DNA from: Firmicutes bacterium AM41-11
GTDB lineage: Bacteria; Bacillota_I; Bacilli_A; Erysipelotrichales; Erysipelotrichaceae
Direction of reading: 5' to 3'
DNA: 64,000 bases
Assembly (NCBI GenBank): GCA_003480165.1
Contig: QUIQ01000001.1
Coordinates: 263,029-327,028 of the forward strand
Under the pieces are notes generated by a model, which was given only the letters and a program-made list of their open reading frames with translations, did no database searches and had not been told where the DNA came from. Of the stretch, positions 1 to 64,000 are shown in pieces. The translations under genes were made by a program, and so were the position numbers. Each line of letters opens with the position of its first letter. The first letter of the stretch is position 1.

Positions 1-1281
1 TGCCCACCAAATCAATGAAACACCCATCTGTCCATTTCTAACAAAAACGGAAAAAATGCCCGCCAGTGGTAATATGACTATTAGTTGTCTGAGCAATGAA
101 ATCACAAGTGATTCCATACCACCATCCAATGCCTGATAAATCCCCTGATATGCTACATTGATTCCCGCAAAAATAAAGCTGATGGAGATAATTCTCATGG
201 CTCCAATAAAATATTCTCTTGACTGTCCCGCATTAAATAAAGTTGCAAAAGCCCCAGGGAAAATTTCTGTAATTGCTACACCAACAATCATAAGTACCAA
301 CGTATAGATCAATCCGTATTTGATTCCATCTTGAATCCTCTTTTTGCTATGCATTCCGTATGCAAAAGCAATAATCGGTGTGATTGCATCCCTAAGTCCA
401 AAGGCGAGGAACAATACAAACTGCTGCACTTTATAGAATAATCCATATGCAGTCTGTGCCGACGGACTGAACTTCAAAATCAGATTCATCACATATACCA
501 TAATAGACATAAGTGCCTGTGCAATAATTGCAGGGAGTCCAATCGCATAGATTTCCCTGATAATTCTACTATCCGGTTTCATATACTTTACGCCATGCTC
601 AAATTCTTTATTTAACTTTATATGGAATATAAACAAAAGTACTGCAGATACTATCTGTCCGATTACTGTTGCATATGCAGCACCTTTCACTCCCATTTCG
701 GGAACTGGTCCGATACCATAGATCATAATCGGATCAAAGATAATATTCACCACTGCACCTACAATCTGACCGAGTGTTGAATAAAGTGAACGACCTGTTG
801 CCTGTAACAGTTTTTCAAACAGTGAAAAGAAGGTAATTCCAAAAGAAATTACACAGCATATTCTTAAGTAGCTTGTTCCCATTGAAATAACTTTCGGATC
901 AACGGTCTGTGATGAGATATATGCTTTTACTCCCAAGATTCCAAACACTAGACACACCACATAAATAATTACTCCAAGAAATAAACTGTTTCCTGCAACT
1001 TTTGCAGCTTTTTTAACATTGCCCTGTCCCAGTGTTCTTGCAAGAAGCGCATTTGTTCCCACACCTGTTCCGATTCCAACTGCTACCATGAGCATCTGAA
1101 CTGGAAACACCAGTGTCAGCGCATTTAGTGCCGCCTCACTTCCTGATCTCATGTTTCCAACAAAGGCACTGTCTACAATGTTGTAAACCGCCTGCAATGC
1201 CATAGATAAGATCATTGGTATTCCCATCTGAACCATAAGCTTATTTACCGGCATCTCCTTCATCTTGTTACTTTCTGCCAT
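1..1281 (-). CDS. MATE family multidrug efflux transporter (3' end outside window)
   Basis: This is a membrane antiporter of the MATE family that exports drugs or metabolites using an Na+ or H+ gradient. The 427 visible codons start [20 protein letters not shown] and continue into the family's first helices with [13 protein letters not shown] and LARTLGQGN, followed by many hydrophobic segments. The family usually has about 450 residues, so only the last helix is cut off by the window edge. The ATG at 1281 has an AAGGAAGGA ribosome site ten bases upstream. It sits alone behind a long leader with two terminator-like hairpins, beside a decayed transposase, and its base use differs by eye from the genes after 2.2 kb. 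I infer recent acquisition. The family call is firm; the substrate is unknown. Confidence 0.9.
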
Positions 1282-1307
1282 CTTAACTTAATCCTTCCTT
1301 TCTGCAA

Positions 1308-1363
1308 AAAAAGTGTGTACTTACCTCATAAGCTGGACTTACGCTGATAAGCTACACACTTTT
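1308..1363 (-). terminator. Leader hairpin 2 before the MATE gene, attenuator-like
   Basis: Read on the minus strand, the arm AAAAGTGTGTA pairs perfectly with TACACACTTTT, and the stem extends by CTTATC/GGTAAG after one bulged G. It is followed by seven T residues only about 25 bases before the MATE start codon, so it has the form of an intrinsic terminator inside the leader. Its loop carries AGCGTAAGTCCAG, nearly identical to the loop of hairpin 1. I infer conditional termination; the trigger cannot be read from the sequence. Confidence 0.75.
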
Positions 1364-1387
1364 AACTGCGTTATATATTTTCATCAT
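1352..1387 (-). CDS. Possible 11-residue leader peptide of the MATE gene
   Basis: Two adjacent ATG codons open a reading frame MMKIYNAVKSV whose TAG stop lies inside the 5' arm of leader hairpin 2. A ribosome paused on this frame would cover that arm and could stop the terminator from forming, the layout known from ribosome-mediated attenuation of antibiotic-resistance genes. I see no good ribosome binding site in front of it. An in-frame GTG lies 18 bases further upstream. Treat it as a hypothesis. Confidence 0.35.
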   Translation of the reverse strand: MMKIYNAVKSV

Positions 1388-1405
1388 GTGCGACAGCAAG
1401 TGCAC

Positions 1406-1455
1406 AAAAAAACGAGCAACAAAACTGGATTTACGCTAGTTTGCTACTCGTTTTT
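1406..1455 (-). terminator. Leader hairpin 1 before the MATE gene, promoter-proximal terminator
   Basis: On the minus strand AAAAACGAGTAGCAAA pairs with TTTGTTGCTCGTTTTT (16 pairs, two of them G-T), closing a loop with AGCGTAAATCCAG, and is followed by a run of seven T. It begins within a few bases of the predicted transcription start, so most transcripts would end at once unless termination is prevented. It resembles hairpin 2 in size and loop sequence but not in stem sequence. The structure could also terminate plus-strand transcripts. Confidence 0.75.
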
Positions 1456-1459
1456 AAGC

Positions 1460-1488
1460 ATTATATTTTTCTATTTGGGAAAAGTCAA
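1460..1488 (-). promoter_or_regulatory. Consensus promoter of the MATE leader transcript
   Basis: On the minus strand TTGACT and TATAAT are separated by exactly 17 bases, close to the sigma-A consensus. It points at the two leader hairpins and the MATE gene. It ends about 20 bases from the first recognisable codon of the transposase remnant, so the MATE unit and the remnant are directly adjacent. Confidence 0.75.
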
Positions 1489-1510
1489 ATCCAAATTGTA
1501 AATAGAAAAT

Positions 1511-2036
1511 GGATTTGAAATTGAAGAAGAGGATGGAAGTATACGATACGGAAAGAGTAAAGAAAACCGGCCGAATCCTATTATCGGTATGGGACTGTTT
1601 ATGGATAGAGACGGCATTCCTTTGACATATTCTCTATTCTCTGGAAATCAAAATGAACAGCTAAGAAGTTTAATTCTGTTCATGACAGAGCCTATGTCAT
1701 TACGCAATCCATCAAGAAACTAAAGAAAGAAGATGGCAGATAGAGGAATGTTTCCGCATTCTAAAAACAGAATGCAAAGCCAGACCCATCTATCTTCAAT
1801 TAGAAGACCGAATCGATGCACACTTCTTAACATGTTTCTGTTCTTTACTAGTCATTCGTTTATTATCCAATAAACTGGATAATAAATATACAATTGGTGA
1901 ATTACTTGAAACATTAAGAACCATGGAACTGACCGATACAGACCAGGGTTCATATCTTCCAAGTTACACAAGAACAGCTCTGACCGATGATCTACACGAA
2001 ACATTTGCTTCAGAACCGATTATCAGATCCTTCTAA
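1511..2036 (+). pseudogene. Decayed IS1634-type (DDE, IS4-superfamily) transposase
   Basis: Three fragments of one transposase lie in order but in different frames. The first reads YGKSKENRPNPIIGMGLFMD and continues to PLTYSLFSGNQNEQ. The second reads KKFNSVHDRAYVITQSIKKL and ends at a stop near 1742. The third reads RWQIEECFRILKTECKARPI and runs to the stop at 2036. These match the usual middle, late-middle and C-terminal blocks of the family. The N-terminal half and two internal stretches are missing, so it is not functional. No terminal inverted repeats can be assigned. It marks an old insertion next to the MATE unit. Confidence 0.8.
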
Positions 2037-2099
2037 AGAAGAAAGTCCGCTCGATTATTAAGTCTACAAAATAATCTACGCAGAACAGGTACAAAGCTA

Positions 2100-2146
2100 A
2101 AAAGTGGCTCAAAACCCTTGAAATAAGGGCCTAAGCCACTTTTTTA
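2100..2146 (+). terminator. Long terminator after the transposase remnant
   Basis: AAAAGTGGCT pairs with AGCCACTTTT around an inner hairpin CCCTT/AAGGG, and TTTTTT follows. It lies about 60 bases after the transposase stop and probably belonged to the insertion sequence. It is nearly symmetrical, so it could also stop leftward transcription from the mutarotase operon. Confidence 0.7.
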
Positions 2147-2214
2147 ATCCTGTAAGTGTTAAAGACAGGATTATACCTTAACTTGCACTTAAAAAGAGTG
2201 CCGAAGCACTCTTA

Positions 2215-3078
2215 TCAACAAATTTCGATTTGGTAAGAAGGCGTAAACTTTTCGTTTGGTGCTAAAATCTGTGTTCCTTCTCTTTGATAGAAAGAAGTGT
2301 GATTGACATCAAAATCCGCATGACCATACCAAGGTTCAATACATAAGAATTCTGAATGTTTTGGATGCGTCCAAATAGCCAAGTAAGGGAAATCCTTAAA
2401 ATGCACACGTAAACGATCTTGGTCTTTATACGCCAAAGTCACATAGTTTGATTGGAAGTCTTTATAAATAATTGTTTTATATTCATCAATATCTTCATAG
2501 TTTAAATGCCAAACATCCAATTCCGTATCTACCCATTTAGAAGGTTTAACGAAAGTTTCATCAAACAACAATTGTTTGGCAGGTTCTTGTTTTTCAAAAG
2601 TTAAGGTATAATCCGTAAAAGCTTCCCCAGCTCTTTCAGGAACGCGGAAAGCCGGATGCAAGCCAAAACTAAATGGCATATCTCTAGAACCCGTATTTTC
2701 AATCACATAGTTGATCTTTAAAGTTTTCTTTTCTAAACGATATTGAATTTCATAATGGAATTCAAAAGGATATTGCGCTAAAGTTTCTGCATTTGAATCA
2801 TACGTAAAAGTCAAACAATCATCCTGCATCAGACCAACACAAGTCGCATAACGAATCAAGCCATGGTTTTTCATGGCATACGTTTTACCATCAATCGCAT
2901 ATTCTTTGGAATAGGTATTTCCAACCAAAGGAAAGAGCGTCGGATTCTTTCCGGACCAGCCTTGATCTCCCTGGTACATCAATTCAACATCGTTTTCTTT
3001 ATCAATAAAATGTTGAATCTGCCCTCCATCTTCAATACATTCCAAACGACAAAATTCATTTTCTAGTACATAGCACAT
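2215..3078 (-). CDS. Aldose 1-epimerase (galactose mutarotase) family protein, LacX-like
   Basis: The 287-residue protein belongs to the galactose mutarotase-like superfamily, probably the LacX branch that acts on hexoses or sugar phosphates in the cytoplasm. Supporting blocks are LFPLVGN, the family histidine in KNHGLIRY, FGLHPAFRVP, and the late acidic segment in CIEPWYGHADF. The ATG at 3078 has AGGAGG eight bases upstream and overlaps the end of the HAD phosphatase gene by 16 bases, so the two are co-translated. That pairing suggests a role in sugar or sugar-phosphate housekeeping, but the substrate is unknown. Confidence 0.85.
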   Translation of the reverse strand: MCYVLENEFCRLECIEDGGQIQHFIDKENDVELMYQGDQGWSGKNPTLFPLVGNTYSKEYAIDGKTYAMKNHGLIRYATCVGLMQDDCLTFTYDSNAETLAQYPFEFHYEIQYRLEKKTLKINYVIENTGSRDMPFSFGLHPAFRVPERAGEAFTDYTLTFEKQEPAKQLLFDETFVKPSKWVDTELDVWHLNYEDIDEYKTIIYKDFQSNYVTLAYKDQDRLRVHFKDFPYLAIWTHPKHSEFLCIEPWYGHADFDVNHTSFYQREGTQILAPNEKFTPSYQIEIC

Positions 3079-3848
3079 TTTTTCATCCTCCTAAGGTAGT
3101 GATAGATTCCATCTTCTTGAATCGATCCAATCACACAATCTGCACTTTCTTTGCAGGCTTTTTGGGCGTTACCCATCGCAATTCCTAAATCTGCCATTTT
3201 CAACATAGCCACATCGTTATCTCCATCCCCGAAACATACAATTCGCTGTAAATGAAATAGCGTTTTCACGTAAGCAATCGCATCACTTTTATCACAATGT
3301 TTCGGACGGATTTCTATACAATCACTATAATAAACAACACTACAGTTGCTTAAAAACTGTGCCAGCTTTTGTTTCTGCTGTGGCTTATCAAAATAAATAA
3401 GCATATTATAAACATCTTCATTTTGATAAGGCTTATACGAAGGAATGGTCAAATAACAATGCCAACAAACTTCCCGCATTTTCTGACGCCTTTCCAAAGA
3501 ACCCCAATGCACCGAATTCATAGTAGAATACTTCCAAGCCATACCTTCCCTTTGACAAAAAGCAGAAATCTCTTCTACAAAGTCTGAGGCAAAACAGCTT
3601 TCTTTTAAAACCTTTTGATGACCATCTACAATCAGAGGACCACCATCAAATATTTTTGCATCAAAGGCAAAATTACGTAGTTTACCAGGCAAATGTTGCC
3701 ATTCAGCTTGGGCTCTGGAAGTTGCAGCAATGACGACATTGCCATCCGCATGTAAGGCTTCTAAAGCCTTGAGTGTATTGGGTGAGCATTCATGGAATTT
3801 ATGATCGTATAAGGTTCCATCTACATCAAAAAAATAGCCTGCTTTCAT
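3063..3848 (-). CDS. Cof-type HAD superfamily phosphatase
   Basis: This cytoplasmic haloacid-dehalogenase-fold hydrolase has 261 residues. The nucleophile motif is FDVDGTLYDH near residue 8, motif II is ATSRAQ near residue 43, and the C-terminal metal motif is CFGDGDNDVAMLKMADLGIA. The large cap in the middle and the final GDGDND block place it in the Cof/YbiV group, which dephosphorylates sugar phosphates and other small phosphates. It overlaps the mutarotase gene downstream by 16 bases. The patatin-like gene lies upstream with only 32 bases between. The substrate cannot be called from sequence. Confidence 0.88.
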   Translation of the reverse strand: MKAGYFFDVDGTLYDHKFHECSPNTLKALEALHADGNVVIAATSRAQAEWQHLPGKLRNFAFDAKIFDGGPLIVDGHQKVLKESCFASDFVEEISAFCQREGMAWKYSTMNSVHWGSLERRQKMREVCWHCYLTIPSYKPYQNEDVYNMLIYFDKPQQKQKLAQFLSNCSVVYYSDCIEIRPKHCDKSDAIAYVKTLFHLQRIVCFGDGDNDVAMLKMADLGIAMGNAQKACKESADCVIGSIQEDGIYHYLRRMKKCAMY

Positions 3849-3880
3849 GCTCTAATAGTAACAAAAAAGATTAAGCAATA

Positions 3881-4735
3881 CTACTTAACCTCACAAAATT
3901 CTTTAATCTGATCCATACGTTCCATCGTTTCATCATAGCCAAGTTGAAACCAAGGATGTAATTTTTTTGGATCAGTTGTATAACGGGTAATCCCTAAATC
4001 TTTATGGGGACGTAAAACCAAGGCTTTTCCGTCTTTTTCCAATTGATCGACAAGACCCCATTGTTGGTTATAACGTTCATGACGTTTCTTTAAATCTTGA
4101 ACAATCACATCATCTTTATAAACCAGTTTGGCCAAACGCAATTGCCAATTTGGTGCGGGTTTGCGTACATAACCTACTTCTTTGGTTGAAATCACAATAT
4201 GTTTCTGGTTGCCTTGGCGAATACTCTGTACAATACTAATCATATCCACTAAACCAGCATCCATATATTTCTGTCCTTGAAACATATAAGGATGCGTTAG
4301 AAGCAACAAGGCACAACTCGCTTTCACAAGCGTTTGTGATTCATCCAAATACTCTTTGCCATAATATTCGACCGCATGCGTTCTCATATTATAAAGACCA
4401 AAATCCATCTTCGAAGAACTAGATTGAAACGCCTGCATATCCAATTTTTCCCGACTTTCAATAAACGCATTGGTGGATTCGATCCCATATATACTCTTTT
4501 CTTTAAAAAGAGGTTTTAAACCAACAACACCCGGTTGACAAGGTGCTTGAATTCCCGTTAATTCCAATCGAGGAATTTGTCTAGCCACATAAGAAGTCAA
4601 GATTTCACAACCAGCACTAATTCCTACGGTATACGGTATATATATTTTTTCTTCCAAGAAAGCTTTTAAAACCCCAGCCGAATAAGCTGCTTTGGTTCCG
4701 CCGCCTTCGACAACCAATCCCATTTTCTCAAACAT
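3881..4735 (-). CDS. Patatin-like phospholipase family protein
   Basis: This 284-residue hydrolase has the patatin Ser-Asp dyad. The oxyanion loop is EGGGTKAAYSAG near residue 10, the nucleophile serine is in GISAGCE near residue 40, and the catalytic aspartate is in DAGLVD near residue 158. It is closest to the bacterial YjjU/YlbK branch, whose members hydrolyse acyl lipids, though few substrates are known. There is no signal peptide, so it should act inside the cell or at the inner membrane face. The ATG at 4735 has GAGGAA seven bases upstream. It leads the three-gene unit that ends with the mutarotase. Confidence 0.87.
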   Translation of the reverse strand: MFEKMGLVVEGGGTKAAYSAGVLKAFLEEKIYIPYTVGISAGCEILTSYVARQIPRLELTGIQAPCQPGVVGLKPLFKEKSIYGIESTNAFIESREKLDMQAFQSSSSKMDFGLYNMRTHAVEYYGKEYLDESQTLVKASCALLLLTHPYMFQGQKYMDAGLVDMISIVQSIRQGNQKHIVISTKEVGYVRKPAPNWQLRLAKLVYKDDVIVQDLKKRHERYNQQWGLVDQLEKDGKALVLRPHKDLGITRYTTDPKKLHPWFQLGYDETMERMDQIKEFCEVK

Positions 4736-4857
4736 AGTAATTCCTCACAATCGATAGACATTATACATGGAATTGAAACGATAGAAAATAGCTAAAACTT
4801 TCTTTTTACCTAGTTTTAGAAAAATTCTTTCGCTTTCTTTTCCTAAATTCCAAAAAG

Positions 4858-4895
4858 AAAAGCTGATAAGTTGAATCTAATCAACTTTTCAGCTT
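4858..4895 (-). terminator. Terminator of the ppaC-pepT operon
   Basis: On the minus strand AAGCTGA and AAGTTGA pair with TCAACTT and TCAGCTT around ATTAGA, with small mismatches, followed by a T-rich tail. It begins at the pepT stop codon. Confidence 0.75.
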
Positions 4896-4897
4896 CG

Positions 4898-6082
4898 TTA
4901 TTGCGTAACAATAGTTTTCACAACTTCTACCATCTTTTCCATCTTCGTAATAGATGCAAATTCATAAACTCCATGATGATGGAAGGTGCCCGTTCCCAAA
5001 TTCGGACAAGCCAGACCCATTTCCGTCAAGCGAGCTCCATCGGTACCACCGCGTACCGGAATCGAAACCGGCTCAATCCCTAAAGATAGTAGAGCCGCTT
5101 TCGCTTTTTCAACTGGTTTTTTATCTTGCATAAAATCAGCCATATTATAATACTGGTCTTTGATTTCAACACTAAAACGAGGTCCATATTTATCATTTAA
5201 GGCATCACAGATCTGTTGGAGAACCAGCTTTTTCCGGGCAAATTTTGTCTTGTCATGATCTCGCAACAAGTACACCAATTGCGCGTGTTCAACCGCACCT
5301 TGCATTGAAACCAAATGGTAGAAACCTTGTCGGTCACAAGTCGTTGCAGGTGTTTGATCATTCGGCAAACATTTCGCAAAATCCATTGCCAGTAAAGATG
5401 CATTGACAAGTTTGCCCTTCCCTTCTCCAGGATGAATAGCCGTACCTTGAATATGCACAATAGCTTGTGCCGCATTAAAGTTTTCCCATTCTACATTATC
5501 GATACGATCCCCATCAACGGTATAGGCATAGGCACAAGGAAACTTCGTTAAATCAAATTGATCCGCTCCACGACCAATTTCTTCATCCACCGTAAACGCT
5601 ACACAGATTGGTGCATGCGATAGATTGGATGCTTTCAGCTGTTCAATAGCTTCTAAAATAATCGCAATACCAGCTTTATCATCGCCACCTAGTAAAGTTG
5701 AACCATCCGTCACAACTAAATCATCACCAATACATGCCGCAAGTTTCGGATAGGCATCTGGATGCATAGAAATTTTGTCATTTAATTGAATCGTCGATCC
5801 ACCGTATTCTTTGATTACGCGTGGATGTACATTGGCACCACTACATTCTGCTGCGGTATCCATATGTGCACATAAACCAATCGTATCTTTTTGGGAATCT
5901 CCATCCAATTGACAATAAAGAATCCCGGTTGAATCCAAGATAACTGAATCAAAGAGTTCTCTGCATTCTTGTTCTAAAACTTTCGCAAAAGTCATTTGTT
6001 TATCCGTACTTGGAGTAGTTGTTGAATTCTCATCCGATTGGGTATCATAACTAACATATTTTAAAAAGCGTTCTAAAATCAT
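4898..6082 (-). CDS. pepT: Peptidase T (tripeptide aminopeptidase)
   Basis: This cytoplasmic M20-family zinc aminopeptidase releases the N-terminal residue of tripeptides. The 394-residue length is normal. Metal and catalytic blocks are GLCAHMDTAAE near residue 72, GGDDKAGIA near 130, the catalytic glutamates in VDEEIGRGAD near 165, and late GGTDGARL and HHHGVYEF motifs. The ATG overlaps the pyrophosphatase stop as ATGA with no clear ribosome site, so its translation is probably coupled to the upstream gene. The family call is firm. Confidence 0.95.
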   Translation of the reverse strand: MILERFLKYVSYDTQSDENSTTTPSTDKQMTFAKVLEQECRELFDSVILDSTGILYCQLDGDSQKDTIGLCAHMDTAAECSGANVHPRVIKEYGGSTIQLNDKISMHPDAYPKLAACIGDDLVVTDGSTLLGGDDKAGIAIILEAIEQLKASNLSHAPICVAFTVDEEIGRGADQFDLTKFPCAYAYTVDGDRIDNVEWENFNAAQAIVHIQGTAIHPGEGKGKLVNASLLAMDFAKCLPNDQTPATTCDRQGFYHLVSMQGAVEHAQLVYLLRDHDKTKFARKKLVLQQICDALNDKYGPRFSVEIKDQYYNMADFMQDKKPVEKAKAALLSLGIEPVSIPVRGGTDGARLTEMGLACPNLGTGTFHHHGVYEFASITKMEKMVEVVKTIVTQ

Positions 6083-7677
6083 ATCAATGCTGCCGCTAAA
6101 GAAGGCACAATTTGCTTCTTTCTTGAAACATAACCATTATCGGAGAACTTCGAAATAGCAGCCGAAACCGATTGTGAAAGTTTTCCCACATATAGAAAAC
6201 GTGAACCATTTCCTTCGACATTGGTAAAGACCATCATCATCAAATCATAATTTCGCGCTTTATTTTGTTCTTCCATAAACTGGACAAACTGTTTTTCAAT
6301 CTTATCTACATCTTCCAAAGTGTAGGTAAAGACTTGCGAAATACTGATGCGATATCCACTCAATAGATACTCTTTGGTGTCATTATAAAGAATATCTTTA
6401 AACTCTTTGCCCCGAATCGTAGCCGTATTCTCAAAGAGTTCTTTTGCCATCGCATCAAAATCCAGACCGTATTCTTTTTCCAAACGTTCTTTTAATAAAC
6501 GATCCACTGGTGTACATGTTGGAGAATGGAAGTTCATCGTATCACTGATGACTCCATATGCTACAAGTTTAGCTACCGTTGGACTCATTTTAATACCATT
6601 TTCGCGATACATCATTTCCACAATCGTACATGTACTACCAACACTCATATTACGGAATGAAATTGGATGACTGGTTTCAATATTTCCAATGCGATGGTGG
6701 TCTACGATTTCAACGATTTCCGCAGTTTCAATATCATTGATGGCTTGATCCACTTCATTATGGTCAACCAAAATAATCTTACGTTTTTCACTCTTCAACA
6801 AGTGATAACGAGCAACCGAACCAACTAAACGATTTTGGAAAACAACCGGATAATTGGAATGACGGGTTTTTAACATCTCATGTTCGACATCCTCGATAAA
6901 TTCCGTTTTATTAAACGAAACGATCTTACTCTTATCGGTCATAACTAAAGAAACGGGAATCGAACGATAAATCATCTGAATAACTTTCATGATGTTGTAG
7001 CTGGTCTTAATGAGGGTTACCCCTTTGGTCTTTGCCATATCCAACATAAAGTCGGTTGGCGTATAGTTCTCGGTACAAATAATCACCGCACAACCATGAG
7101 CCATACTCTTCAACATATCATCTTCATGATCATCCAAGACCATGATTGCCCCTTTTAAGTCACGTTCCATTAAACGCTTATCACTAATACGCACATAACC
7201 ACTGCGTTCCTGGTGACCTTCATAAAGGAATTCGCCTTTTAAAGCTTTTACGATATTGCTTAAAGGTGTCTTTTTTAATAAATCTTTGGTAATATTCACA
7301 TCTTGCATACTAATTGTTGAAATATCATTGATGGTTACTACACCCATGTATTCGCCGACATCATCCACAGCGTATAAAGTCTTCACATGATTTTCTACAC
7401 AAAGATCCCATCCATGACGAATCGTCTCTTTTTGATTAATAGTAACGGCTTTATCAATTTGAATTTCTTCCAACGTACACTTGGCCGTATTCATATATAG
7501 AGGATAATCCAAGCCCAATTTTTCAATCACAAAATTGGTTTCAGAATTCAAGTGTCCCAATCGAGCAGCAACCGCATCAATTCCTTGTTTTTGTTTCAAC
7601 TCAGCTAAGGCAATGGCTGAACAAATTGAATCAGTATCCGGATGTTTATGTCCAATTACATAAACAGGTAATGCCAT
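6079..7677 (-). CDS. ppaC: CBS-domain family II (manganese-dependent) inorganic pyrophosphatase
   Basis: It hydrolyses pyrophosphate to phosphate in the cytoplasm, pulling biosynthesis forward. The DHH core begins with GHKHPDTDS near residue 8 and continues with IVDHHRIGN near residue 340. A DHHA2 domain fills the last 120 residues. Between the two halves of the DHH domain lies an insert with two CBS modules around a DRTGG-type segment, giving 532 residues against about 310 for the plain enzyme. In this subfamily the insert binds adenine nucleotides and adjusts activity, so control by energy charge is likely. It is first in an operon with pepT. Confidence 0.93.
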   Translation of the reverse strand: MALPVYVIGHKHPDTDSICSAIALAELKQKQGIDAVAARLGHLNSETNFVIEKLGLDYPLYMNTAKCTLEEIQIDKAVTINQKETIRHGWDLCVENHVKTLYAVDDVGEYMGVVTINDISTISMQDVNITKDLLKKTPLSNIVKALKGEFLYEGHQERSGYVRISDKRLMERDLKGAIMVLDDHEDDMLKSMAHGCAVIICTENYTPTDFMLDMAKTKGVTLIKTSYNIMKVIQMIYRSIPVSLVMTDKSKIVSFNKTEFIEDVEHEMLKTRHSNYPVVFQNRLVGSVARYHLLKSEKRKIILVDHNEVDQAINDIETAEIVEIVDHHRIGNIETSHPISFRNMSVGSTCTIVEMMYRENGIKMSPTVAKLVAYGVISDTMNFHSPTCTPVDRLLKERLEKEYGLDFDAMAKELFENTATIRGKEFKDILYNDTKEYLLSGYRISISQVFTYTLEDVDKIEKQFVQFMEEQNKARNYDLMMMVFTNVEGNGSRFLYVGKLSQSVSAAISKFSDNGYVSRKKQIVPSLAAALI

Positions 7678-7756
7678 ACTTCCTACCTCCTGGCTTCTAT
7701 TAAATAAGTATAACAGAAAAGCCCATCACTTGTGTAAGTGTTTTCATTCATAAGTG

Positions 7757-7780
7757 AAAAAAAAAGAGCCAAAAGACTCT
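7757..7780 (-). terminator. Short terminator after maf
   Basis: On the minus strand GAGTC pairs with GGCTC around TTTT and is followed by nine T. The stem is only five pairs, so it is weak. It begins within the last codons of maf. Confidence 0.55.
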
Positions 7781-7781
7781 G

Positions 7782-8348
7782 TTATTGTAAATTTCCTGTT
7801 TTCATAAACCGGGTAAGGACTTCCTGTAAAGCTTCCATTGGTAATCCTACAACATTCGAATACGAGCCATCCAGCCACTCGACAAAGTCACACTCTTGAA
7901 TGCCATACGCACCCGCTTTATCCATGCATTTTCCACTGGAAACATAATGATAAATATCTAAGTCCGATAAGTCGCGAAAGTGCACTTCACTAGTTTGTAC
8001 AAAACATTTCTTCTGATTCTGATACAGAAGACAAACCCCAGTTTTCACTTGATGCGTTTGCCCAGAAAGCATTTTTAAACAATCCCACGCATCTTGTTCC
8101 GATTTAGGTTTACCCAAGATTTGTTGATCATATACAACAATCGTATCGGCAGCTAAAGTTAGATATTCCGGATAGAGATCATAGACCTCCAAAGCCTTAT
8201 GCATTGCCACTTTTTCTAAAGCTTCATCCAAGCTGCAATTCAAATCAAATGTTTCTTCCGCTTTAGCGGGATGTACTTCAAAAGTATATCTTGCCTGTTC
8301 CAATAATTCTTTTCTTCTTGGCGATTGGGATGCCAGTAACAATTTCAT
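7782..8348 (-). CDS. maf: Maf family nucleoside triphosphate pyrophosphatase
   Basis: Maf proteins hydrolyse non-canonical or excess nucleotides (dTTP, UTP or modified forms) to monophosphates, and are linked to septum formation and DNA integrity. The 188-residue protein opens with the signature LLLASQSPRRKELL and has the catalytic AADTIVV block near residue 67 followed by LGKPKSEQDA. The start overlaps the stop of the membrane-protein gene upstream as ATGA, with GAGGTGG as ribosome site. The exact nucleotide preference cannot be fixed, though the length fits the dTTP/UTP branch. Confidence 0.92.
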   Translation of the reverse strand: MKLLLASQSPRRKELLEQARYTFEVHPAKAEETFDLNCSLDEALEKVAMHKALEVYDLYPEYLTLAADTIVVYDQQILGKPKSEQDAWDCLKMLSGQTHQVKTGVCLLYQNQKKCFVQTSEVHFRDLSDLDIYHYVSSGKCMDKAGAYGIQECDFVEWLDGSYSNVVGLPMEALQEVLTRFMKTGNLQ

Positions 8349-9046
8349 TCTTCCACCTCAAATCCAATTGGTGCTTTGCGAATCTGATAAAAAACGCAAA
8401 ACAAATTTAATACGATAAGTATGACAAGAAAGCTTAGCACAATCGAGACAACCAACTTCTCAAATACCATTTCCGGTAACATATCAATCATAAAATCTTT
8501 GCCTGGCGTTAACAGCCAGTCTTGATTCTGAAAGAAGATACCATGAAAATGAATCCAAAAATCGGTAAAATCTGTAGCCATCCATAGTGCTAAAAAAGAT
8601 ACAAAAATAAAGAAACAAAATGAGGCACCTAAGAGTCCCTTCGTTAAAAAAGCTAAGCCATTCTTAGAATGCATCAAAAGTACAAATAAAAGAATACCGA
8701 TACCACCAGCTATTCTTCCGGTCCATAGTGCATGTTGATATAAAGCTTTGACATCCACCATATGGCGTTTTTCTTTGGCATCAAAAACCGCTTGTTCTTT
8801 CCCCGCAATTTTCATTGTACGGTCAATCGAAGAAGCCTTACCGTCTAAATAATCCAGCAACAAAATTATCGAGGCATTTAAATCCGCTTTAGAAACCGAA
8901 AGATCCTCTGCCAAATCCATTCGATCATAAAGCGAAATATAAAAATTTGGATTGAGTGCCCAGGCTTTAATCGAAAACATTAAAGCCGATACAATGACAC
9001 ACCATCCAAATAAAAAACTTAAAAGACTTTTTTTATTCAACCGCAA
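8345..9046 (-). CDS. TIGR01906 family integral membrane protein
   Basis: This 233-residue membrane protein has an N-terminal helix near residues 8-28, a polar stretch that should face outside, and three more helices near 110-130, 140-160 and 200-225. The family-typical region SLYDRMDLAEDLSVSKADL lies near residue 40. The function of this Firmicutes family is not known. The start is probably a TTG at 9046 or 9040, because the first ATG would remove half of helix one. No strong ribosome site is visible, and the start overlaps the ACT gene by 14 bases, so coupled translation is likely. It is followed by maf. Confidence 0.8.
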   Translation of the reverse strand: MRLNKKSLLSFLFGWCVIVSALMFSIKAWALNPNFYISLYDRMDLAEDLSVSKADLNASIILLLDYLDGKASSIDRTMKIAGKEQAVFDAKEKRHMVDVKALYQHALWTGRIAGGIGILLFVLLMHSKNGLAFLTKGLLGASFCFFIFVSFLALWMATDFTDFWIHFHGIFFQNQDWLLTPGKDFMIDMLPEMVFEKLVVSIVLSFLVILIVLNLFCVFYQIRKAPIGFEVEE

Positions 9047-9467
9047 TTAAATCCAATTTATCAATCACAGACAGAGCATCCAATTCCGATAAAAGCGCTT
9101 CAATACTGACTTCCATATTATGAATATCTAAAGTTAAAGAAAGCGTATGAATACCATTGATCGGAATGGTTTGATTAATCGCAAGGATATTTCCTTTCCG
9201 TTGGGCAACCAGGTTTAAAACCTGGGATAAAGAACCGGCCTCTTCACTGATAACCATGGTGATTACAGCTTTGCGTCTTGATTCTTCTTGATTAAAAGAG
9301 AAGACCGCATCTTTATATTTATAATAGGTTCCGCGCGAAACGCCAACCGCTTTTACCGCTTCACTGATTCGCTTTACTTTACCCGATTGAAGAAGATTTC
9401 TAGCTTCAATAACCTTCTCGAGAACATCAGGTAAAATATCACTCGATACTACGAAAAACTTACTCAT
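9033..9467 (-). CDS. ACT-domain regulatory protein (UPF0735, PheB-like)
   Basis: This 144-residue protein has a small N-terminal helix-turn-helix-like part with SEAVKAVGVSRGTYYKYKDA, near residues 33-52, and a C-terminal ACT domain from about residue 68, the fold that binds amino acids. I place the start at the ATG at 9467 because the family begins M-x-x-F; this overlaps the end of thrB by 8 bases. Another ATG nine bases upstream sits too close to the AAAGGAG site. Its place directly after thrC and thrB suggests sensing of threonine or a relative, but that is inference. A longer frame reaching upstream to 9578 is not supported. Confidence 0.85.
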   Translation of the reverse strand: MSKFFVVSSDILPDVLEKVIEARNLLQSGKVKRISEAVKAVGVSRGTYYKYKDAVFSFNQEESRRKAVITMVISEEAGSLSQVLNLVAQRKGNILAINQTIPINGIHTLSLTLDIHNMEVSIEALLSELDALSVIDKLDLIAVE

Positions 9468-10326
9468 AAACGACATAAGCTCCTTTCTTTGAAATATGAA
9501 CTTCTTTACAGAAAAGATGTAACCCATCTGCAAAAGACTGCAATGCAGCCAAAGGTTCGGATGTATGATGAATCGCAATCATCGTACTACCGGAGCCAGA
9601 AATCCACATCGGAATGCCATGATCCTGGCAATATTGGTGAATGGGTTCATAAGCCGATATCAAATGTTTCCGATAGGGTTCATGAATAAAATCATGACAA
9701 CTTGCTTCTAATAAAGTTAAGTCACCGGTCTGTAGCGCCTGCATAAAACTCAATGCGTAAGCAACCTGTTTCTTTGTATGGTCCAAAGATAAAGACTTTG
9801 GTAAGACTTTGCGTGCTTGGGCAGTAGGTACTTCTTGATCCGGAACCATGGCCAATAACTTCCAATCTGCACATGGCATAGGAGTTGAATAAATTTGGTC
9901 ACCCTCCATAAAAGAAACCGATACATTTCCCATTAAAGCAGGTCCAACATTATCGGGATGCCCTTCAAAACGCGTAGCGATATCCAACATCTCTAATTTC
10001 GTCAAAGGGCTGCCAAACCAGGCATTGGCCCCTTCAATTCCCGCAACAATACACATTGCACTTGATCCAAACCCGCGACTCGATGGCAGGCTTGAATCAA
10101 TATGCAAATGAAAAGAAGGACATTCTTTTTTCAGTTTTTCACAGGTAATTTTAAATGCTTGTAAAACTAAATTGTCAGGACCGGAAAATTCTTTCGGACA
10201 ACCGGTAATCAACCATTGATCGGCTGGTTCAAAGATAAACGTTGACCACCAATCCAAAGCCATTCCCAAACAATCAAATCCGACACAACAATTGGCCGTG
10301 GTTGCAGGAACAACAACCTTAATCAT
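9460..10326 (-). CDS. thrB: Homoserine kinase
   Basis: This GHMP-family kinase phosphorylates homoserine, the step before threonine synthase. The protein has 288 residues. It starts MIKVVVPATTANCCVGFDCL, has the ATP loop SSLPSSRGFGSSAMCIVAGI near residue 82, and ends with the ISGSGSTMIA motif near residue 245. The ATG at 10326 is preferred because GAGGAG lies seven bases upstream, inside the end of thrC, which it overlaps by 8 bases. The order thrC-thrB-ACT forms one translation-coupled unit. Confidence 0.93.
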   Translation of the reverse strand: MIKVVVPATTANCCVGFDCLGMALDWWSTFIFEPADQWLITGCPKEFSGPDNLVLQAFKITCEKLKKECPSFHLHIDSSLPSSRGFGSSAMCIVAGIEGANAWFGSPLTKLEMLDIATRFEGHPDNVGPALMGNVSVSFMEGDQIYSTPMPCADWKLLAMVPDQEVPTAQARKVLPKSLSLDHTKKQVAYALSFMQALQTGDLTLLEASCHDFIHEPYRKHLISAYEPIHQYCQDHGIPMWISGSGSTMIAIHHTSEPLAALQSFADGLHLFCKEVHISKKGAYVVYE

Positions 10327-11794
10327 TGAAAAACTCCTCAATGGTATGAGCTACATTTTCCTTCATAGCGTCAATAGCAATGACATCTTTATGTAAAACT
10401 GGTAATGTTTCAAGTTCAGCTAGACCTTTTGGAATTGGATCTTGGCAAACCTTTTCCAATTGATGCATCGCATCAAGTTCATCCTGACTTGTTTTTCCAA
10501 TGGCATCTAAGACATCTTGCGAGAATTTATATGGTGAAGCTGTAGCTAGAGAAACCATCGGTCTTTGGCTGGCTTTATCAGCAATGTCATAGCCAATCGC
10601 TGAATGAGGATCTAAGATCACTTGTTTGTCTGCATAAGTTTGCCCAATAATTTGCTTTGTTTCGGTATCAGAAACATAGCCACAATCAAATAAAGCTTGA
10701 ATCTTAGCTAATAAAGCTTTAGGGATTTCATAACGACCCGTATTTTTCAAATCATCCATGCAGCCTTTCACAAAAGCCGCATCACAATCTGACATGTAAT
10801 ACAATAAGCGTTCCAAGTTAGAGCTGATCAAAATATCCATACTTGGAGAAATCGTTTGAATAAACGGACGGTTACGATCATAGACACCCGTTCTCAAGAA
10901 ATCTGTTAAGACATGGTTTTCATTACTTGCGACATAGAATTTTTCTACCGGTAAACCCATTAGATACCCATAGTATCCGGCAAGAACATCCCCAAAGTTA
11001 CCCGTTGGTACACTATAGGAAACCTTTTTGCCTAATTCAATCACGCCTTGGTTCACCAATTGTTTATATGCTTCAAAATAATAAACGATCTGTGGAACCA
11101 AACGCCCAATGTTAATGCTGTTAGCACTCGTCAAACGAACCGCATGTTTTTTTGCAACAGCTTTTAATTCTTCATCTAAGAATAGTTCTTTCACTTTACT
11201 TTGGGCATCATCAAAGTTTCCTTTAACCCCGAATACCTTCACATTGTTTCCTCGTTGGGTAACCATTTGACGATATTGAATTTGTGAGACTTTTTGATCT
11301 GGATAAAAAACCACAATACCGGTATCTTTTACATCTTGAAAGCCCGATAAGGCAGCTTTTCCCGTATCCCCACTAGTTGCCGTTAAGATCAAAGCTTTTT
11401 CCTTCGTCGTCTGTAAAGCTACGGACATCAATTGCGGCAATAAAGTTAAGGCAACATCTTTAAAAGCCGATGTTGGTCCATGGAAAAGTTCTAAGACATA
11501 AACATCCCCAACTTTACGTACGGGTGTAATTGCCTGGCTGGCAAAGGTATTGCCATAGGCATTTTCTACGCACATCTTTAATTCTTCTTCGGTAAAATCG
11601 CTTAATAGCTGTTTTAAGATATATACCGCATTTTCTTTATACGATTGATGACAAATCGTTTCCAGGTCTAATTGAACACTGGAAAGTTCAGGCCAAACAT
11701 ATAGGCCACCATCACTAGAAATTCCTTCTAGAATCGCTTGTTTACTAGAAATTCTGTTTCCTTTATTTCGAGTTGATTCATATACGTTTTGCAT
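10319..11794 (-). CDS. thrC: Threonine synthase
   Basis: This PLP enzyme converts phosphohomoserine to threonine. The 491-residue protein begins MQNVYESTRNKGNRISSKQA. The PLP lysine lies in HGPTSAFKDVALTLLPQLM near residue 105, and the phosphate loop follows in TATSGDTGKAA. Length and the N-terminal arm fit the longer bacterial type. The ATG at 11794 has AAGGAGG seven bases upstream. It is the first gene of the leftward unit and diverges from lysC, so the pathway is controlled from one shared intergenic region. Confidence 0.94.
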   Translation of the reverse strand: MQNVYESTRNKGNRISSKQAILEGISSDGGLYVWPELSSVQLDLETICHQSYKENAVYILKQLLSDFTEEELKMCVENAYGNTFASQAITPVRKVGDVYVLELFHGPTSAFKDVALTLLPQLMSVALQTTKEKALILTATSGDTGKAALSGFQDVKDTGIVVFYPDQKVSQIQYRQMVTQRGNNVKVFGVKGNFDDAQSKVKELFLDEELKAVAKKHAVRLTSANSINIGRLVPQIVYYFEAYKQLVNQGVIELGKKVSYSVPTGNFGDVLAGYYGYLMGLPVEKFYVASNENHVLTDFLRTGVYDRNRPFIQTISPSMDILISSNLERLLYYMSDCDAAFVKGCMDDLKNTGRYEIPKALLAKIQALFDCGYVSDTETKQIIGQTYADKQVILDPHSAIGYDIADKASQRPMVSLATASPYKFSQDVLDAIGKTSQDELDAMHQLEKVCQDPIPKGLAELETLPVLHKDVIAIDAMKENVAHTIEEFFND

Positions 11795-11967
11795 GGTAAA
11801 TCCTCCTTGAAATTGCATATATCCTATGATACAATGTCCACATTATAAAAACAAGTGTTTTCAAACTGAATCTATTTTTTTGTTTTTATGAAAGAATGTA
11901 CATAGAGCCTGTACCTTTTTTTAAGATTTGTTCTATTGTATATACAAAATCCTAGGGGGAACATTTC
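11795..11967. promoter_or_regulatory. Divergent control region between thrC and lysC
   Basis: About 170 bases separate the two divergent starts. Leftward, a TTGTTT hexamer is followed after 17 bases by TATCAT, and another TATAAT lies inside that spacer. Rightward, a perfect 12-base palindrome TTGTATATACAA (11936-11947) sits about 20 bases before the lysC ribosome site, where the lysC -10 element should be. A repeated GTAC pair lies near 11898-11914. No T-box or lysine riboswitch is visible, so a protein regulator is more likely. The promoter assignments are tentative. Confidence 0.5.
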
Positions 11968-13287
11968 ATGTTAAAAATCACTAAATTTGGTGGAAGTAGC
12001 GTTGCCAACGCAACCCAGTTTAAAAAAGTTAAAGGAATCGTCGAATCCGATCCTTCCCGACAATATGTAGTTGTCAGTGCACCAGGTAAACGCACAGCCA
12101 GCGATAATAAAATTACCGATCTTCTATATTTATTAGATGCCCATCGTCAATACCATGTAGATGCATCTAACGTCACAAAAATCATTCGGGATCGTTTCTT
12201 AAGCATTAAAAACGAACTCGGTCTTAAACAAAACTTAGAAAAAGACTTAGATGAATTCTTTGCGAATCTTGCCAAGATGAATCAAGCAGAAATCGTCTCA
12301 CGAGGCGAATATTTCTGTGCTAAATTAATGGCCGAATATTTAGGCTATGCCTTTGTGGATGCAGCCGATGTGATTCGTTTCCGCATGGATAAAACCATTG
12401 ACTGGGATGCAACCACAAAAAAAGTTCAAGCCAAATGTGCAAAATACGATCATTTTGTATTCCCAGGTTTCTACGGAAGTAATGCCAATGGGCAGATTCA
12501 AACCTTCCCACGTGGCGGTGGCGATATTTCCGGAGCTATTTTAGCCCGTTGTATCAACGCTGACATTTATGAAAATTGGACCGATGTTTCCGGTTTCTTA
12601 ATGGCCGATCCACGCATCGTCAAAAACCCAGAACAAATTACGCATATCACCTATTCTGAATTACGTGAATTATCTTATATGGGAGCTAGCGTGTTACATG
12701 AAGATGCTATCTTCCCAGCAAAAGAAAAAAATATTCCAATTCATATCTTAAATACCAATCGTCCCCAAGATAAAGGAACGATTATCCAGGAAAGCATTGA
12801 AGGCGAACAACCTTATGCGATTACCGGAATTGCTGGAAAACGTGGTTTCACAAGTATTCTTGTCTATAAGAAACACATGTCCAATGAAGTTGGTTACATT
12901 CGAAAAGTCTTATCTATTGTAGAAGACTACAATGTACCAATCGAACATATTCCAAGTTCAATCGACTCTTTCAGTATTGTCGTTGCGGACAGTGATGTAG
13001 AAGACATTCTCTATGAGATGGTGGCTCGCATCAAAAATGAAATCAAGCCCGACTACGTTAAGACAAAATCAGGCTTAGCCCTTATTTCTACCGTTGGTCG
13101 AAATATGAGTGCCAAACCTGGTACTTCCGGAAAACTCTTTGGTGCCCTTGGCTCAAACCATATCAATATCAGTATGATTGCCCAAGGTAGCGATGAAATG
13201 AATATTACTGTAGGAGTTAAAGAAGAAGACTTCAATAAAACTGTTCAAGTCATTTATGATACATTTGTCACAAAGGAGAAAAAATAG
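11968..13287 (+). CDS. lysC: Aspartate kinase
   Basis: It phosphorylates aspartate, the entry step to threonine, methionine, lysine and cell-wall diaminopimelate. The 439-residue protein starts MLKITKFGGSSVANA with the kinase motif KFGGSS. The region FPRGGGDISGAI near residue 182 holds the aspartate/ATP contacts, and two C-terminal ACT modules begin near residue 300, the usual site of feedback inhibition. The ATG has AGGGGGA seven bases upstream. Two bases separate it from asd, so they form one operon. Which amino acid inhibits it cannot be told. Confidence 0.93.
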   Translation: MLKITKFGGSSVANATQFKKVKGIVESDPSRQYVVVSAPGKRTASDNKITDLLYLLDAHRQYHVDASNVTKIIRDRFLSIKNELGLKQNLEKDLDEFFANLAKMNQAEIVSRGEYFCAKLMAEYLGYAFVDAADVIRFRMDKTIDWDATTKKVQAKCAKYDHFVFPGFYGSNANGQIQTFPRGGGDISGAILARCINADIYENWTDVSGFLMADPRIVKNPEQITHITYSELRELSYMGASVLHEDAIFPAKEKNIPIHILNTNRPQDKGTIIQESIEGEQPYAITGIAGKRGFTSILVYKKHMSNEVGYIRKVLSIVEDYNVPIEHIPSSIDSFSIVVADSDVEDILYEMVARIKNEIKPDYVKTKSGLALISTVGRNMSAKPGTSGKLFGALGSNHINISMIAQGSDEMNITVGVKEEDFNKTVQVIYDTFVTKEKK

Positions 13288-13289
13288 AT

Positions 13290-14273
13290 ATGAAAATTGC
13301 GATTGTAGGAGCCACCGGTGCGGTTGGCCAACAAATGCTTCAATGTTTAGAAGAAAGAAATGTCGAAGGTGAAGTGAAATTACTAGCTTCAAGTCGTTCA
13401 AAAGGCAAAGTTGTTTCTTATAAAGGAAAAGATCTTGTCATTGAAGAATTATGTGAAGATTCTTTTAACGATGTGGATTATGCCCTGGGTGCAACGGAAA
13501 ATGACATCACAAAGATGTGGATGCCATGGGCCCAAAAGAATCATGTTGTCGTTGTAGATAACTCCAGTGCCTATCGTTTGGATAAAGATGTTCCCTTAGT
13601 TATTCCAGAAATCAATCCTGAAGATATTCAAAAACACCATGGCATTATTGCCAATCCAAACTGCGCAACCATTATTGCCTTAGTAGCATTAAATGAATTA
13701 AAGAAAGAATTTGGCATTAAACGAATGATCGTTTCTACCTACCAAGCCGTATCCGGAGCTGGTGTCAAAGGAATTCATGATCTAGAAGCACAAGCTAAAG
13801 ATCCAAGCATTCCTTCTACCGCTTTCCCTTACCAAATTGCGTATAACTTGATTCCGCAAATTGGTGACTTTGATGACCAAGGTATTTCTAAAGAAGAATG
13901 GAAAATGCAGAATGAAGGAAGAAAGATCTGGCACGATGAGAACTTGCTGGTATCTTGTACTTGTGTTCGGGTCCCCATTCTAAGAAGTCATAGTGAATCT
14001 ATTTTCATCGAATGTGAAAAAGAAGTTGATGTTGCCAAAGCCCGTGCATGTATTGAAAAAGCAGCTGGTTGTCAATTAAAGGATGATCCACAAAATAAGA
14101 TTTATCCAATGCCACTTGATACCACAAATCAAGACGACGTCTTTGTCGGACGTTTTAGAAAAGATATTGCCGACCCAAGCGGTCATAGCTTAAGCTTATT
14201 CTGTTGTGGTGACCAGATTCGTAAAGGTGCTGCCACAAACGCTGTACAAATTCTACAAGAATTATTGAAATAG
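13290..14273 (+). CDS. asd: Aspartate-semialdehyde dehydrogenase
   Basis: It reduces aspartyl phosphate to aspartate semialdehyde with NADPH, directly after LysC. The protein has 327 residues, with the nucleotide motif GATGAVGQQ at residue 7, the catalytic cysteine in NPNCATI near residue 128, and the late RSHSESI block near residue 234. The start lies two bases after the lysC stop, and a good terminator follows. The branch to threonine is encoded on the other side of lysC; no homoserine dehydrogenase gene lies in this window. Confidence 0.95.
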   Translation: MKIAIVGATGAVGQQMLQCLEERNVEGEVKLLASSRSKGKVVSYKGKDLVIEELCEDSFNDVDYALGATENDITKMWMPWAQKNHVVVVDNSSAYRLDKDVPLVIPEINPEDIQKHHGIIANPNCATIIALVALNELKKEFGIKRMIVSTYQAVSGAGVKGIHDLEAQAKDPSIPSTAFPYQIAYNLIPQIGDFDDQGISKEEWKMQNEGRKIWHDENLLVSCTCVRVPILRSHSESIFIECEKEVDVAKARACIEKAAGCQLKDDPQNKIYPMPLDTTNQDDVFVGRFRKDIADPSGHSLSLFCCGDQIRKGAATNAVQILQELLK

Positions 14274-14297
14274 GAAGATGAGCAATCTTCCTTTTTT
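14272..14297 (+). terminator. Terminator of the lysC-asd operon
   Basis: GGAAGAT pairs with ATCTTCC around GAGCA and is followed by TTTTTT. The hairpin starts inside the asd stop codon, and the converging azlD gene ends at its T run. Confidence 0.8.
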
Positions 14298-14598
14298 ATA
14301 AGCCGAAACTATAAAGTACAAAGACAAAGGCGATCGTAGCAATCACGACAAGAATCGTAGGACAATCTTTCCATGCACAAACAATCGCAAACAATCCGCC
14401 CAATACACCAATCCAAGGTGTATCTCCAACCGATAGGATAGCAGGAAAGACCATTGCGGTTAAAGCCGTATACGGAATAAGCTTTAAAAACATCTCAAAG
14501 CGTTTGGATAAATGAAAACGATCAAGACAAAAAGCAGGAATAGCTCGTGGGATAAAAGTGACTAATCCCATCAAGCTGATCAAAACAACCATTCTCAT
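14296..14598 (-). CDS. azlD: Branched-chain amino acid transport small subunit AzlD
   Basis: AzlD is the small partner of AzlC; together they export branched-chain amino acids and analogues. This 100-residue protein has about four hydrophobic segments. The start MRMVVLISLMGLVTFIPRAI contains the family's FIPRAIP block. The ATG at 14598 is chosen because GAGGAGG lies seven bases upstream and it overlaps the azlC stop as ATGA. A longer in-frame extension only reads back through azlC. Confidence 0.88.
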   Translation of the reverse strand: MRMVVLISLMGLVTFIPRAIPAFCLDRFHLSKRFEMFLKLIPYTALTAMVFPAILSVGDTPWIGVLGGLFAIVCAWKDCPTILVVIATIAFVFVLYSFGL

Positions 14599-15284
14599 AG
14601 CACATCCTCCTCTTTGACAATCCATAGACCAATAAAAGCCGAAAGAAGGGTGGCACAAATCATCGCCCAATTACTAGATAAGAATTGGGAAAAGATTGTG
14701 GAAAGTATAGCAGTGCAGCCAACTACCATCAATAAGCGAGAACTTTTTTTTGCCCCGGGAATCACCAAGGCAATGAACATCGCATAAAGCGAAATACCTA
14801 AAGCACTGGATAAAACCGGCGGTAAAAGATTTGTGGATACAGCACCAAGCCAAGAGCCGACAAACCAACTTAACCAGCACGTAAGTCCTAAGCCAAAAAA
14901 GTAGCTGATATTATCGATTGGTTTAGGCTTTGAAGTATAGAGAGCAAAGACTTCATCGGTAATAAAGAACGACAATAAAACTCTTTGCCAACGCTTGCCA
15001 TCATGTAATTTATCCATTACACAAGTCGACAAAATAATATGCCGCAAATTCATAATGAATGTCGTACAGACAATCGCTAAAATTGTGGCATGTTGCCCCA
15101 TCATATTAATGCCGGCCATTTGTCCAGCTCCCGTATAAACAAATAAGGATAAAGATAAAGTAGCCGGGATACTGACATGGGCATTCACAGCCATCATGCC
15201 ATACGCAATTCCAATCGGAATATAACCTAAAATAACCGGAATTCCATCTTTCATTCCTCGTTTAAATAAAGTCCAACGATGCAT
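14595..15284 (-). CDS. azlC: Branched-chain amino acid exporter large subunit AzlC
   Basis: This membrane protein has 229 residues and several helices. Typical AzlC blocks are FKRGMKDGIPVILGYIPIG near residue 8, FVYTGAGQMAG near 45, and NLRHIILS near 75. The ATG at 15284 has GGAGG four bases upstream; the longer frame reads into the tRNA-Leu gene. AzlC and AzlD are coupled by an ATGA overlap. Function follows from the Bacillus azlCD family; the exact exported compound is not known here. Confidence 0.9.
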   Translation of the reverse strand: MHRWTLFKRGMKDGIPVILGYIPIGIAYGMMAVNAHVSIPATLSLSLFVYTGAGQMAGINMMGQHATILAIVCTTFIMNLRHIILSTCVMDKLHDGKRWQRVLLSFFITDEVFALYTSKPKPIDNISYFFGLGLTCWLSWFVGSWLGAVSTNLLPPVLSSALGISLYAMFIALVIPGAKKSSRLLMVVGCTAILSTIFSQFLSSNWAMICATLLSAFIGLWIVKEEDVL

Positions 15285-15366
15285 AAATCCTCCATTGCAT
15301 AGTAAGTATATAGGAATTAGGGGTTTATCGCAATAAAAAAGAGCATTTCTGCTCTTAGAATCGAAA

Positions 15367-15453
15367 TGGTGCGGCCGATGCGACTTGAACGCACACGGAA
15401 TTGCTTCCACAGCCCCCTCAAAGCTGCGTGTCTACCGGTTCCACCACGGCCGC
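15367..15453 (-). tRNA. tRNA-Leu (anticodon GAG)
   Basis: The 87-base gene, with CCA encoded, folds as a class II tRNA. Acceptor GCGGCCG pairs with CGGCCGC, the D-arm carries TGGAACCGGTAGACA, the anticodon loop is TTGAGGG with GAG, the long variable arm is GTGGAAGCAATTCCGT, and the T-arm is GCGTTCAAGTCGC. The GAG anticodon reads CTC and CTT leucine codons. It lies alone between azlC and the methyltransferase gene. Confidence 0.93.
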
Positions 15454-15464
15454 ATGGTTATATT

Positions 15465-16769
15465 CTACCGCATTTTTTCGATTTTGGCTACACACTCTAC
15501 ACCAGTTGTTTGACAAAACATATCAACCGGTTGAATATACTGGCATTTATATCCCGCTTTTTCCATCCATTGTAAATCCCGATATAAAGTTCTAGGATTA
15601 CAAGAAACATACACGATTCGTTTCGGATTGATGGTCATAAGATCTTGCAGACCTTGTTCATTCATACCTTTTCGCGGTGGATCCACAAAAGCTACATCAA
15701 TGGCTTTTTTTTGCATCATTAAATCATGCGCGAACAAGCTGGCGTCCTGACAAAGATAGGTACAATTTGTGATGTCATTTAAACGACAATTCTTCTTTGC
15801 GTTCTCTACCGCTTCTTCTACAATTTCTACCCCTAAGACTTCTTTGACATATTTGGCTACCGATAAACCAATGGTTCCGGTTCCGGCATACATATCGACA
15901 ACCGTCATAGATGCATCCAGTTCTGCAGCTTTTATAGCTTCCTTATATAAAACTTCCATCTGTTGGGAATTCACTTGGAAAAAGGATTTAAAATGCAATT
16001 CAATTGTGTTCGATAAACAATCTGCATAGATTGAATCTTTTCCATATAAGACTTCATAATGCTCACCTAAGATCACATTGTCGTTGCGCTTGTTGGTATT
16101 AAAGACAATACTTTTTATAGAAGGAAACGTTCTAACACATTCTTTGATCAAGGAATCCCAGGCATTCTTTTGCTGACCAATGAAGACAATTTGCGCTTCC
16201 TTCGTTTTATCAAAATAACGAATAAAAAGATGCCGTAAACCTTCGGCTAATTCCACCGTTAAATGTTCTTGAAAAAATTGATATAGTGCATTGATCTCAT
16301 GCGATTGAATCTGGCAAGAAGAACAAGGAACAATATCATTGGAATGACTGCGATAAAAGCCCATCACAACTTTCCCATTCTTTATTTGAACCGGAAACTG
16401 AGCTTTGTTGCGATAATAAAGAGGTTCTTTTGCCCCTAAAGGAAAAAGCACATTTTGGCCTTTCATCAAAGCCTTTAAATGTTTATATTTAAAGTCCAAT
16501 TGGGCGGCATAGCTTAAATGTTGCAGCTGACAACCTCCACAGCGACCCGCTACCGAACAAGATGGTTCTATACGAGCAGGACTTTTTTTTATAATCTTTA
16601 AAACTCTGGCATAAGCATATTTCTTTTGTACTTTGGTAATCGCAATTTCTACCTTCTCACCAACTAAGACAGCCGGTATAAAAACAACCATGGCATCAAT
16701 TTTCGCAATCCCATAGCCAAGATTGGTATCATCTATAATATCTACTGTATATATTTCATTCTTTTTCAT
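15465..16769 (-). CDS. RlmD/TrmA-family 23S rRNA (uracil-5-)-methyltransferase with TRAM domain
   Basis: This 434-residue enzyme methylates carbon 5 of a uridine in 23S rRNA using SAM. A TRAM RNA-binding domain fills roughly residues 1-58. The iron-sulfur cysteines are in CSVAGRCGGCQLQHL near residue 73, with a fourth cysteine near 140. The SAM loop is DMYAGTGTIGLSVA near residue 290, FVDPPRKGM lies near 362, and the catalytic cysteine is in IVYVSCNPRTLYRDL near 393. Gram-positive members (RlmCD) can modify two sites, so target position is not assigned. A smaller paralogue lies at 55890. Confidence 0.9.
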   Translation of the reverse strand: MKKNEIYTVDIIDDTNLGYGIAKIDAMVVFIPAVLVGEKVEIAITKVQKKYAYARVLKIIKKSPARIEPSCSVAGRCGGCQLQHLSYAAQLDFKYKHLKALMKGQNVLFPLGAKEPLYYRNKAQFPVQIKNGKVVMGFYRSHSNDIVPCSSCQIQSHEINALYQFFQEHLTVELAEGLRHLFIRYFDKTKEAQIVFIGQQKNAWDSLIKECVRTFPSIKSIVFNTNKRNDNVILGEHYEVLYGKDSIYADCLSNTIELHFKSFFQVNSQQMEVLYKEAIKAAELDASMTVVDMYAGTGTIGLSVAKYVKEVLGVEIVEEAVENAKKNCRLNDITNCTYLCQDASLFAHDLMMQKKAIDVAFVDPPRKGMNEQGLQDLMTINPKRIVYVSCNPRTLYRDLQWMEKAGYKCQYIQPVDMFCQTTGVECVAKIEKMR

Positions 16770-16797
16770 GTTCCTAGTGTATCAAAAAAAATCCATA

Positions 16798-16857
16798 TTG
16801 ACTATTGTGGATAAGTATTGTATAAATACATAACTAGCTAATAATTAACATGCTAAC
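16798..16857 (+). promoter_or_regulatory. Promoter and probable MarR operator of the ABC exporter operon
   Basis: TTGACT (16798-16803) and TATAAA (16821-16826) are spaced by 17 bases. Immediately downstream, 16831-16857 contains on the minus strand two direct copies of TTAGC-N3-TTA (TTAGCATGTTA and TTAGCTAGTTA). A repressor bound there would block transcription start. The promoter is clear; assigning the repeats to the adjacent MarR protein is inference. Confidence 0.7.
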
Positions 16858-16871
16858 GAAAAGGAGGAACT

Positions 16872-17315
16872 ATGAAAAAAATCCACCGGTATGGAATGTA
16901 CTTTAAACGCATTCACTTAGATATCGAAAAAGAAATACATACTAAGTTGAGCGCCTACAATCTTACCAAAAGCCAATTGGATATCTTAAACTATCTCGAT
17001 CAACATCCCGATCAGATGACTTGTCAAAAAGATCTACAAAACTATTTACATGTATCTAATGCCACAATCAACGGCTTAGTCAATCGTTTGGAACAAAACG
17101 GCTATATCTATCGCATCACCAATAGCGAAGATAAACGAATGGTTTCCATTCATCCGACCGAGAAAGCCAACCAAATCAAAGATCTTTTTCTCACAACGAT
17201 ATACAATCTGGAACAAAAGATGATGGCCCATATTGCCCCTGACAAACAAGAAGAACTTGTCAACTTATTGGAACAAATGATTCAAAATATAGAAAGCGAG
17301 GATCAACCATGTTAA
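16872..17315 (+). CDS. MarR family transcriptional regulator
   Basis: This 147-residue winged-helix protein has the MarR core: the recognition region HVSNATINGLVNRLEQNGYI near residues 60-80 and the wing RITNSEDKRMVSIHPTEKA near 82-100, with long helices at both ends for dimerisation. The start has AAGGAGG before it. It overlaps the first ABC exporter gene by 7 bases, so it is the first gene of a three-gene operon and most likely represses that operon in response to an exporter substrate. Confidence 0.9.
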   Translation: MKKIHRYGMYFKRIHLDIEKEIHTKLSAYNLTKSQLDILNYLDQHPDQMTCQKDLQNYLHVSNATINGLVNRLEQNGYIYRITNSEDKRMVSIHPTEKANQIKDLFLTTIYNLEQKMMAHIAPDKQEELVNLLEQMIQNIESEDQPC

Positions 17316-19057
17316 AAACTTTACTGGCTCAAGTCAAAGAGTACAAAAAAGCTTCGATATTAGCCCCTTTATGGGTTGCGATGGAAGTTGTTTTGGAAGT
17401 CTTTATTCCCTTCATGTTATCCATCATGATCGATAAAGGCTTAAATGCCCCCGGCGGTAATATGCAAGTCGTCATCATTACAGCCATTATTATGCTCATT
17501 GCCGCTACATGTTCTCTCTTTTCCGGTTTCCAAAGTGGAAAATACGCCGCCTATGCTTCCGCGGGTTTTGCCAAAAACTTGCGTAAAGCCCAATATGAAA
17601 AGATTGAAGACTTCTCTTTTAAGGAAATTGATAAATATTCCACAAGTTCCTTAATCACACGTATGACAACCGATGTAACCAATGTACAAAATGCCTATAT
17701 GATGATCATTCGTACTTGTGTACGTGCTCCAATGATGTTAGTTGCCACGCTTTTTATGACATCACTTTTAAATAAGAAAATTGCCATGTATTTTGTCGCA
17801 ACCATCATTTTATTAGGCATCGTATTATTTGGCGTAATCTTTATCGTACGTCCCATCTTTAACCGTTTATTTAAAGAATATGACCGCTTAAACCAAGGCG
17901 TACAAGAAAATGTTTCTGGTATTCGCGTAGTAAAATCCTTTGTGCGAGAAGACTATGAAATCACACAATTTCATAAAAGAAGTAAAGCTCTGTTCTCTAC
18001 CCAAAGATTAGCCGAAAATATCTTAACCATTAATGCCCCTGCCATGCAATTTAGTGCCTATGCCTTGATTCTTTTAATCTCTTGGACCGGAGCCCATATG
18101 ATTGTTTCCCATACTATGACAACCGGTCAATTGATGAGCTTATTTACCTATGTCATGAATATCTTAATGTCGTTGATGATGTTGTCGATGGTTGTCGTTA
18201 TGGTTTCCATGTCCATTGCCAGTGGGTCACGTATCAGTGAAGTCATCAACCAAAAAAGCTCCCTAACTTCTCCAGAAAACGGACTTACTACCGTTGCCAA
18301 TGGAGACATTCGCTTCAACCATGTAACCTTTGACTATGGAAAAAACGATGATGAAAACCAACATGTTTTAGAAGACATCAATTTACATATTCCCAGCGGC
18401 TCTACACTAGGAATCTTAGGCGCAACCGGAAGCTCCAAATCCAGCTTAGTCCAGTTAATCCCCCGGTTATATGATGTCAGTGAAGGAAGCGTTGAAGTAG
18501 CCCAGCACAATGTCAAAGATTATGACTTAGAAGTATTGCGTGACAATGTCGCAATGGTGCTACAAAAAAACGTATTGTTCTCTGGAACTATCAAAGAAAA
18601 CATGCGTTGGGGAAATGCCGAAGCCAGTGATGAAGAAATCATGGAAGCCTGCAAACTTGCCCAAGCCGATGAATTCATTCAATTAATGCCCGATAAATAT
18701 GATACCTATATTGAACGCGGTGGAAGTAATGTATCGGGTGGACAAAGACAGCGTTTATGTATTGCCAGAGCTCTACTAAAAAAACCAAAGATATTAATTC
18801 TAGATGATTCAACTAGTGCCGTTGATACCAAAACCGATGCCTTGATTCGTCAAGCCTTCCTGAAAAAAATTCCGAATACAACGCGTATCATTATTAGTCA
18901 AAGAATTAGTTCCATACAAGATGCAGACCAAATCTTAGTCTTAGACAATGGAAAGGTCAGTGCCATTGGAACCCACGAAACGCTTTTAAAGACTTCCCCA
19001 CAATATCGGGAAACGTATCTTGCCCAACAGAAAGGTGGTGATTTTGATGAAGCGTAA
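17309..19057 (+). CDS. ABC exporter half-transporter with degenerate nucleotide site (BmrC-like)
   Basis: The 582-residue protein fuses six N-terminal helices (about residues 15-300) to an ATPase domain. The Walker A loop is GATGSSKSS near residue 370. The signature SGGQRQRLCIARA lies near 475. Walker B reads LILDDSTSAVD, with aspartate in place of the usual catalytic glutamate, and the switch histidine is replaced in IIISQRISSI. Such losses mark the non-hydrolysing partner of heterodimeric exporters like BmrCD and TM287/288. Its partner follows with an 11-base overlap. Multidrug or lipid export is likely; the substrate is unknown. Confidence 0.9.
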   Translation: MLKTLLAQVKEYKKASILAPLWVAMEVVLEVFIPFMLSIMIDKGLNAPGGNMQVVIITAIIMLIAATCSLFSGFQSGKYAAYASAGFAKNLRKAQYEKIEDFSFKEIDKYSTSSLITRMTTDVTNVQNAYMMIIRTCVRAPMMLVATLFMTSLLNKKIAMYFVATIILLGIVLFGVIFIVRPIFNRLFKEYDRLNQGVQENVSGIRVVKSFVREDYEITQFHKRSKALFSTQRLAENILTINAPAMQFSAYALILLISWTGAHMIVSHTMTTGQLMSLFTYVMNILMSLMMLSMVVVMVSMSIASGSRISEVINQKSSLTSPENGLTTVANGDIRFNHVTFDYGKNDDENQHVLEDINLHIPSGSTLGILGATGSSKSSLVQLIPRLYDVSEGSVEVAQHNVKDYDLEVLRDNVAMVLQKNVLFSGTIKENMRWGNAEASDEEIMEACKLAQADEFIQLMPDKYDTYIERGGSNVSGGQRQRLCIARALLKKPKILILDDSTSAVDTKTDALIRQAFLKKIPNTTRIIISQRISSIQDADQILVLDNGKVSAIGTHETLLKTSPQYRETYLAQQKGGDFDEA

Positions 19058-20897
19058 AAACAGTTTAATGCGCATCTTAAAAGAAGCCATTGCCAGCCAT
19101 AAGATATTAAGTGCTCTGGTTTTATTGTTGATAATCTTTTCCGCTTTTGCCAGTGTCTATGGATCGCTTTTTATGCAGAAGCTAGTCGATGATTATATCA
19201 CTCCACTTAGCACGCAAACAAACCCCGACTTTACCCCATTGCTGAAAGCCCTCTTTCAACTTATGGGTATTTTCCTAACGGGTGTCCTTGCGACATGGCT
19301 CTATCGCTTCTTTTGTGTAACAATTTCTGTTGGTGCCTTAAAAACGATTCGTGATGATTTATTCGAACATATGGAAACCTTGCCAATTAAGTACTTTGAT
19401 ACCCATGCCCATGGCGATATCATGTCCGTTTATACAAACGATATCGATACCTTACGCCAAGTCTTATCCGAAAGTATTCCGATGGCTTTAAGTTCCTTTA
19501 TCACTATCCTTTCGGTATCCATATCTATGATTGTCTTAAACTTACCAATGGCATGTGTCACTTTCTTTATTGGCTTTTGTATGATCTATGTCAGCAAGAA
19601 AGTTTCTATGAAATCTGGTAAATACTTTAAGATGCAACAAAACAGCTTAGGTAAAGTTAATGGATATATTGAAGAGATGATGGAAGGAAGTAAAGTCATT
19701 AAAGTCTTCAATCATGAAAAAATTTCGATTGAAGATTTCAATACACTCAATGAAGAATTAAGTCATGCTTCCAGCAACGCCAATAAATATGCCAATGTCT
19801 TAATGCCAATCCTAGGAAATATGGGATACATTTCTTTGGTTTTCAATGCCTTATTTGGAACCATTTTAGCTATGAATCATATTGCCGGATTAACCTTAGG
19901 AACGATTGCTGCCTTTGTACAATTGAACCGTTCTTTTAATGGACCAATTGGTCAAATCTCCATGCAGTTAAATGCGATTGTCATGGCCCAGGCCGGAGCA
20001 GAAAGAATTTGCCGTTTAAAAGATGAAGTATGCGAAGTCAATGAAGGTCGAGTTACCTTAGTCAATATGAAACAATTCAATGGAGAATGGATCGAATGTC
20101 ATGAAAATACCGGTCATTGGTTCTGGAAACATCCAAGAAAAGATGGTGTTGCCTATGTAGAATTAAAAGGGGATGTACGCTTTGAAGATGTAAATTTTAG
20201 CTATACGCCGAAAAAGACCATCCTCCACCACATCAACCTCTTTGCCAAGCCAGGCCAAAAAATTGCCTTTGTCGGGGCAACCGGAGCTGGTAAAACAACC
20301 ATCACCAACTTAATCAACCGTTTCTATGATATCCAAAGTGGTTCGATTACGTATGATGGCATTGATGTTAAGTTGATTAAAAAAGAAGATCTACGTCGCT
20401 CATTAGGTATCGTTCTACAAGATGTAAACTTATTTACCGGAACGATTATGGATAACATCCGTTATGGAAATCTTGAAGCCAGTGATGAAGAGTGCATCGC
20501 AGCCGCAAAACTTGCCAATGCGCATGATTTTATCAAACACTTGGAACACGGCTATCAAACCCAAATTGATGGAAGCGGTGAAAGCCTCAGTCAAGGGCAA
20601 CGTCAATTGATTTCGATTGCCCGAGCTGCAGTAGCCAATCCACCAGTCTTGATTTTGGATGAAGCAACTTCCAGCATTGATACAAGAACCGAAAAAATCG
20701 TACAAGATGGTATGGATAAATTAATGCATGGACGAACCGTATTCGTCATTGCTCACCGTTTATCAACCATTCAAAATGCCAATGCGATTATGGTCTTAGA
20801 CCAAGGACGTATTATTGAAAGAGGAAATCACGAAGATCTACTCGAACAAAAAGGAATTTATTATCAACTCTATACGGGTGCCTTTGAAATGGAATAA
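19047..20897 (+). CDS. ABC exporter half-transporter with canonical nucleotide site (BmrD-like)
   Basis: This 616-residue partner has six helices followed by an ATPase domain with all catalytic residues: Walker A GATGAGKTT near residue 410, signature SLSQGQRQLISIARA near 513, Walker B LILDEATSSID near 537 and the switch histidine in VIAHRLSTI near 568. A stretch of about 45 residues between membrane and ATPase parts, with HENTGHWFWKHPRK near 350, is longer than usual and is typical of the larger subunit of these pairs. The ATG at 19047 has GGTGGTG six bases upstream; a longer frame begins within the preceding gene. Confidence 0.9.
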   Translation: MKRKNSLMRILKEAIASHKILSALVLLLIIFSAFASVYGSLFMQKLVDDYITPLSTQTNPDFTPLLKALFQLMGIFLTGVLATWLYRFFCVTISVGALKTIRDDLFEHMETLPIKYFDTHAHGDIMSVYTNDIDTLRQVLSESIPMALSSFITILSVSISMIVLNLPMACVTFFIGFCMIYVSKKVSMKSGKYFKMQQNSLGKVNGYIEEMMEGSKVIKVFNHEKISIEDFNTLNEELSHASSNANKYANVLMPILGNMGYISLVFNALFGTILAMNHIAGLTLGTIAAFVQLNRSFNGPIGQISMQLNAIVMAQAGAERICRLKDEVCEVNEGRVTLVNMKQFNGEWIECHENTGHWFWKHPRKDGVAYVELKGDVRFEDVNFSYTPKKTILHHINLFAKPGQKIAFVGATGAGKTTITNLINRFYDIQSGSITYDGIDVKLIKKEDLRRSLGIVLQDVNLFTGTIMDNIRYGNLEASDEECIAAAKLANAHDFIKHLEHGYQTQIDGSGESLSQGQRQLISIARAAVANPPVLILDEATSSIDTRTEKIVQDGMDKLMHGRTVFVIAHRLSTIQNANAIMVLDQGRIIERGNHEDLLEQKGIYYQLYTGAFEME

Positions 20898-20940
20898 AAA
20901 AAGGAGAACTTCAATTCGAAAATTGGAGTTCTCTTTTCTT
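20898..20940. terminator. Bidirectional terminator between the exporter and metal-ATPase genes
   Basis: GGAGAACTTCAATT pairs with AATTGGAGTTCTC around CGAA, with A and T runs on the two sides. It sits between the two converging genes and can end transcripts from both directions. Confidence 0.85.
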
Positions 20941-22809
20941 TTATAAATTCTTTATTTGCAGAGCACGAATCGCATTTAATACAGCAATAATCATGACACC
21001 GACATCCGCAAAGATGGCAACCCACATATTGGCAATACCTAAAGCACCAAGTAATAGACAAACTAGTTTTACGCCAATCGCAAAATAGATATTTTCATAA
21101 ACGATACGTAAACATTTCTTGGCAATTTTAATGGCTTTAGAAATACTGAGTGGATCATCATCCATTAATACGATATCTGCGGCTTCAATCGCTGCATCAC
21201 TACCTAAAGCTCCCATCGCAATACCTACATCCGCACGCGAGAGAACCGGTGCATCATTGATGCCATCTCCAACGAAGGCTAACTTCTCTTTTTCTTGTTT
21301 GGCATCCAATAAAGCTTCCACTTGAGCAACTTTATCTTGTGGCAATAACTCGCTATAGACTTCATCAATACCTAAATCTTTGGCGACTTGATCCGCAACT
21401 GATTTCATATCTCCGGTCAACATAACCGTCTTTTTAATATGTAAGGCTTTTAAAGCTTGAATTGAAGCTTTCGCATTTGGTTTCATCACATCGGAAATCA
21501 AGATGTGTCCCATGTATTTTCCATCGATGGCTACATGCACAATCGTTCCTACTTCATGACAAGCCTGGTAAGGGATTTGATATTGATCCATCAATTTACC
21601 ATTTCCTGCTAATACTTCATGACCATCTACAGTAGCACAAACACCATGACCACTGATTTCTTCTACATTGGAAATACGTTTTTTATCAATTTCTTTGCCA
21701 TACGCTTTTAATAAACTCTTAGAAATTGGATGTGTCGAATAACTCTCGGCATAAGCCGCATATTCCAAAAGTTGACTTTCATCGATTTGTGCATGATGGA
21801 TACCATTTACTTCAAAGACACCTTGTGTCATGGTACCGGTTTTATCAAATACAACAATCTTTGTCGAAGCTAGAGCTTCCAAATAATTTGATCCTTTGAC
21901 AAGGACACCAGCATTGCTGGCACCACCAATTCCGGCAAAGAAAGTTAACGGAATACTAATAACCAAAGCACAAGGACAACTGATAACTAAGAAAGTCAAA
22001 GCACGATATAACCAAACCGACCAGTCAGCAGGATTTCCCATCAAAAGATTCACAATCGGAGGGAGTAAGACTAAAGCCAGTGCTCCATAACATACTGCTG
22101 GTGTATAGTAATGTGCAAAGCGTGAGATAAAGGCTTCGGAACGGGATTTCTTCGAACTGGCATTTTCAACCATATCCAAGATTTTCGATACCGTTGATTC
22201 ACCAAATTCTTTAGTCGTCTTTACTTTAATCAACCCAGTCAAGTTAATACAACCACTAATAACTTCATCGTTTTCATTGACTTCACGTGGCAAACTTTCA
22301 CCCGTTAAAGCACTTGTATTCAAAGTAGAACTTCCTTCAACTACAACCCCATCAATGGGTACTTTTTCGCCCGGTTTTACAACAATTACAGAACCAATTT
22401 CAACTTCATCCGGATCAACTTGTTCTAAGTCACCTTGGGCATTTTCAATATTCGCATAATCAGGGCGAATATCCATAAGTTCAGTAATGTTTCTACGACT
22501 CTTTCCAACCGCATAGCTTTGGAAGAGTTCCCCAATTTGATAGAACAACATAACGGCTGTACCTTCACTGTAATCACCGAGAGCAATTGCCCCAACGGTT
22601 GCCACAGCCATTAAGAAGTTTTCATCAAAAACTTGATGATGCTTAATTCCCTTCCATGCTTTCAATAAAATGTCATATCCAATCACAAAATAGGCGGTTA
22701 AAGAAAGCACTGCATTCACGATTGTGGAAAAGTGAATGACTTTACAAAGGATAAAAAGAAAGGCTGCTACCAAAATTCTTTTAAAAACTTTCTTTTGTTT
22801 CTTATTCAT
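20941..22809 (-). CDS. cadA: Heavy-metal P1B-type ATPase without N-terminal metal-binding domain (CadA/ZntA type)
   Basis: The enzyme exports Zn2+, Cd2+ or Pb2+ using ATP. It has 622 residues. The transmembrane metal motif SCPCAL lies near residue 277, the phosphorylated aspartate is in DKTGTMTQG near 319, the HP motif is in YSTHPISKS near 355, and GDGINDAPVLSRADVG lies near 513. CPC and the CadA-like C-terminal part indicate divalent soft metals rather than copper. The N-terminus starts directly with a membrane helix, so the usual HMA domain is missing; a separate HMA gene lies 0.5 kb away under a matching operator. The ATG at 22809 follows GAGGTG. Confidence 0.9.
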   Translation of the reverse strand: MNKKQKKVFKRILVAAFLFILCKVIHFSTIVNAVLSLTAYFVIGYDILLKAWKGIKHHQVFDENFLMAVATVGAIALGDYSEGTAVMLFYQIGELFQSYAVGKSRRNITELMDIRPDYANIENAQGDLEQVDPDEVEIGSVIVVKPGEKVPIDGVVVEGSSTLNTSALTGESLPREVNENDEVISGCINLTGLIKVKTTKEFGESTVSKILDMVENASSKKSRSEAFISRFAHYYTPAVCYGALALVLLPPIVNLLMGNPADWSVWLYRALTFLVISCPCALVISIPLTFFAGIGGASNAGVLVKGSNYLEALASTKIVVFDKTGTMTQGVFEVNGIHHAQIDESQLLEYAAYAESYSTHPISKSLLKAYGKEIDKKRISNVEEISGHGVCATVDGHEVLAGNGKLMDQYQIPYQACHEVGTIVHVAIDGKYMGHILISDVMKPNAKASIQALKALHIKKTVMLTGDMKSVADQVAKDLGIDEVYSELLPQDKVAQVEALLDAKQEKEKLAFVGDGINDAPVLSRADVGIAMGALGSDAAIEAADIVLMDDDPLSISKAIKIAKKCLRIVYENIYFAIGVKLVCLLLGALGIANMWVAIFADVGVMIIAVLNAIRALQIKNL

Positions 22810-22830
22810 AATCACACCTCATTTTTATAG

Positions 22831-22846
22831 TTGAACATATATTCAA
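22831..22846. promoter_or_regulatory. ArsR/SmtB-type operator 1 (metal ATPase promoter)
   Basis: TTGAACATATATTCAA is an inverted repeat of the 12-2-12 type, with the TGAACA-N4-TTCA core known from CzrA and SmtB sites. It lies just downstream of the -10 element of the leftward ATPase promoter, so a bound repressor would block initiation. The regulator gene diverges from this region. Confidence 0.85.
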
Positions 22847-22857
22847 CTTACAAAATC

Positions 22858-22887
22858 ATTATAGTGTACGATTCATTCAACTGTCAA
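22858..22887 (-). promoter_or_regulatory. Promoter of the metal ATPase gene
   Basis: On the minus strand TTGACA and TATAAT are perfect sigma-A hexamers separated by 18 bases. Operator 1 starts 11 bases after the -10 element, matching the arrangement before the HMA gene. Confidence 0.8.
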
Positions 22888-22888
22888 T

Positions 22889-22918
22889 TGGAAATTTATC
22901 TTCTTTTCCCTTATAATA
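22889..22918 (+). promoter_or_regulatory. Probable promoter of the ArsR-type regulator
   Basis: TTGGAA and TATAAT are separated by 18 bases and point to the regulator gene 22 bases further on. No full operator copy overlaps this promoter; operator 1 is about 45 bases upstream. The regulator may therefore be less tightly self-controlled than its targets. Confidence 0.6.
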
Positions 22919-22939
22919 CAAAAGGTAGGAGGAATCGAT

Positions 22940-23293
22940 ATGTTAGAAAACCGTTGCGATTGTAAAGCTAAAAATGAGGATTTAATTCAAAAGGTGAAAG
23001 ATCAACTTCCTGATTTCAATACCATTATGGAATTATCCGACTTTTTAAAAGTCATGGCCGATAGCACACGGCTTCAACTATTGATGTCCTTGCAACAAAG
23101 TGAGATGTGTGTATCTGATCTTGCGAATGTCTTAAATATGACAAAATCAGCCGTATCCCATCAATTAAAAGCACTACGTCTTTCCAAGCTGGTTAAATCT
23201 AGAAAAGATGGAAAAACAGTCTATTACTCACTCGACGATGAACATATCGAAGAAATCTTAGCGATGTCCATTAATCATATTCAAGAAAAGTAG
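22940..23293 (+). CDS. ArsR/SmtB-family metal-sensing repressor
   Basis: The 117-residue winged-helix repressor releases DNA on binding metal. The recognition helix is NMTKSAVSHQLKALRLSKL near residues 72-90 and the wing SRKDGKTVYYSL follows. The C-terminal helix has D-x-H-x10-H-x2-E in the segment DEHIEEILAMSINHIQE, the alpha-5 zinc ligands of SmtB/ZntR. The N-terminus has two cysteines (RCDCK), and one cysteine remains in EMCVSD where CadC has two, so part of a second soft-metal site is present. It diverges from the ATPase and probably controls it and the HMA gene. Confidence 0.92.
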   Translation: MLENRCDCKAKNEDLIQKVKDQLPDFNTIMELSDFLKVMADSTRLQLLMSLQQSEMCVSDLANVLNMTKSAVSHQLKALRLSKLVKSRKDGKTVYYSLDDEHIEEILAMSINHIQEK

Positions 23294-23311
23294 GAAAAGC
23301 CTACTTTTTTT
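23289..23311 (+). terminator. Terminator of the ArsR-type regulator
   Basis: AGTAGG pairs with CCTACT around AAAAG, with seven T following. It starts at the stop codon of the regulator. Confidence 0.8.
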
Positions 23312-23317
23312 CTTGCG

Positions 23318-23345
23318 AAAAAAAAGAACCAAAACTGGTTCTTAG
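23318..23345 (-). terminator. Terminator of the HMA gene
   Basis: On the minus strand GAACCA pairs with TGGTTC around GTTT, followed by eight T. It overlaps the final codons of the HMA gene. Confidence 0.75.
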
Positions 23346-23560
23346 AAGAAAATTTCACAATCGTCTTCAACGATTTTACAATTTTTCAATACATCTTCCA
23401 TGACAGCTTTTGGTTCTACACCATCTTCAAATTCAACATTCATCTTCAATGTCATGAAGTTTACAACCGCTTTTTTTACACCTTCGGTCTTATTGGCTGC
23501 TTCTTCCATCTTGTTGGCGCAGTTCGCACAATCCACATCAATTTTATACGTCTTTTTCAT
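23342..23560 (-). CDS. Free-standing heavy-metal-associated (HMA) domain protein
   Basis: This 72-residue cytoplasmic protein is a single HMA domain of the ferredoxin-like fold. It has the metal loop DCANCANKMEE near residues 8-18, the form typical of the N-terminal domain of CadA/ZntA rather than copper chaperones, and an acidic cysteine-containing end EDDCEIFF. The ATG at 23560 has AAAGGAG seven bases upstream. Its own perfect promoter and operator match those of the ATPase, so I infer that it is the missing metal-binding domain of that pump, acting in trans as a chaperone. Confidence 0.88.
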   Translation of the reverse strand: MKKTYKIDVDCANCANKMEEAANKTEGVKKAVVNFMTLKMNVEFEDGVEPKAVMEDVLKNCKIVEDDCEIFF

Positions 23561-23581
23561 ACTTTCTCCTTTTATGAACAC

Positions 23582-23596
23582 TTGAACAATCGTTCA
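23582..23596. promoter_or_regulatory. ArsR/SmtB-type operator 2 (HMA gene promoter)
   Basis: The core TGAACAATCGTTCA repeats the TGAACA-N4-TTCA arrangement of operator 1. A further TGAACA lies eight bases away toward the gene. It sits between the -10 element and the ribosome site of the HMA gene, where binding would block transcription. Confidence 0.82.
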
Positions 23597-23609
23597 TCTA
23601 TTTGATTTC

Positions 23610-23638
23610 ATTATATGCATCGAACTATCCTCTGTCAA
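23610..23638 (-). promoter_or_regulatory. Perfect consensus promoter of the HMA gene
   Basis: On the minus strand TTGACA and TATAAT are separated by 17 bases. The -35 element overlaps the stop region of the peptidase gene upstream. A perfect promoter behind a repressor site suggests strong, metal-inducible output. Confidence 0.85.
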
Positions 23639-24504
23639 CAAGATTCAAACAATTCTACATCCCCAAAACAAGTGATATTCCCATCTTGTACAATAAGACC
23701 ACCAAGTTCTCCAATCGCATAGACCGGATGCTTTTTATCTGCTAAAACCTGTTCAATAGAAGCTTTTTGATTAGAGCTATTTTGATAATGGGGTTCGATT
23801 GAAAAGCCAGATAAGGTAGCTAAACCCGAATAATAGCCAAAAGTCGGATAATCTTGGTCTGGTGTTATATGATATTGATCCAGTTGAATCATAGCCCCTA
23901 CACTATAGCCCAACATCAAGCCTTTATAGTTTTTTAAGAGCTTCTTTAGACGAAATTCTTTAATTCGTTTCATCATTAGATCTGGGGCACCACCCGTAAT
24001 CAATAGAATCGAGCTGTTTAAAATCTTGGATTCAATTTCTTGTCTGGAATCTTGAAAATAATTGACCCATACAATTTGTTCTTTCTTTATGCCATACTTG
24101 AAAAATACATCTGTATTCGCGCGATACCAAATCCCCTGACCCGGCGCATATTGTTTATTCCAGTCCGAACTATTTTTGGTGTCATCAAAAAAGCTAAATG
24201 CAAAAACACAAACCCGATCCGTTGCATGAATGTATTTCCGTAAGATAGGAAAACACCATTTTGCATCGATTTCACTAGTATTCATAAGAATATGTGTCGT
24301 TGGTCTTTCTACATAAGCTTTGGGATGAACCAACGTTCCACTAACATAAGGAAACCGAATACCTTTCTCTGTTTTCCAGGTTACCTGTACTTGATTTTCT
24401 TCAAAGACATCTTTTGGCTCAAGTCCAGATAAGTAATATGAGTTTTCGCTATAACACTTCTCATCTTCTAAAGTACAATGATTCGAACAAGATATCAGTT
24501 TCAT
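23635..24504 (-). CDS. Peptidase S51 (peptidase E / cyanophycinase-like) family protein
   Basis: The 289-residue protein has the class I glutamine-amidotransferase-like fold of S51 serine peptidases. The nucleophile elbow is MLGYSVGAMIQ near residue 200, with serine in place of the amidotransferase cysteine, and LLITGGAPDLMMKR near 170 matches the family's glycine loop. Peptidase E cleaves Asp-X dipeptides, but this branch is divergent and the substrate is unknown. The ATG at 24504 has AGGAGG four bases upstream. A terminator hairpin stands immediately before that ribosome site, so expression from the upstream operon is probably reduced. Confidence 0.8.
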   Translation of the reverse strand: MKLISCSNHCTLEDEKCYSENSYYLSGLEPKDVFEENQVQVTWKTEKGIRFPYVSGTLVHPKAYVERPTTHILMNTSEIDAKWCFPILRKYIHATDRVCVFAFSFFDDTKNSSDWNKQYAPGQGIWYRANTDVFFKYGIKKEQIVWVNYFQDSRQEIESKILNSSILLITGGAPDLMMKRIKEFRLKKLLKNYKGLMLGYSVGAMIQLDQYHITPDQDYPTFGYYSGLATLSGFSIEPHYQNSSNQKASIEQVLADKKHPVYAIGELGGLIVQDGNITCFGDVELFESC

Positions 24505-24513
24505 AGATCCTCC

Positions 24514-24545
24514 TAAAAAAAAGCGATACACTAACGTGTAATCGC
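24514..24545 (-). terminator. Terminator between the membrane-anchored protein and the S51 peptidase
   Basis: On the minus strand GCGAT-T-ACAC pairs with GTGT-A-TCGC around GTTA, with eight T following. The hairpin begins inside the last codons of the upstream gene and its T run touches the ribosome site of the peptidase gene. Confidence 0.8.
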
Positions 24546-25115
24546 ATTTACTACATTTTGGTTTTTCGCTGAAGTTTCAACATCGGTCGTCTTCTCTCCA
24601 TTACCAGTTTTGGTCTCTTTAATATAAACGTATCCATCGGTATTTCCATCTTTCGGAATAAAGTTATAAGCTCCAACTTCGAGGTCATAATTCTTTCCAT
24701 CTTTATCTTGTGGATTCGTGAAATACGTTTCAATAGGAAGGACACCCGCAACCGCATCATAGCTTTGATCGGCAATGGATTGCACCGTATCTTGTCCTGC
24801 ATCATCGGCACAGTCTACACTAATACGCAATGTAGCACTCTTTAAAGTTACTTCTGCATTTTGTACACCATCAATGGAAGTTAATGCCGATTGTATTTGA
24901 TCCAAATTATCTTGGGTAATTTTAGGGTTCAAATCATTGGAACCAAAACGATTCCCTACTACCGGTTTATCTTGACCAACCGCACTCGTCAAAAGAACGT
25001 ATGCTACAAAGATCACTGGAATCGCAATAACTATTACTGTAAACCAAATCAATTTATGACCTTGTTTACGCTTTGTACTCACCTTACGAGGTGTTGATTT
25101 CTTCACATTTGCCAT
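24531..25115 (-). CDS. Membrane-anchored protein of unknown function downstream of camS
   Basis: I do not recognise this 194-residue protein. It has a lysine-rich N-terminus (about 20 residues), one strong transmembrane helix near residues 23-45, and an outside domain. That domain has a beta-alpha-beta pattern with LRISVDCADDAGQDTVQSIA near residue 95, then YDLEVGAYN and VYIKETKT strands, and ends NVVNAITR. The preceding gene, camS, ends AVNSVTSF after a comparable pattern, so the two extracellular domains may share a fold. The start has AGGAGAAA about 11 bases upstream. Gene order suggests work at the cell surface with CamS. Confidence 0.65.
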   Translation of the reverse strand: MANVKKSTPRKVSTKRKQGHKLIWFTVIVIAIPVIFVAYVLLTSAVGQDKPVVGNRFGSNDLNPKITQDNLDQIQSALTSIDGVQNAEVTLKSATLRISVDCADDAGQDTVQSIADQSYDAVAGVLPIETYFTNPQDKDGKNYDLEVGAYNFIPKDGNTDGYVYIKETKTGNGEKTTDVETSAKNQNVVNAITR

Positions 25116-25175
25116 ACTACATTTTTCTCCTAGAACGTATTATACCATATCCCCTGCGCATTTCCCAATGCTAGC

Positions 25176-28242
<3,067 letters not shown>

Positions 28243-28250
28243 CTATTATA

Positions 28251-30404
28251 CTACGCTTTTTTAAGCGAAGGATGCAAGACATTCAATTTCTTGATACCAA
28301 CTTTACGATTAAAGGCAATCGTACCTACGCGTCCTTCCACTTTCAAAACAACGCCTTCTCCATAAACCTTATGAATTACCAGATCGCCTTTGCGAAGTTT
28401 TGCCGATGGACGATTTGTAGGGGTTGATTGAATCACTGGTTCCGCTTTTTTAGCCGGCTGATAAGCAGGCTTGGTATCATCTCGAATAAATTCCTTAGGA
28501 ATTTCTTTGATAAAACGACTTGGCACTTTCGGTCCATCCAATAAGTAACTAAAGCCATAATTATAAGAAATCACCAAGTGCTTTTTAGCCCGCGTCATCG
28601 CAACGTAACAAAGACGTCGTTCTTCTTCTAGTGCTGATTGTCCACCTTCTGATACAGATCTGGCGCTAGGGAAAACTCCATCGTTAAAGTTCACCAAATA
28701 GACGGTATCAAACTCCAAGCCTTTGGCTGCATGCACCGTCATTAAAAGTAAGGAATCCGTATTGCCTTCCGAGACTTTATCGGTAAAAAGCGAGATATCC
28801 TGTAAATAGCTTTCCAAGGTACAATCCGGATTTTCAATTAAGGTTTGGGCAATATCTTGTTGGAGCTCTTTTAAGTTTTCCAAACGTTGATCTTCATGAT
28901 CACTTTCTAACATTTGGATATATCCCGTTTCATTTAAAATATAATCCAAATAATCTTCTAAAGAATAGGCTTCCCGTTTGGCACGAATATTATCAATCAG
29001 TTCGACAAACTTGCGACATTTCTTTTCCGTTGCAGAACTTAGCGTTTGCGGATCACGCATCACATCCAATAAATTGATATGCCGATTTCTTCCTTCTTGT
29101 GTGAGTTGTTCAATGGATTTTGCGCCAATTCCACGGCGTGGTTGATTAATCACGCGAAGCACAGCCAAGTCCAAAGAAAATTGTTGCGGATCATCCGGGT
29201 CAGGATACGAACATAATTTTAAATACGATAAGGCATCTTTAATTTCTTGACGTTCATAAAAACGAATACCCCCATAGATCACATACGGAATGGAAGCTTC
29301 TTTTAAGCGTCTTTCAAAAGCTCGTGAAGAATAATTGGAACGATACAATACCGCCATATCCGAATAAGCCACACCTTGGTTATGATGGGCTTTGACTAAG
29401 GAAGCAATATATAAAGGTTCCTCATTGTCATCCTGACATGCATGCAAGGTAATCTTTTCATCACCAGGTAGATGGGTAAATAAATCTTTTTCAATACGTT
29501 TTTTATTATGTTGGATCACCGCATTCGATGCCCCTAAAATAGGTTGGGTACTCCGATAGTTCTCATTTAATATGATGGTCTTACAATTTTTGAAATCCTT
29601 GTTGAATTGTAAAATGATATCAACACTTGCACCACGCCATGTATAAATGGTTTGGTCTGGATCCCCTACCACACATAATAAGGCATGATCTCCAGTCAAT
29701 AAACGCACGATGCCATATTGAATAGGGTCCACATCTTGGAACTCATCTACATGAATATAATCCAAACGATTTTGCCATTTCGTACGAACCGTTTCATCAA
29801 AATTTAGAATATGATGTCCATTGAGCAACAAGTCATCAAAATCCATAGCACGCATTTCTTTTTTACGCTTTTCATATTTTTCATACAAAGAAGCATAGAC
29901 TTCTTGTTCTTCATTTACCGCATAGTTCATAGCCTCATCCGGGGAAACACCATTCATCTTATTACTAGAAATAAAGCCTAAAGCACGCGCTTGTGGAAAG
30001 CTTTTCTTTTCAATATCCAGTTCTTTATAAAACGGATTTAAGATGGATTTTTGATCATCCGAATCCAATATCGTAAAAGATTTTGGAAAGCCGATACGAT
30101 CAGCATCTTCCCGTAAAATGCGTACACATAAAGAGTGAATCGTGGAAATACGAACATTTTGCGCATCGGCACCTAAAAGGTTCGTCAAACGCTCTTTCAT
30201 TTCATTGGTCGCTTTATTGGTAAAAGTAATCGCAAGGATACGACTCGGATAGACGCCAATTTCTTTAACCAAATATACAATACGTGCCATCAAGACACGG
30301 GTCTTACCACTACCTGCTCCGGCAATAATACGAATATGTTGGCTGACATTGGTAGCTGCTTCTCTTTGATTGGTATTTAAAGTATCTAATACTGATTGTT
30401 CCAT
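28251..30404 (-). CDS. pcrA: ATP-dependent 3'-5' DNA helicase PcrA
   Basis: This superfamily 1 helicase acts in repair, replication restart and removal of RecA filaments. The 717-residue protein has motif I AGAGSGKTRVL near residue 30, motif II VDEFQDVDPIQYG near 220, motif III VGDPDQTIYTWRGA near 250, motif V TVHAAKGLEFDTVYLVNF near 560 and motif VI EERRLCYVAMTRAK near 600. The C-terminal 60 residues form the Tudor-like module KLRKGDLVIHKVYGEGVVL that contacts RNA polymerase. The ATG at 30404 follows AAGGTGA; an in-frame GTG three codons upstream is less likely. Confidence 0.96.
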   Translation of the reverse strand: MEQSVLDTLNTNQREAATNVSQHIRIIAGAGSGKTRVLMARIVYLVKEIGVYPSRILAITFTNKATNEMKERLTNLLGADAQNVRISTIHSLCVRILREDADRIGFPKSFTILDSDDQKSILNPFYKELDIEKKSFPQARALGFISSNKMNGVSPDEAMNYAVNEEQEVYASLYEKYEKRKKEMRAMDFDDLLLNGHHILNFDETVRTKWQNRLDYIHVDEFQDVDPIQYGIVRLLTGDHALLCVVGDPDQTIYTWRGASVDIILQFNKDFKNCKTIILNENYRSTQPILGASNAVIQHNKKRIEKDLFTHLPGDEKITLHACQDDNEEPLYIASLVKAHHNQGVAYSDMAVLYRSNYSSRAFERRLKEASIPYVIYGGIRFYERQEIKDALSYLKLCSYPDPDDPQQFSLDLAVLRVINQPRRGIGAKSIEQLTQEGRNRHINLLDVMRDPQTLSSATEKKCRKFVELIDNIRAKREAYSLEDYLDYILNETGYIQMLESDHEDQRLENLKELQQDIAQTLIENPDCTLESYLQDISLFTDKVSEGNTDSLLLMTVHAAKGLEFDTVYLVNFNDGVFPSARSVSEGGQSALEEERRLCYVAMTRAKKHLVISYNYGFSYLLDGPKVPSRFIKEIPKEFIRDDTKPAYQPAKKAEPVIQSTPTNRPSAKLRKGDLVIHKVYGEGVVLKVEGRVGTIAFNRKVGIKKLNVLHPSLKKA

Positions 30405-30443
30405 TTTTATCACCTTGCTCTATTTTACCATGAAAAAAGCAGG

Positions 30444-31610
30444 TTATTTTAGAAACCCACTTTCTTTAATACATTGTTTTAAATAATTCTCATCTTTTTT
30501 ATCTTTCATAACACAGTGGAAGTATAAGACATTTTGGCCTTCCTGAAGATAAGCCTCCAGAGTATCCACCGTATCGAAATATATATGAAACGCAATCTTT
30601 TTAGATCCGTAAGTCAGCACATCACTTTCCAATAGTGCTTCTTTTTCTTGCAGGATTGTATCGTTATGACTTGCCATAATAAACCAGTCCCATTGATCTT
30701 CTTCCAAATAAGGAGAGCTTAAACATAACGCTTCATTGACCGGATCAATGCTTCGCAAAGCTGCTCCATCGGCAACCACTTTAAAGTCTTGCCATAGATG
30801 ATAGACATCCTTACTGCGATATTGACTTGGTTCTTGTTCCATCTCTACCGGTTGTTTCAATTGATTTTCTCGACCTAACTGCTCACACAAATAACGATAT
30901 ACATCGACTGGTAAAGGTGTATCCGGATTCCATTGGTACGCTAATTCAATGTAGTCACAAATGGTATCTGCCACTTTAATACTTGCTTCTGTCATCAATG
31001 GATATTTCGTGTAATGATCTTTTGCCAAGAGCAATAAAGCCGCATTTTTATAGTAACGCGCATTTTTATCCCATTCATTCCAGACAAAGAAATAGTCCAT
31101 TAATTCTGCTTCCGACATATTCGCAAATTCTTTGATATCCAGATTTCCTAGTGCAGTAGGAATCATCCCATCTTGTTCTAAAGGAAGAATATAGGTTGAT
31201 TCATACATATAATTCATTTGACGAACTTCGGGATTCTTTAATAGCGTATCCTTTAAATAAGTGATTTCGTCTTCATAGATTTTACATAAACGATTAAAAT
31301 CATGATCTGTTTCGTATTCTAAATCATCAAACACTTCATATTTTCCAGGCGACTCTTCTTGCAGGTCACAACAAAATTCCACCGCAAAGGCATGAAATCC
31401 AGGCCCACCATGCCGGGTATTGGCCTCAATCACAATAGAGTCATCGTCTTCGGTAATATGAATAGTTCCTTGTGGGCAAGCATAAATACAGACTTCATCA
31501 CCTTTTTCTTCAATCTGCATTTTCTCCCGATTGGCAAGGGCGCCCATTATTTGATAGAGTTCATCTTTTCGTTTTTGATTGCATTCTTTACAAGTCATGC
31601 GTAGAAACAT
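30444..31610 (-). CDS. Protein of unknown function upstream of pcrA
   Basis: I cannot assign a function to this 388-residue soluble protein. It has a short N-terminal CKECNQKRKDELY that could hold a metal with later cysteines, then GTIHITEDDDSIVIEANTRH and a HGGPGFHAFAVEFCCDL block near residue 85 followed by a very acidic stretch. The middle is helical (EAELMDYFFVWNEWDKNARY). No membrane helix or signal is visible. The ATG at 31610 has AGGGGG eight bases upstream. It lies between an AEC carrier gene and pcrA on the same strand, with short gaps, and may be co-transcribed with both. Confidence 0.65.
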   Translation of the reverse strand: MFLRMTCKECNQKRKDELYQIMGALANREKMQIEEKGDEVCIYACPQGTIHITEDDDSIVIEANTRHGGPGFHAFAVEFCCDLQEESPGKYEVFDDLEYETDHDFNRLCKIYEDEITYLKDTLLKNPEVRQMNYMYESTYILPLEQDGMIPTALGNLDIKEFANMSEAELMDYFFVWNEWDKNARYYKNAALLLLAKDHYTKYPLMTEASIKVADTICDYIELAYQWNPDTPLPVDVYRYLCEQLGRENQLKQPVEMEQEPSQYRSKDVYHLWQDFKVVADGAALRSIDPVNEALCLSSPYLEEDQWDWFIMASHNDTILQEKEALLESDVLTYGSKKIAFHIYFDTVDTLEAYLQEGQNVLYFHCVMKDKKDENYLKQCIKESGFLK

Positions 31611-31621
31611 AAATACACCCC

Positions 31622-32560
31622 CTAAATCAATCCATTGGCCTTCATTATATACAACCACATAGTTAAAGTAAAGGCAGATAAAACTGTGGTAAAAGAAACC
31701 ACCGTGGCCGTTAAATCCCCTTTATGATGCATGTTTCTAGCCATGACATAACTAGAAACCGTTGTAGCTGATCCTAACATGACTAAAAGGGCAACTAAAT
31801 AGCTTTGTCGGAAACCCAGCCAGATTGCCAATGGCAAAAACAATGCGACAAAACCGACTAATTTCATAAATGTTGCGACCAAAGCTGGCTTAATAACGCT
31901 AGAGACATGGTTAAACTGAAAGGAAGCTCCCATTGCCATTAAAGATAATGGCGTCGCAAGATTGGCAATGGATTGAACCACTTTGCCAAAAATCACAGGA
32001 TATGGAATCTGTAAAATTGACCAGACCAAGCCAATCACAATACCATCCAAAATTGGATTCTTTAAAATGCCAATGATTGTCTTTTTCCAAAGATTACCCG
32101 ATTCCTGGGTATGGGAAGTTACAGTTAAAATCACGACAGCCGCAATATTATAAAGTGGAACTGTACCAATAATCATCAAAGGGGCCATACCACTATTGCC
32201 ATAAATATTATTGATAAAAGCTAAACCGAGAATCGCTGCACTACTACGATAGGTAGCCTGCATAAATTCCCCATTTAAGCTCCGATCTTTTAAAAATAGA
32301 GATAAAACATAAGAAATACCAATGGAAAGAAAAGTTGCCACAAAACAGAACAAAACATATTTTGGATTCCATGCTTTCGAGAAATCCTGTTGGGCTAAAT
32401 CTTGAAAGACCAGTACAGGCAAACACATCTGAAAGGCAAAGGTATTCATCTTCTTTGCGAAATCATCATCAATCCAATGAATCTTATGTAAAAAATACCC
32501 CAAAACAATCAACAAAAAAATCGGAACAGTCGCTTGTAAACTAAAAATTAAATTATTCAT
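31622..32560 (-). CDS. AEC (auxin efflux carrier) family transporter
   Basis: This 312-residue protein has about ten hydrophobic segments, with the family pattern of two five-helix halves. N-terminal FLLIVLGYFLHKIHWID and the conserved QMCLPVLVFQDLA near residue 45 fit the AEC family, as does NLATPLSLMAMGASF near residue 200. Bacterial members move organic acids such as malate or other anions; the substrate here is unknown. It diverges from the methyltransferase gene at 32626 and precedes the unknown pcrA neighbour by 11 bases. Confidence 0.87.
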   Translation of the reverse strand: MNNLIFSLQATVPIFLLIVLGYFLHKIHWIDDDFAKKMNTFAFQMCLPVLVFQDLAQQDFSKAWNPKYVLFCFVATFLSIGISYVLSLFLKDRSLNGEFMQATYRSSAAILGLAFINNIYGNSGMAPLMIIGTVPLYNIAAVVILTVTSHTQESGNLWKKTIIGILKNPILDGIVIGLVWSILQIPYPVIFGKVVQSIANLATPLSLMAMGASFQFNHVSSVIKPALVATFMKLVGFVALFLPLAIWLGFRQSYLVALLVMLGSATTVSSYVMARNMHHKGDLTATVVSFTTVLSAFTLTMWLYIMKANGLI

Positions 32561-32563
32561 GTC

Positions 32564-32612
32564 TCTATTATAAACAAATGTTCAAAGTTTTCCACAAGTA
32601 GGATATAATTGA
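32564..32612. promoter_or_regulatory. Divergent promoter region of the AEC carrier and methyltransferase genes
   Basis: Rightward, TTCAAA and TATAAT (about 32605) are separated by 17 bases. Leftward, a TATAAT lies about 14 bases before the AEC start codon, but no -35 element at normal spacing is evident. The two promoters share the same 50 bases. Confidence 0.5.
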
Positions 32613-32625
32613 TTCGGTGATAAAA

Positions 32626-33495
32626 ATGAATCAAATCGCAAAAGATTGGAAAGATTACGAAGTAATCGATACTGGAAACAAAGAAAAGCTGGAACGTTGG
32701 AATCACATTATCTTACGCCGTCCAGATCCCGTATGTATTTGGCCAATTGAAGATGAAAAGGCTTGGAAGAAAGCCGATGCCATCTACCACCGCTCCAATA
32801 AAGGTGGAGGCTATTGGGAATACAAAAAAGAATGTAAGGAATTTTGGACCATTGCCTATAAAGGCTTGCGTTTTAAAATCAGCCCAACCGGCTTTAAGCA
32901 CACTGGTTTATTCCCAGAGCAAGCCGCAAACTGGGATTTTATTATGCATACCATCCAACAATCCCAACGCAAAGATGTTCGCATCTTAAATCTCTTTGCG
33001 TATACCGGTGGAGCTACCATGGCAGCTGCGCATGCCGGTGCCCAAGAAGTGGTACATGTCGATGCTTCTAAAGGAATGGTCCAATGGGCCAAAGAAAATA
33101 TGGAACTTTCTCATTTAGAAGACCATAAAATTCGCTTCATTGTCGAAGATTGTTTGAAATTCGTCAAAAGAGAACAAAGACGCGGGCGCAAATACGATGG
33201 CATTATTATGGATCCACCTAGTTATGGAAGAGGACCTAAAAAAGAGTTATGGAAGCTAGAAGATAACCTTTTTGAACTCATTGATGAGTGTCAAAAACTC
33301 TTAAGTGATGATGCACTCTTCTTCTTGATCAGTTGTTATACCACAGGTTTTTCTTGTTCAACCTTACAAGAAACGCTACAAAGAACCATTCAGAAGACCC
33401 ATGGTGGAACCATTGAGACAGGTGAAAACTTACTTCCGGTTTCACATAACGATTCCGTACTCCCTTGTGGTATTTTCGGACGCTGGACAAAATAA
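32626..33495 (+). CDS. Class I SAM-dependent methyltransferase, RlmI/RlmK-like
   Basis: The 289-residue enzyme has the catalytic part of the RlmI/RlmK RNA methyltransferases but lacks their N-terminal PUA domain. The SAM loop is ILNLFAYTGGATMAAAHAGA near residue 123, the acidic end of strand two is VHVDASKGMVQWAKEN near 145, and the catalytic motif is IIMDPPSYGRG near 193. Position 32626 is chosen because GGTGA lies four bases upstream; an in-frame GTG lies nine bases earlier. Methylation of rRNA is the likely role, but the target base is unknown. Confidence 0.85.
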   Translation: MNQIAKDWKDYEVIDTGNKEKLERWNHIILRRPDPVCIWPIEDEKAWKKADAIYHRSNKGGGYWEYKKECKEFWTIAYKGLRFKISPTGFKHTGLFPEQAANWDFIMHTIQQSQRKDVRILNLFAYTGGATMAAAHAGAQEVVHVDASKGMVQWAKENMELSHLEDHKIRFIVEDCLKFVKREQRRGRKYDGIIMDPPSYGRGPKKELWKLEDNLFELIDECQKLLSDDALFFLISCYTTGFSCSTLQETLQRTIQKTHGGTIETGENLLPVSHNDSVLPCGIFGRWTK

Positions 33496-33502
33496 ACATA
33501 CG

Positions 33503-33533
33503 ATAGGGCAAGCTAAGCTTGCCCTACTTTTTT
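33503..33533. terminator. Bidirectional terminator after the methyltransferase and oleate hydratase genes
   Basis: TAGGGCAAGCT pairs with AGCTTGCCCTA (11 pairs, two-base-centred) and is followed by TTTTTT. It separates two converging genes. Confidence 0.9.
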
Positions 33534-35490
33534 AATATTTCATATCTTCTTTGATCACTTGATGATCTTTTAACAGTTTTTCAATAACGGTACCTTTCAC
33601 AAGTTTTAAAGCTGGTTTTTTCAAAACATTTAGAGGACCTAAATTGATTTCAAGTGGTGATTTACCATCCATTAACTTCACGCTTGAATCAAGTAGTTCA
33701 CGAATATCGTAAACACTTCCCCAAACTTCTGGTACACCACGATCTACACCTAGTAAGCCATAGACAGCTTCCATAGCGGTACGAACGGAATATTCGGTTG
33801 TGAATACCGTATCTCTTGGTGTATCCGCAAATTGACCTAAGAAGGCAAAGTTCACACATCCATCAGGAATAACATCCGGACGGTCGCCTTTGGTTCTTGG
33901 CATGAAGAAAGCCGTAATATAAGGCATCATGGTAGGTGTCGTACGTGCTGAATTTTCTGCCAGTTCTTCAATTTCACTTGTCGGTACACCCAAGTGATAT
34001 AACCATTCTTCACAGATTTCCTTACCAGTGCAATCTTTCATTGGTTTCTTTACATAATCGCCTGGCTTGTCAGTAAATAAACCATAAACCCATACACAGA
34101 CTTTTTCTGGATCTTGATTTTTAAACTGGCCTTGACGGTTGATTGTCCAACTTAATAACCAACTCGAATCCCGACATGTAACAATACCACCGGTAACTGT
34201 TTTTCCACTACGTGGATCACGTTTACAAATATTTGTGATATATGGAATGATTTTGTCATCTAAGGTTGTGATTGTAGCAGATTCCCAATTTGTTTTTGAG
34301 ATATCAGAACAGAACTTTTCAGGATGACCAAAACTTGGATCTTGTTTCGCAATATTTTTCCATAAGCTCCAGCAACCACTCGTACGTACTTCGGCATCTC
34401 CATTTGGTGCATGATCTTGGTCTCCATAAATCGTACCTTCGGTACAACTTCCGTTCGTCACAAAGACTAAATCATTTTCCGTTAAAACAATACCTTGTTC
34501 TTTGCCATTTACTTTGCATTCAATCGTTTTCGCAATCTTTTTGTCTCCGACAAATTCAAATTCTACATTCGTTACCTCGGTATTGAACTGGAAGTCTACA
34601 CCATGGCTTTCCAAGTATTTCTGCATAGGAAGAATCAACGATTCATATTGGTTATAACGAGTAAATTTTAAAGCACTGAAATCAGGTAGACCAGAAATAT
34701 GATGAATATATCTTTGGAAATACAATTTCATTTCAAGTGCAGAATGCCAGTTTTCAAAGGCAAACATACTTCTCCAGTACATCCAGAACGTTGAATCAAA
34801 GACTTCATCATCAAATACATCTTCAATGGTCTTGTCGTATAGGTCTTCATCAGGTGTCATAAACAACTTCATGATTTCCATTGCACCTTTTGTGCTAAGA
34901 TCAAATTTACCATCGGTATGCGCATCTTGCCCTTGATGAATCGTTGCCCGGCAAAGTGAATAGTTTGGATCGTGTTTATTTAACCAATAGTATTCATCCA
35001 GAACACTGGCTCCTTCTTGTTCCAAAGATGGAATCGAACGGAATAAATCCCAAAGACATTCAAAATGGTTTTCCATTTCACGTCCCCCACGCATAACATA
35101 ACCACGGGTTGGATCATAAATTCCATCACAAGCTCCACCGGCAATATCCATAGCTTCTAAGATATGGATATGATTGCCTGGCATTTGTCCATCACGAACT
35201 AAGAAACACGCTGTTGCCAGACTAGCTAAACCACTACCTACGATATAAGCACTCTTATGGTCAACACCTTCGGGTTTTTCAGGACGTGCAAATGCTTCAT
35301 AGTTTCCATTGCTGTAATAAATGCCTTTCGCATTTTTTGCGTATTTTCCGCGTTCGGTATTACGATATTCATTAACTACAGGTTCCTTTTCGATATCCTT
35401 TTTTTCATTGTACTTCTTAGCGCCTACACAAGCTGCTCCAGCTGCAACACTTAAAGCCGCAACGCCAACTTTTACTAAACTCTTTGACAT
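33532..35490 (-). CDS. ohyA: Oleate hydratase (MCRA family, FAD-dependent)
   Basis: The enzyme adds water to the cis-9 double bond of oleic and linoleic acid, giving 10-hydroxy fatty acids and protecting the cell from host fatty acids. The 652 residues include the FAD loop YIVGSGLASLATACFLVRDG near residue 60, GGACDGIYDPTRGYVMRGGR near 93 and NHFECLWDLFRSIPS. Unlike most family members, the catalytic part is preceded by about 55 extra residues with a hydrophobic segment (VGVAALSVAAGAACVGA, residues 8-24), which could anchor it to the membrane. The ATG at 35490 has GGAGG eight bases upstream; another ATG two codons earlier is too close. Confidence 0.93.
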   Translation of the reverse strand: MSKSLVKVGVAALSVAAGAACVGAKKYNEKKDIEKEPVVNEYRNTERGKYAKNAKGIYYSNGNYEAFARPEKPEGVDHKSAYIVGSGLASLATACFLVRDGQMPGNHIHILEAMDIAGGACDGIYDPTRGYVMRGGREMENHFECLWDLFRSIPSLEQEGASVLDEYYWLNKHDPNYSLCRATIHQGQDAHTDGKFDLSTKGAMEIMKLFMTPDEDLYDKTIEDVFDDEVFDSTFWMYWRSMFAFENWHSALEMKLYFQRYIHHISGLPDFSALKFTRYNQYESLILPMQKYLESHGVDFQFNTEVTNVEFEFVGDKKIAKTIECKVNGKEQGIVLTENDLVFVTNGSCTEGTIYGDQDHAPNGDAEVRTSGCWSLWKNIAKQDPSFGHPEKFCSDISKTNWESATITTLDDKIIPYITNICKRDPRSGKTVTGGIVTCRDSSWLLSWTINRQGQFKNQDPEKVCVWVYGLFTDKPGDYVKKPMKDCTGKEICEEWLYHLGVPTSEIEELAENSARTTPTMMPYITAFFMPRTKGDRPDVIPDGCVNFAFLGQFADTPRDTVFTTEYSVRTAMEAVYGLLGVDRGVPEVWGSVYDIRELLDSSVKLMDGKSPLEINLGPLNVLKKPALKLVKGTVIEKLLKDHQVIKEDMKY

Positions 35491-35550
35491 TTTCATGTCC
35501 TCCTTTGATGGTTCCATCATAGAAAGAATCAAAAGATATTGCGATATACA

Positions 35551-35583
35551 AAAAAAATGAAATGATAAGAATTTTATCATTTC
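35551..35583 (-). terminator. Terminator of the TetR gene
   Basis: On the minus strand GAAATGATAA pairs with TTATCATTTC around AATTC, followed by eight T. It begins at the TetR stop codon, so the oleate hydratase gene needs either read-through or its own promoter. Confidence 0.85.
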
Positions 35584-36140
35584 ACCCCATTTGTAAAGTT
35601 TTTTACAGCTAAATCAATCGAACCATGCAATGTACAAGCCATATCATAGACAATTTCATGGTAATCTTCACTCATTCCCTGGCCAATCCAGTCCAACATA
35701 ATTCCTACAAAGCTGTATTTGTAGAAGCTGGCTATAAAGTCAATTTGATTTTGGGTGAGTTTTGTCCCTTGCGTTTTTTCTTCAATCACCTTCAGCAACA
35801 AATCTTTTACCATCACAAATAAGAATCGTTCGACATTTTCTCTGGGAACGGTATGATAAACATTTAAAATAAATGGTTTATTTAAAAGCACCGCATCAAA
35901 AATAGAAGTCAAACCTTCTTGCCAGGTATCGTAAGTACGATTTTCCTGCAGGGCTTGTTGGGCATCATGCACACAGGCATATTCTACTAAGTCATAAATA
36001 TCTTTGAAATGGTAGTAAAAAGACATACGACTAATTCCCAGCTCTTCAGTAAGATCTTTGATTGTGATCTTGTCTAATGGCTTTTTCATCAATTGTTTTT
36101 TTAAGGCATCTTCCAATGCTAATTTTGTGATATTTGACAT
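35577..36140 (-). CDS. TetR/AcrR family transcriptional regulator
   Basis: This 187-residue regulator has an N-terminal helix-turn-helix with ITIKDLTEELGISRMSFYYH, near residues 25-44, and a C-terminal ligand domain of the DhaS-like type with YKYSFVGIMLDWIGQGM near 145. The start MSNITKLALEDALK at 36140 is chosen because the six-codon extension has no ribosome site. It lies directly before the oleate hydratase gene, separated by a terminator. I infer that it controls that gene in response to fatty acids, as TetR proteins do near other oleate hydratases. Confidence 0.85.
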   Translation of the reverse strand: MSNITKLALEDALKKQLMKKPLDKITIKDLTEELGISRMSFYYHFKDIYDLVEYACVHDAQQALQENRTYDTWQEGLTSIFDAVLLNKPFILNVYHTVPRENVERFLFVMVKDLLLKVIEEKTQGTKLTQNQIDFIASFYKYSFVGIMLDWIGQGMSEDYHEIVYDMACTLHGSIDLAVKNFTNGVK

Positions 36141-36164
36141 ACTCTTATGATAACACACCCATAG

Positions 36165-36192
36165 AAAAAGACCTTCATTTCTGAAGATCTTC
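36165..36192 (-). terminator. Terminator of the metNIQ operon
   Basis: On the minus strand AAGATCTTCA pairs with TGAAGGTCTT around GAAA, followed by TTTTT. It begins a few bases after the metQ stop codon. Confidence 0.75.
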
Positions 36193-36198
36193 TACACT

Positions 36199-37044
36199 CT
36201 ATTCAACTGGTAATACAGAACCTTTAAATTTTGTCTTGATCCATTCTTTTGTCTTATCAGATTTTAAGATTTTAACTAAAGCTTTAACGGCTTTGTTGTT
36301 CTTGTTAGATTCTTTCACTGCAATGACATTACCATATGTATTAGCAACTTCTCCATCACTTGCTTCACTAGCTAATAAGCTATCAGTAACTTTTGCATCC
36401 AATGCATAGTTACCATTGATGATTCCAAAATCAACATCTGGCAATTTAGAAGCAATCTGCGCACCGTCCATTTCAACGATATCTAAGTTGTGAGGGTTTG
36501 AAGTAACTTGTTTTAAAGTAACGTTTGTAGAAGTGACTTTTACACTGTCATCTAAGGTAATTAAACCTTTGTCTTTCAATAACAATAAGGCACGAGCTTC
36601 ATTGGAAGCATCATTTGGAATCGCAACTTGTGCACCATCTGGAATGTTATCTAGATCATTGCTCTTTCCAGCATAGATTCCCATTGGTTCAAAGTGAATT
36701 TTTCCTGCGGATACAAGATATCCATCGTCACCTTTTTTCAATTTTGCATCCTTATTATAAGAAGTTAAATAAGGTTGATGTTGGAAATAGTTGGCATCCA
36801 AAGATCCGTCTGTTGTAGATGGGTCAATTTGTGGATAATCAGAGAATTCTTTGATTTCCAATTTGTATCCTTGTTTTTCAAATTCTTTCTTAACATGCTT
36901 TAAGATAATTGCATGTGGACTTGTCGTAGCTCCTACGACCAATGTTTTAGTTTCTTTTGCAGATGTATTCACTGTCCCTGTTGCTACTAAAGACAAAGCC
37001 AAACCTGCAGAAGCAACTACTTTGACTAATTTACTAAGTTTCAT
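36199..37044 (-). CDS. metQ: Methionine ABC transporter substrate-binding protein MetQ
   Basis: It captures methionine outside the cell for the MetNI importer. The 281-residue protein has an N-terminal signal, residues 1-29, and the NlpA/MetQ domain with LVVGATTSPHAIILKHVKKE near residue 35, DANYFQHQPYL near 83 and HFEPMGIYAGK near 117. The signal region reads LSLVATGTVNTSAKE and has no cysteine at the usual lipobox position, so lipid anchoring is doubtful. The ATG has AAAGGAG six bases upstream. It is last in metN-metI-metQ, about 100 bases after metI. Confidence 0.93.
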   Translation of the reverse strand: MKLSKLVKVVASAGLALSLVATGTVNTSAKETKTLVVGATTSPHAIILKHVKKEFEKQGYKLEIKEFSDYPQIDPSTTDGSLDANYFQHQPYLTSYNKDAKLKKGDDGYLVSAGKIHFEPMGIYAGKSNDLDNIPDGAQVAIPNDASNEARALLLLKDKGLITLDDSVKVTSTNVTLKQVTSNPHNLDIVEMDGAQIASKLPDVDFGIINGNYALDAKVTDSLLASEASDGEVANTYGNVIAVKESNKNNKAVKALVKILKSDKTKEWIKTKFKGSVLPVE

Positions 37045-37142
37045 AATCTTTATCTCCTTTTCTAACTTGGCTATACTCTACCATGTTCGAATCTATTTGA
37101 ATAATTTATAAATTTAATATTAGTTATAAATGTTTTTTATAA

Positions 37143-37811
37143 CTAGTGAGTTACCTTACGAACAATAGCATCGCCCGCAATTTGAATCACCGTAATGATT
37201 AAAAGAATCAAAACAATGATCACAAAGGTAACATCGCCCATAGAACGATATAAACCATAACGAATTGCCATATCTCCAAGACCACCAGCTCCAATGGTAC
37301 CAACAATGGCAATTTGTCCAACTAAGGCAATCATTGAAATGGTAATGCCGCGAATCATACCAGGAATGTTTTCCCGTAATAACACTTTAAAGATAATTTC
37401 CCATGGGCTAAGTCCCATTGATAAACTTGCTTCAATAATACCTGCATCAATTTCCATGATTGCGGTTTCCATCTGACGAGCAATAAAAGGGGCCGTACCA
37501 ATGACTAAAGGTACCAAGGCTGCCTGCATACCAATAGTTGACCCACAGATCAGACGGGTTAAAACCGATACAGTTGGAACCAAAATAATGAAAGGAATGG
37601 AACGGAATAAGTTGATAATTTTATCTAAAATCCAAAAAACAACCTTGTTCTCTAAAATTCCACCTTTGCGCGTAACCACGACAATCACTCCTAAAAAGAT
37701 ACCAATGACAGCAGAAATAAAACCACTGACAATCAACATATATAAGGTATCAATAATGGCTTTGGGAAATTCATCTGCATACATCACTGCATTAGGAAAT
37801 AAACTTGCCAC
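37143..37811 (-). CDS. metI: Methionine ABC transporter permease MetI
   Basis: The 222-residue permease has five or six membrane helices and the ABC coupling loop EASLSMGLSPWEIIFKVLLR near residue 130. IGTAPFIARQMETAIMEID near 105 and the late GTIGAGGLGDMAIRYG are typical MetI blocks. The start is a GTG at 37811, inside the end of metN, with GAGGTGA about seven bases upstream; an ATG nine codons later would shorten the periplasmic N-terminus. It works with MetN and MetQ in methionine uptake. Confidence 0.93.
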   Translation of the reverse strand: MASLFPNAVMYADEFPKAIIDTLYMLIVSGFISAVIGIFLGVIVVVTRKGGILENKVVFWILDKIINLFRSIPFIILVPTVSVLTRLICGSTIGMQAALVPLVIGTAPFIARQMETAIMEIDAGIIEASLSMGLSPWEIIFKVLLRENIPGMIRGITISMIALVGQIAIVGTIGAGGLGDMAIRYGLYRSMGDVTFVIIVLILLIITVIQIAGDAIVRKVTH

Positions 37812-38838
37812 GTTTCATCACCTCTACTTTCACGCCTCCATCACGGAAGAATTGTAAAGCACTCTTAATATCTGCATCTGTACCTGTAAAGATTGCTTCA
37901 ATTTGACCAATTGGGCAATCATGCACAATTTCAACATTCGCAAAGACTAAATTGATATCAACATTGTATTTGCGACTCACGGTTGAAATAACCGGATCCG
38001 AAGTATTGGCACTTTGGTACTGCAAGTGCACCAACATTTGATTTTCTTTCAATTGTACAAGGGCATGGTTATTGGCAATCAATTCATCGATTTTACGTGA
38101 ATTGTTTGTCGTATTAATAAAGTTCTTCGTCACTTCTTGTTGCGGATTGGTAAATACGGAAACAATATCGCCCTGTTCGACAACACGACCATCTTCCATA
38201 ACTGCCACATGATCACAAACCTCTTTTACAACCGCCATTTCATGGGTAATAATCACAACCGTCAAACCAAGTTTCTTATTTACTTCTTTAATCAAATCCA
38301 AAATGGTTTGGGTAGTTTGAGGATCTAGAGCACTGGTTGCTTCATCACATAATAAGACCTTTGGTTCATTAGCCAAAGCTCGCGCAATCGCAACCCGCTG
38401 TTTCTGTCCACCCGATAATTGACTTGGGTAAGAATCTCTTCGTTCTTGTAGATCAATAAGATCCAACAATTCATTTACCCGTTTTTCAATAGCTTCCTTA
38501 GGCCACTTTAAATGTTTTAATGGTAAAGCGATATTGTCATACACTGTACGCGAACGCATTAGATTAAAGTTTTGAAAAATCATCCCCATCTTTTGACGTT
38601 CGACACGCAACTCACTTTTTGAACAATCCAATAAATTCTTATCTTCTAGATATACGGCACCAGATTCAGGTCGTTCGAGTAAGTTAATACAACGAACCAA
38701 CGTCGATTTTCCGGCACCAGAGAAACCGATAATACCAAAAATCTCGCCTTGTTCGATTTCCAGGCTTACATCTTTTACCGCATGTACTTCTTTTGTTTTG
38801 GTTTGAAATGTTTTTGATACATGTTCCAAACGAATCAT
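37792..38838 (-). CDS. metN: Methionine ABC transporter ATP-binding protein MetN
   Basis: The 348-residue ATPase drives methionine import. Walker A is GFSGAGKSTLVR near residue 37, the signature is QLSGGQKQRVAIARALANEP near 140, Walker B is VLLCDEATSALDP near 162 and the switch histidine is in VVIITHEMAVV near 195. The last 90 residues form the NIL domain that binds cytoplasmic methionine and shuts the transporter down. The ATG at 38838 follows GAGGAG. It is first in the operon behind a T-box leader, so transcription also responds to charged tRNA. Confidence 0.95.
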   Translation of the reverse strand: MIRLEHVSKTFQTKTKEVHAVKDVSLEIEQGEIFGIIGFSGAGKSTLVRCINLLERPESGAVYLEDKNLLDCSKSELRVERQKMGMIFQNFNLMRSRTVYDNIALPLKHLKWPKEAIEKRVNELLDLIDLQERRDSYPSQLSGGQKQRVAIARALANEPKVLLCDEATSALDPQTTQTILDLIKEVNKKLGLTVVIITHEMAVVKEVCDHVAVMEDGRVVEQGDIVSVFTNPQQEVTKNFINTTNNSRKIDELIANNHALVQLKENQMLVHLQYQSANTSDPVISTVSRKYNVDINLVFANVEIVHDCPIGQIEAIFTGTDADIKSALQFFRDGGVKVEVMKRGKFIS

Positions 38839-38857
38839 AGTCAAAGTCTCCTCTCCA

Positions 38858-39108
38858 TAAAAAAAGCTTTCGACCTATAGGACGAAAGCGAAACTAACGT
38901 GTTACCACCTATTTTTATAAGATAATCACTTATCTTACCTCAGAAAGTACAAATATACTCTAACGCGATAACGGGCGCATCCGTCATGACTTACCTATCA
39001 GCCACACGACTCCAAGTCCATCTTCTATATCCTTCTTCCTGTTCATTTCCACCAGCAGAACTCTCTAATAGGATCGGGTATATATACTCTACTCTTCTTC
39101 GTCAATTT
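38858..39108 (-). promoter_or_regulatory. T-box riboswitch leader of metNIQ
   Basis: The leader has all parts of a tRNA-sensing T-box. On the minus strand these are a long Stem I region with AGAGAG and GGTGG distal-loop blocks (near 39050-39070), a Stem III hairpin AAGATAA/TTATCTT near 38925-38942, the T-box AGGTGGTAACACG (38898-38910), and a terminator CTTTCG/CGAAAG with seven T (38858-38890). The segment ATAGG just at the T-box can pair with CCTAT in the terminator loop to form the antiterminator. The best specifier candidate is ATG at 38985-38987, giving methionine, which fits the operon. The leader fills most of the 350-base gap before metN. Confidence 0.88.
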
Positions 39109-39115
39109 AGTTAAA

Positions 39116-39145
39116 ATTATACGGCATCAATCAAGGAAAAGTCAA
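39116..39145 (-). promoter_or_regulatory. Promoter of the T-box/metNIQ transcript
   Basis: On the minus strand TTGACT and TATAAT are separated by 18 bases. Transcription would start just before the Stem I region of the T-box leader. Confidence 0.75.
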
Positions 39146-39189
39146 TGCATCCCCTTATTCAGATAATTTAGAGCCCATATAGATTTTTT

Positions 39190-39912
39190 CTAACATACGA
39201 TCCAATGCGGATAAAAAGGAATCCCATTTTTAATCATGCGATGAATCAAAGGACGACCTAAAGTTTGAAAATAATGTTCAATCGTAGGAACTTGAAGAAC
39301 TAATAAATCGCCCAATTTTCCAACTTCAATACTACCACGGTCAGCTAATCCATACTCTTTTGCCGCAAGCGAAGTGATGGCTTCTAATAAAGGCTGGCTT
39401 GGCATATTCCAGCCATTAAACAGTTGATAGATCATGGGTTGAAAACTGTAAACATAAGAGTTTGGCTTTCCGAACCCACAAGACATTAAAAAAGGTGGTT
39501 GGGGCTTTTCCATAAACATTTGCGTTTCTAAAACAGGTAGCTTCGTCACCTTTTTCGAATAGAATACATCTTGGGTCAAATCACGTCTTTGCAGGCGGGA
39601 TTGATCGGTGCATAAAGTTAAGATCCCATTCATTTTCATCGCATATAAAGCCGAATGATCCTCCCGCAATTGATCGCCCAAGCGGACATGAAAAAAGCCC
39701 TTGTAGCTGCAATCAATAAAGCCTGGGACAACACATTCCCCACGTGCGTCAATCACCGCAGTAGCTGGATCAAGCCACTGCGTAAAAGAACCTGTGCTAA
39801 TATCAATGATTTTATCGTGATGCAAAGCTATAAAACAATGCGATAGAACCGTAAAATCTTTATCACAGGTGTATAAATTTTCTATATTTTTTATAATCAG
39901 GGTTGCCTTCAT
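39190..39912 (-). CDS. Shortened amidohydrolase-like protein lacking the metal-binding motif
   Basis: The 240-residue protein resembles imidazolonepropionase-type amidohydrolases at its two ends but not in the middle. The N-terminal beta part has AVIDARGECVVPGFIDCSYK near residue 52, where active enzymes have a histidine pair (H-x-H) after GFxD. The C-terminal part has EAITSLAAKEYGLADRGSIE and VGKLGDLLVL, the usual end of the family. About 160 residues of the central barrel, including other metal ligands, are absent. GGAGG stands only one base before the ATG. It is either a decaying gene or a protein with a new, non-hydrolytic role. Confidence 0.65.
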   Translation of the reverse strand: MKATLIIKNIENLYTCDKDFTVLSHCFIALHHDKIIDISTGSFTQWLDPATAVIDARGECVVPGFIDCSYKGFFHVRLGDQLREDHSALYAMKMNGILTLCTDQSRLQRRDLTQDVFYSKKVTKLPVLETQMFMEKPQPPFLMSCGFGKPNSYVYSFQPMIYQLFNGWNMPSQPLLEAITSLAAKEYGLADRGSIEVGKLGDLLVLQVPTIEHYFQTLGRPLIHRMIKNGIPFYPHWIVC

Positions 39913-40000
39913 GCCTCCATTATAAACTAAATCGCGTCAATCTTATAGAAGTTAATCGGTCTTTTCGTTATAATATTTGCGAAAGAAAAGAGGAATTTCT

Positions 40001-40678
40001 ATGTTTCTACTGCAACGTAAAAAACGTCCTGTCATTGTGACCATTCATGGCTTTGGACAAAGACTACATACTGAATTTGATCCTTTAAAAGACTATTTCC
40101 ATAAAAAATACAAAGTTGTTCAATTTGATATCTATGATGTCAATAATCCAAGCGATGCCAACGAAAAAGAATGGATAGCCCGTTGTGAAAGACAGATGAG
40201 AGAAATCACCCAACAAGGGGGTCCAGTCATTCTCATTGGTTTTTCAATGGGTGGAGTCATCGCCAGTTATCTGGCAACGATTTTCCCTGTCGAAAAGCTC
40301 ATTCTCGTTGCCCCTGCTTTTGAATATCTCAATGTACAAAAAGTTCTCAATCAAGGTATCAAGATGGTTAAAAAAATGGCCAGTACGGAAACCAAATCCA
40401 ATAAACCAAGCAGCCAGCAGACTCTGGCATTTACAAATATTGTAAGCACATATAAAGAATCAATTGCCGAAGTAAGTTGCCCGGTTCTATTACTGCATGG
40501 TCTGGATGATGAAGTGATTCCTATTTCCTCATCAAAAAATGCCTGCAAGAAACTTTCTTGCAAGCACCAATTAATTCTCTTTGATGGCGGAAAACACCGT
40601 ATGCTCTACGACAATACCATTCAAAATAATATCTTTCCCATCATTGAATGTATGATTGAAGGAAAACTAGTCAACTAG
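40001..40678 (+). CDS. Alpha/beta hydrolase (serine aminopeptidase S33-like)
   Basis: The 225-residue cytoplasmic hydrolase has the oxyanion motif VTIHGFGQRLH near residue 14, the nucleophile elbow LIGFSMGGVIASYLA near 80, an acid in LHGLDDEVIPI near 170 and a late histidine in GGKHRMLYDN near 200. Esterase, lipase or peptidase activity is possible; the substrate is unknown. The ATG at 40001 has AGAGGA six bases upstream. Its end overlaps the converging amidase gene by 12 bases, with no terminator between them. Confidence 0.83.
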   Translation: MFLLQRKKRPVIVTIHGFGQRLHTEFDPLKDYFHKKYKVVQFDIYDVNNPSDANEKEWIARCERQMREITQQGGPVILIGFSMGGVIASYLATIFPVEKLILVAPAFEYLNVQKVLNQGIKMVKKMASTETKSNKPSSQQTLAFTNIVSTYKESIAEVSCPVLLLHGLDDEVIPISSSKNACKKLSCKHQLILFDGGKHRMLYDNTIQNNIFPIIECMIEGKLVN

Positions 40679-41245
40679 TTGATCTACAACACAAACCCCA
40701 TTCATTTGCATCATATCCCAAGCCACTTGGTTCCACTTAGATGCTGGATGAATCTCAGGAATATCGTACGTTTCCGTACAATTTTTCGGAACAATAATGC
40801 GATATTCTTTTTTATTATGTTCATTTAACCAAGTCTGCAAAGTTAAGACAAAATGTAAAACGCATAAATCTGTGCAACAACCCACCACAACAATATCTTG
40901 ATAATAATCCAAGTCTTCTTGGAGAAATTCTTGGAAAGCTTGGGCATGGAAGGTATTGGTACTGTTCTTGGAAATCCATGATTTCACATAAGGTTTTAAT
41001 TCATCAACGACTTCCGCTTCTTCACTTCCAATCACACAATGCTTCGGAAACGTTTCAAATTCACGCGTATGAGGGGGATGATTATCACAGACAAAAACAT
41101 TGCGACAAGCCAAAGCATCCAATAATTTTTGAATCGATGGAATGATGTCGGCGATTCTTTCATCGTGCAAAGCCCCTTCTTTAATAAAGCCATTTACCAT
41201 ATCAATCACAAAGACGACTGGTTTTCTACAATCACTATATTGCAT
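40667..41245 (-). CDS. Isochorismatase-family cysteine hydrolase, nicotinamidase-like
   Basis: The 192-residue enzyme has the cysteine-hydrolase triad: aspartate in VFVIDMVNGF near residue 12, lysine in WISKNSTNTFHAQAF near 100, and nucleophile cysteine in VVVGCCTDLCVLHFVL near 128. CDNHPPHTREF near 60 fits the metal-binding region of PncA nicotinamidases, so conversion of nicotinamide to nicotinate is the best guess. The ATG at 41245 has AGAGGA six bases upstream. It follows recA by 28 bases and is probably in the same operon as cinA/pncC. Confidence 0.8.
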   Translation of the reverse strand: MQYSDCRKPVVFVIDMVNGFIKEGALHDERIADIIPSIQKLLDALACRNVFVCDNHPPHTREFETFPKHCVIGSEEAEVVDELKPYVKSWISKNSTNTFHAQAFQEFLQEDLDYYQDIVVVGCCTDLCVLHFVLTLQTWLNEHNKKEYRIIVPKNCTETYDIPEIHPASKWNQVAWDMMQMNGVCVVDQLVD

Positions 41246-41273
41246 AATTTTCCTCTTTCTAAAAAGGAGTAGA

Positions 41274-42290
41274 TTATTCATCTACTTCCTTTGGTTGATT
41301 TTGAAATTCTTGATAACGTTGTTCCAATAATCCCTGGAATTCTGGATGTTCTTTCAAATATTTCTTTACCGAATCACGACCTTGACCAATCTTTTCACCT
41401 TCGTAGCTAAACCATGAACCACTCTTATGGATGATATCGGCATCTACACAAAGATCAATCAATTCAGAAATATAGGAAATTCCTTCCCCATAGATAATTT
41501 CTAAAGTTGCCGTCTTAAATGGCGGTGCCACCTTGTTTTTCACAACACGAACACGAACTTTATTTCCAATCATATCTGAACCATTCTTAATGACATCGGC
41601 TTTACGAATATCTAGACGAACTGAAGCATAAAACTTAAGGGCTCTACCACCAGGTGTTGTTTCTGGGTTTCCATACATCACTCCAACTTTTTCACGCAAT
41701 TGGTTAATGAAAATAGCCGTACATTCGTTATGGTTCATAATGCCTGCTAATTTACGCATGGCTTTTGACATCATACGAGCTTGGGCACCAACTTGTAAAT
41801 CGCCCATTTCTCCATCTAATTCAGCTTGCGGAACAAGTGCAGCCACACTATCAATAACGACCAAATCTACAGCACCACTATCGACTAACATATTCATGAT
41901 GTTTAAACCTTGTTCTCCAGAATCGGGTTGCGATAAGATCAGTTCTTCAATATCGACGCCTAAATTACGGGCATAGACAGGATCGATGGCATTTTCTGCA
42001 TCGATAAAAGCCGCACGCCCTCCCTGCTTTTGTACTTCCGCAATCGCATGCAAAGCAAGGGTCGTTTTACCACTGGATTCTGGTCCATAGATTTCAATAA
42101 TACGACCTTTCGGATATCCTCCGATACCTAAAGCCTGATCCAATAGTAAGGAACCAGAATGAATGGGTTCAACATCAACGGCTGGTCTTTCTCCCAATTT
42201 CATAATAGAACCTTTACCATATTCACGTTCAATTTGTTTTAATACATCTTCTAACAATTTATCTTGATTTTCTGTTTTCTCTTTTGCCAT
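41274..42290 (-). CDS. recA: Recombinase RecA
   Basis: RecA forms filaments on single-stranded DNA for homologous recombination and SOS induction. The 338-residue protein has Walker [16 protein letters not shown] near residue 64, Walker [16 protein letters not shown] near 140, loop L1/L2 residues including [20 protein letters not shown] near 195, and an acidic C-terminus. The segment after the first nucleotide block reads [13 protein letters not shown], with asparagine where most bacteria have histidine. It follows cinA by 12 bases in the typical pgsA-cinA-recA order. Confidence 0.97.
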
Positions 42291-42302
42291 AAAATCTCCT
42301 TA

Positions 42303-42764
42303 TTATTTAAGCAGGTTTTCTAATTGTGTAATCATTTCCCTAACCACATTGGCTCGCACTTCATTGCGAGGGCAATCGTATTGAAAATGAAAAGGATAGA
42401 CCTTTTCTTTTGTCGCAATCGCACAATAGACACAGCCTGCTGGTTTTCCTTCCATGCTGGAAGGTCCTGCATTTCCGGTAAAGGAAACACAATAATCTAC
42501 ATCCATAATCTGGCGGGTATTCTTTGCCATGGCACAAGCGCATTCTTCACTGACAACACCATATTGATCAATTAAATCGGCATCTACATGAGCCAGTACT
42601 TTTTTCATTTCGGTAAAATAGGTGACTAAACCACCTTTTAATACCGCACTTGCACCTGGGATGGAAGCAATGGTACTGGAAAACAAACCGGCTGTTAAAC
42701 TTTCGCAACTGGCAATGGTTTTATGCTGCTGCGTACAAAGTTTCACTACGTCCTGTGTCGACAT
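42303..42764 (-). CDS. CinA C-terminal domain protein (nicotinamide-nucleotide amidase PncC)
   Basis: The 153-residue protein is the stand-alone CinA C-terminal domain, an amidase that turns nicotinamide mononucleotide into nicotinate mononucleotide. The catalytic region is TIASCESLTAGLFSSTIASI near residue 16, with GGLVTYFTEMKK near 43 and FTGNAGPSSMEGKPAGCVYC near 95. It lacks the N-terminal domain of full-length CinA, as in many Firmicutes. The start shares one base with the pgsA stop (TAATG). With the PncA-like gene after recA, the operon holds two NAD-recycling amidases. Confidence 0.88.
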   Translation of the reverse strand: MSTQDVVKLCTQQHKTIASCESLTAGLFSSTIASIPGASAVLKGGLVTYFTEMKKVLAHVDADLIDQYGVVSEECACAMAKNTRQIMDVDYCVSFTGNAGPSSMEGKPAGCVYCAIATKEKVYPFHFQYDCPRNEVRANVVREMITQLENLLK

Positions 42765-43342
42765 TACATGCTCTCCAATACATATTTTTTCAATTTCATA
42801 AAATACACATAGCCACTATATAAAGACATGAAAGTAGCTAACCACAATAAAATTGATGCCATAGGAATATGGAATACGGCAAACGGCCAATTCTTCAAAA
42901 GCAAGAAACATAAGGCCAACATCTGTAGAACCGTTTTACATTTTCCATAAATTCCCGCACTAACGACTTGACCATGTTGACTGGCAACCATCCGCAAGCC
43001 ATCGACCATCAAATCCCGGGCAATCATTAAAAGTACCGCAATCACATTGGCTTGATGCGTATAAACCATAAGAATCAAACAAGTATTTACTAACATCTTA
43101 TCTGCAATAGGATCAGCAAATTTACCAAAAGAAGTGATTAAATTATACTTCCGGGCAATTTTGCCATCTAACATATCCGTAATGGAAGCCAGGGCAAACA
43201 GGATAAAAGCCAATACATCTCGTAGTGCCAATCCAGATTGTACATGGATTATGCCAACTGTTTCTGGAATACAAAGATAAACCAATACAACAACTGGAAC
43301 TAAAATAATTCGTAAAACCGTTAATTTATTCGGTAAATTCAT
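42764..43342 (-). CDS. pgsA: CDP-diacylglycerol-glycerol-3-phosphate 3-phosphatidyltransferase
   Basis: It makes phosphatidylglycerol phosphate, the committed step to phosphatidylglycerol and cardiolipin, in the membrane. The 192-residue protein has the CDP-alcohol phosphotransferase signature DMLDGKIARKYNLITSFGKF followed by ADPIAD (D-x2-D-G-x2-A-R-x8-G-x3-D-x3-D) near residue 57, and five or six membrane helices. The start has GAGG eight bases upstream. It stands between rodZ and cinA, the common Firmicutes order. Confidence 0.95.
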   Translation of the reverse strand: MNLPNKLTVLRIILVPVVVLVYLCIPETVGIIHVQSGLALRDVLAFILFALASITDMLDGKIARKYNLITSFGKFADPIADKMLVNTCLILMVYTHQANVIAVLLMIARDLMVDGLRMVASQHGQVVSAGIYGKCKTVLQMLALCFLLLKNWPFAVFHIPMASILLWLATFMSLYSGYVYFMKLKKYVLESM

Positions 43343-43356
43343 ACAATGCCTCGTTT

Positions 43357-44457
43357 CTAATACGTTTCACCCGTATAATCTTCACCGGTACCATAGCTGG
43401 CATCATAGCTTTGATCATAACTTGCATCATAGCTTGTGTCCGCACTTTCATCTTGTGAACTGTCCGTTGTAGAAGAATCGGTATCTTTTTCTGAGCTCTT
43501 ACCATTTTTATCTAAAATATCAAAATAGAGTACAGCAGAAGTACCTTCGGTCCAATTTGCTTTAGAGAAAGAAACCGATTTACCATTCAAACGAATCTTA
43601 TTGTTCGAATACGTACCAATTTCCACTTGAATCAAACAAGCATCTTCCACTTTAAAAGTCTGTTTGAAAGTACCACTATACACTTTATCCGCATCATCGG
43701 TAATCAATTCATCATCTTTATAGACAGCGACTGTACTATCTTCTGGTAAAGTAACCGTAACCGTCACTTCATCCGAATGACCAACAATACCTGATACTTC
43801 ATATACATTGTTATCTTTATCGCTGGCTTTTAATTTCACCGTCTTTGAACTTTCGGAATCACTGGTTTTCTTCTGATTTGCCAGTTGTGCTGTTTCTTTT
43901 TCTTTTTGTTTAATTTCCGTTTGTCGTTGAGCTTCTTCTTGCGCTAAACGTTTATTGGTACGATACGATAGACCTGCATTCACAATGGAGAGAAATAAAA
44001 CGACTACAACACCACAAGCAATCAACTGATAGACATGTGCATGTTTCGAACGATTCATTTTTTGAATCGAACGTACAAGTTTATTCTTGCTTAAATTCTT
44101 GTTCTTTTTACTCTTAGCCTTTGTGGTTGTCCGCTTCTTTTGTGCCGCAGGGGCTGCCTTTTCTGCCTTTGGCGCCGCTTGGGGTTCTTGCGTTTGCGTA
44201 TAAGCGGCATATTGCCGGCTATATGCTGCAAGAACGGTTTCCACTTCATCGGAAATTGCAGCATAATTTACTCCAATCGCTTCACAATACGCCTGCACAA
44301 AATAGCGAATAAAAGAAACATCTCCCTGGAAAACCTCTAAATGATTCTCTTCAAGGGCTTGGATGTAATTCGGTGCTAAACGTGTTTGCGAAGATATATC
44401 TTGAATAGAAAGCTGTAAAGCTTGTCGTCTTTGTTTTAATATTTTATTATAAGTCAC
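43357..44457 (-). CDS. rodZ: RodZ-like cell-shape protein with YD-repeat tail
   Basis: The 366-residue protein links the cell-shape machinery to the membrane in the RodZ family. It has an N-terminal helix-turn-helix (residues 5-70, with ISSQTRLAPNYIQALEENHL), a lysine-rich linker, one membrane helix near residues 145-167, a charged outside linker and a beta-rich C-terminal domain near 205-310. The end is unusual: about 50 acidic Ser/Asp/Tyr residues with repeats of S-Y-D (SYDASYDQSYDASY). The start is a GTG at 44457 with AGGAGG eight bases upstream. The gene order rodZ-pgsA-cinA-recA supports the call. Confidence 0.87.
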   Translation of the reverse strand: MTYNKILKQRRQALQLSIQDISSQTRLAPNYIQALEENHLEVFQGDVSFIRYFVQAYCEAIGVNYAAISDEVETVLAAYSRQYAAYTQTQEPQAAPKAEKAAPAAQKKRTTTKAKSKKNKNLSKNKLVRSIQKMNRSKHAHVYQLIACGVVVVLFLSIVNAGLSYRTNKRLAQEEAQRQTEIKQKEKETAQLANQKKTSDSESSKTVKLKASDKDNNVYEVSGIVGHSDEVTVTVTLPEDSTVAVYKDDELITDDADKVYSGTFKQTFKVEDACLIQVEIGTYSNNKIRLNGKSVSFSKANWTEGTSAVLYFDILDKNGKSSEKDTDSSTTDSSQDESADTSYDASYDQSYDASYGTGEDYTGETY

Positions 44458-44574
44458 TGTCGTGCCTCCTAGTTTACATTCCCCATTATAGCAAAAAAAA
44501 AGAGGACATAATAGGTCGATTCACAAGGAATTTCCTTGACAAAGTCCAAACCCATCTGTCAAAATAAAGCATAT

Positions 44575-44648
44575 GCCGGTATAGTATAATGGCAATACGG
44601 GTCCATGGTAAGGATCAACTCGTGGTTCAATTCCGCGTACCGGCACCA
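44575..44648 (+). tRNA. tRNA-Thr (anticodon GGT)
   Basis: The 74-base gene, with CCA encoded, folds as a normal cloverleaf. Acceptor GCCGGTA pairs with TACCGGC, D-stem GTAT with ATAC, anticodon stem GGTCC with GGATC around ATGGTAA, and T-stem CGTGG with CCGCG around TTCAATT. GGT at 44607-44609 reads ACC and ACT threonine codons. The D-loop is short and position 32 is A, which is less common. A TTGACA lies about 35 bases upstream, and a strong hairpin terminator follows. Confidence 0.88.
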
Positions 44649-44660
44649 TTTTAAAAAAAT

Positions 44661-44693
44661 AACCACACCGATTCATCTCAGGTGTGGTTTTTT
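44661..44693. terminator. Bidirectional terminator after tRNA-Thr and the 5-FTHF cyclo-ligase gene
   Basis: AACCACACC pairs with GGTGTGGTT, with TTTTTT on one side and a run of A on the other. It overlaps the end of the leftward gene. Confidence 0.85.
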
Positions 44694-45244
44694 ATTGGAA
44701 AACAGGCATCTTCTTGGACAAGAAGATCCATTTTGATATCGGTTGCTTCCGTTGGCAAATCGGCTTTCGTACAAATTTGCCGACACAAAACCATCTTTTT
44801 AAAGGAAGTATTCGCTAAATAGCGATCATAGAAGCCTCCACCATAGCCTAAACGCTTGCCATCCGTAGTTGCCGCGCAACAAGGAATAATGGCTAAATCA
44901 ATCTTTTCTGGCGTAATTTCCGTTTCCATCTTCGGTTCTAGAATGCCATACTTGCCTGGTTCTAAGTCATCCATCGATTGAATCGCATAGGCTTTCATCA
45001 CCCCATACGCAAAACACTTTGGCACACATACAATTTTCTTTTGTGCTAAAGCTTCTTGAATAATCGGATGCGTATTAATTTCGCGTTCGGTACTCACAAA
45101 ACAAAATAGAACCTTGGCTTCTTGAAAGAGCGGATGCCCTAGAACTTGATGAAGGATCTTTGCATCGGAAACCTTTTTTTCTTGCGGATCCATAGCCTTC
45201 ACAAGCTGAGCAATTTCTTTACGAATGGCTTTTTTAGAAGTCAT
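44678..45244 (-). CDS. 5-formyltetrahydrofolate cyclo-ligase
   Basis: It converts 5-formyl-THF to 5,10-methenyl-THF with ATP, returning folate to one-carbon metabolism. The 188-residue protein begins MTSKKAIRKEIAQLVK. VLFCFVSTEREINTHPII lies near residue 40 and the ATP/folate loop GYGGGFYDRYLA near 132. The ATG overlaps the end of the small upstream gene by 11 bases, with no clear ribosome site, so translation is probably coupled. It is last in a three-gene unit that starts with a HAD phosphatase. Confidence 0.92.
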   Translation of the reverse strand: MTSKKAIRKEIAQLVKAMDPQEKKVSDAKILHQVLGHPLFQEAKVLFCFVSTEREINTHPIIQEALAQKKIVCVPKCFAYGVMKAYAIQSMDDLEPGKYGILEPKMETEITPEKIDLAIIPCCAATTDGKRLGYGGGFYDRYLANTSFKKMVLCRQICTKADLPTEATDIKMDLLVQEDACFPIKNHT

Positions 45245-45506
45245 AACGTGGGTTTTCCAAATCCCCTACTTTTTCAATATGGTCTTCAATTTCGCGCAAT
45301 AAACCTAACTTGATCTGCATCAATTGTTTTTGTTGGTCCATACTGGCCCCATCATCTAAGACAATCGAAAGAACCAGTTCAGACATCACCGATGGTTTCT
45401 GTACATTTAAGCTGTCTTTGGTATAGTTGTGCATTGCTAAAAACGCATCAATCATCTCATCGGTAAAACAACCTTCTAATAATTCAACATTTGTATAGCC
45501 TTCCAT
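45234..45506 (-). CDS. Small protein of unknown function between HAD and 5-FTHF cyclo-ligase genes
   Basis: I do not recognise this 90-residue acidic protein. It is predicted mostly helical, with a C-terminal helix QQKQLMQIKLGLLREIEDHI, and has no membrane segment. Its ribosome site GAGGTGA lies five bases before the ATG, and it is held on both sides by coding sequence (8-base gap upstream, 11-base overlap downstream), which makes it a real gene. The neighbours give no clear hint of function. Confidence 0.7.
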   Translation of the reverse strand: MEGYTNVELLEGCFTDEMIDAFLAMHNYTKDSLNVQKPSVMSELVLSIVLDDGASMDQQKQLMQIKLGLLREIEDHIEKVGDLENPRYDF

Positions 45507-45514
45507 AATTCACC

Positions 45515-46162
45515 TCATACTATTTCTAATAAATCACGCAATGCGTGAATCATCTTAATATCCGTTAAAGAACACGGCATCGATTGCGAGTTCAACCAAA
45601 TGGCATCCATACCAAAACGATGGGCACCAATAATATCCGTAGAAAAGGTATCCCCCACAAATATCACTTCTTCTTTTTTCAAATGGAGTTTTTCTAAAGC
45701 CAACGCATAAACATTGGGTGCTGGCTTTTTCTTGCCTGCTTGTTCAGAAGTAACAATCACATCAAAATATTTTTCAAAACCAATTTGTGCCACTTTATTG
45801 CGTTGCGCTTGATCATTCCCATTGGTAACCAATGCCAACTGATATTTTGCGTGCAGGGTTTCTAAAACCATTTTGGCATCATCCAAAGGGCAAGTAAAAC
45901 GATATTGATTTTCGACCCACCAAGACCATAAGCTCTGAATGGGAAGCGATAAGTGGTATTTCTTACGCAAATTCTCTAAAACGAATTCTTTGCTGAAATT
46001 ACCTTTCATATCCCACAACATACAATCTTGTAAGACAGCCTCTCTTTCGTAGGGATCATCAAAGCTGCAATAGGAATCCAACAAATAGGCATAGGCTTGA
46101 TAAGAATACTGTACACGATTGCCAATTGTATCATCAAAATCAAATAAAAGTCCCTTAATCAT
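45515..46162 (-). CDS. HAD superfamily hydrolase (YjjG/HAD-IA type)
   Basis: The 215-residue phosphatase has the nucleophile motif LLFDFDDTIGN at residue 5, motif II LALVTNGNDQAQRNK near 105, the lysine in SEQAGKKKPAPNVYALAL near 135 and motif IV EEVIFVGDTFSTDIIGA near 157. The four-helix cap between motifs I and II and the TNG motif place it with YjjG-like nucleotidases, though substrates vary. The ATG at 46162 has GGTGA six bases upstream; a longer frame starts without a ribosome site. It leads the unit with the 90-residue protein and the folate enzyme. Confidence 0.87.
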   Translation of the reverse strand: MIKGLLFDFDDTIGNRVQYSYQAYAYLLDSYCSFDDPYEREAVLQDCMLWDMKGNFSKEFVLENLRKKYHLSLPIQSLWSWWVENQYRFTCPLDDAKMVLETLHAKYQLALVTNGNDQAQRNKVAQIGFEKYFDVIVTSEQAGKKKPAPNVYALALEKLHLKKEEVIFVGDTFSTDIIGAHRFGMDAIWLNSQSMPCSLTDIKMIHALRDLLEIV

Positions 46163-46198
46163 ACAAATCACCGCATTCATTGTACCACAGGACAAAAA

Positions 46199-46222
46199 AG
46201 AAAAAACCAGATCTCTCTGGTC
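46199..46222 (-). terminator. Terminator of the FemX-type gene
   Basis: On the minus strand ACCAGA pairs with TCTGGT around GAG, followed by six T. It overlaps the stop region of the gene. Confidence 0.75.
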
Positions 46223-47467
46223 TTATCCTTTCAATTTTTTATACATTTTATACATCATATCGCTAATTGGTAATGTGAAGTATCCAATATACTCTTCCAC
46301 AACACCAGTAAAGCCACGTTTAAAATCATAGACTCCATAGCTTTCATCTTCTTTATCAAAGATTCCGCTGATACCATAGAAATTATAGCGGTTATAGCCA
46401 TGCGCAATCGCATAACGAATCATATACCAATGAATCGCATAGGGTGCATTGTATTTACGGAATGTGTCATCTGTTGCACTATGCATATAGACAATTTCCC
46501 CATTTCCAATCAAGAATAAGGAAGTCGCCATATTGATGACAGGTCCATATTGTTCTTGCATCTCCAATGCTTCATTTCGCTTTTTCAAATTCAAATCTAA
46601 AGCTTCTTGTACGACACGTTGTTTCTTCACAAATTTCTTACTATTGGGAATCTCTTCCAATTTCTGTTGGATATCTGCCATTTCTTTATCTAAATCCGCC
46701 TTCTCTTGGTCAAGAGATTGTAAGAAATCCGGAATATCTAAATACGCCAACAAGAGCTTTCCTTTATCTTTAAAAGCTTCGATTTGGCGAACATACCATT
46801 CATCTTCGCGTTTCGCAAAACCCCGGCGCTCTGCTGTTTCATGCATCATATTTAAAAAGATGGAAACTTCATCTAAGCCAAGTTCACGAACTTTAATACC
46901 TTGTTTGATGGTTTTATTAATAGACCAACGGGTTTGTTGGTGGAAAGATTTCAATAATTCTTGTTCACTGCGACCATTGATCAACAAAGTAAAAATCCAA
47001 CGCGGCTCACGATCTTCGTAACCTACCGTAAAACCTTCATGCTCATAACCGAGTTTTTGAAGCTTTCGGACTACATCACTGTGATCATAGCCACCTTCCA
47101 CTACATTGCCATCGATATCTCTTTCTTTATGAAAAACATTGGGATCCATTTCCAAATAAAGTCCCTTTTTCGCATGTAGATAACTCTTTAACTCCTTGGT
47201 AAAGAATTTTAAAACTTCCGTATCCGAATAATCCATTAAATAGCCACGTTGCGCTCTATAATAGCGATAAATTTTCATCACAGGAATCGAAGTTAAATTG
47301 GTTGCACAAACCAATTGGCCATCTTTTTTAACACCTACATATTCTACATCCCATCCATCAACCAGCTTCTGTTGCATAGCTTCTGGGGTATTTAAAAATT
47401 GTCCACAAGGATGATTTTCTTGAAAAGAGGCATATTCTTCGTCTGTCAATTGGACAAATTCTAGCAT
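46223..47467 (-). CDS. FemABX-family peptidyltransferase (peptidoglycan interpeptide bridge)
   Basis: The 414-residue enzyme adds amino acids from aminoacyl-tRNA to the lysine side chain of lipid II. It has two GNAT-like halves. LEFVQLTDEEYASFQENHPC lies at the N-terminus, LLKSFHQQTRWSINKTIKQG near residue 165, and AIHWYMIRYAIAHGYNRYNF near 343. A long antiparallel coiled-coil arm occupies about residues 240-305 (DFLQSLDQEKADLDKEMADI), as in FemA and MurM. Only one copy is present here, so it may act alone as a FemX-type first-residue transferase; the residue added is unknown. Confidence 0.9.
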   Translation of the reverse strand: MLEFVQLTDEEYASFQENHPCGQFLNTPEAMQQKLVDGWDVEYVGVKKDGQLVCATNLTSIPVMKIYRYYRAQRGYLMDYSDTEVLKFFTKELKSYLHAKKGLYLEMDPNVFHKERDIDGNVVEGGYDHSDVVRKLQKLGYEHEGFTVGYEDREPRWIFTLLINGRSEQELLKSFHQQTRWSINKTIKQGIKVRELGLDEVSIFLNMMHETAERRGFAKREDEWYVRQIEAFKDKGKLLLAYLDIPDFLQSLDQEKADLDKEMADIQQKLEEIPNSKKFVKKQRVVQEALDLNLKKRNEALEMQEQYGPVINMATSLFLIGNGEIVYMHSATDDTFRKYNAPYAIHWYMIRYAIAHGYNRYNFYGISGIFDKEDESYGVYDFKRGFTGVVEEYIGYFTLPISDMMYKMYKKLKG

Positions 47468-47538
47468 TGAATCACTCCTTTTTCTTTAAACATCATACCT
47501 TATTCATAAAAAAAAGCAAAAAAATCACGATTTGACAC

Positions 47539-47571
47539 AAAAAAAAGACAAGAAAATCAAAATCTTGTCCT
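47539..47571 (-). terminator. Terminator of the 99-residue protein gene
   Basis: On the minus strand GACAAGA pairs with TCTTGTC around an eight-base AT-rich loop, followed by eight T. It lies about 15 bases after the stop codon. Confidence 0.75.
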
Positions 47572-47585
47572 TTCTTCTGTATAGA

Positions 47586-47885
47586 TTAACATCCAACAGT
47601 TGGTTTTGCACCTGTTGAAACGGGTACATGCTTGAATTCTAGACTCTGTAAATTGTTAATCAGTTCGCCAATTGTTTTACCAGAGGATGTTGGTACGGCA
47701 CACACTTCTTCAATACTTTTACATTTGTAATCTTTAGCGGAAGTACGAACCGTCAAATCGGATTGAATAATCACTTCTTGACCAGCTTCATCTTCCAAAA
47801 TCCAGGCATTGTACTGTTTCAAACGGTCGAAAAATTCGTTACGAAACAATTCAATCACCTCTTTACTAATATTTTTTTTATTCAC
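47586..47885 (-). CDS. Small protein of unknown function with C-terminal cysteine
   Basis: I cannot assign this 99-residue soluble protein. It has a helical N-terminal half (EVIELFRNEFFDRLKQYNAW), two beta stretches with QEVIIQSDLTVRT, and a final tail ending GAKPTVGC, with cysteine as the last residue. The start is a GTG at 47885 with GGAGG seven bases upstream. It has a terminator of its own, and on the minus strand AAGACA and TATACT are spaced 17 bases in the region before it, so it is probably a single-gene unit. It diverges from the BaiN-type gene. Confidence 0.65.
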   Translation of the reverse strand: MNKKNISKEVIELFRNEFFDRLKQYNAWILEDEAGQEVIIQSDLTVRTSAKDYKCKSIEEVCAVPTSSGKTIGELINNLQSLEFKHVPVSTGAKPTVGC

Positions 47886-47988
47886 TCTTCATCCTCCAAG
47901 AGTGTGATAAACTATCTATTACAAGTAGTATAGCACGCAGGAAATGCTCTGTCTTGCATAACACAATTTCTTTAGAAAGGTTTTACAA

Positions 47989-49197
47989 ATGGCAAATGTA
48001 CAAATTATCGGTGGCGGACCCGCAGGTTTAATGGCAGCCTATAGTGCCAGCTTAGCAGGACACACAGTCACTTTATTTGAAAAAAATACTCAACTAGGCA
48101 AAAAACTTCAATTAACCGGACATGGTCGATGCAACATCACCAACGCATGCACCAAAGAAGAATTCTTTACCCACATCGTGCATAACGCACGCTTTTTATA
48201 CAGCTCTTTCGCCCAGTTTTCCAACCAGGATCTATTAGCCTTTCTCAAGGCAAATGGCTGTCCAACGATTCAAGAAGAAAACGGCAGAGTTTTCCCTTCG
48301 ACTAACTCTGCGGTTGATGTCATACTCTGTTTTATTGAAGTATTAAAGAAACAAAATGTCACCATCAAAACCAACGAGCCTTGTCTATCCATTCAAGTAG
48401 AAAACCAAAAAGTAAAAGGTATCACTACGCCAAACGGCTTTTATCCAAGTGATGGTGTCATCGTTACAACCGGAGGAATGAGTTTTCCTACAACCGGAAG
48501 TACCGGTGATGGCTATCAATTTGCCAAAGACTTTGGTTTAACCATCCAACCGTGTTTACCGGGGCTTGTTTCCATTCATTCCAAGGATGTTATTGATCTA
48601 GCTGGTTTATCCTTAGAAAAAGTTCAAATCCAAGTCAAACAAGGCAAGAAAGTTCTCTATAAAGAAACCGGACCTATTCTCTTTACCCATCAAGGCTTGA
48701 GTGGACCAACGATTTTAAATGCGAGTAACTTTTTAATCAAAAAAGATTGTAAATCCCTGCAAATTGATTTTGTCCCATCAAAATCATTGGAAGAATGCAA
48801 TCAACTCCTATTAAAAGCCCTACAGAAACACCCCAATAAAACTGTGCAACACAGCCTGGAAGACTTGCTTCCAAAACGCTTTGTCCAATATTTATTAGTA
48901 AGGGTGGCTATTGATGCCAAACAAAAATGTAATACAATCACAAAAGAAAAGCGTTTGGAACTCTGCCAGCTCTTAAAGGCTTGTCCTTTTTCGATAGATG
49001 GTTATGGCGATTTCCATGAAGCAATGGTTACGGTTGGAGGAATTTCTGTTAAAGAGATAGACCCTAAAACCATGGCTTCTAAAAAAATCCCTAACTTAAA
49101 ATTTGCCGGCGAAGTTTTAGATTTAGATGGACAAACGGGTGGCTATAATCTACAAATTGCCTGGAGCACGGGCTATGTAGCAGGTGCTACCATTTAA
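47989..49197 (+). CDS. BaiN/HI0933-family FAD-dependent oxidoreductase
   Basis: The 402-residue flavoprotein has the FAD loop IIGGGPAGLMAAYSASLAG at residue 6, the family marker LTGHGRCNITNAC near 43, GGMSFPTTGSTGDGYQFAKD near 165 and the C-terminal FAD block GEVLDLDGQTGGYNLQIAWS near 372. The family includes BaiN, implicated in reductive bile-acid metabolism in gut clostridia, but most members have no known substrate and are widespread in Firmicutes. A bile-acid role here is not supported by neighbours. It stands alone and ends at a shared terminator. Confidence 0.88.
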   Translation: MANVQIIGGGPAGLMAAYSASLAGHTVTLFEKNTQLGKKLQLTGHGRCNITNACTKEEFFTHIVHNARFLYSSFAQFSNQDLLAFLKANGCPTIQEENGRVFPSTNSAVDVILCFIEVLKKQNVTIKTNEPCLSIQVENQKVKGITTPNGFYPSDGVIVTTGGMSFPTTGSTGDGYQFAKDFGLTIQPCLPGLVSIHSKDVIDLAGLSLEKVQIQVKQGKKVLYKETGPILFTHQGLSGPTILNASNFLIKKDCKSLQIDFVPSKSLEECNQLLLKALQKHPNKTVQHSLEDLLPKRFVQYLLVRVAIDAKQKCNTITKEKRLELCQLLKACPFSIDGYGDFHEAMVTVGGISVKEIDPKTMASKKIPNLKFAGEVLDLDGQTGGYNLQIAWSTGYVAGATI

Positions 49198-49224
49198 AAA
49201 GGAAGGACTCAGCCTTCCTTTTTA
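49196..49224. terminator. Bidirectional terminator between the BaiN-type and CobW genes
   Basis: AAAAAGGAAGG pairs with CCTTCCTTTTT around ACTCAG. It directly follows the rightward stop codon and the leftward operon ends at its other side. Confidence 0.88.
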
Positions 49225-50406
49225 AAAGTCTTCTACGGTACAAGCATTCATGCCATCAATAATGGCTTGTTGATCTAAATCTTTACCAATAAAGACAATC
49301 TTATTTTCACGATCTCCATACTTTTCATCCCATAAATCTTTTAATTCCGGATGTAAAGATAGTTCTCTTTCTTGAATCTTCGGTTCACATGCACAAATCC
49401 ACATAGAATCTCTACCCGTATTAATTTGTCTTCCCGCTTGTTCGAAAACATAGAGATAATCCGGATCTTCATCAACCCATAAATATCCTTTGACCCGAAT
49501 AATGCCTTGTGGCCACGTTGCAGTATAGGCTTTTAATTTATCTAGGGAGAATGGTTTTCTTGAAGCATAGACAAAGGTTGAAATACCATACTCTAAAGCC
49601 TCACCTAAACGTTCATGGTCGTGATCATGATGATCATGGTCATGGTCATGTTCTTCCCCACTTAAAGCTTTTACCCAGCCTTCACTATAATAGGCTTTCT
49701 CAAAATCAAAATTGTCGGTATCCAACAACTGGTCTGGATCCACTTTTCCATAGTTTGTCTCAATAATCTTGCAGTCTGGACATAAGGCATGAATCACTGC
49801 TTTGATTTGTTCTTTTTGTTGGTCATCGACAAGTTCTACCTTATTTAAAACGACAATATTCGCAAATTCCATTTGCTGGATCAAGAGCGATTGAATATCT
49901 TCTTCCGCTTCGAACTTTTCCCGGTTTTCTTCAAAATCAACACCGCAATCAAATTCCTGGGCCAAACGATAAGCATCCACAACAGAGATAATATTATCCA
50001 AATGGCAGACTTCAGGAATACCTCTTGTTTCCGCACTTTCTTGCATCATTGTTAAAGTTTGGGCAATCGGAATTGGTTCACAGATTCCACTTGCTTCAAT
50101 CACGATGTAATCAAACTTATCCATTTTCGCTAAGGAAACAATTTGATCAATTAAATCATTTTTCAGGGTACAGCAAATACAACCATTGGATAAAGGCACT
50201 AAACTATCATCGACTTGTGCCACCGTTCCACCTTTTTCAATTAAGCTGGCATCAATATTGATTTCTCCAATATCGTTGACAATAACCGCTACTTTATGCC
50301 CGTTGGGGTGTTTCAACAATTCATTTAATAAGGTTGTCTTTCCAGCTCCTAAATACCCTGTAATCAGTGCCACAGGTAAAGATTTTGTTTCTTTTTGAAG
50401 TATCAT
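49222..50406 (-). CDS. CobW/COG0523-family GTPase with histidine-rich loop
   Basis: These G3E GTPases insert or deliver metals, chiefly zinc. The 394-residue protein has Walker A TGYLGAGKTTLLNELL near residue 17, the metal motif GCICCTLKND near 75, the guanine motif VVLNKVELVD near 185, and a metal-binding run with alternating H and D (EEHDHDHDHHDHDHERLG, near residues 255-272). The C-terminal CobW domain begins near 285. It starts with ATGA overlap on the HD-domain gene. No zinc-responsive operator is obvious upstream of the operon, so the metal remains open. Confidence 0.9.
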   Translation of the reverse strand: MILQKETKSLPVALITGYLGAGKTTLLNELLKHPNGHKVAVIVNDIGEINIDASLIEKGGTVAQVDDSLVPLSNGCICCTLKNDLIDQIVSLAKMDKFDYIVIEASGICEPIPIAQTLTMMQESAETRGIPEVCHLDNIISVVDAYRLAQEFDCGVDFEENREKFEAEEDIQSLLIQQMEFANIVVLNKVELVDDQQKEQIKAVIHALCPDCKIIETNYGKVDPDQLLDTDNFDFEKAYYSEGWVKALSGEEHDHDHDHHDHDHERLGEALEYGISTFVYASRKPFSLDKLKAYTATWPQGIIRVKGYLWVDEDPDYLYVFEQAGRQINTGRDSMWICACEPKIQERELSLHPELKDLWDEKYGDRENKIVFIGKDLDQQAIIDGMNACTVEDF

Positions 50407-51002
50407 TCTTCTTCCTCCTTGATATTTCCCTTCTGTATATTTGGTTCAATAAAGTGCTTGTAAGAATAATCCCACAAGGTCTTGGAACCTAGTTGTGATT
50501 TCTCATTTCGTTTCAATACTTTGGCTTTCGTCGCGCCCCACTTCTTCCAAGATTTTCCTTCTGTAGCTGCATTTAACATAACCGGTTGAAAGTTATCTAA
50601 GGTATGCGCAAAACAAGCTTCTGGCGTTTCATACGCTTCAAATTCTTGCCACAGATCCATCAGCTTTTTCCCCTGGTCTTCTGGTAAAATTCCAAACAAG
50701 CGCTTTGCGGCAGCCATTTCGCGTTCGGCCTGGGTTTCCTGGGCCTTATAATCATACGCAAAAGTATCCCCGGCATCGATTTCCACAATATCATGAATCA
50801 AGACCATTTCCATAGTATGTAAAACATCAATATCCTCATTGGCATACTCTTCTAACAAAAAGCACATCATGGCTAAATGCCAAGCATGTTCAGCATCATT
50901 TTCCCGTCTTTTTCCATCCGTTAATAGCGTCATTCTCTGGATAAATTTTTCTTTGTCGATTTCCCGAATAAACGCAATTTGTTTTTCTAAACGATCTTCC
51001 AT
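50403..51002 (-). CDS. HD-domain phosphohydrolase (YfbR/5'-nucleotidase-like)
   Basis: The 199-residue protein has the metal-binding HD core: histidine in NDAEHAWHLAMM near residue 38, the HD pair in LIHDIVEIDAGDTFAYD near 68 and a late aspartate in AHTLDNFQPV near 130. This pattern fits the YfbR group of deoxynucleoside 5'-monophosphatases. The ATG at 51002 has GGAGG five bases upstream. It lies 12 bases after the amidotransferase gene and overlaps the CobW gene by four bases. A metal-dependent enzyme encoded with a CobW protein suggests metal delivery, but that is inference. Confidence 0.85.
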   Translation of the reverse strand: MEDRLEKQIAFIREIDKEKFIQRMTLLTDGKRRENDAEHAWHLAMMCFLLEEYANEDIDVLHTMEMVLIHDIVEIDAGDTFAYDYKAQETQAEREMAAAKRLFGILPEDQGKKLMDLWQEFEAYETPEACFAHTLDNFQPVMLNAATEGKSWKKWGATKAKVLKRNEKSQLGSKTLWDYSYKHFIEPNIQKGNIKEEEE

Positions 51003-51014
51003 AGATTCCTCCAT

Positions 51015-51788
51015 CTACAAATTCGCATACGCCAAATACAACATTTCCATGGCTTTTTTATCCTCTAAATACTCAAAAGGATGTGGCATACCTTCATATA
51101 AAAGCTGACCTTGATGATAGGCTAGAACCTGCATAAAAGGAACAGTTTCCCATCCTGTTTCACTTAAAGGCTTTGTTGAAAACAAACGGCCATGTTCCAA
51201 AGATGTCATATATAAGCTGTTTTTAAAATTAGTATGCACATATAAGTTTTCCTGATCATACAACAAGATATTTAATTTGTTCTTCCGTGCCATATGCATC
51301 AAAACATGATTGATTACCCGAAAGCGTTCCGAAGAAGTTAACGGACTCTTTTTGATTTGACTGGCTTGATTGATACGGCCCACAATATAGTAAAGAATAC
51401 GTTCAGAATCCGTCTGTCCCGCTTGTTGATCCAAATAGCGATTCATTAAAGAAAAATCAAAAATTGTACCATTATGTACCAAAGTCCAATTACGGCCATA
51501 CCGATCTTTTTTGGTAAAAGGATGACAATTTAAATATTCCATATTTCCAATCGTGGCATAACGAATATGCGCCAAAGCACAAGATGTTTGATAGGGTGCC
51601 TTTAGTCGACTAGCCAAATACGAACTCTTTAAAGCATTGATTGGTTCTTTTTCTATAATAGGTGTATCTTGGTCTAAATTAGCCAAACCCCAGCCATGCG
51701 GATGTTGGTTGGCATGCGAAAAAAACGTCTTAAGCCAAGGATTTATTTCTATTTCTTCACTTGCAGAAAGTGCAAAAATCTCACACAT
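51015..51788 (-). CDS. Class II glutamine amidotransferase, YafJ-like
   Basis: The 257-residue protein begins MCEIFALSA, so the catalytic cysteine becomes N-terminal once methionine is removed. ANQHPHGWGLAN near residue 30, LAHIRYATIGN near 72 and LVHNGTIFD near 107 are the glutamine-binding blocks. There is no synthase domain, as in the YafJ group, whose acceptor is unknown. It leads the operon with the HD and CobW genes. Confidence 0.88.
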   Translation of the reverse strand: MCEIFALSASEEIEINPWLKTFFSHANQHPHGWGLANLDQDTPIIEKEPINALKSSYLASRLKAPYQTSCALAHIRYATIGNMEYLNCHPFTKKDRYGRNWTLVHNGTIFDFSLMNRYLDQQAGQTDSERILYYIVGRINQASQIKKSPLTSSERFRVINHVLMHMARKNKLNILLYDQENLYVHTNFKNSLYMTSLEHGRLFSTKPLSETGWETVPFMQVLAYHQGQLLYEGMPHPFEYLEDKKAMEMLYLAYANL

Positions 51789-51852
51789 AATTTTCCCTCT
51801 TATCTCTATAGTTTAGTAAGCAACGATAGCGAATGCAAGACCTAAATCCGAT

Positions 51853-51880
51853 AAAAAAATCACCGGGCTTAGCCGGTGAT
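51853..51880 (-). terminator. Terminator of the nucleobase permease gene
   Basis: ATCACCGG pairs with CCGGTGAT around CTAAGC, followed on the minus strand by seven T. It lies shortly after the permease stop codon. Confidence 0.85.
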
Positions 51881-51885
51881 TCATT

Positions 51886-53214
51886 TTATTCCGCTTCTTT
51901 TTTAATTTCCATATCCTTCGGTAAGATCAAACTTAAGACAATGGATACCACAAAGACTACCGCAACACAATTGCCCGCAAAAACATCTTGAACGATTTGA
52001 GGGAAAATATGCCAAATGTCTGCTTCCGTACCAGAAGTGAAACCAATACCTACCGCAAGCGATAAAGCAACAATGGTTACATTTCTTTGGTTGAAACCAG
52101 CCTTTGAAATCATCTGAATACCAGAAGTCAAAATAGTTCCAAACATCATAATTGTACATCCGCCTAATACCGATTCTGGTAAAGTCGCAAAGAAATTACC
52201 AATTGGTGGTAATAGACCAGCTAGAATCATGCAGATTGCCCCTGTCGCAATCGTAAAACGATTGACAACACCGGTCATATTGATCAAGCCAATATTTTGT
52301 GAGAAAGAAGTAATAGGTGGACATCCAAACAAGCTGGAAATACTACTGCAGAAGCCATCGCAAGCCAAAGAACCAGAAATTTCTTTTTCACTGACTTCCC
52401 GATTTAATCCAGAATTCACTAGAGCAGAAGTATCCCCAATGGTTTCCGCCGCTGAAACCAAAAAGATCACAGCAACGCCAATAATAGCGCCGAGATGGAA
52501 CTCAGGTTTAAAAGGCAAAAGATGTGGTAAAGCAATCAAACCTTCGCTCATAATCACTGATAAATCGACTTTGCCCATAAAAATTGCCAGTACATAGCCG
52601 ACAAACAAGCCAAATAAAACCGATAACTGTTTTTTATAACCTTTGGCAAAAATATTAAACAATAAACAAGCAGCCAGAGTAACCGTGCCTAGAATCAAGT
52701 TTTCAGCCGAACCAAAGCTGTCGGTATAACCTCCACCAAAAGAACGAGTTCCTACGGAAAATAAAGAAAATCCAATGGATGTTACAACGGAAGCTGCAAC
52801 AATTGGAGTAATAATCTTTTTCCAGTATTTAGCAAGTAAACCAAGGACTCCTTCAAAGATTCCTCCCACTAAAATAGCGCCAATTGCACTTGGATAACCG
52901 TAGGTAGCACCAACATAACTTAGAATCGCAACAAAGGTAAAACTAACTCCCATGACAATGGGTAATTTAGAACCGACTTTCCATACGGGATAGAGTTGCA
53001 CTAAAGTTGCGATACCTGCCACAAACATCGCATTTTGTAACAAAAAAGCAATTTGATCTTGACTAAGACCACTTGCCACACCGATTAAAGTAATAGGTGT
53101 TAAGTTCGCAACAAACATAGCTAGAATATGTTGCAGGCCAAATGGGATGGCTTTTAAAACCGGAACGCGGCCATCCAATTGGAATAAGTTTTTCATTTCT
53201 GTATTCTTTTCCAT
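51886..53214 (-). CDS. Xanthine/uracil permease (nucleobase:cation symporter-2 family)
   Basis: The 442-residue transporter has about 12-14 helices and imports a nucleobase with a cation. Family blocks are PFGLQHILAMFVANLTPITL near residue 25, SAAETIGDTSALV near 255, SLFGCPPITSFSQNIGLINM near 290 and the late FATLPESVLGG. The length and the residues around ETIGDT fit the xanthine branch better than uracil, but specificity is not certain. No purine riboswitch is visible in the 120-base gap upstream. It is a single-gene unit. Confidence 0.88.
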   Translation of the reverse strand: MEKNTEMKNLFQLDGRVPVLKAIPFGLQHILAMFVANLTPITLIGVASGLSQDQIAFLLQNAMFVAGIATLVQLYPVWKVGSKLPIVMGVSFTFVAILSYVGATYGYPSAIGAILVGGIFEGVLGLLAKYWKKIITPIVAASVVTSIGFSLFSVGTRSFGGGYTDSFGSAENLILGTVTLAACLLFNIFAKGYKKQLSVLFGLFVGYVLAIFMGKVDLSVIMSEGLIALPHLLPFKPEFHLGAIIGVAVIFLVSAAETIGDTSALVNSGLNREVSEKEISGSLACDGFCSSISSLFGCPPITSFSQNIGLINMTGVVNRFTIATGAICMILAGLLPPIGNFFATLPESVLGGCTIMMFGTILTSGIQMISKAGFNQRNVTIVALSLAVGIGFTSGTEADIWHIFPQIVQDVFAGNCVAVVFVVSIVLSLILPKDMEIKKEAE

Positions 53215-53299
53215 AGATCCTCCTGTTTGTTATAACAATTTAATTTAAACAAAATGCCTATAGTTTTTCAAAGAAAAATATAATTTTTTCGACAAAGTA

Positions 53300-53333
53300 A
53301 AAAAAACGATTCAATCCATTGGATCAAATCGTC
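53300..53333 (-). terminator. Terminator of the hybrid histidine kinase gene
   Basis: On the minus strand ACGATT and GATCCA pair with TGGATT and AATCGT across one mismatch, followed by eight T. It starts at the stop codon. Confidence 0.8.
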
Positions 53334-55865
53334 TTATTTAGCTTCTTGACTTCGTAAAAGTTCTTTTATGATATCCTCTTTTTTCAAAGGTTTCGCTATA
53401 TGCCCATTCATCCCTGCCTCCAGACAACTTTGTCTATCTTCCTGGAACGCATTGGCTGTCATAGCTAAAATTGGAATCTTTTTGGCATAGGCACTTGGTA
53501 AAGCACGAATTCTTTTTGTTGCTTCCAATCCATCCATCACTGGCATCATGACATCCATAAAGATAAAATCAAATGTATTTTCGGGTTCTTTTTGGAAAAG
53601 CTCTAGCGCTTCCTTTCCATTCTTTGCCGAAATAATTTGAAAACCAAGTTCTTCTAAAAAGAAGTGAGCGATTTCCATATTCACATCGTTATCTTCCACC
53701 AACATGGCTGTCTGGCCTTTAAAACTTATATTCTCAGGTATGACAAGTTCCTTGTTTTCTGGTTGCGGATGCGGATCAATTTTAAAAGGAATCGTAACCA
53801 CAAAGGTTGTCCCTTCGCCTTCTTTACTCTTCAACTCAATTGTTCCATGCATTAATTCCGCAATTTCTTTAACGATGGATAAGCCAAGACCAGTTCCACT
53901 TAATGTTGTGGTACTTTCTTTGCCTTCACGACAGAATGGTTCAAAGGCATGTCTTTGAAACTCTTCACTCATACCAAGACCATTGTCTTGACAAATAAAT
54001 TCATACACACAGCTATCCCCATCATCAAAGATTTCTTCACAATTTAATTTAACCCAACCACCAACATGATTGTACTTTACCGCATTGGAAGCAAGATTCA
54101 TTAAAATACGATTTAAATAATTTTTACTTCCAATCAAATAGCGATGTTTCATCTTTTGATGATCTATGGCATTGATTAACTGTACCGTATTATCATTGGC
54201 ATAAGCCTCAATGATTTCGGTTTGGCATTCTAATAGTGCAAATAGATCAAAAGGTTTATCATCTAAAACCATTGAACCGGATTCCAGTTTACTAATATCC
54301 AAAATATTATTCACTAAATCCATTAAGTATTCGGCCGAATGAATCGTTTTTTGACGATAGTCATAAAACTTCTCTACATTATCTTTATTTTTATCTGCTA
54401 GATGAATCATACCTAAAATACCATTGAGTGGCGTACGAATATCATGACTCATCCGACGTAAAAACAAAGTCTTTTCCCGGTTAGCCCGATTCGCCTTCAC
54501 GATTGCCATTTCCATTTGTTCTTTGTAGTTTAACTCTTGTTCTTTTTGTTCATTAATATCGTTGGCCGTCATTAAGATATGCGTCACATTTCCTTGTTCA
54601 TCGCGATTTTTGACAATAAAGGAAAGGGTATACCAAATATATTGTTTGGTACGTAATTCGATAGAAGTCACCGTTTTATTTTTCAAACGTTCTTGAACCG
54701 TGGAAAAATCCATGAATTGTTTGGCAAGTTCCCAGTTTTCTTTACAGACATTGTGCTCTAAAAGGAGCTGCACCATTTCGGATATTTTTCCTGTCCGTGG
54801 ATTACGAATAAACTTCTTGTCCGGTCCGGAAACTGATGAATATGTCTGTTTCTCTAAATCAATTACCGCAATTTCAAAATAGAGATTACTTAAAGCTGAA
54901 ATAATCTCATTTTTACTTGCTTCCTCAACTAAAGCTTGGCCTAATTTTTCATTCATTGCTTCTAGCTCTCGTTGATGGGCATTGTCTTTTTGTACAATCG
55001 AATCAATGGACTGTAGGCCAAAAATCACTTGAAAATCATTGGCATCCAATGGATTCAATTTAGCCACTTTACACGCAAAATTTTCAAAATGGATGACCCC
55101 AGGGATATTTTGACCGCGGTATTCCCATATATCTTGATGTTTCAATGTTTCCATCAATGCTTCACGTTTAAAATGCTGCCAAAAATCTTGTGCATATTTT
55201 TCCGAAAGGATGTGATCACGAAAATATGCAATGACCGTGGTATAACAGCCAAGTTTTTCATCAACAGAAAAGACCGGATTTGTTTCTTCTTGTTTAATGA
55301 CTTGAATCGTATCTTTTTCTAAGTCGCATAAATACACCATCGTATAATCGGTCGATAAAGCCGATAACATATTATCGCGGTTGGCAATAATGGCATAACT
55401 ATTGGCCAGTTCTTTTTCGTATGCAAAGCGTTCGAGAACATAATCGTTAATATCGGTAATAATACCTTGTAAGAACGTATAATCCCCCTCGCGCACTAAA
55501 TTTGTCGCATCACTGACCCAAATCAGACCGTTTTTACTTTTTAAACGATAAATTTGCCGTTTGGCTTCCTTTGCGGAAGAACCTTCTAAAATGCGCGCTA
55601 CAAAATTATCTACAAGATCACGGTATTCGTCTGCCATCAAATTCGTAAACTTATTATCAAATTGCTCTTCAATTTCTTCTTTTGTCCAGCCTAAAATTTC
55701 CAAAAAACGCTCGTTCATATACAGAAACGGATAGCCTTCTTCTAAGGCACATTGATGAAAGCCACCGGGGATATTTTCTAGGGCGCTTATCAGCATTTCC
55801 GGTTGGACATTTTTCCTTGAATCTTTACTGCCTAGATTCAGACCATTTTTGCCTTTATGATTCAT
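53334..55865 (-). CDS. Cytoplasmic PAS-domain hybrid histidine kinase with receiver domain
   Basis: The 843-residue signalling protein has no membrane helix, so it should sense inside the cell. A PAS domain fills about residues 28-135 (GYPFLYMNERFLEILGWTKE), a second PAS-like part lies near 330-450, and a coiled coil leads to the HisKA helix with the phospho-histidine in FLRRMSHDIRTPLNGI near residue 470. ATPase boxes are NLASNAVKYN near 585 and GTGLGLSIVKEIAELM near 660. The C-terminal receiver has its aspartate in FIFMDVMMPVMDG near 770. No output regulator is adjacent, so phosphate may pass to a distant partner. Confidence 0.88.
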   Translation of the reverse strand: MNHKGKNGLNLGSKDSRKNVQPEMLISALENIPGGFHQCALEEGYPFLYMNERFLEILGWTKEEIEEQFDNKFTNLMADEYRDLVDNFVARILEGSSAKEAKRQIYRLKSKNGLIWVSDATNLVREGDYTFLQGIITDINDYVLERFAYEKELANSYAIIANRDNMLSALSTDYTMVYLCDLEKDTIQVIKQEETNPVFSVDEKLGCYTTVIAYFRDHILSEKYAQDFWQHFKREALMETLKHQDIWEYRGQNIPGVIHFENFACKVAKLNPLDANDFQVIFGLQSIDSIVQKDNAHQRELEAMNEKLGQALVEEASKNEIISALSNLYFEIAVIDLEKQTYSSVSGPDKKFIRNPRTGKISEMVQLLLEHNVCKENWELAKQFMDFSTVQERLKNKTVTSIELRTKQYIWYTLSFIVKNRDEQGNVTHILMTANDINEQKEQELNYKEQMEMAIVKANRANREKTLFLRRMSHDIRTPLNGILGMIHLADKNKDNVEKFYDYRQKTIHSAEYLMDLVNNILDISKLESGSMVLDDKPFDLFALLECQTEIIEAYANDNTVQLINAIDHQKMKHRYLIGSKNYLNRILMNLASNAVKYNHVGGWVKLNCEEIFDDGDSCVYEFICQDNGLGMSEEFQRHAFEPFCREGKESTTTLSGTGLGLSIVKEIAELMHGTIELKSKEGEGTTFVVTIPFKIDPHPQPENKELVIPENISFKGQTAMLVEDNDVNMEIAHFFLEELGFQIISAKNGKEALELFQKEPENTFDFIFMDVMMPVMDGLEATKRIRALPSAYAKKIPILAMTANAFQEDRQSCLEAGMNGHIAKPLKKEDIIKELLRSQEAK

Positions 55866-55889
55866 TGTATTTTCCTTTTGGATACCGTA

Positions 55890-57065
55890 TTAACGATATC
55901 CTTTTTTCTTTCGTTTTACCATTTGTTGATGTTGGAATTGCTTCTTCTGAGCTTGTTTCTTTTTAGAAGCTTCCACATTAAAACTATGTTTTTCTAAGAC
56001 ACAAATACATTCGATATGTTCCGTTTTTGGAAACATGTCGACTAATTCAATTTTATTTGTGGTATATCCACACTTCTTAAAGCCCTTTAAATCACGCATC
56101 AAGGTTTTTGGATCACAAGAGATGTAACAAATCTTTCTTGGATTTAAAGCTGTTGCGGCTTCGATAAATGGCTTTGTCGTTCCAGCTCTAGGTGGATCTA
56201 GAACAATCACATCAAAGTGATGGTTATAGCGCTTAGCCTCCATCATGAATTCGGTCGAATCCATATCGACAAATTTCATATTTTTAACATGATTCTGTTT
56301 CGCATTATGGCGCGCATTATGAATCGCATCAGAATTAATTTCTACACCCATAACACTCTTACAGCTATCTGCTAAAGTTAAACCAATCGTTCCGACACCA
56401 CAATAAGTATCTAACAGGGTATCCGTTGGTTTACAATTGACCATCTTCTTTGCCAAGCCATAGAGTACTTCACATTGTTCGGAATGAATTTGATAGAAAG
56501 CCGTTGCCGAAATGGTAATTTTCTTTCCACATAAAATGTCCGTAATGGTGCCATCCCCATATAAAACCAAGGGTTTATTTTCAATAACGACACTCGTTTG
56601 ACGTGAGTTAATCGTCTGAACAATGGTTTTAATTTGAGGGAATTCGCTTGTTAAAACTTGAATCAAATTATGGCGCGAAGGAAATTTTGAAGTTCCCGTC
56701 ACAAACACAACCATAATTTCTCCCGTCGCATGGGCTTGACGAATCATCACATGACGTAAGACACCAGTTCCATTCTGATCATTATATAAATAGATTTTCA
56801 TGGACTGCACAAGTTCAGTAATACGATCAATGATCTGATTGATGATTTCCGGTTGCAACAAACGTCCAGAATCTTTGATTACGCGATGACTATGGGGAGC
56901 ATACTGTCCGGCATAGACTTTACCTTTACTTTTGCCAAAAGCGACAATGACTTTATTGCGATAGTGCGTTTCTTGTTTGGCACGAATTACATCGCCAACT
57001 TTTACATTCACGGCATATTGTTCCGCTAAATTTTGTACCATCTCTTTTTTATTTAATTTTTTCAT
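55890..57065 (-). CDS. Compact RlmD/TrmA-family RNA (uracil-5-)-methyltransferase paralogue
   Basis: This 391-residue SAM enzyme has the catalytic core of the TrmA/RlmD family: SAM loop DTYCGVGTIGLTLADS near residue 245, IVLDPPRAGTTKPFIE near 315, and the catalytic cysteine in KICYISCDPKTLMRDL near 347. The N-terminus differs from the enzyme at 15465: no complete TRAM domain and no C-x5-C-x2-C iron-sulfur motif. It ends with a basic lysine/glutamine-rich tail (KKKQAQKKQFQHQQMVKRKK). The ATG at 57065 has GAGGAA five bases upstream and overlaps the HAD gene by 17 bases. Confidence 0.87.
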   Translation of the reverse strand: MKKLNKKEMVQNLAEQYAVNVKVGDVIRAKQETHYRNKVIVAFGKSKGKVYAGQYAPHSHRVIKDSGRLLQPEIINQIIDRITELVQSMKIYLYNDQNGTGVLRHVMIRQAHATGEIMVVFVTGTSKFPSRHNLIQVLTSEFPQIKTIVQTINSRQTSVVIENKPLVLYGDGTITDILCGKKITISATAFYQIHSEQCEVLYGLAKKMVNCKPTDTLLDTYCGVGTIGLTLADSCKSVMGVEINSDAIHNARHNAKQNHVKNMKFVDMDSTEFMMEAKRYNHHFDVIVLDPPRAGTTKPFIEAATALNPRKICYISCDPKTLMRDLKGFKKCGYTTNKIELVDMFPKTEHIECICVLEKHSFNVEASKKKQAQKKQFQHQQMVKRKKKGYR

Positions 57066-57642
57066 ATAATTCCTCACTCAATTTTGTCACATCCGTACAA
57101 TGAACAACAGAAAAGCCTAATTGTTTGGCTGCTTCTATGTTTTCCAATCGATCATCCACAAAGACACAATCCTCAGGTTTTAATTGATAGCGATCGATTA
57201 ATAATTGATAAATTTTCAAATCTGGTTTACAGAGCTTTTCCGCAAAGGAAAAAACGCCTTTATCCGCTTTAAACCACGCATAGTTCTTCTTAAAGTAATC
57301 AAAACAATCTTTCGGAATATTCGAAAGAAAATAGATGGAAACACCGCGTTGTTTTAAAGTTTCTAATACATCCATACTAGAAGGAATCGGCTGCACATAG
57401 GCAAACCAGGAAGCAAACATCTTTTCAAATTCTAAGCGATAGTTTGGATAGGTCTTTAAGCCAATTTCAATCAAGTCTTCTTTGGTGACTAAGCCTTGAT
57501 CAAACTGATTCCAAAGATCGGTAAAATACAGTTTTTTACAGGCCTCGATGACCTTTTGATCCGTAAAGATTTTATTTAAGAAAAAGTCTGGAGAAAACCG
57601 AACCAAAACATTTCCTAAGTCAAAAACGACTGCTTGCTTCAC
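57049..57642 (-). CDS. HAD superfamily hydrolase (HAD-IA variant 3, YihX-like)
   Basis: The 197-residue phosphatase has the nucleophile motif AVVFDLGNVLVRF at residue 4, motif II VSIYFLSNIPKD near 95, the lysine in LCKPDLKIYQLLI near 140 and motif IV CVFVDDRLENIEAAKQLG near 157. The VDDR form of motif IV fits the YihX/DUF-type variant-3 group that cleaves sugar phosphates. The start is a GTG at 57642 with GAGG eight bases upstream. It overlaps the methyltransferase gene that follows, so both are translated together. Confidence 0.87.
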   Translation of the reverse strand: MKQAVVFDLGNVLVRFSPDFFLNKIFTDQKVIEACKKLYFTDLWNQFDQGLVTKEDLIEIGLKTYPNYRLEFEKMFASWFAYVQPIPSSMDVLETLKQRGVSIYFLSNIPKDCFDYFKKNYAWFKADKGVFSFAEKLCKPDLKIYQLLIDRYQLKPEDCVFVDDRLENIEAAKQLGFSVVHCTDVTKLSEELYEKIK

Positions 57643-57684
57643 TTTTTAGCCTCTTTTCATTCTAATCTGCAGTTCCATTATACA

Positions 57685-57710
57685 GAAAAAAAGAACAGTT
57701 GCCTGTCCTT
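57685..57710 (-). terminator. Terminator of the PanE-like gene
   Basis: On the minus strand GGACAG pairs with CTGTTC around GCAA (one G-T pair), followed by seven T. It lies just after the stop codon. Confidence 0.75.
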
Positions 57711-58613
57711 TTAACAAAATTGTTGAAATTGCGCAATGATTTTCTGATAACAAGGAAGCTTGACCCCATACTTTTTCGCCAAACGACCGACCTCATAGAT
57801 CAAGCCATCAATCTCACTGGGTTTTCCTTGCATGATATCTCTTTGCATAGAAGTGGAAGCTTGCGGATCTAACGAATCCAAGATGGATAAGTTATATTCC
57901 ACCATATTCTTTTGAAAAGGAATATCCATAGCGTGGGCTAAAGTTTCAATTTCATGCACCAGCTGGGCAAAGAGTTCCCGCTCTTTACCAGGTTTCTGCA
58001 TAGCCTCTGCAGTGGCATGATAATACAGTCCACAAGTAGCCGCAGCAGAGATATAGGAATACTTTTCAAAAGCTTCGGCTTGGATGTTTCGTGAAACAAT
58101 GGCTTCAATGCCACTATCCATCAGATCTTTTTGAATCTTCACTAAGCTTTCATCAACAACATGATCTCTACGCCCATATACCAGCTTAAAGATTTCGCCT
58201 TTTTTCCAAATAACACCTGGTTCTTTGATTTCCGAGGCAATATAAATGCAACCATCGCAAACTTTGGCATCGACCAGTTTTTGCAGTCTGGCACCTGTAC
58301 CATAAACATTTAAGATAGGAATAATAATCGTATGCGCATCACTTACCCGTTTGATTTCATCAACCATATTCATTAAAGAATAGCCTTTAAAACAGACAAA
58401 GATGACATCCGCAATCTCTTTATAATCCTTTAATTCCATCGCATGAACGGGGATGATTTCTTGGCCTTGGCTGGATTCAATGACTAAACCCTGTTCCTGC
58501 ATCTTTTCTAAGTGTTGACCACGTGCAATTAAGGTAACATCTTTACCCGCTTTACTCAAATAGGCACCAATGCAGCCACCAACACCACCAGATCCTAATA
58601 CGAGAATTTTCAT
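57711..58613 (-). CDS. Ketopantoate reductase family protein (ApbA/PanE)
   Basis: This 300-residue NADPH-dependent reductase has the Rossmann loop ILVLGSGGVGGCIGAYLSKA at residue 3, the family's CFKGYSL near 73 and a C-terminal helical domain with the catalytic lysine region FEKYSYISAAATCGLYYH near 183 and STSMQRDIMQGKPSEIDG near 255. True PanE makes pantoate for coenzyme A, but Firmicutes carry several related reductases with other 2-oxo acid substrates, and no pantothenate gene is nearby. The start has AGGAG five bases upstream. Confidence 0.85.
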   Translation of the reverse strand: MKILVLGSGGVGGCIGAYLSKAGKDVTLIARGQHLEKMQEQGLVIESSQGQEIIPVHAMELKDYKEIADVIFVCFKGYSLMNMVDEIKRVSDAHTIIIPILNVYGTGARLQKLVDAKVCDGCIYIASEIKEPGVIWKKGEIFKLVYGRRDHVVDESLVKIQKDLMDSGIEAIVSRNIQAEAFEKYSYISAAATCGLYYHATAEAMQKPGKERELFAQLVHEIETLAHAMDIPFQKNMVEYNLSILDSLDPQASTSMQRDIMQGKPSEIDGLIYEVGRLAKKYGVKLPCYQKIIAQFQQFC

Positions 58614-58629
58614 AGCAACTCCTTTCTTG

Positions 58630-58651
58630 AAAAAAGCCTCTTGCGAGGCTT
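58630..58651 (-). terminator. Terminator of htpG
   Basis: On the minus strand AAGCCTC pairs with GAGGCTT around GCAA, followed by TTTTTT, right after the stop codon. Confidence 0.85.
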
Positions 58652-58655
58652 ATTG

Positions 58656-60578
58656 TTACTTATTGGTATTTACAAGTAATTCACAAATCTTACGACTGTA
58701 GGCAATTGGATCTTCAATTGGGAATCCTTCAATCAATAAGGCTTGATCATATAAAACTTCCGCAACTTCTTTTACTTTTTCTTTATCGCTCGTAAATAAA
58801 GTCTTCAAAGTTTGGAAAATTGGATGGTTTGGATTCAATTCCAAAATACGTTCGGCTTTCATACCACCCATTGGACCATTTCCTTCTGGCATATTCGCAA
58901 AGACTTTTTCCATTTCAAAAGATACACCTTCACCAGCTGTTAAACAAACTGGATCATCGCTTAAACGATTGGAAATCTTAACTTCCGCTACTTCATCTTT
59001 CAAAGCATCTTTCATAAAGTCTAATAAGTCTTTATTATCGCTTGTCGTTTGTTCCAATTCTTTCTTTTCTTCTTCGGTATCTAAGTCCAAGTTTCCTTGC
59101 GAAGCATTTTTAAAGGTCTTTTCACGGAATTGTTGCAAAGTCTGCATCACAAATTCATCTACATCATCTAATAGATAAATGACTTCGAAATCTTTTTTCT
59201 TCAAAGTTTGGACAATTGGCAACTTGTTCATCATTTCCAAGTCGGATCCAGAAACATAATAGATTTCTTTCTGGTCTTCTTTGCAACGATCTACATATTC
59301 GTTCAATGTAGTAAGTTTCTGTTCTTTACTTGTATAGAACATCAATAAGTTTTCTAACTTATCTTTGTCCATACCCCAGTTGTTGTAAACGCCGAACTTG
59401 ATGTTTAAGCCAAAGGCTTTCCAGAATTTTTCATAGGCATCACGCTCTTTTGTCAACATCGTTGTTAACTCGGATAAGACTTTCTTTTCAATACGTTTGG
59501 CAATCAATTTTAATTGGTTATCGTGTTGTAACATTTCACGAGAAATGTTCAAAGATAAGTCTTGGCTATCAACTAATCCTTTGACAAAGCGTAAGTAGTC
59601 TGGCAACAACTCTTCGGCATGATCCATAATGAAGACACCACGACTATACAATTGTAGACCCTTCTTATAGTCTTGATTGTAGAATCCTTGTGGTACATGA
59701 CTTGGAATATATAGTAAAGAAGTAAAGCTTACATTTCCTTCTACACTAAAATGAATCACGCGCATTGGATCTTCATAATCATAGAAATGATCTTTATAGA
59801 ATTGATTGTATTCTTCTGGTTTGATTTTACTCTTTTCTCGTTTCCATAAAGGAACCATTGAGTTTAAAGTTTTATCTTCGACAACCGTTTCATATTCAGG
59901 TTTTTCCTGGTCTTCCGTTCCTGGTTTTGGTTTAGAAGTTTCTACTTGCATATGGATTGGATAACGAATGTAATCCGAATACTTTTTAATTAAGTTTTCA
60001 ATCGTATATGTTTCCAAATACTGTGAATAATCTTCTTCATCGGTATCATCTTTTAAAGCTAAGATAATCGTTGTACCACGCGTTTCTTTTTCGGTTTCCG
60101 TAATATAGTAGCCATCATCACCTTGGCTAACCCATTTATAAGCGGTATCTGCTCCATCTTTTTTAGAGACGACAGTAACCGATTTTGCGACCATAAATGC
60201 GGAATAGAAACCAACACCAAATTGACCAATGATGTCGACATCGGAATTCTTTTCGCCTTCTTTTTTATCCATTTCTTCCTTAAAAGCTAAAGAACCAGAT
60301 TTGGCAATGGTACCTAAGTTTTCTTCCAACTCATCTTTATCCATACCAATTCCGTTATCGGAAATCGTCAATAAACGATTTTCCTTATCGGGGTCCAAAC
60401 GGATTTCTAATTCATCGGGATTTACATGTCCGGCATGTTCAAAATAATACTTATCGATGGCATCACTGGCATTCGATACTAATTCACGTAAAAAGATTTC
60501 TTTGTGCGTATAAATGGAGTTGATCATCAAGTCCAATAAACGCTTTGATTCAGATTTAAATTGTTTTTTTCTAGGCAT
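58656..60578 (-). CDS. htpG: Hsp90 chaperone HtpG
   Basis: This ATP-driven dimeric chaperone remodels client proteins under stress. The 640-residue protein has the GHKL ATPase domain with LRELVSNASDAIDKYYF near residue 27, ISDNGIGMDKDELEENLG near 73 and IIGQFGVGFYSAFMVA near 115, then the middle domain with SLNISREMLQHDNQLK near 345, and a C-terminal dimerisation part ending in the NPNHPIFQTL region. The ATG has AAGGAGG six bases upstream. Its promoter is overlapped by a CIRCE-like repeat, suggesting HrcA control. Confidence 0.96.
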   Translation of the reverse strand: MPRKKQFKSESKRLLDLMINSIYTHKEIFLRELVSNASDAIDKYYFEHAGHVNPDELEIRLDPDKENRLLTISDNGIGMDKDELEENLGTIAKSGSLAFKEEMDKKEGEKNSDVDIIGQFGVGFYSAFMVAKSVTVVSKKDGADTAYKWVSQGDDGYYITETEKETRGTTIILALKDDTDEEDYSQYLETYTIENLIKKYSDYIRYPIHMQVETSKPKPGTEDQEKPEYETVVEDKTLNSMVPLWKREKSKIKPEEYNQFYKDHFYDYEDPMRVIHFSVEGNVSFTSLLYIPSHVPQGFYNQDYKKGLQLYSRGVFIMDHAEELLPDYLRFVKGLVDSQDLSLNISREMLQHDNQLKLIAKRIEKKVLSELTTMLTKERDAYEKFWKAFGLNIKFGVYNNWGMDKDKLENLLMFYTSKEQKLTTLNEYVDRCKEDQKEIYYVSGSDLEMMNKLPIVQTLKKKDFEVIYLLDDVDEFVMQTLQQFREKTFKNASQGNLDLDTEEEKKELEQTTSDNKDLLDFMKDALKDEVAEVKISNRLSDDPVCLTAGEGVSFEMEKVFANMPEGNGPMGGMKAERILELNPNHPIFQTLKTLFTSDKEKVKEVAEVLYDQALLIEGFPIEDPIAYSRKICELLVNTNK

Positions 60579-60593
60579 AAGGCATCCTCCTTT

Positions 60594-60620
60594 TTAGCAC
60601 TCTGTTTAACTTCCTGCTAA
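60594..60620. promoter_or_regulatory. CIRCE-like operator before htpG
   Basis: TTAGCACTC is separated by nine bases from TCCTGCTAA. The first half is a perfect CIRCE half-site and the second keeps six of nine positions, with the correct nine-base spacing. It lies between the -10 element and the ribosome site of htpG. CIRCE is the binding site of the heat-shock repressor HrcA. HrcA itself is not encoded in the window. Confidence 0.7.
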
Positions 60621-60648
60621 TCATACAACAGTTCCTTAGCAGTGTCAA
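60620..60648 (-). promoter_or_regulatory. Promoter of htpG
   Basis: On the minus strand TTGACA and TATGAT are separated by 17 bases. The -10 element touches the CIRCE-like repeat. An additional CTGCTAA copy lies in the spacer as an inverted partner of the distal half-site. Confidence 0.8.
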
Positions 60649-60665
60649 CACAAGACTGCCAAAAT

Positions 60666-60694
60666 AAAAGACAAAAGCTAAGCCTTTGTCTTTT
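60666..60694 (-). terminator. Terminator of the GNAT acetyltransferase gene
   Basis: On the minus strand AAAAGACAAA pairs with TTTTGTCTTTT around GGCTTAGC, with a T-rich tail. It overlaps the end of the gene. Confidence 0.7.
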
Positions 60695-61265
60695 CACGTA
60701 AGATTTCCGTTGCCAATTCCCAGTTATCCTTCGATTGTGCTTCACTGCAATCTCTCCAAGCGCCTAAATACGGTGTGAAACCCAAATGAGAATACATTGC
60801 GATAGCACCATAACTATTGGTCTGGGTTGCAAGATATAGCGGATACTTTGAAGGAATTTGATCATACATCGCAATCAACTTTGAAACCATTGCACTGGCA
60901 ATTCCTTGGTGCTGCGCCGATTCACTGACGGCTACATAATGAACGCGTAAACGATTCTGGCCAAAGTGATTGCCTTGCCATAACCCAGCGGAACCAACTA
61001 ATTCACCTTGGTCATTGCACACAAATAAAAATTGCGAAATAAATTGTTCTTTTTCTTGCAGGAATTCATCTAAGCTTTGATTGGCTTCTTCCAAAGAATC
61101 ATATAAACCAGCTTTAAATTGTAATTCAGCCCATGCCGCTTTCATCGAATCATCCCATGGACAATATGTATAGCCTTGGGCTAAGGCTTTTACTTGCCCT
61201 TGTCTTTTTCTTGGAATAATCATCAATAAAGGACGATATTCCACACTTTTATCCAATACAGTCAT
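60678..61265 (-). CDS. GNAT family N-acetyltransferase
   Basis: The 195-residue protein has the acetyl-CoA-binding motif ESAQHQGIASAMVSKLIAMY near residue 117, in the Q-x2-G-x-A form, after the beta strand LRVHYVAVS, and ends with TNSYGAIAMYSHLGFTPYLG typical of the fold. It transfers an acetyl group to an amine; the substrate is unknown. The ATG at 61265 has GGAG five bases upstream. It lies between htpG and the divergent deoC operon and appears to be a single-gene unit. Confidence 0.83.
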   Translation of the reverse strand: MTVLDKSVEYRPLLMIIPRKRQGQVKALAQGYTYCPWDDSMKAAWAELQFKAGLYDSLEEANQSLDEFLQEKEQFISQFLFVCNDQGELVGSAGLWQGNHFGQNRLRVHYVAVSESAQHQGIASAMVSKLIAMYDQIPSKYPLYLATQTNSYGAIAMYSHLGFTPYLGAWRDCSEAQSKDNWELATEILREKTKA

Positions 61266-61412
61266 ACAGTCTCCATTTCTGCATCCATTTTAACAAAATC
61301 CCTAATTTTTTTAAATTTTTTTTGAAAACATAAATTCCTTTTCTATAAATTTCGTTATACCTTGTTTTTTCTTTTTGTTTTTGGTTTTTCCAAAAATATC
61401 TATTGAGCTTCT

Positions 61413-61441
61413 TCCTTTTCTTTTTCATAATACTATCAGGA
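61413..61441 (+). promoter_or_regulatory. Probable promoter of the deoC-manA-epimerase operon
   Basis: TTGAGC and CATAAT are separated by 17 bases. Transcription would start close to the AGGAGG ribosome site of deoC, giving a very short leader. The preceding 140 bases are extremely T-rich on the plus strand and hold no other recognisable element. Confidence 0.55.
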
Positions 61442-61451
61442 GGAAATAAAA

Positions 61452-62129
61452 ATGACATATACAAAACAAACCTTAGCGAAAACCTTTGATCATACCTTTT
61501 TAAAAGCGTATGCCACAAATGCAGACTTAGAAAGACTCTGCCAACAAGCCAAAGAAATTGGTGCAGCAATGGTTGCGATAAATACCGAATGGACAAAATT
61601 CTGTAAAGAACAATTGAAAGGAAGCGATGTGCATGTAGGTGCCGCCATCTCTTTCCCACTCGGACAATCTGGACTAAAATCAAAGCTTGATGAATGTCGC
61701 AATGCGATCGAAGATGGAGCCGATGAAATTGATTATGTAATACATATAGGAAAAGCCAAAATGCATGATTGGGATTATCTAAAAAAAGAAATGGAAGAAA
61801 TGGTCAGCCTTTGCCATGCTTCAAATAAAATTTGTAAGGTAATCTTTGAAAACTGCTATTTAGAAAAAGAGGAAATCAAAGCCTTAGCCGAAATTGCCAA
61901 AGAAGTAAAACCTGATTTCATTAAAACTTCAACCGGATTTGGAACTGGTGGAGCCACGGTTGAGGATGTAAAATTAATGGTGGAAACCGTACAAGGAGAA
62001 GTAAAAGTAAAAGCCGCTGGAGGAATCCGTGACTGGAAAACTTGTAAAGCAATGTTGGAGGCAGGCGCACAAAGAATCGGAACTTCTTCTTCTTTAAAAA
62101 TCCTAGAAGAATTCGAGGCGCAAGCATGA
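61452..62129 (+). CDS. deoC: Deoxyribose-phosphate aldolase
   Basis: It splits 2-deoxyribose-5-phosphate into glyceraldehyde-3-phosphate and acetaldehyde during nucleoside breakdown. The 225-residue TIM barrel begins KTFDHTFLKAYATNADLERL. The Schiff-base lysine is in DFIKTSTGFGTGGATVEDV near residue 156, and the second lysine in VKVKAAGGIRDWKT near 185. The ATG follows AGGAGG. The stop overlaps manA as ATGA, so deoC, manA and the epimerase gene form one unit; the mixture is a sugar-phosphate theme rather than the usual deo operon. Confidence 0.93.
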   Translation: MTYTKQTLAKTFDHTFLKAYATNADLERLCQQAKEIGAAMVAINTEWTKFCKEQLKGSDVHVGAAISFPLGQSGLKSKLDECRNAIEDGADEIDYVIHIGKAKMHDWDYLKKEMEEMVSLCHASNKICKVIFENCYLEKEEIKALAEIAKEVKPDFIKTSTGFGTGGATVEDVKLMVETVQGEVKVKAAGGIRDWKTCKAMLEAGAQRIGTSSSLKILEEFEAQA

Positions 62130-63052
62130 AACCTTTGTTTTTAAAACCAGCTATCTGTAAAACTATTTGGGGTGCCAACCGAATTAGTAAAGTTCGTGGC
62201 TACCAAGAAGATATTGGTTCTTGGTGGGAAGTCTCTGCTCATCCCAATGGAGAGAGTAAAGTTGCCAACTTACCTGGTGAACCAAATCTATCGGATGTCT
62301 TGAAAGCCGATTTAGATGGAATTTTAGGGCCTGGCTATACCCTACATGAAATGTTACGTTGTGCCTATTTGGACACCAAAGATAACTTGAGTATTCAAGT
62401 TCATCCCGATGATGCCTATGCCTTAGAACATTCCCATGACTATGGAAAATATGAAAGTTGGTACATTGTCGAAGCCAAAACACCAACTTATTTAGTTGCC
62501 GGAACCCTTACAACCGATGCCGAAGTTGTAAGAAAGGCTCTAGAAGAAAACAATCTCGATCCATATTTAAAGAAATGGCCCGTAAAAGCCGGGGACTATA
62601 TTACTATTCCCAATGGTACCTTACATGCCTTAGGAAAGAACATCTTAGCTTTTGAAGTCGGAACCAACAGCGATACAACGTATCGCTTCTATGACTACAA
62701 CCGTAAAGATGCCAATGGGAATACCCGTCCTTTGCATGTAAAAGATAGTTTCAACGTAACAAATTTTGCGAATCAGCCAGAATTTGTACCAGCTCAAAAG
62801 GCGAGTCATAGACTTTCAGATACACCATATTTTACGGTAGATGAATACTATGTCGATGAAGAAATGACCATTTCAAGTAAAGAGCACTTCTGTGTTGTAA
62901 CCAACATCGATAAAGCACCTTTACAATTCACATGGGGAAAGGAAACCTTAACATGTGGAGGATATGACAGCTTCATTCTTCCTTATAAGGAAGAAATCCA
63001 CTTACTTCCTAAAGCACATGTCCTTGTAAGTAATCCAAAGAAAGGAAAATAA
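62126..63052 (+). CDS. manA: Mannose-6-phosphate isomerase, class I (short form)
   Basis: It interconverts mannose-6-phosphate and fructose-6-phosphate using zinc. The 308-residue protein is the short Firmicutes form. The opening KPAICKTIWGANRISKVRGY, zinc ligands in LSIQVHPDDAYALEH near residue 90, and the YITIPNGTLHALGKNILAFE block near 160 are typical, followed by EVGTNSDTTYRFYDYNR. It overlaps deoC by four bases and is followed by the epimerase gene after two bases. Mannose use or supply of GDP-mannose precursors are both possible. Confidence 0.93.
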   Translation: MKPLFLKPAICKTIWGANRISKVRGYQEDIGSWWEVSAHPNGESKVANLPGEPNLSDVLKADLDGILGPGYTLHEMLRCAYLDTKDNLSIQVHPDDAYALEHSHDYGKYESWYIVEAKTPTYLVAGTLTTDAEVVRKALEENNLDPYLKKWPVKAGDYITIPNGTLHALGKNILAFEVGTNSDTTYRFYDYNRKDANGNTRPLHVKDSFNVTNFANQPEFVPAQKASHRLSDTPYFTVDEYYVDEEMTISSKEHFCVVTNIDKAPLQFTWGKETLTCGGYDSFILPYKEEIHLLPKAHVLVSNPKKGK

Positions 63053-63054
63053 GC

Positions 63055-63924
63055 ATGAAAAAAACAATCTTAGTAACGGGCGCAAATGGGTATTTAGCTA
63101 GCTACATCTATCACGAAAATAAAGATGCATTTAACTGGATTCGTATGACACGAAAAGATGCTGACTTCACAAATCCGGATGCCGTAGCAGACTTTTTAGC
63201 TAAACAATCTTTTGACATTTGTTATCACACGGCTGCCAATGCAACCACAGCCTGGTGTAACGAAAATCCTGAATTAGCCCATAAAATCAACGTAGAATCT
63301 ACTCAAAAGATCATTGAGGCTTGTAAAGCTAAAAATGCACTATTGATTTTTTCCGGAACGGAACAATCCTTTAACGGAAAGGTAGAACATGGTCCTTTTA
63401 AAGAAGATGAACCAGTAAGTGCCGTAACCGTTTATGGACAGCATAAAAGTGAATGTGAAGCCTTAATTCATGAACAATTAGATAATGCCATCATTCTTCG
63501 TTATTCATGGCAAATGGGATTGTCTTTTGATGGTGTAAAAGCCAGCCCTAGCATTGTCAAAAATGTAATGAATGCCTTGTTGCATCAACAGCCAACTAAA
63601 TTCACTTGTAATGAAAAACGTTGCATGACTTATGCGAAACACTTGGCAAAACAATTCCAACAAATCACTGAGTTACCTGCCGGTACCTATCATGTTGCCA
63701 GCACCAATGAATACACAACTTATGAAGCTGCATGTTTTGTAGCCAAAGAACTAGGTGCTAGCCAAGAAGCTATCGACACCTATATCTTACCGAACAAAGA
63801 AAGATATAGTGACCGTTTCCGTGATTACCGTTTGGATAATACCAAGATTCAACAATACGGCATTCACTTTGGAACCTTTGAAAGTGATGTCAAAGAAATA
63901 TTAAAAGACTTCAACTGGATGTAA
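63055..63924 (+). CDS. NAD-dependent epimerase/reductase, extended SDR (RmlD-like)
   Basis: The 289-residue protein has the nucleotide loop ILVTGANGYLASYIYHEN at residue 4, CYHTAANATTAWCNENPELA near 60 and the catalytic Y-x3-K in VYGQHKSECEAL near 130. The pattern, including DFTNPDAVADFLAKQSFDI, is that of RmlD-like sugar-nucleotide reductases, which act on dTDP-4-dehydro sugars, or of related MAT2B-type proteins. The partners for rhamnose synthesis are not in the window, so the substrate is open. It is last in the deoC-manA unit, and only 76 bases remain after it, with no clear terminator. Confidence 0.85.
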   Translation: MKKTILVTGANGYLASYIYHENKDAFNWIRMTRKDADFTNPDAVADFLAKQSFDICYHTAANATTAWCNENPELAHKINVESTQKIIEACKAKNALLIFSGTEQSFNGKVEHGPFKEDEPVSAVTVYGQHKSECEALIHEQLDNAIILRYSWQMGLSFDGVKASPSIVKNVMNALLHQQPTKFTCNEKRCMTYAKHLAKQFQQITELPAGTYHVASTNEYTTYEAACFVAKELGASQEAIDTYILPNKERYSDRFRDYRLDNTKIQQYGIHFGTFESDVKEILKDFNWM

Positions 63925-64000
63925 AAAGAAGACTTCCGTATGTGATACAACCCTAGTCAAGTAGACATGGGAAATATTTAAAAATCTCATCGATCAACAA

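Follow-up and report, generated by a model that had tools for sequence, protein, structure and literature searches.

A 30-nucleotide RNA hairpin exclusive with predicted terminators, a candidate riboswitch upstream of MATE efflux genes

The leader of a MATE efflux gene at one end of the window (the whole 64,000-nt stretch of Firmicutes bacterium AM41-11 DNA analyzed here) contains two copies of a hairpin of 30 nt, each mutually exclusive with a predicted terminator. We consider this hairpin likely to act as a ligand-binding ON switch, that is, an orphan riboswitch, and it is apparently an RNA element that has not been described before.

The MATE gene is encoded on the minus strand (positions 1–1281, start codon at 1281) and is truncated by the window edge at base 1. 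Its family assignment, already made in the initial annotation, held, with matches to PF01554 (5.7e-35) and to TIGR00797 (above cut-off), and a likely ribosome-binding site, AAGGAAGGA, was located at 1292–1300 (−) on the basis of its sequence. The TTGACT-17-TATAAT promoter proposed earlier was recovered at 1460–1488 (−) with 11 of 12 matches; it was the only site scoring this high in positions 1–6000, where the scan returned 9 promoter-like sites compared with a mean of 18.8 in shuffled sequence, and similar promoters were present in orthologous leaders. Folding of the leader (1460–1265) gave −57.4 kcal/mol (z −3.8), an energy reached by none of 200 shuffles, which averaged −42.2 ± 4.0. The sequence AGCGTAARTCCAG occurred exactly twice without mismatch in the 64 kb, at 1425–1437 and 1333–1345, and twice more with 2 mismatches.

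Element 1 (1421–1454, −) is closed by a helix, P1, pairing AAAAC (1454–1450) with GUUUU (1425–1421), followed by the internal-loop strands GAGUA and GUAAAUCCA and by a second helix, P2, of GC with GC; covariance model R1 matched it at 1452–1423 with 39.9 bits. Element 2 (1330–1361, −), matched by R1 at 1360–1331 with 38.1 bits, has a P1 of AAGU (1361–1358) with GCUU (1333–1330) and the same conserved core with GUAAGUCCA. In the predicted folds, terminator 1 (1406–1455, −; T run 1412–1406) pairs its 3′ arm with the 5′ half of element 1, an arrangement referred to below as type A, and terminator 2 (1306–1364, −; T run 1312–1306) is of type A with an extra inner stem. The two hairpins, of 46 and 55 nt, had energies of −16.0 and −23.6 kcal/mol, with the core inside each and the T run after it; both were unlisted in a terminator scan allowing loops of 3–8 bases. 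Judged by these folds, the two terminator hairpins with T runs that had been noted ahead of the MATE gene are real. The further suggestion that they share a loop was correct in that the AGCGTAARTCCAG core is common to both, but the "loop" is only one half of a two-part core, the other half of which, GUNGC, is likewise conserved. Hairpin 2 folds with an inner stem, so its apex is not a plain open loop.

The element has the consensus 5′-(P1)-GWGUN-GC-linker-GC-GUAADUCCR-(P1′)-3′, a hairpin of about 30 nt composed of a short, A+U-rich closing helix P1 of 3–4 bp, an asymmetric internal loop (GWGUN on the 5′ side, GUAADUCCR on the 3′ side), and a P2 of GC with GC, sometimes with one pair more (2–3 bp). 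The linker between the core halves ranged from 4 to 9 nt (1–10 searched), and the bases and linker range within the search pattern look fixed partly through selection of matches. P1 was spotted in a listing of cores, where the bases 5′ of GWGUNGC were complementary to the bases 3′ of CCR, and was then tested on the same catalogue: among 110 non-redundant of 179 copies, pairs −3/+0, −4/+1, −5/+2, and −6/+3 were formed in 97, 96, 83, and 63%, compared with 83, 44 (± 4), 74, and 40% after shuffling, each observed pair exceeding all 2000 shuffles. Pair −4/+1 used four Watson-Crick types (AU 34, GC 25, UA 29, and CG 9). Pairs beyond the fourth gave no signal in the 110 copies, and sliding the register by −1, +1, or +2 gave z values of 1.6 at most (2.1 for type B copies alone, defined below). 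A pair counter applied to 61 sequences (five of 66 rows, lacking P1, had been removed beforehand; none was removed for the 110-copy test) found 67 cells changed on both sides compared with 18.4 ± 4.1 in shuffles (0 of 500), and two of its five measures did not stand out from shuffles, namely the number of pairs showing a double change (279 of 500 shuffles) and the number of additional pair types (56 of 500). P1 was not predicted by RNAalifold unaided. A relaxed pattern, which examines P2 and not P1, gave among the matches listed copies with U-A (L446, L447) or U.G (L444, L445) in P2, compared with only C-G in the first set. P1 was present in L445 and L446, and by eye in L444 if anchored on its GTGGT; L443 and L448, with no P1 pairing, were taken as chance matches. 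In L392, ACC replaces UCC. The lack of a conserved loop or of stem covariation in homologous leaders, which the initial annotation had named as evidence against its reading, was not what we encountered: a conserved core and a covarying helix were both found there.

To place the element phylogenetically, we collected relatives of the MATE protein (79 loci), of which 26 had at least 83% identity and upstream sequence (L002–L025, L028, L029). Two exact core copies within 250 nt were present in 23 of these 26 leaders, the remainder having one core (L018), two cores flanking a small gene (L019), or one exact and one shortened core (L028); promoter and cores were kept among orthologous leaders and the spacer was not. 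Two more distant relatives (L026 and L027, 55% and 54% identity) carry a single copy each, and no copy was found at E up to 1 in 50 loci at 46% identity or less by the covariance model, which detects both window copies. The pattern GTDGC-N-GCGTAADTCCR was present in 28 of 28 genomes with a relative of the MATE gene (reversed-pattern control, 0) and in 108 of 299 Lachnospiraceae-family genomes (control in 11). A terminator-bearing copy was found in 81 of those 108 genomes and a P1-passing one in 71 of the 299; 27 of the 108 lack a terminator-bearing copy, so part of the raw matches is due to chance or coding sequence, as are most of those in the remaining genomes. When a T run was also demanded, the pattern was found in 30 of 391 genomes at class level and in 13 of 398 at phylum level, the control matching in 2 genomes of each set, and the covariance model detected the element in 12 of 348 genomes, two without the exact pattern (L392, L393).

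Pattern matches from the MATE-relative, family, class, and phylum genome sets, those fetched in addition from the MATE-relative genomes lying mostly away from MATE leaders, made up a catalogue of 234 distinct instances: 182 with a terminator, 1 unclear, 26 intergenic without a terminator, and 25 overlapping frames. Several coding matches, by eye in ileS-like genes, were taken as chance. A filter demanding at least 3 of 4 P1 pairs and G at −2 was passed by 165 of the 182 terminator-bearing copies, compared with 4 of 51 frame-overlapping or terminator-less ones, so that 165 of 169 P1-passing instances have a terminator; 10 of the 17 terminator-bearing copies that failed the filter precede MATE genes. 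Among the 165 filtered copies, 134 were single or first and 31 second. Tandem copies, suggested earlier to form a double lock, thus exist as an optional variant and not as the rule. A pattern scan of viral contigs returned 88 stretches, 80 of which, together with two phage records, held 84 instances; six pass P1 and G, and L080, L081, and L112 look real. L080 and L081 are unannotated faecal records labelled "Bacteriophage sp." that are probably bacterial DNA; the element is present in both, in L080 together with a MATE-like start. The other eight of the 88 stretches (L164–L171) lie inside the 234-instance catalogue, one of them (L168) among the 182 terminator-bearing copies, and all eight fail the P1 filter.

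Two geometries of terminator overlie the same core. In type A, seen in both window copies, the terminator 3′ arm pairs with the YGWGUNGC side and GCGUAADUCC is left near the loop; in type B, for example in L266 and L278, the 3′ arm pairs with GCGUAADUCC itself. Under class limits that we set ourselves, the 182 terminator-bearing copies comprised 123 of type A and 59 of type B. As both types share one core, the conserved sequence is constant and the overlying terminator variable. The proposal of a terminator loop as recognition element was therefore revised: the conserved core belongs to a distinct hairpin of two parts, in competition with the terminator, and in type B the letters first read as a loop are paired inside the terminator stem. 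In all 165 filtered copies, the terminator fold retained 0 of 4 P1 pairs and occupied at least 4 bases of the core's 5′ half or at least 5 of its 3′ half. Counting standard pairs alone, the window elements reached only −1.3 and −1.0 kcal/mol against −16.0 and −23.6 kcal/mol for their terminators, and we infer from a weak element facing a strong terminator that the leader would be off by default unless the element is bound.

Most copies have a promoter just upstream and a T run just downstream. A −10 box matching in 5 or more of its 6 positions was found in 119 of the 134 single or first copies, in 103 of these at 10–16 nt before GUNGC, which would place the transcription start near the first base of P1; the corresponding counts were 13 of 31 for second copies and 103 of 540 for upstream control positions. 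A MATE gene, taken as a frame starting within about 700 nt, lies downstream of 136 of the 165 filtered copies. MATE segments 300 aa or longer (n = 131, genes behind tandem leaders being counted twice) fell into two clusters at 30% identity, of 82 and 49 members, each with both geometries. The hosts of such MATE leaders among gut commensals include Roseburia, Blautia, Anaerobutyricum, and Coprococcus. Other targets identified by Pfam were MFS (L270), CarD-like (L357), DUF2798 (L262), old yellow enzyme (L317), and PadR (L378) genes, together with a CarD-like gene at L271, an instance that had been set aside as frame-overlapping; further CarD-like (L272, L392, L446), MFS (L273, L274, L276), and TetR (L246) genes were recognized by eye. 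CFA synthase (L330) and kinase (L355) genes were not counted, their copies having failed the P1 filter. The downstream genes form no single pathway, and they point to a ligand that is a substrate or an inducer of multidrug efflux.

The anatomy of these leaders fits antitermination gating of efflux genes, as the initial annotation had supposed. Without ligand, the weak element (about −1 kcal/mol) would give way to the terminator (−16 to −24 kcal/mol) and the MATE gene would be off. A toxic or signal molecule, on reaching a sufficient level, would bind the internal loop as soon as P1′ emerges, and the bound ligand would trap the element before the terminator 3′ arm is made, allowing readthrough into the efflux gene; two copies in series may give a tighter shut-off or a steeper response. 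As a conserved, structured element upstream of genes and exclusive with an expression platform, it agrees with the general description of a riboswitch. In design it resembles the HMP-PP (thiS) riboswitch, which, in the part of its description available to us, has an unusually small aptamer almost wholly within an intrinsic terminator stem and controls termination (PMC6478431). That riboswitch serves thiamin precursor genes according to the same partial account (PMC6478431), whereas the present element precedes efflux genes and has a core disrupted by two terminator geometries. No match of HMP-PP type came up at the element in Rfam 15, which may not include that family. We give roughly even chances to a broader proposal, namely that the element represents a new riboswitch class, among the smallest known, which would respond to some signalling or toxic compound in the anaerobic gut by switching on multidrug efflux through several unrelated pump families across Clostridia, its 30-nt sensor being coupled to termination in two opposite geometries and travelling between bacterial classes with a pump gene. 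If so, the genes of the two distant MATE clusters, the MFS pumps, and the CarD-like genes would make up a regulon under a compact and widespread switch, the element would provide a direct assay for the inducing signal, and one sensor wired to a terminator in two ways would offer a natural comparison.

The main competing explanation, which we regard as possible though doubtful, is that the element, as the RAT is for LicT and SacY, is the binding site of a dedicated RNA-binding antiterminator protein, activated by stress, that stabilizes it and blocks termination. The RAT, as far as the accessible portions of the reports describe it, is likewise a hairpin with an asymmetric internal loop and exclusive with a terminator (PMC3369936, PMC9981650), and the element is such a terminator-exclusive hairpin in all 165 filtered copies. 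On its own the element is weak, and its diverse targets (MATE, MFS, CarD-like, PadR, and TetR genes) resemble a stress regulon; since they do not form one pathway, a stress-responsive protein would fit them as well. The RAT differs, within the same portions of those reports, in having CAT-domain protein partners, two internal loops, and sugar operons as targets (PMC3369936, PMC9981650), the element having one internal loop and preceding efflux and stress genes; sugar or PTS targets were not the rule among the 165 filtered copies, of which 136 precede MATE genes. No protein tracking the element was found, one family having been profiled. This 79-aa family (MKRVKAACICQTLHF...GNYLD; 6290 database matches) occurs in 19 of 299 family genomes, gave no Pfam match above cut-off, and is represented at L295 (1310–1546, −), L019, L307, L112, L229, L326, L004, and L360. 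Carriers are enriched in the element, with filtered copies in 14 of 19 (Fisher 3e-6) and raw-pattern matches in 17 of 19, yet the protein was rejected as a trans factor, since only 14 genomes encode it among the 71 of the family in which a filtered copy occurs. In some loci its gene lies between two elements and the MATE gene, and in 7 of 20 loci an element is directly upstream of it, so in those the protein is likely itself a target.

A riboswitch is preferred to a protein because the element precedes unrelated genes, has probably travelled with its gene into the neighborhood of genes from another bacterial class, contains a conserved internal loop resembling an aptamer, and is similar in design to the HMP-PP riboswitch. 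The protein explanation is likewise weakened by carriage of the element with the pump gene in the window. There the MATE protein is 94% identical to proteins of Lachnospiraceae MAGs, and for the one neighbor placed, a patatin-like gene (3881–4735), the named relatives, such as those of Catenisphaera (72%) and Faecalicoccus (69%), belong to Erysipelotrichaceae and kin. Because a Lachnospiraceae-like pump thus sits beside an Erysipelotrichaceae-like gene, the MATE gene and its leader were probably acquired by horizontal transfer, and this, together with the unrelated families that the element precedes, suits a self-contained sensor.

That the core is instead a DNA operator for a repressor, placed after the promoter, with the hairpins as incidental terminators, is improbable. 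Most copies do have the core among roughly the first 35 bases transcribed. Its halves, however, are separated by a linker of anywhere between 4 and 9 nt, the covariation of P1 is that of RNA pairs, second copies are found tens of bases farther downstream (13 of 31 with a −10 box), and a terminator accompanies 165 of 169 P1-passing instances. We attach equally little weight to two plain constitutive terminators or a non-regulatory mobile repeat: the hairpins are strong and have T runs, but a covarying helix outside the terminator, conserved unpaired bases, and a consistent gene association argue against both. Drug-inducible resistance genes elsewhere work through ribosome stalling on a leader ORF, and the initial annotation had suggested a possible role of this kind for an 11-codon frame, MMKIYNAVKSV (1352–1387, −), on which a drug-stalled ribosome would free the MATE gene. 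The frame is present and terminates within the 5′ arm of hairpin 2, but this attenuation, of the erm or tet type, is hardly credible and the frame was judged non-functional: of 36 distinct tandem leaders a single one contains it and there it lacks a ribosome-binding site, the core-to-core distance ranges from 31 to 134 nt among tandem leaders, and most single or first elements begin at about the predicted transcript start, leaving no room for a preceding ORF.

Comparison with other known leader RNAs gave partial likenesses. Guanidine-IV and Gd4v RNAs, in the parts of the reports at hand, also occur upstream of MATE genes and act, or are presumed to act, as terminator-containing ON switches; Gd4v is, like the element, gut-enriched and orphan (PMC7736828, PMC9788692). 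They consist, according to those parts, of a pair of hairpins linked through a pseudoknot, the second hairpin being the terminator (PMC7736828, PMC9788692), whereas the element is a single 30-nt hairpin near the transcript start. As GUNGC lies 10–16 nt after a −10 box in 103 of 134 single or first copies, there is no room for an earlier hairpin; identity with these RNAs was rejected, and there was no match in Rfam 15, which may not include the family. ANTAR targets, from what the available section of PMC3369936 describes, share the terminator overlap and two similar loops per leader, but require a pair of stem-loops whose loops each contain A1 and G4. Most element copies are single (134 of the 165 single or first, 31 second) and in type B the shared sequence is hidden within a stem, and this identity was likewise set aside. 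Mimicry of 16S rRNA, of which helix 35/36 holds UUAAGUCC and CGAGCGC in permuted order, was dropped because shuffled rRNA matched in 106 of 500 trials.

Searches of Rfam and of the literature identified no known counterpart of the element in the material covered. At E up to 5 the leader gave one Rfam match, to the plastid psbA 3′UTR (25.2 bits compared with a cut-off of 55.8; E 0.0087), which is not credible. No recurrent family lay at the element in 18 element-bearing loci, and nothing lay at it in 19 other MATE-relative loci (L026 and L027 being element-bearing); a sub-cut-off sRNA match in L278 (E 0.0004) overlaps a copy on the opposite strand. Open-access literature, searched also with the core's letters, gave no description of the element in the text covered. 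The words "efflux" and "multidrug" were absent from the accessible parts of two RNA-motif surveys (PMC11109978, PMC8632094), and the available portion of a paper on gut Lachnospiraceae (PMC12934955) was unrelated to the element.

Several further features were seen near element-bearing genes and elsewhere in the window. In L272, a yjdF azaaromatic riboswitch (2631–2729, −) lies ~1 kb from the element preceding the CarD-like gene, and on a Roseburia plasmid (L083) the element-bearing MATE gene follows a divergent folate ECF S-component gene. Broken frames at window positions 1503–2036 (+), by eye an IS transposase remnant, adjoin the MATE promoter; four separate frames from this region gave no Pfam match. 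At the Rfam gathering threshold, the whole window contained only T-box and tRNA matches, the T-box leader being located at 38875–39108 (−).
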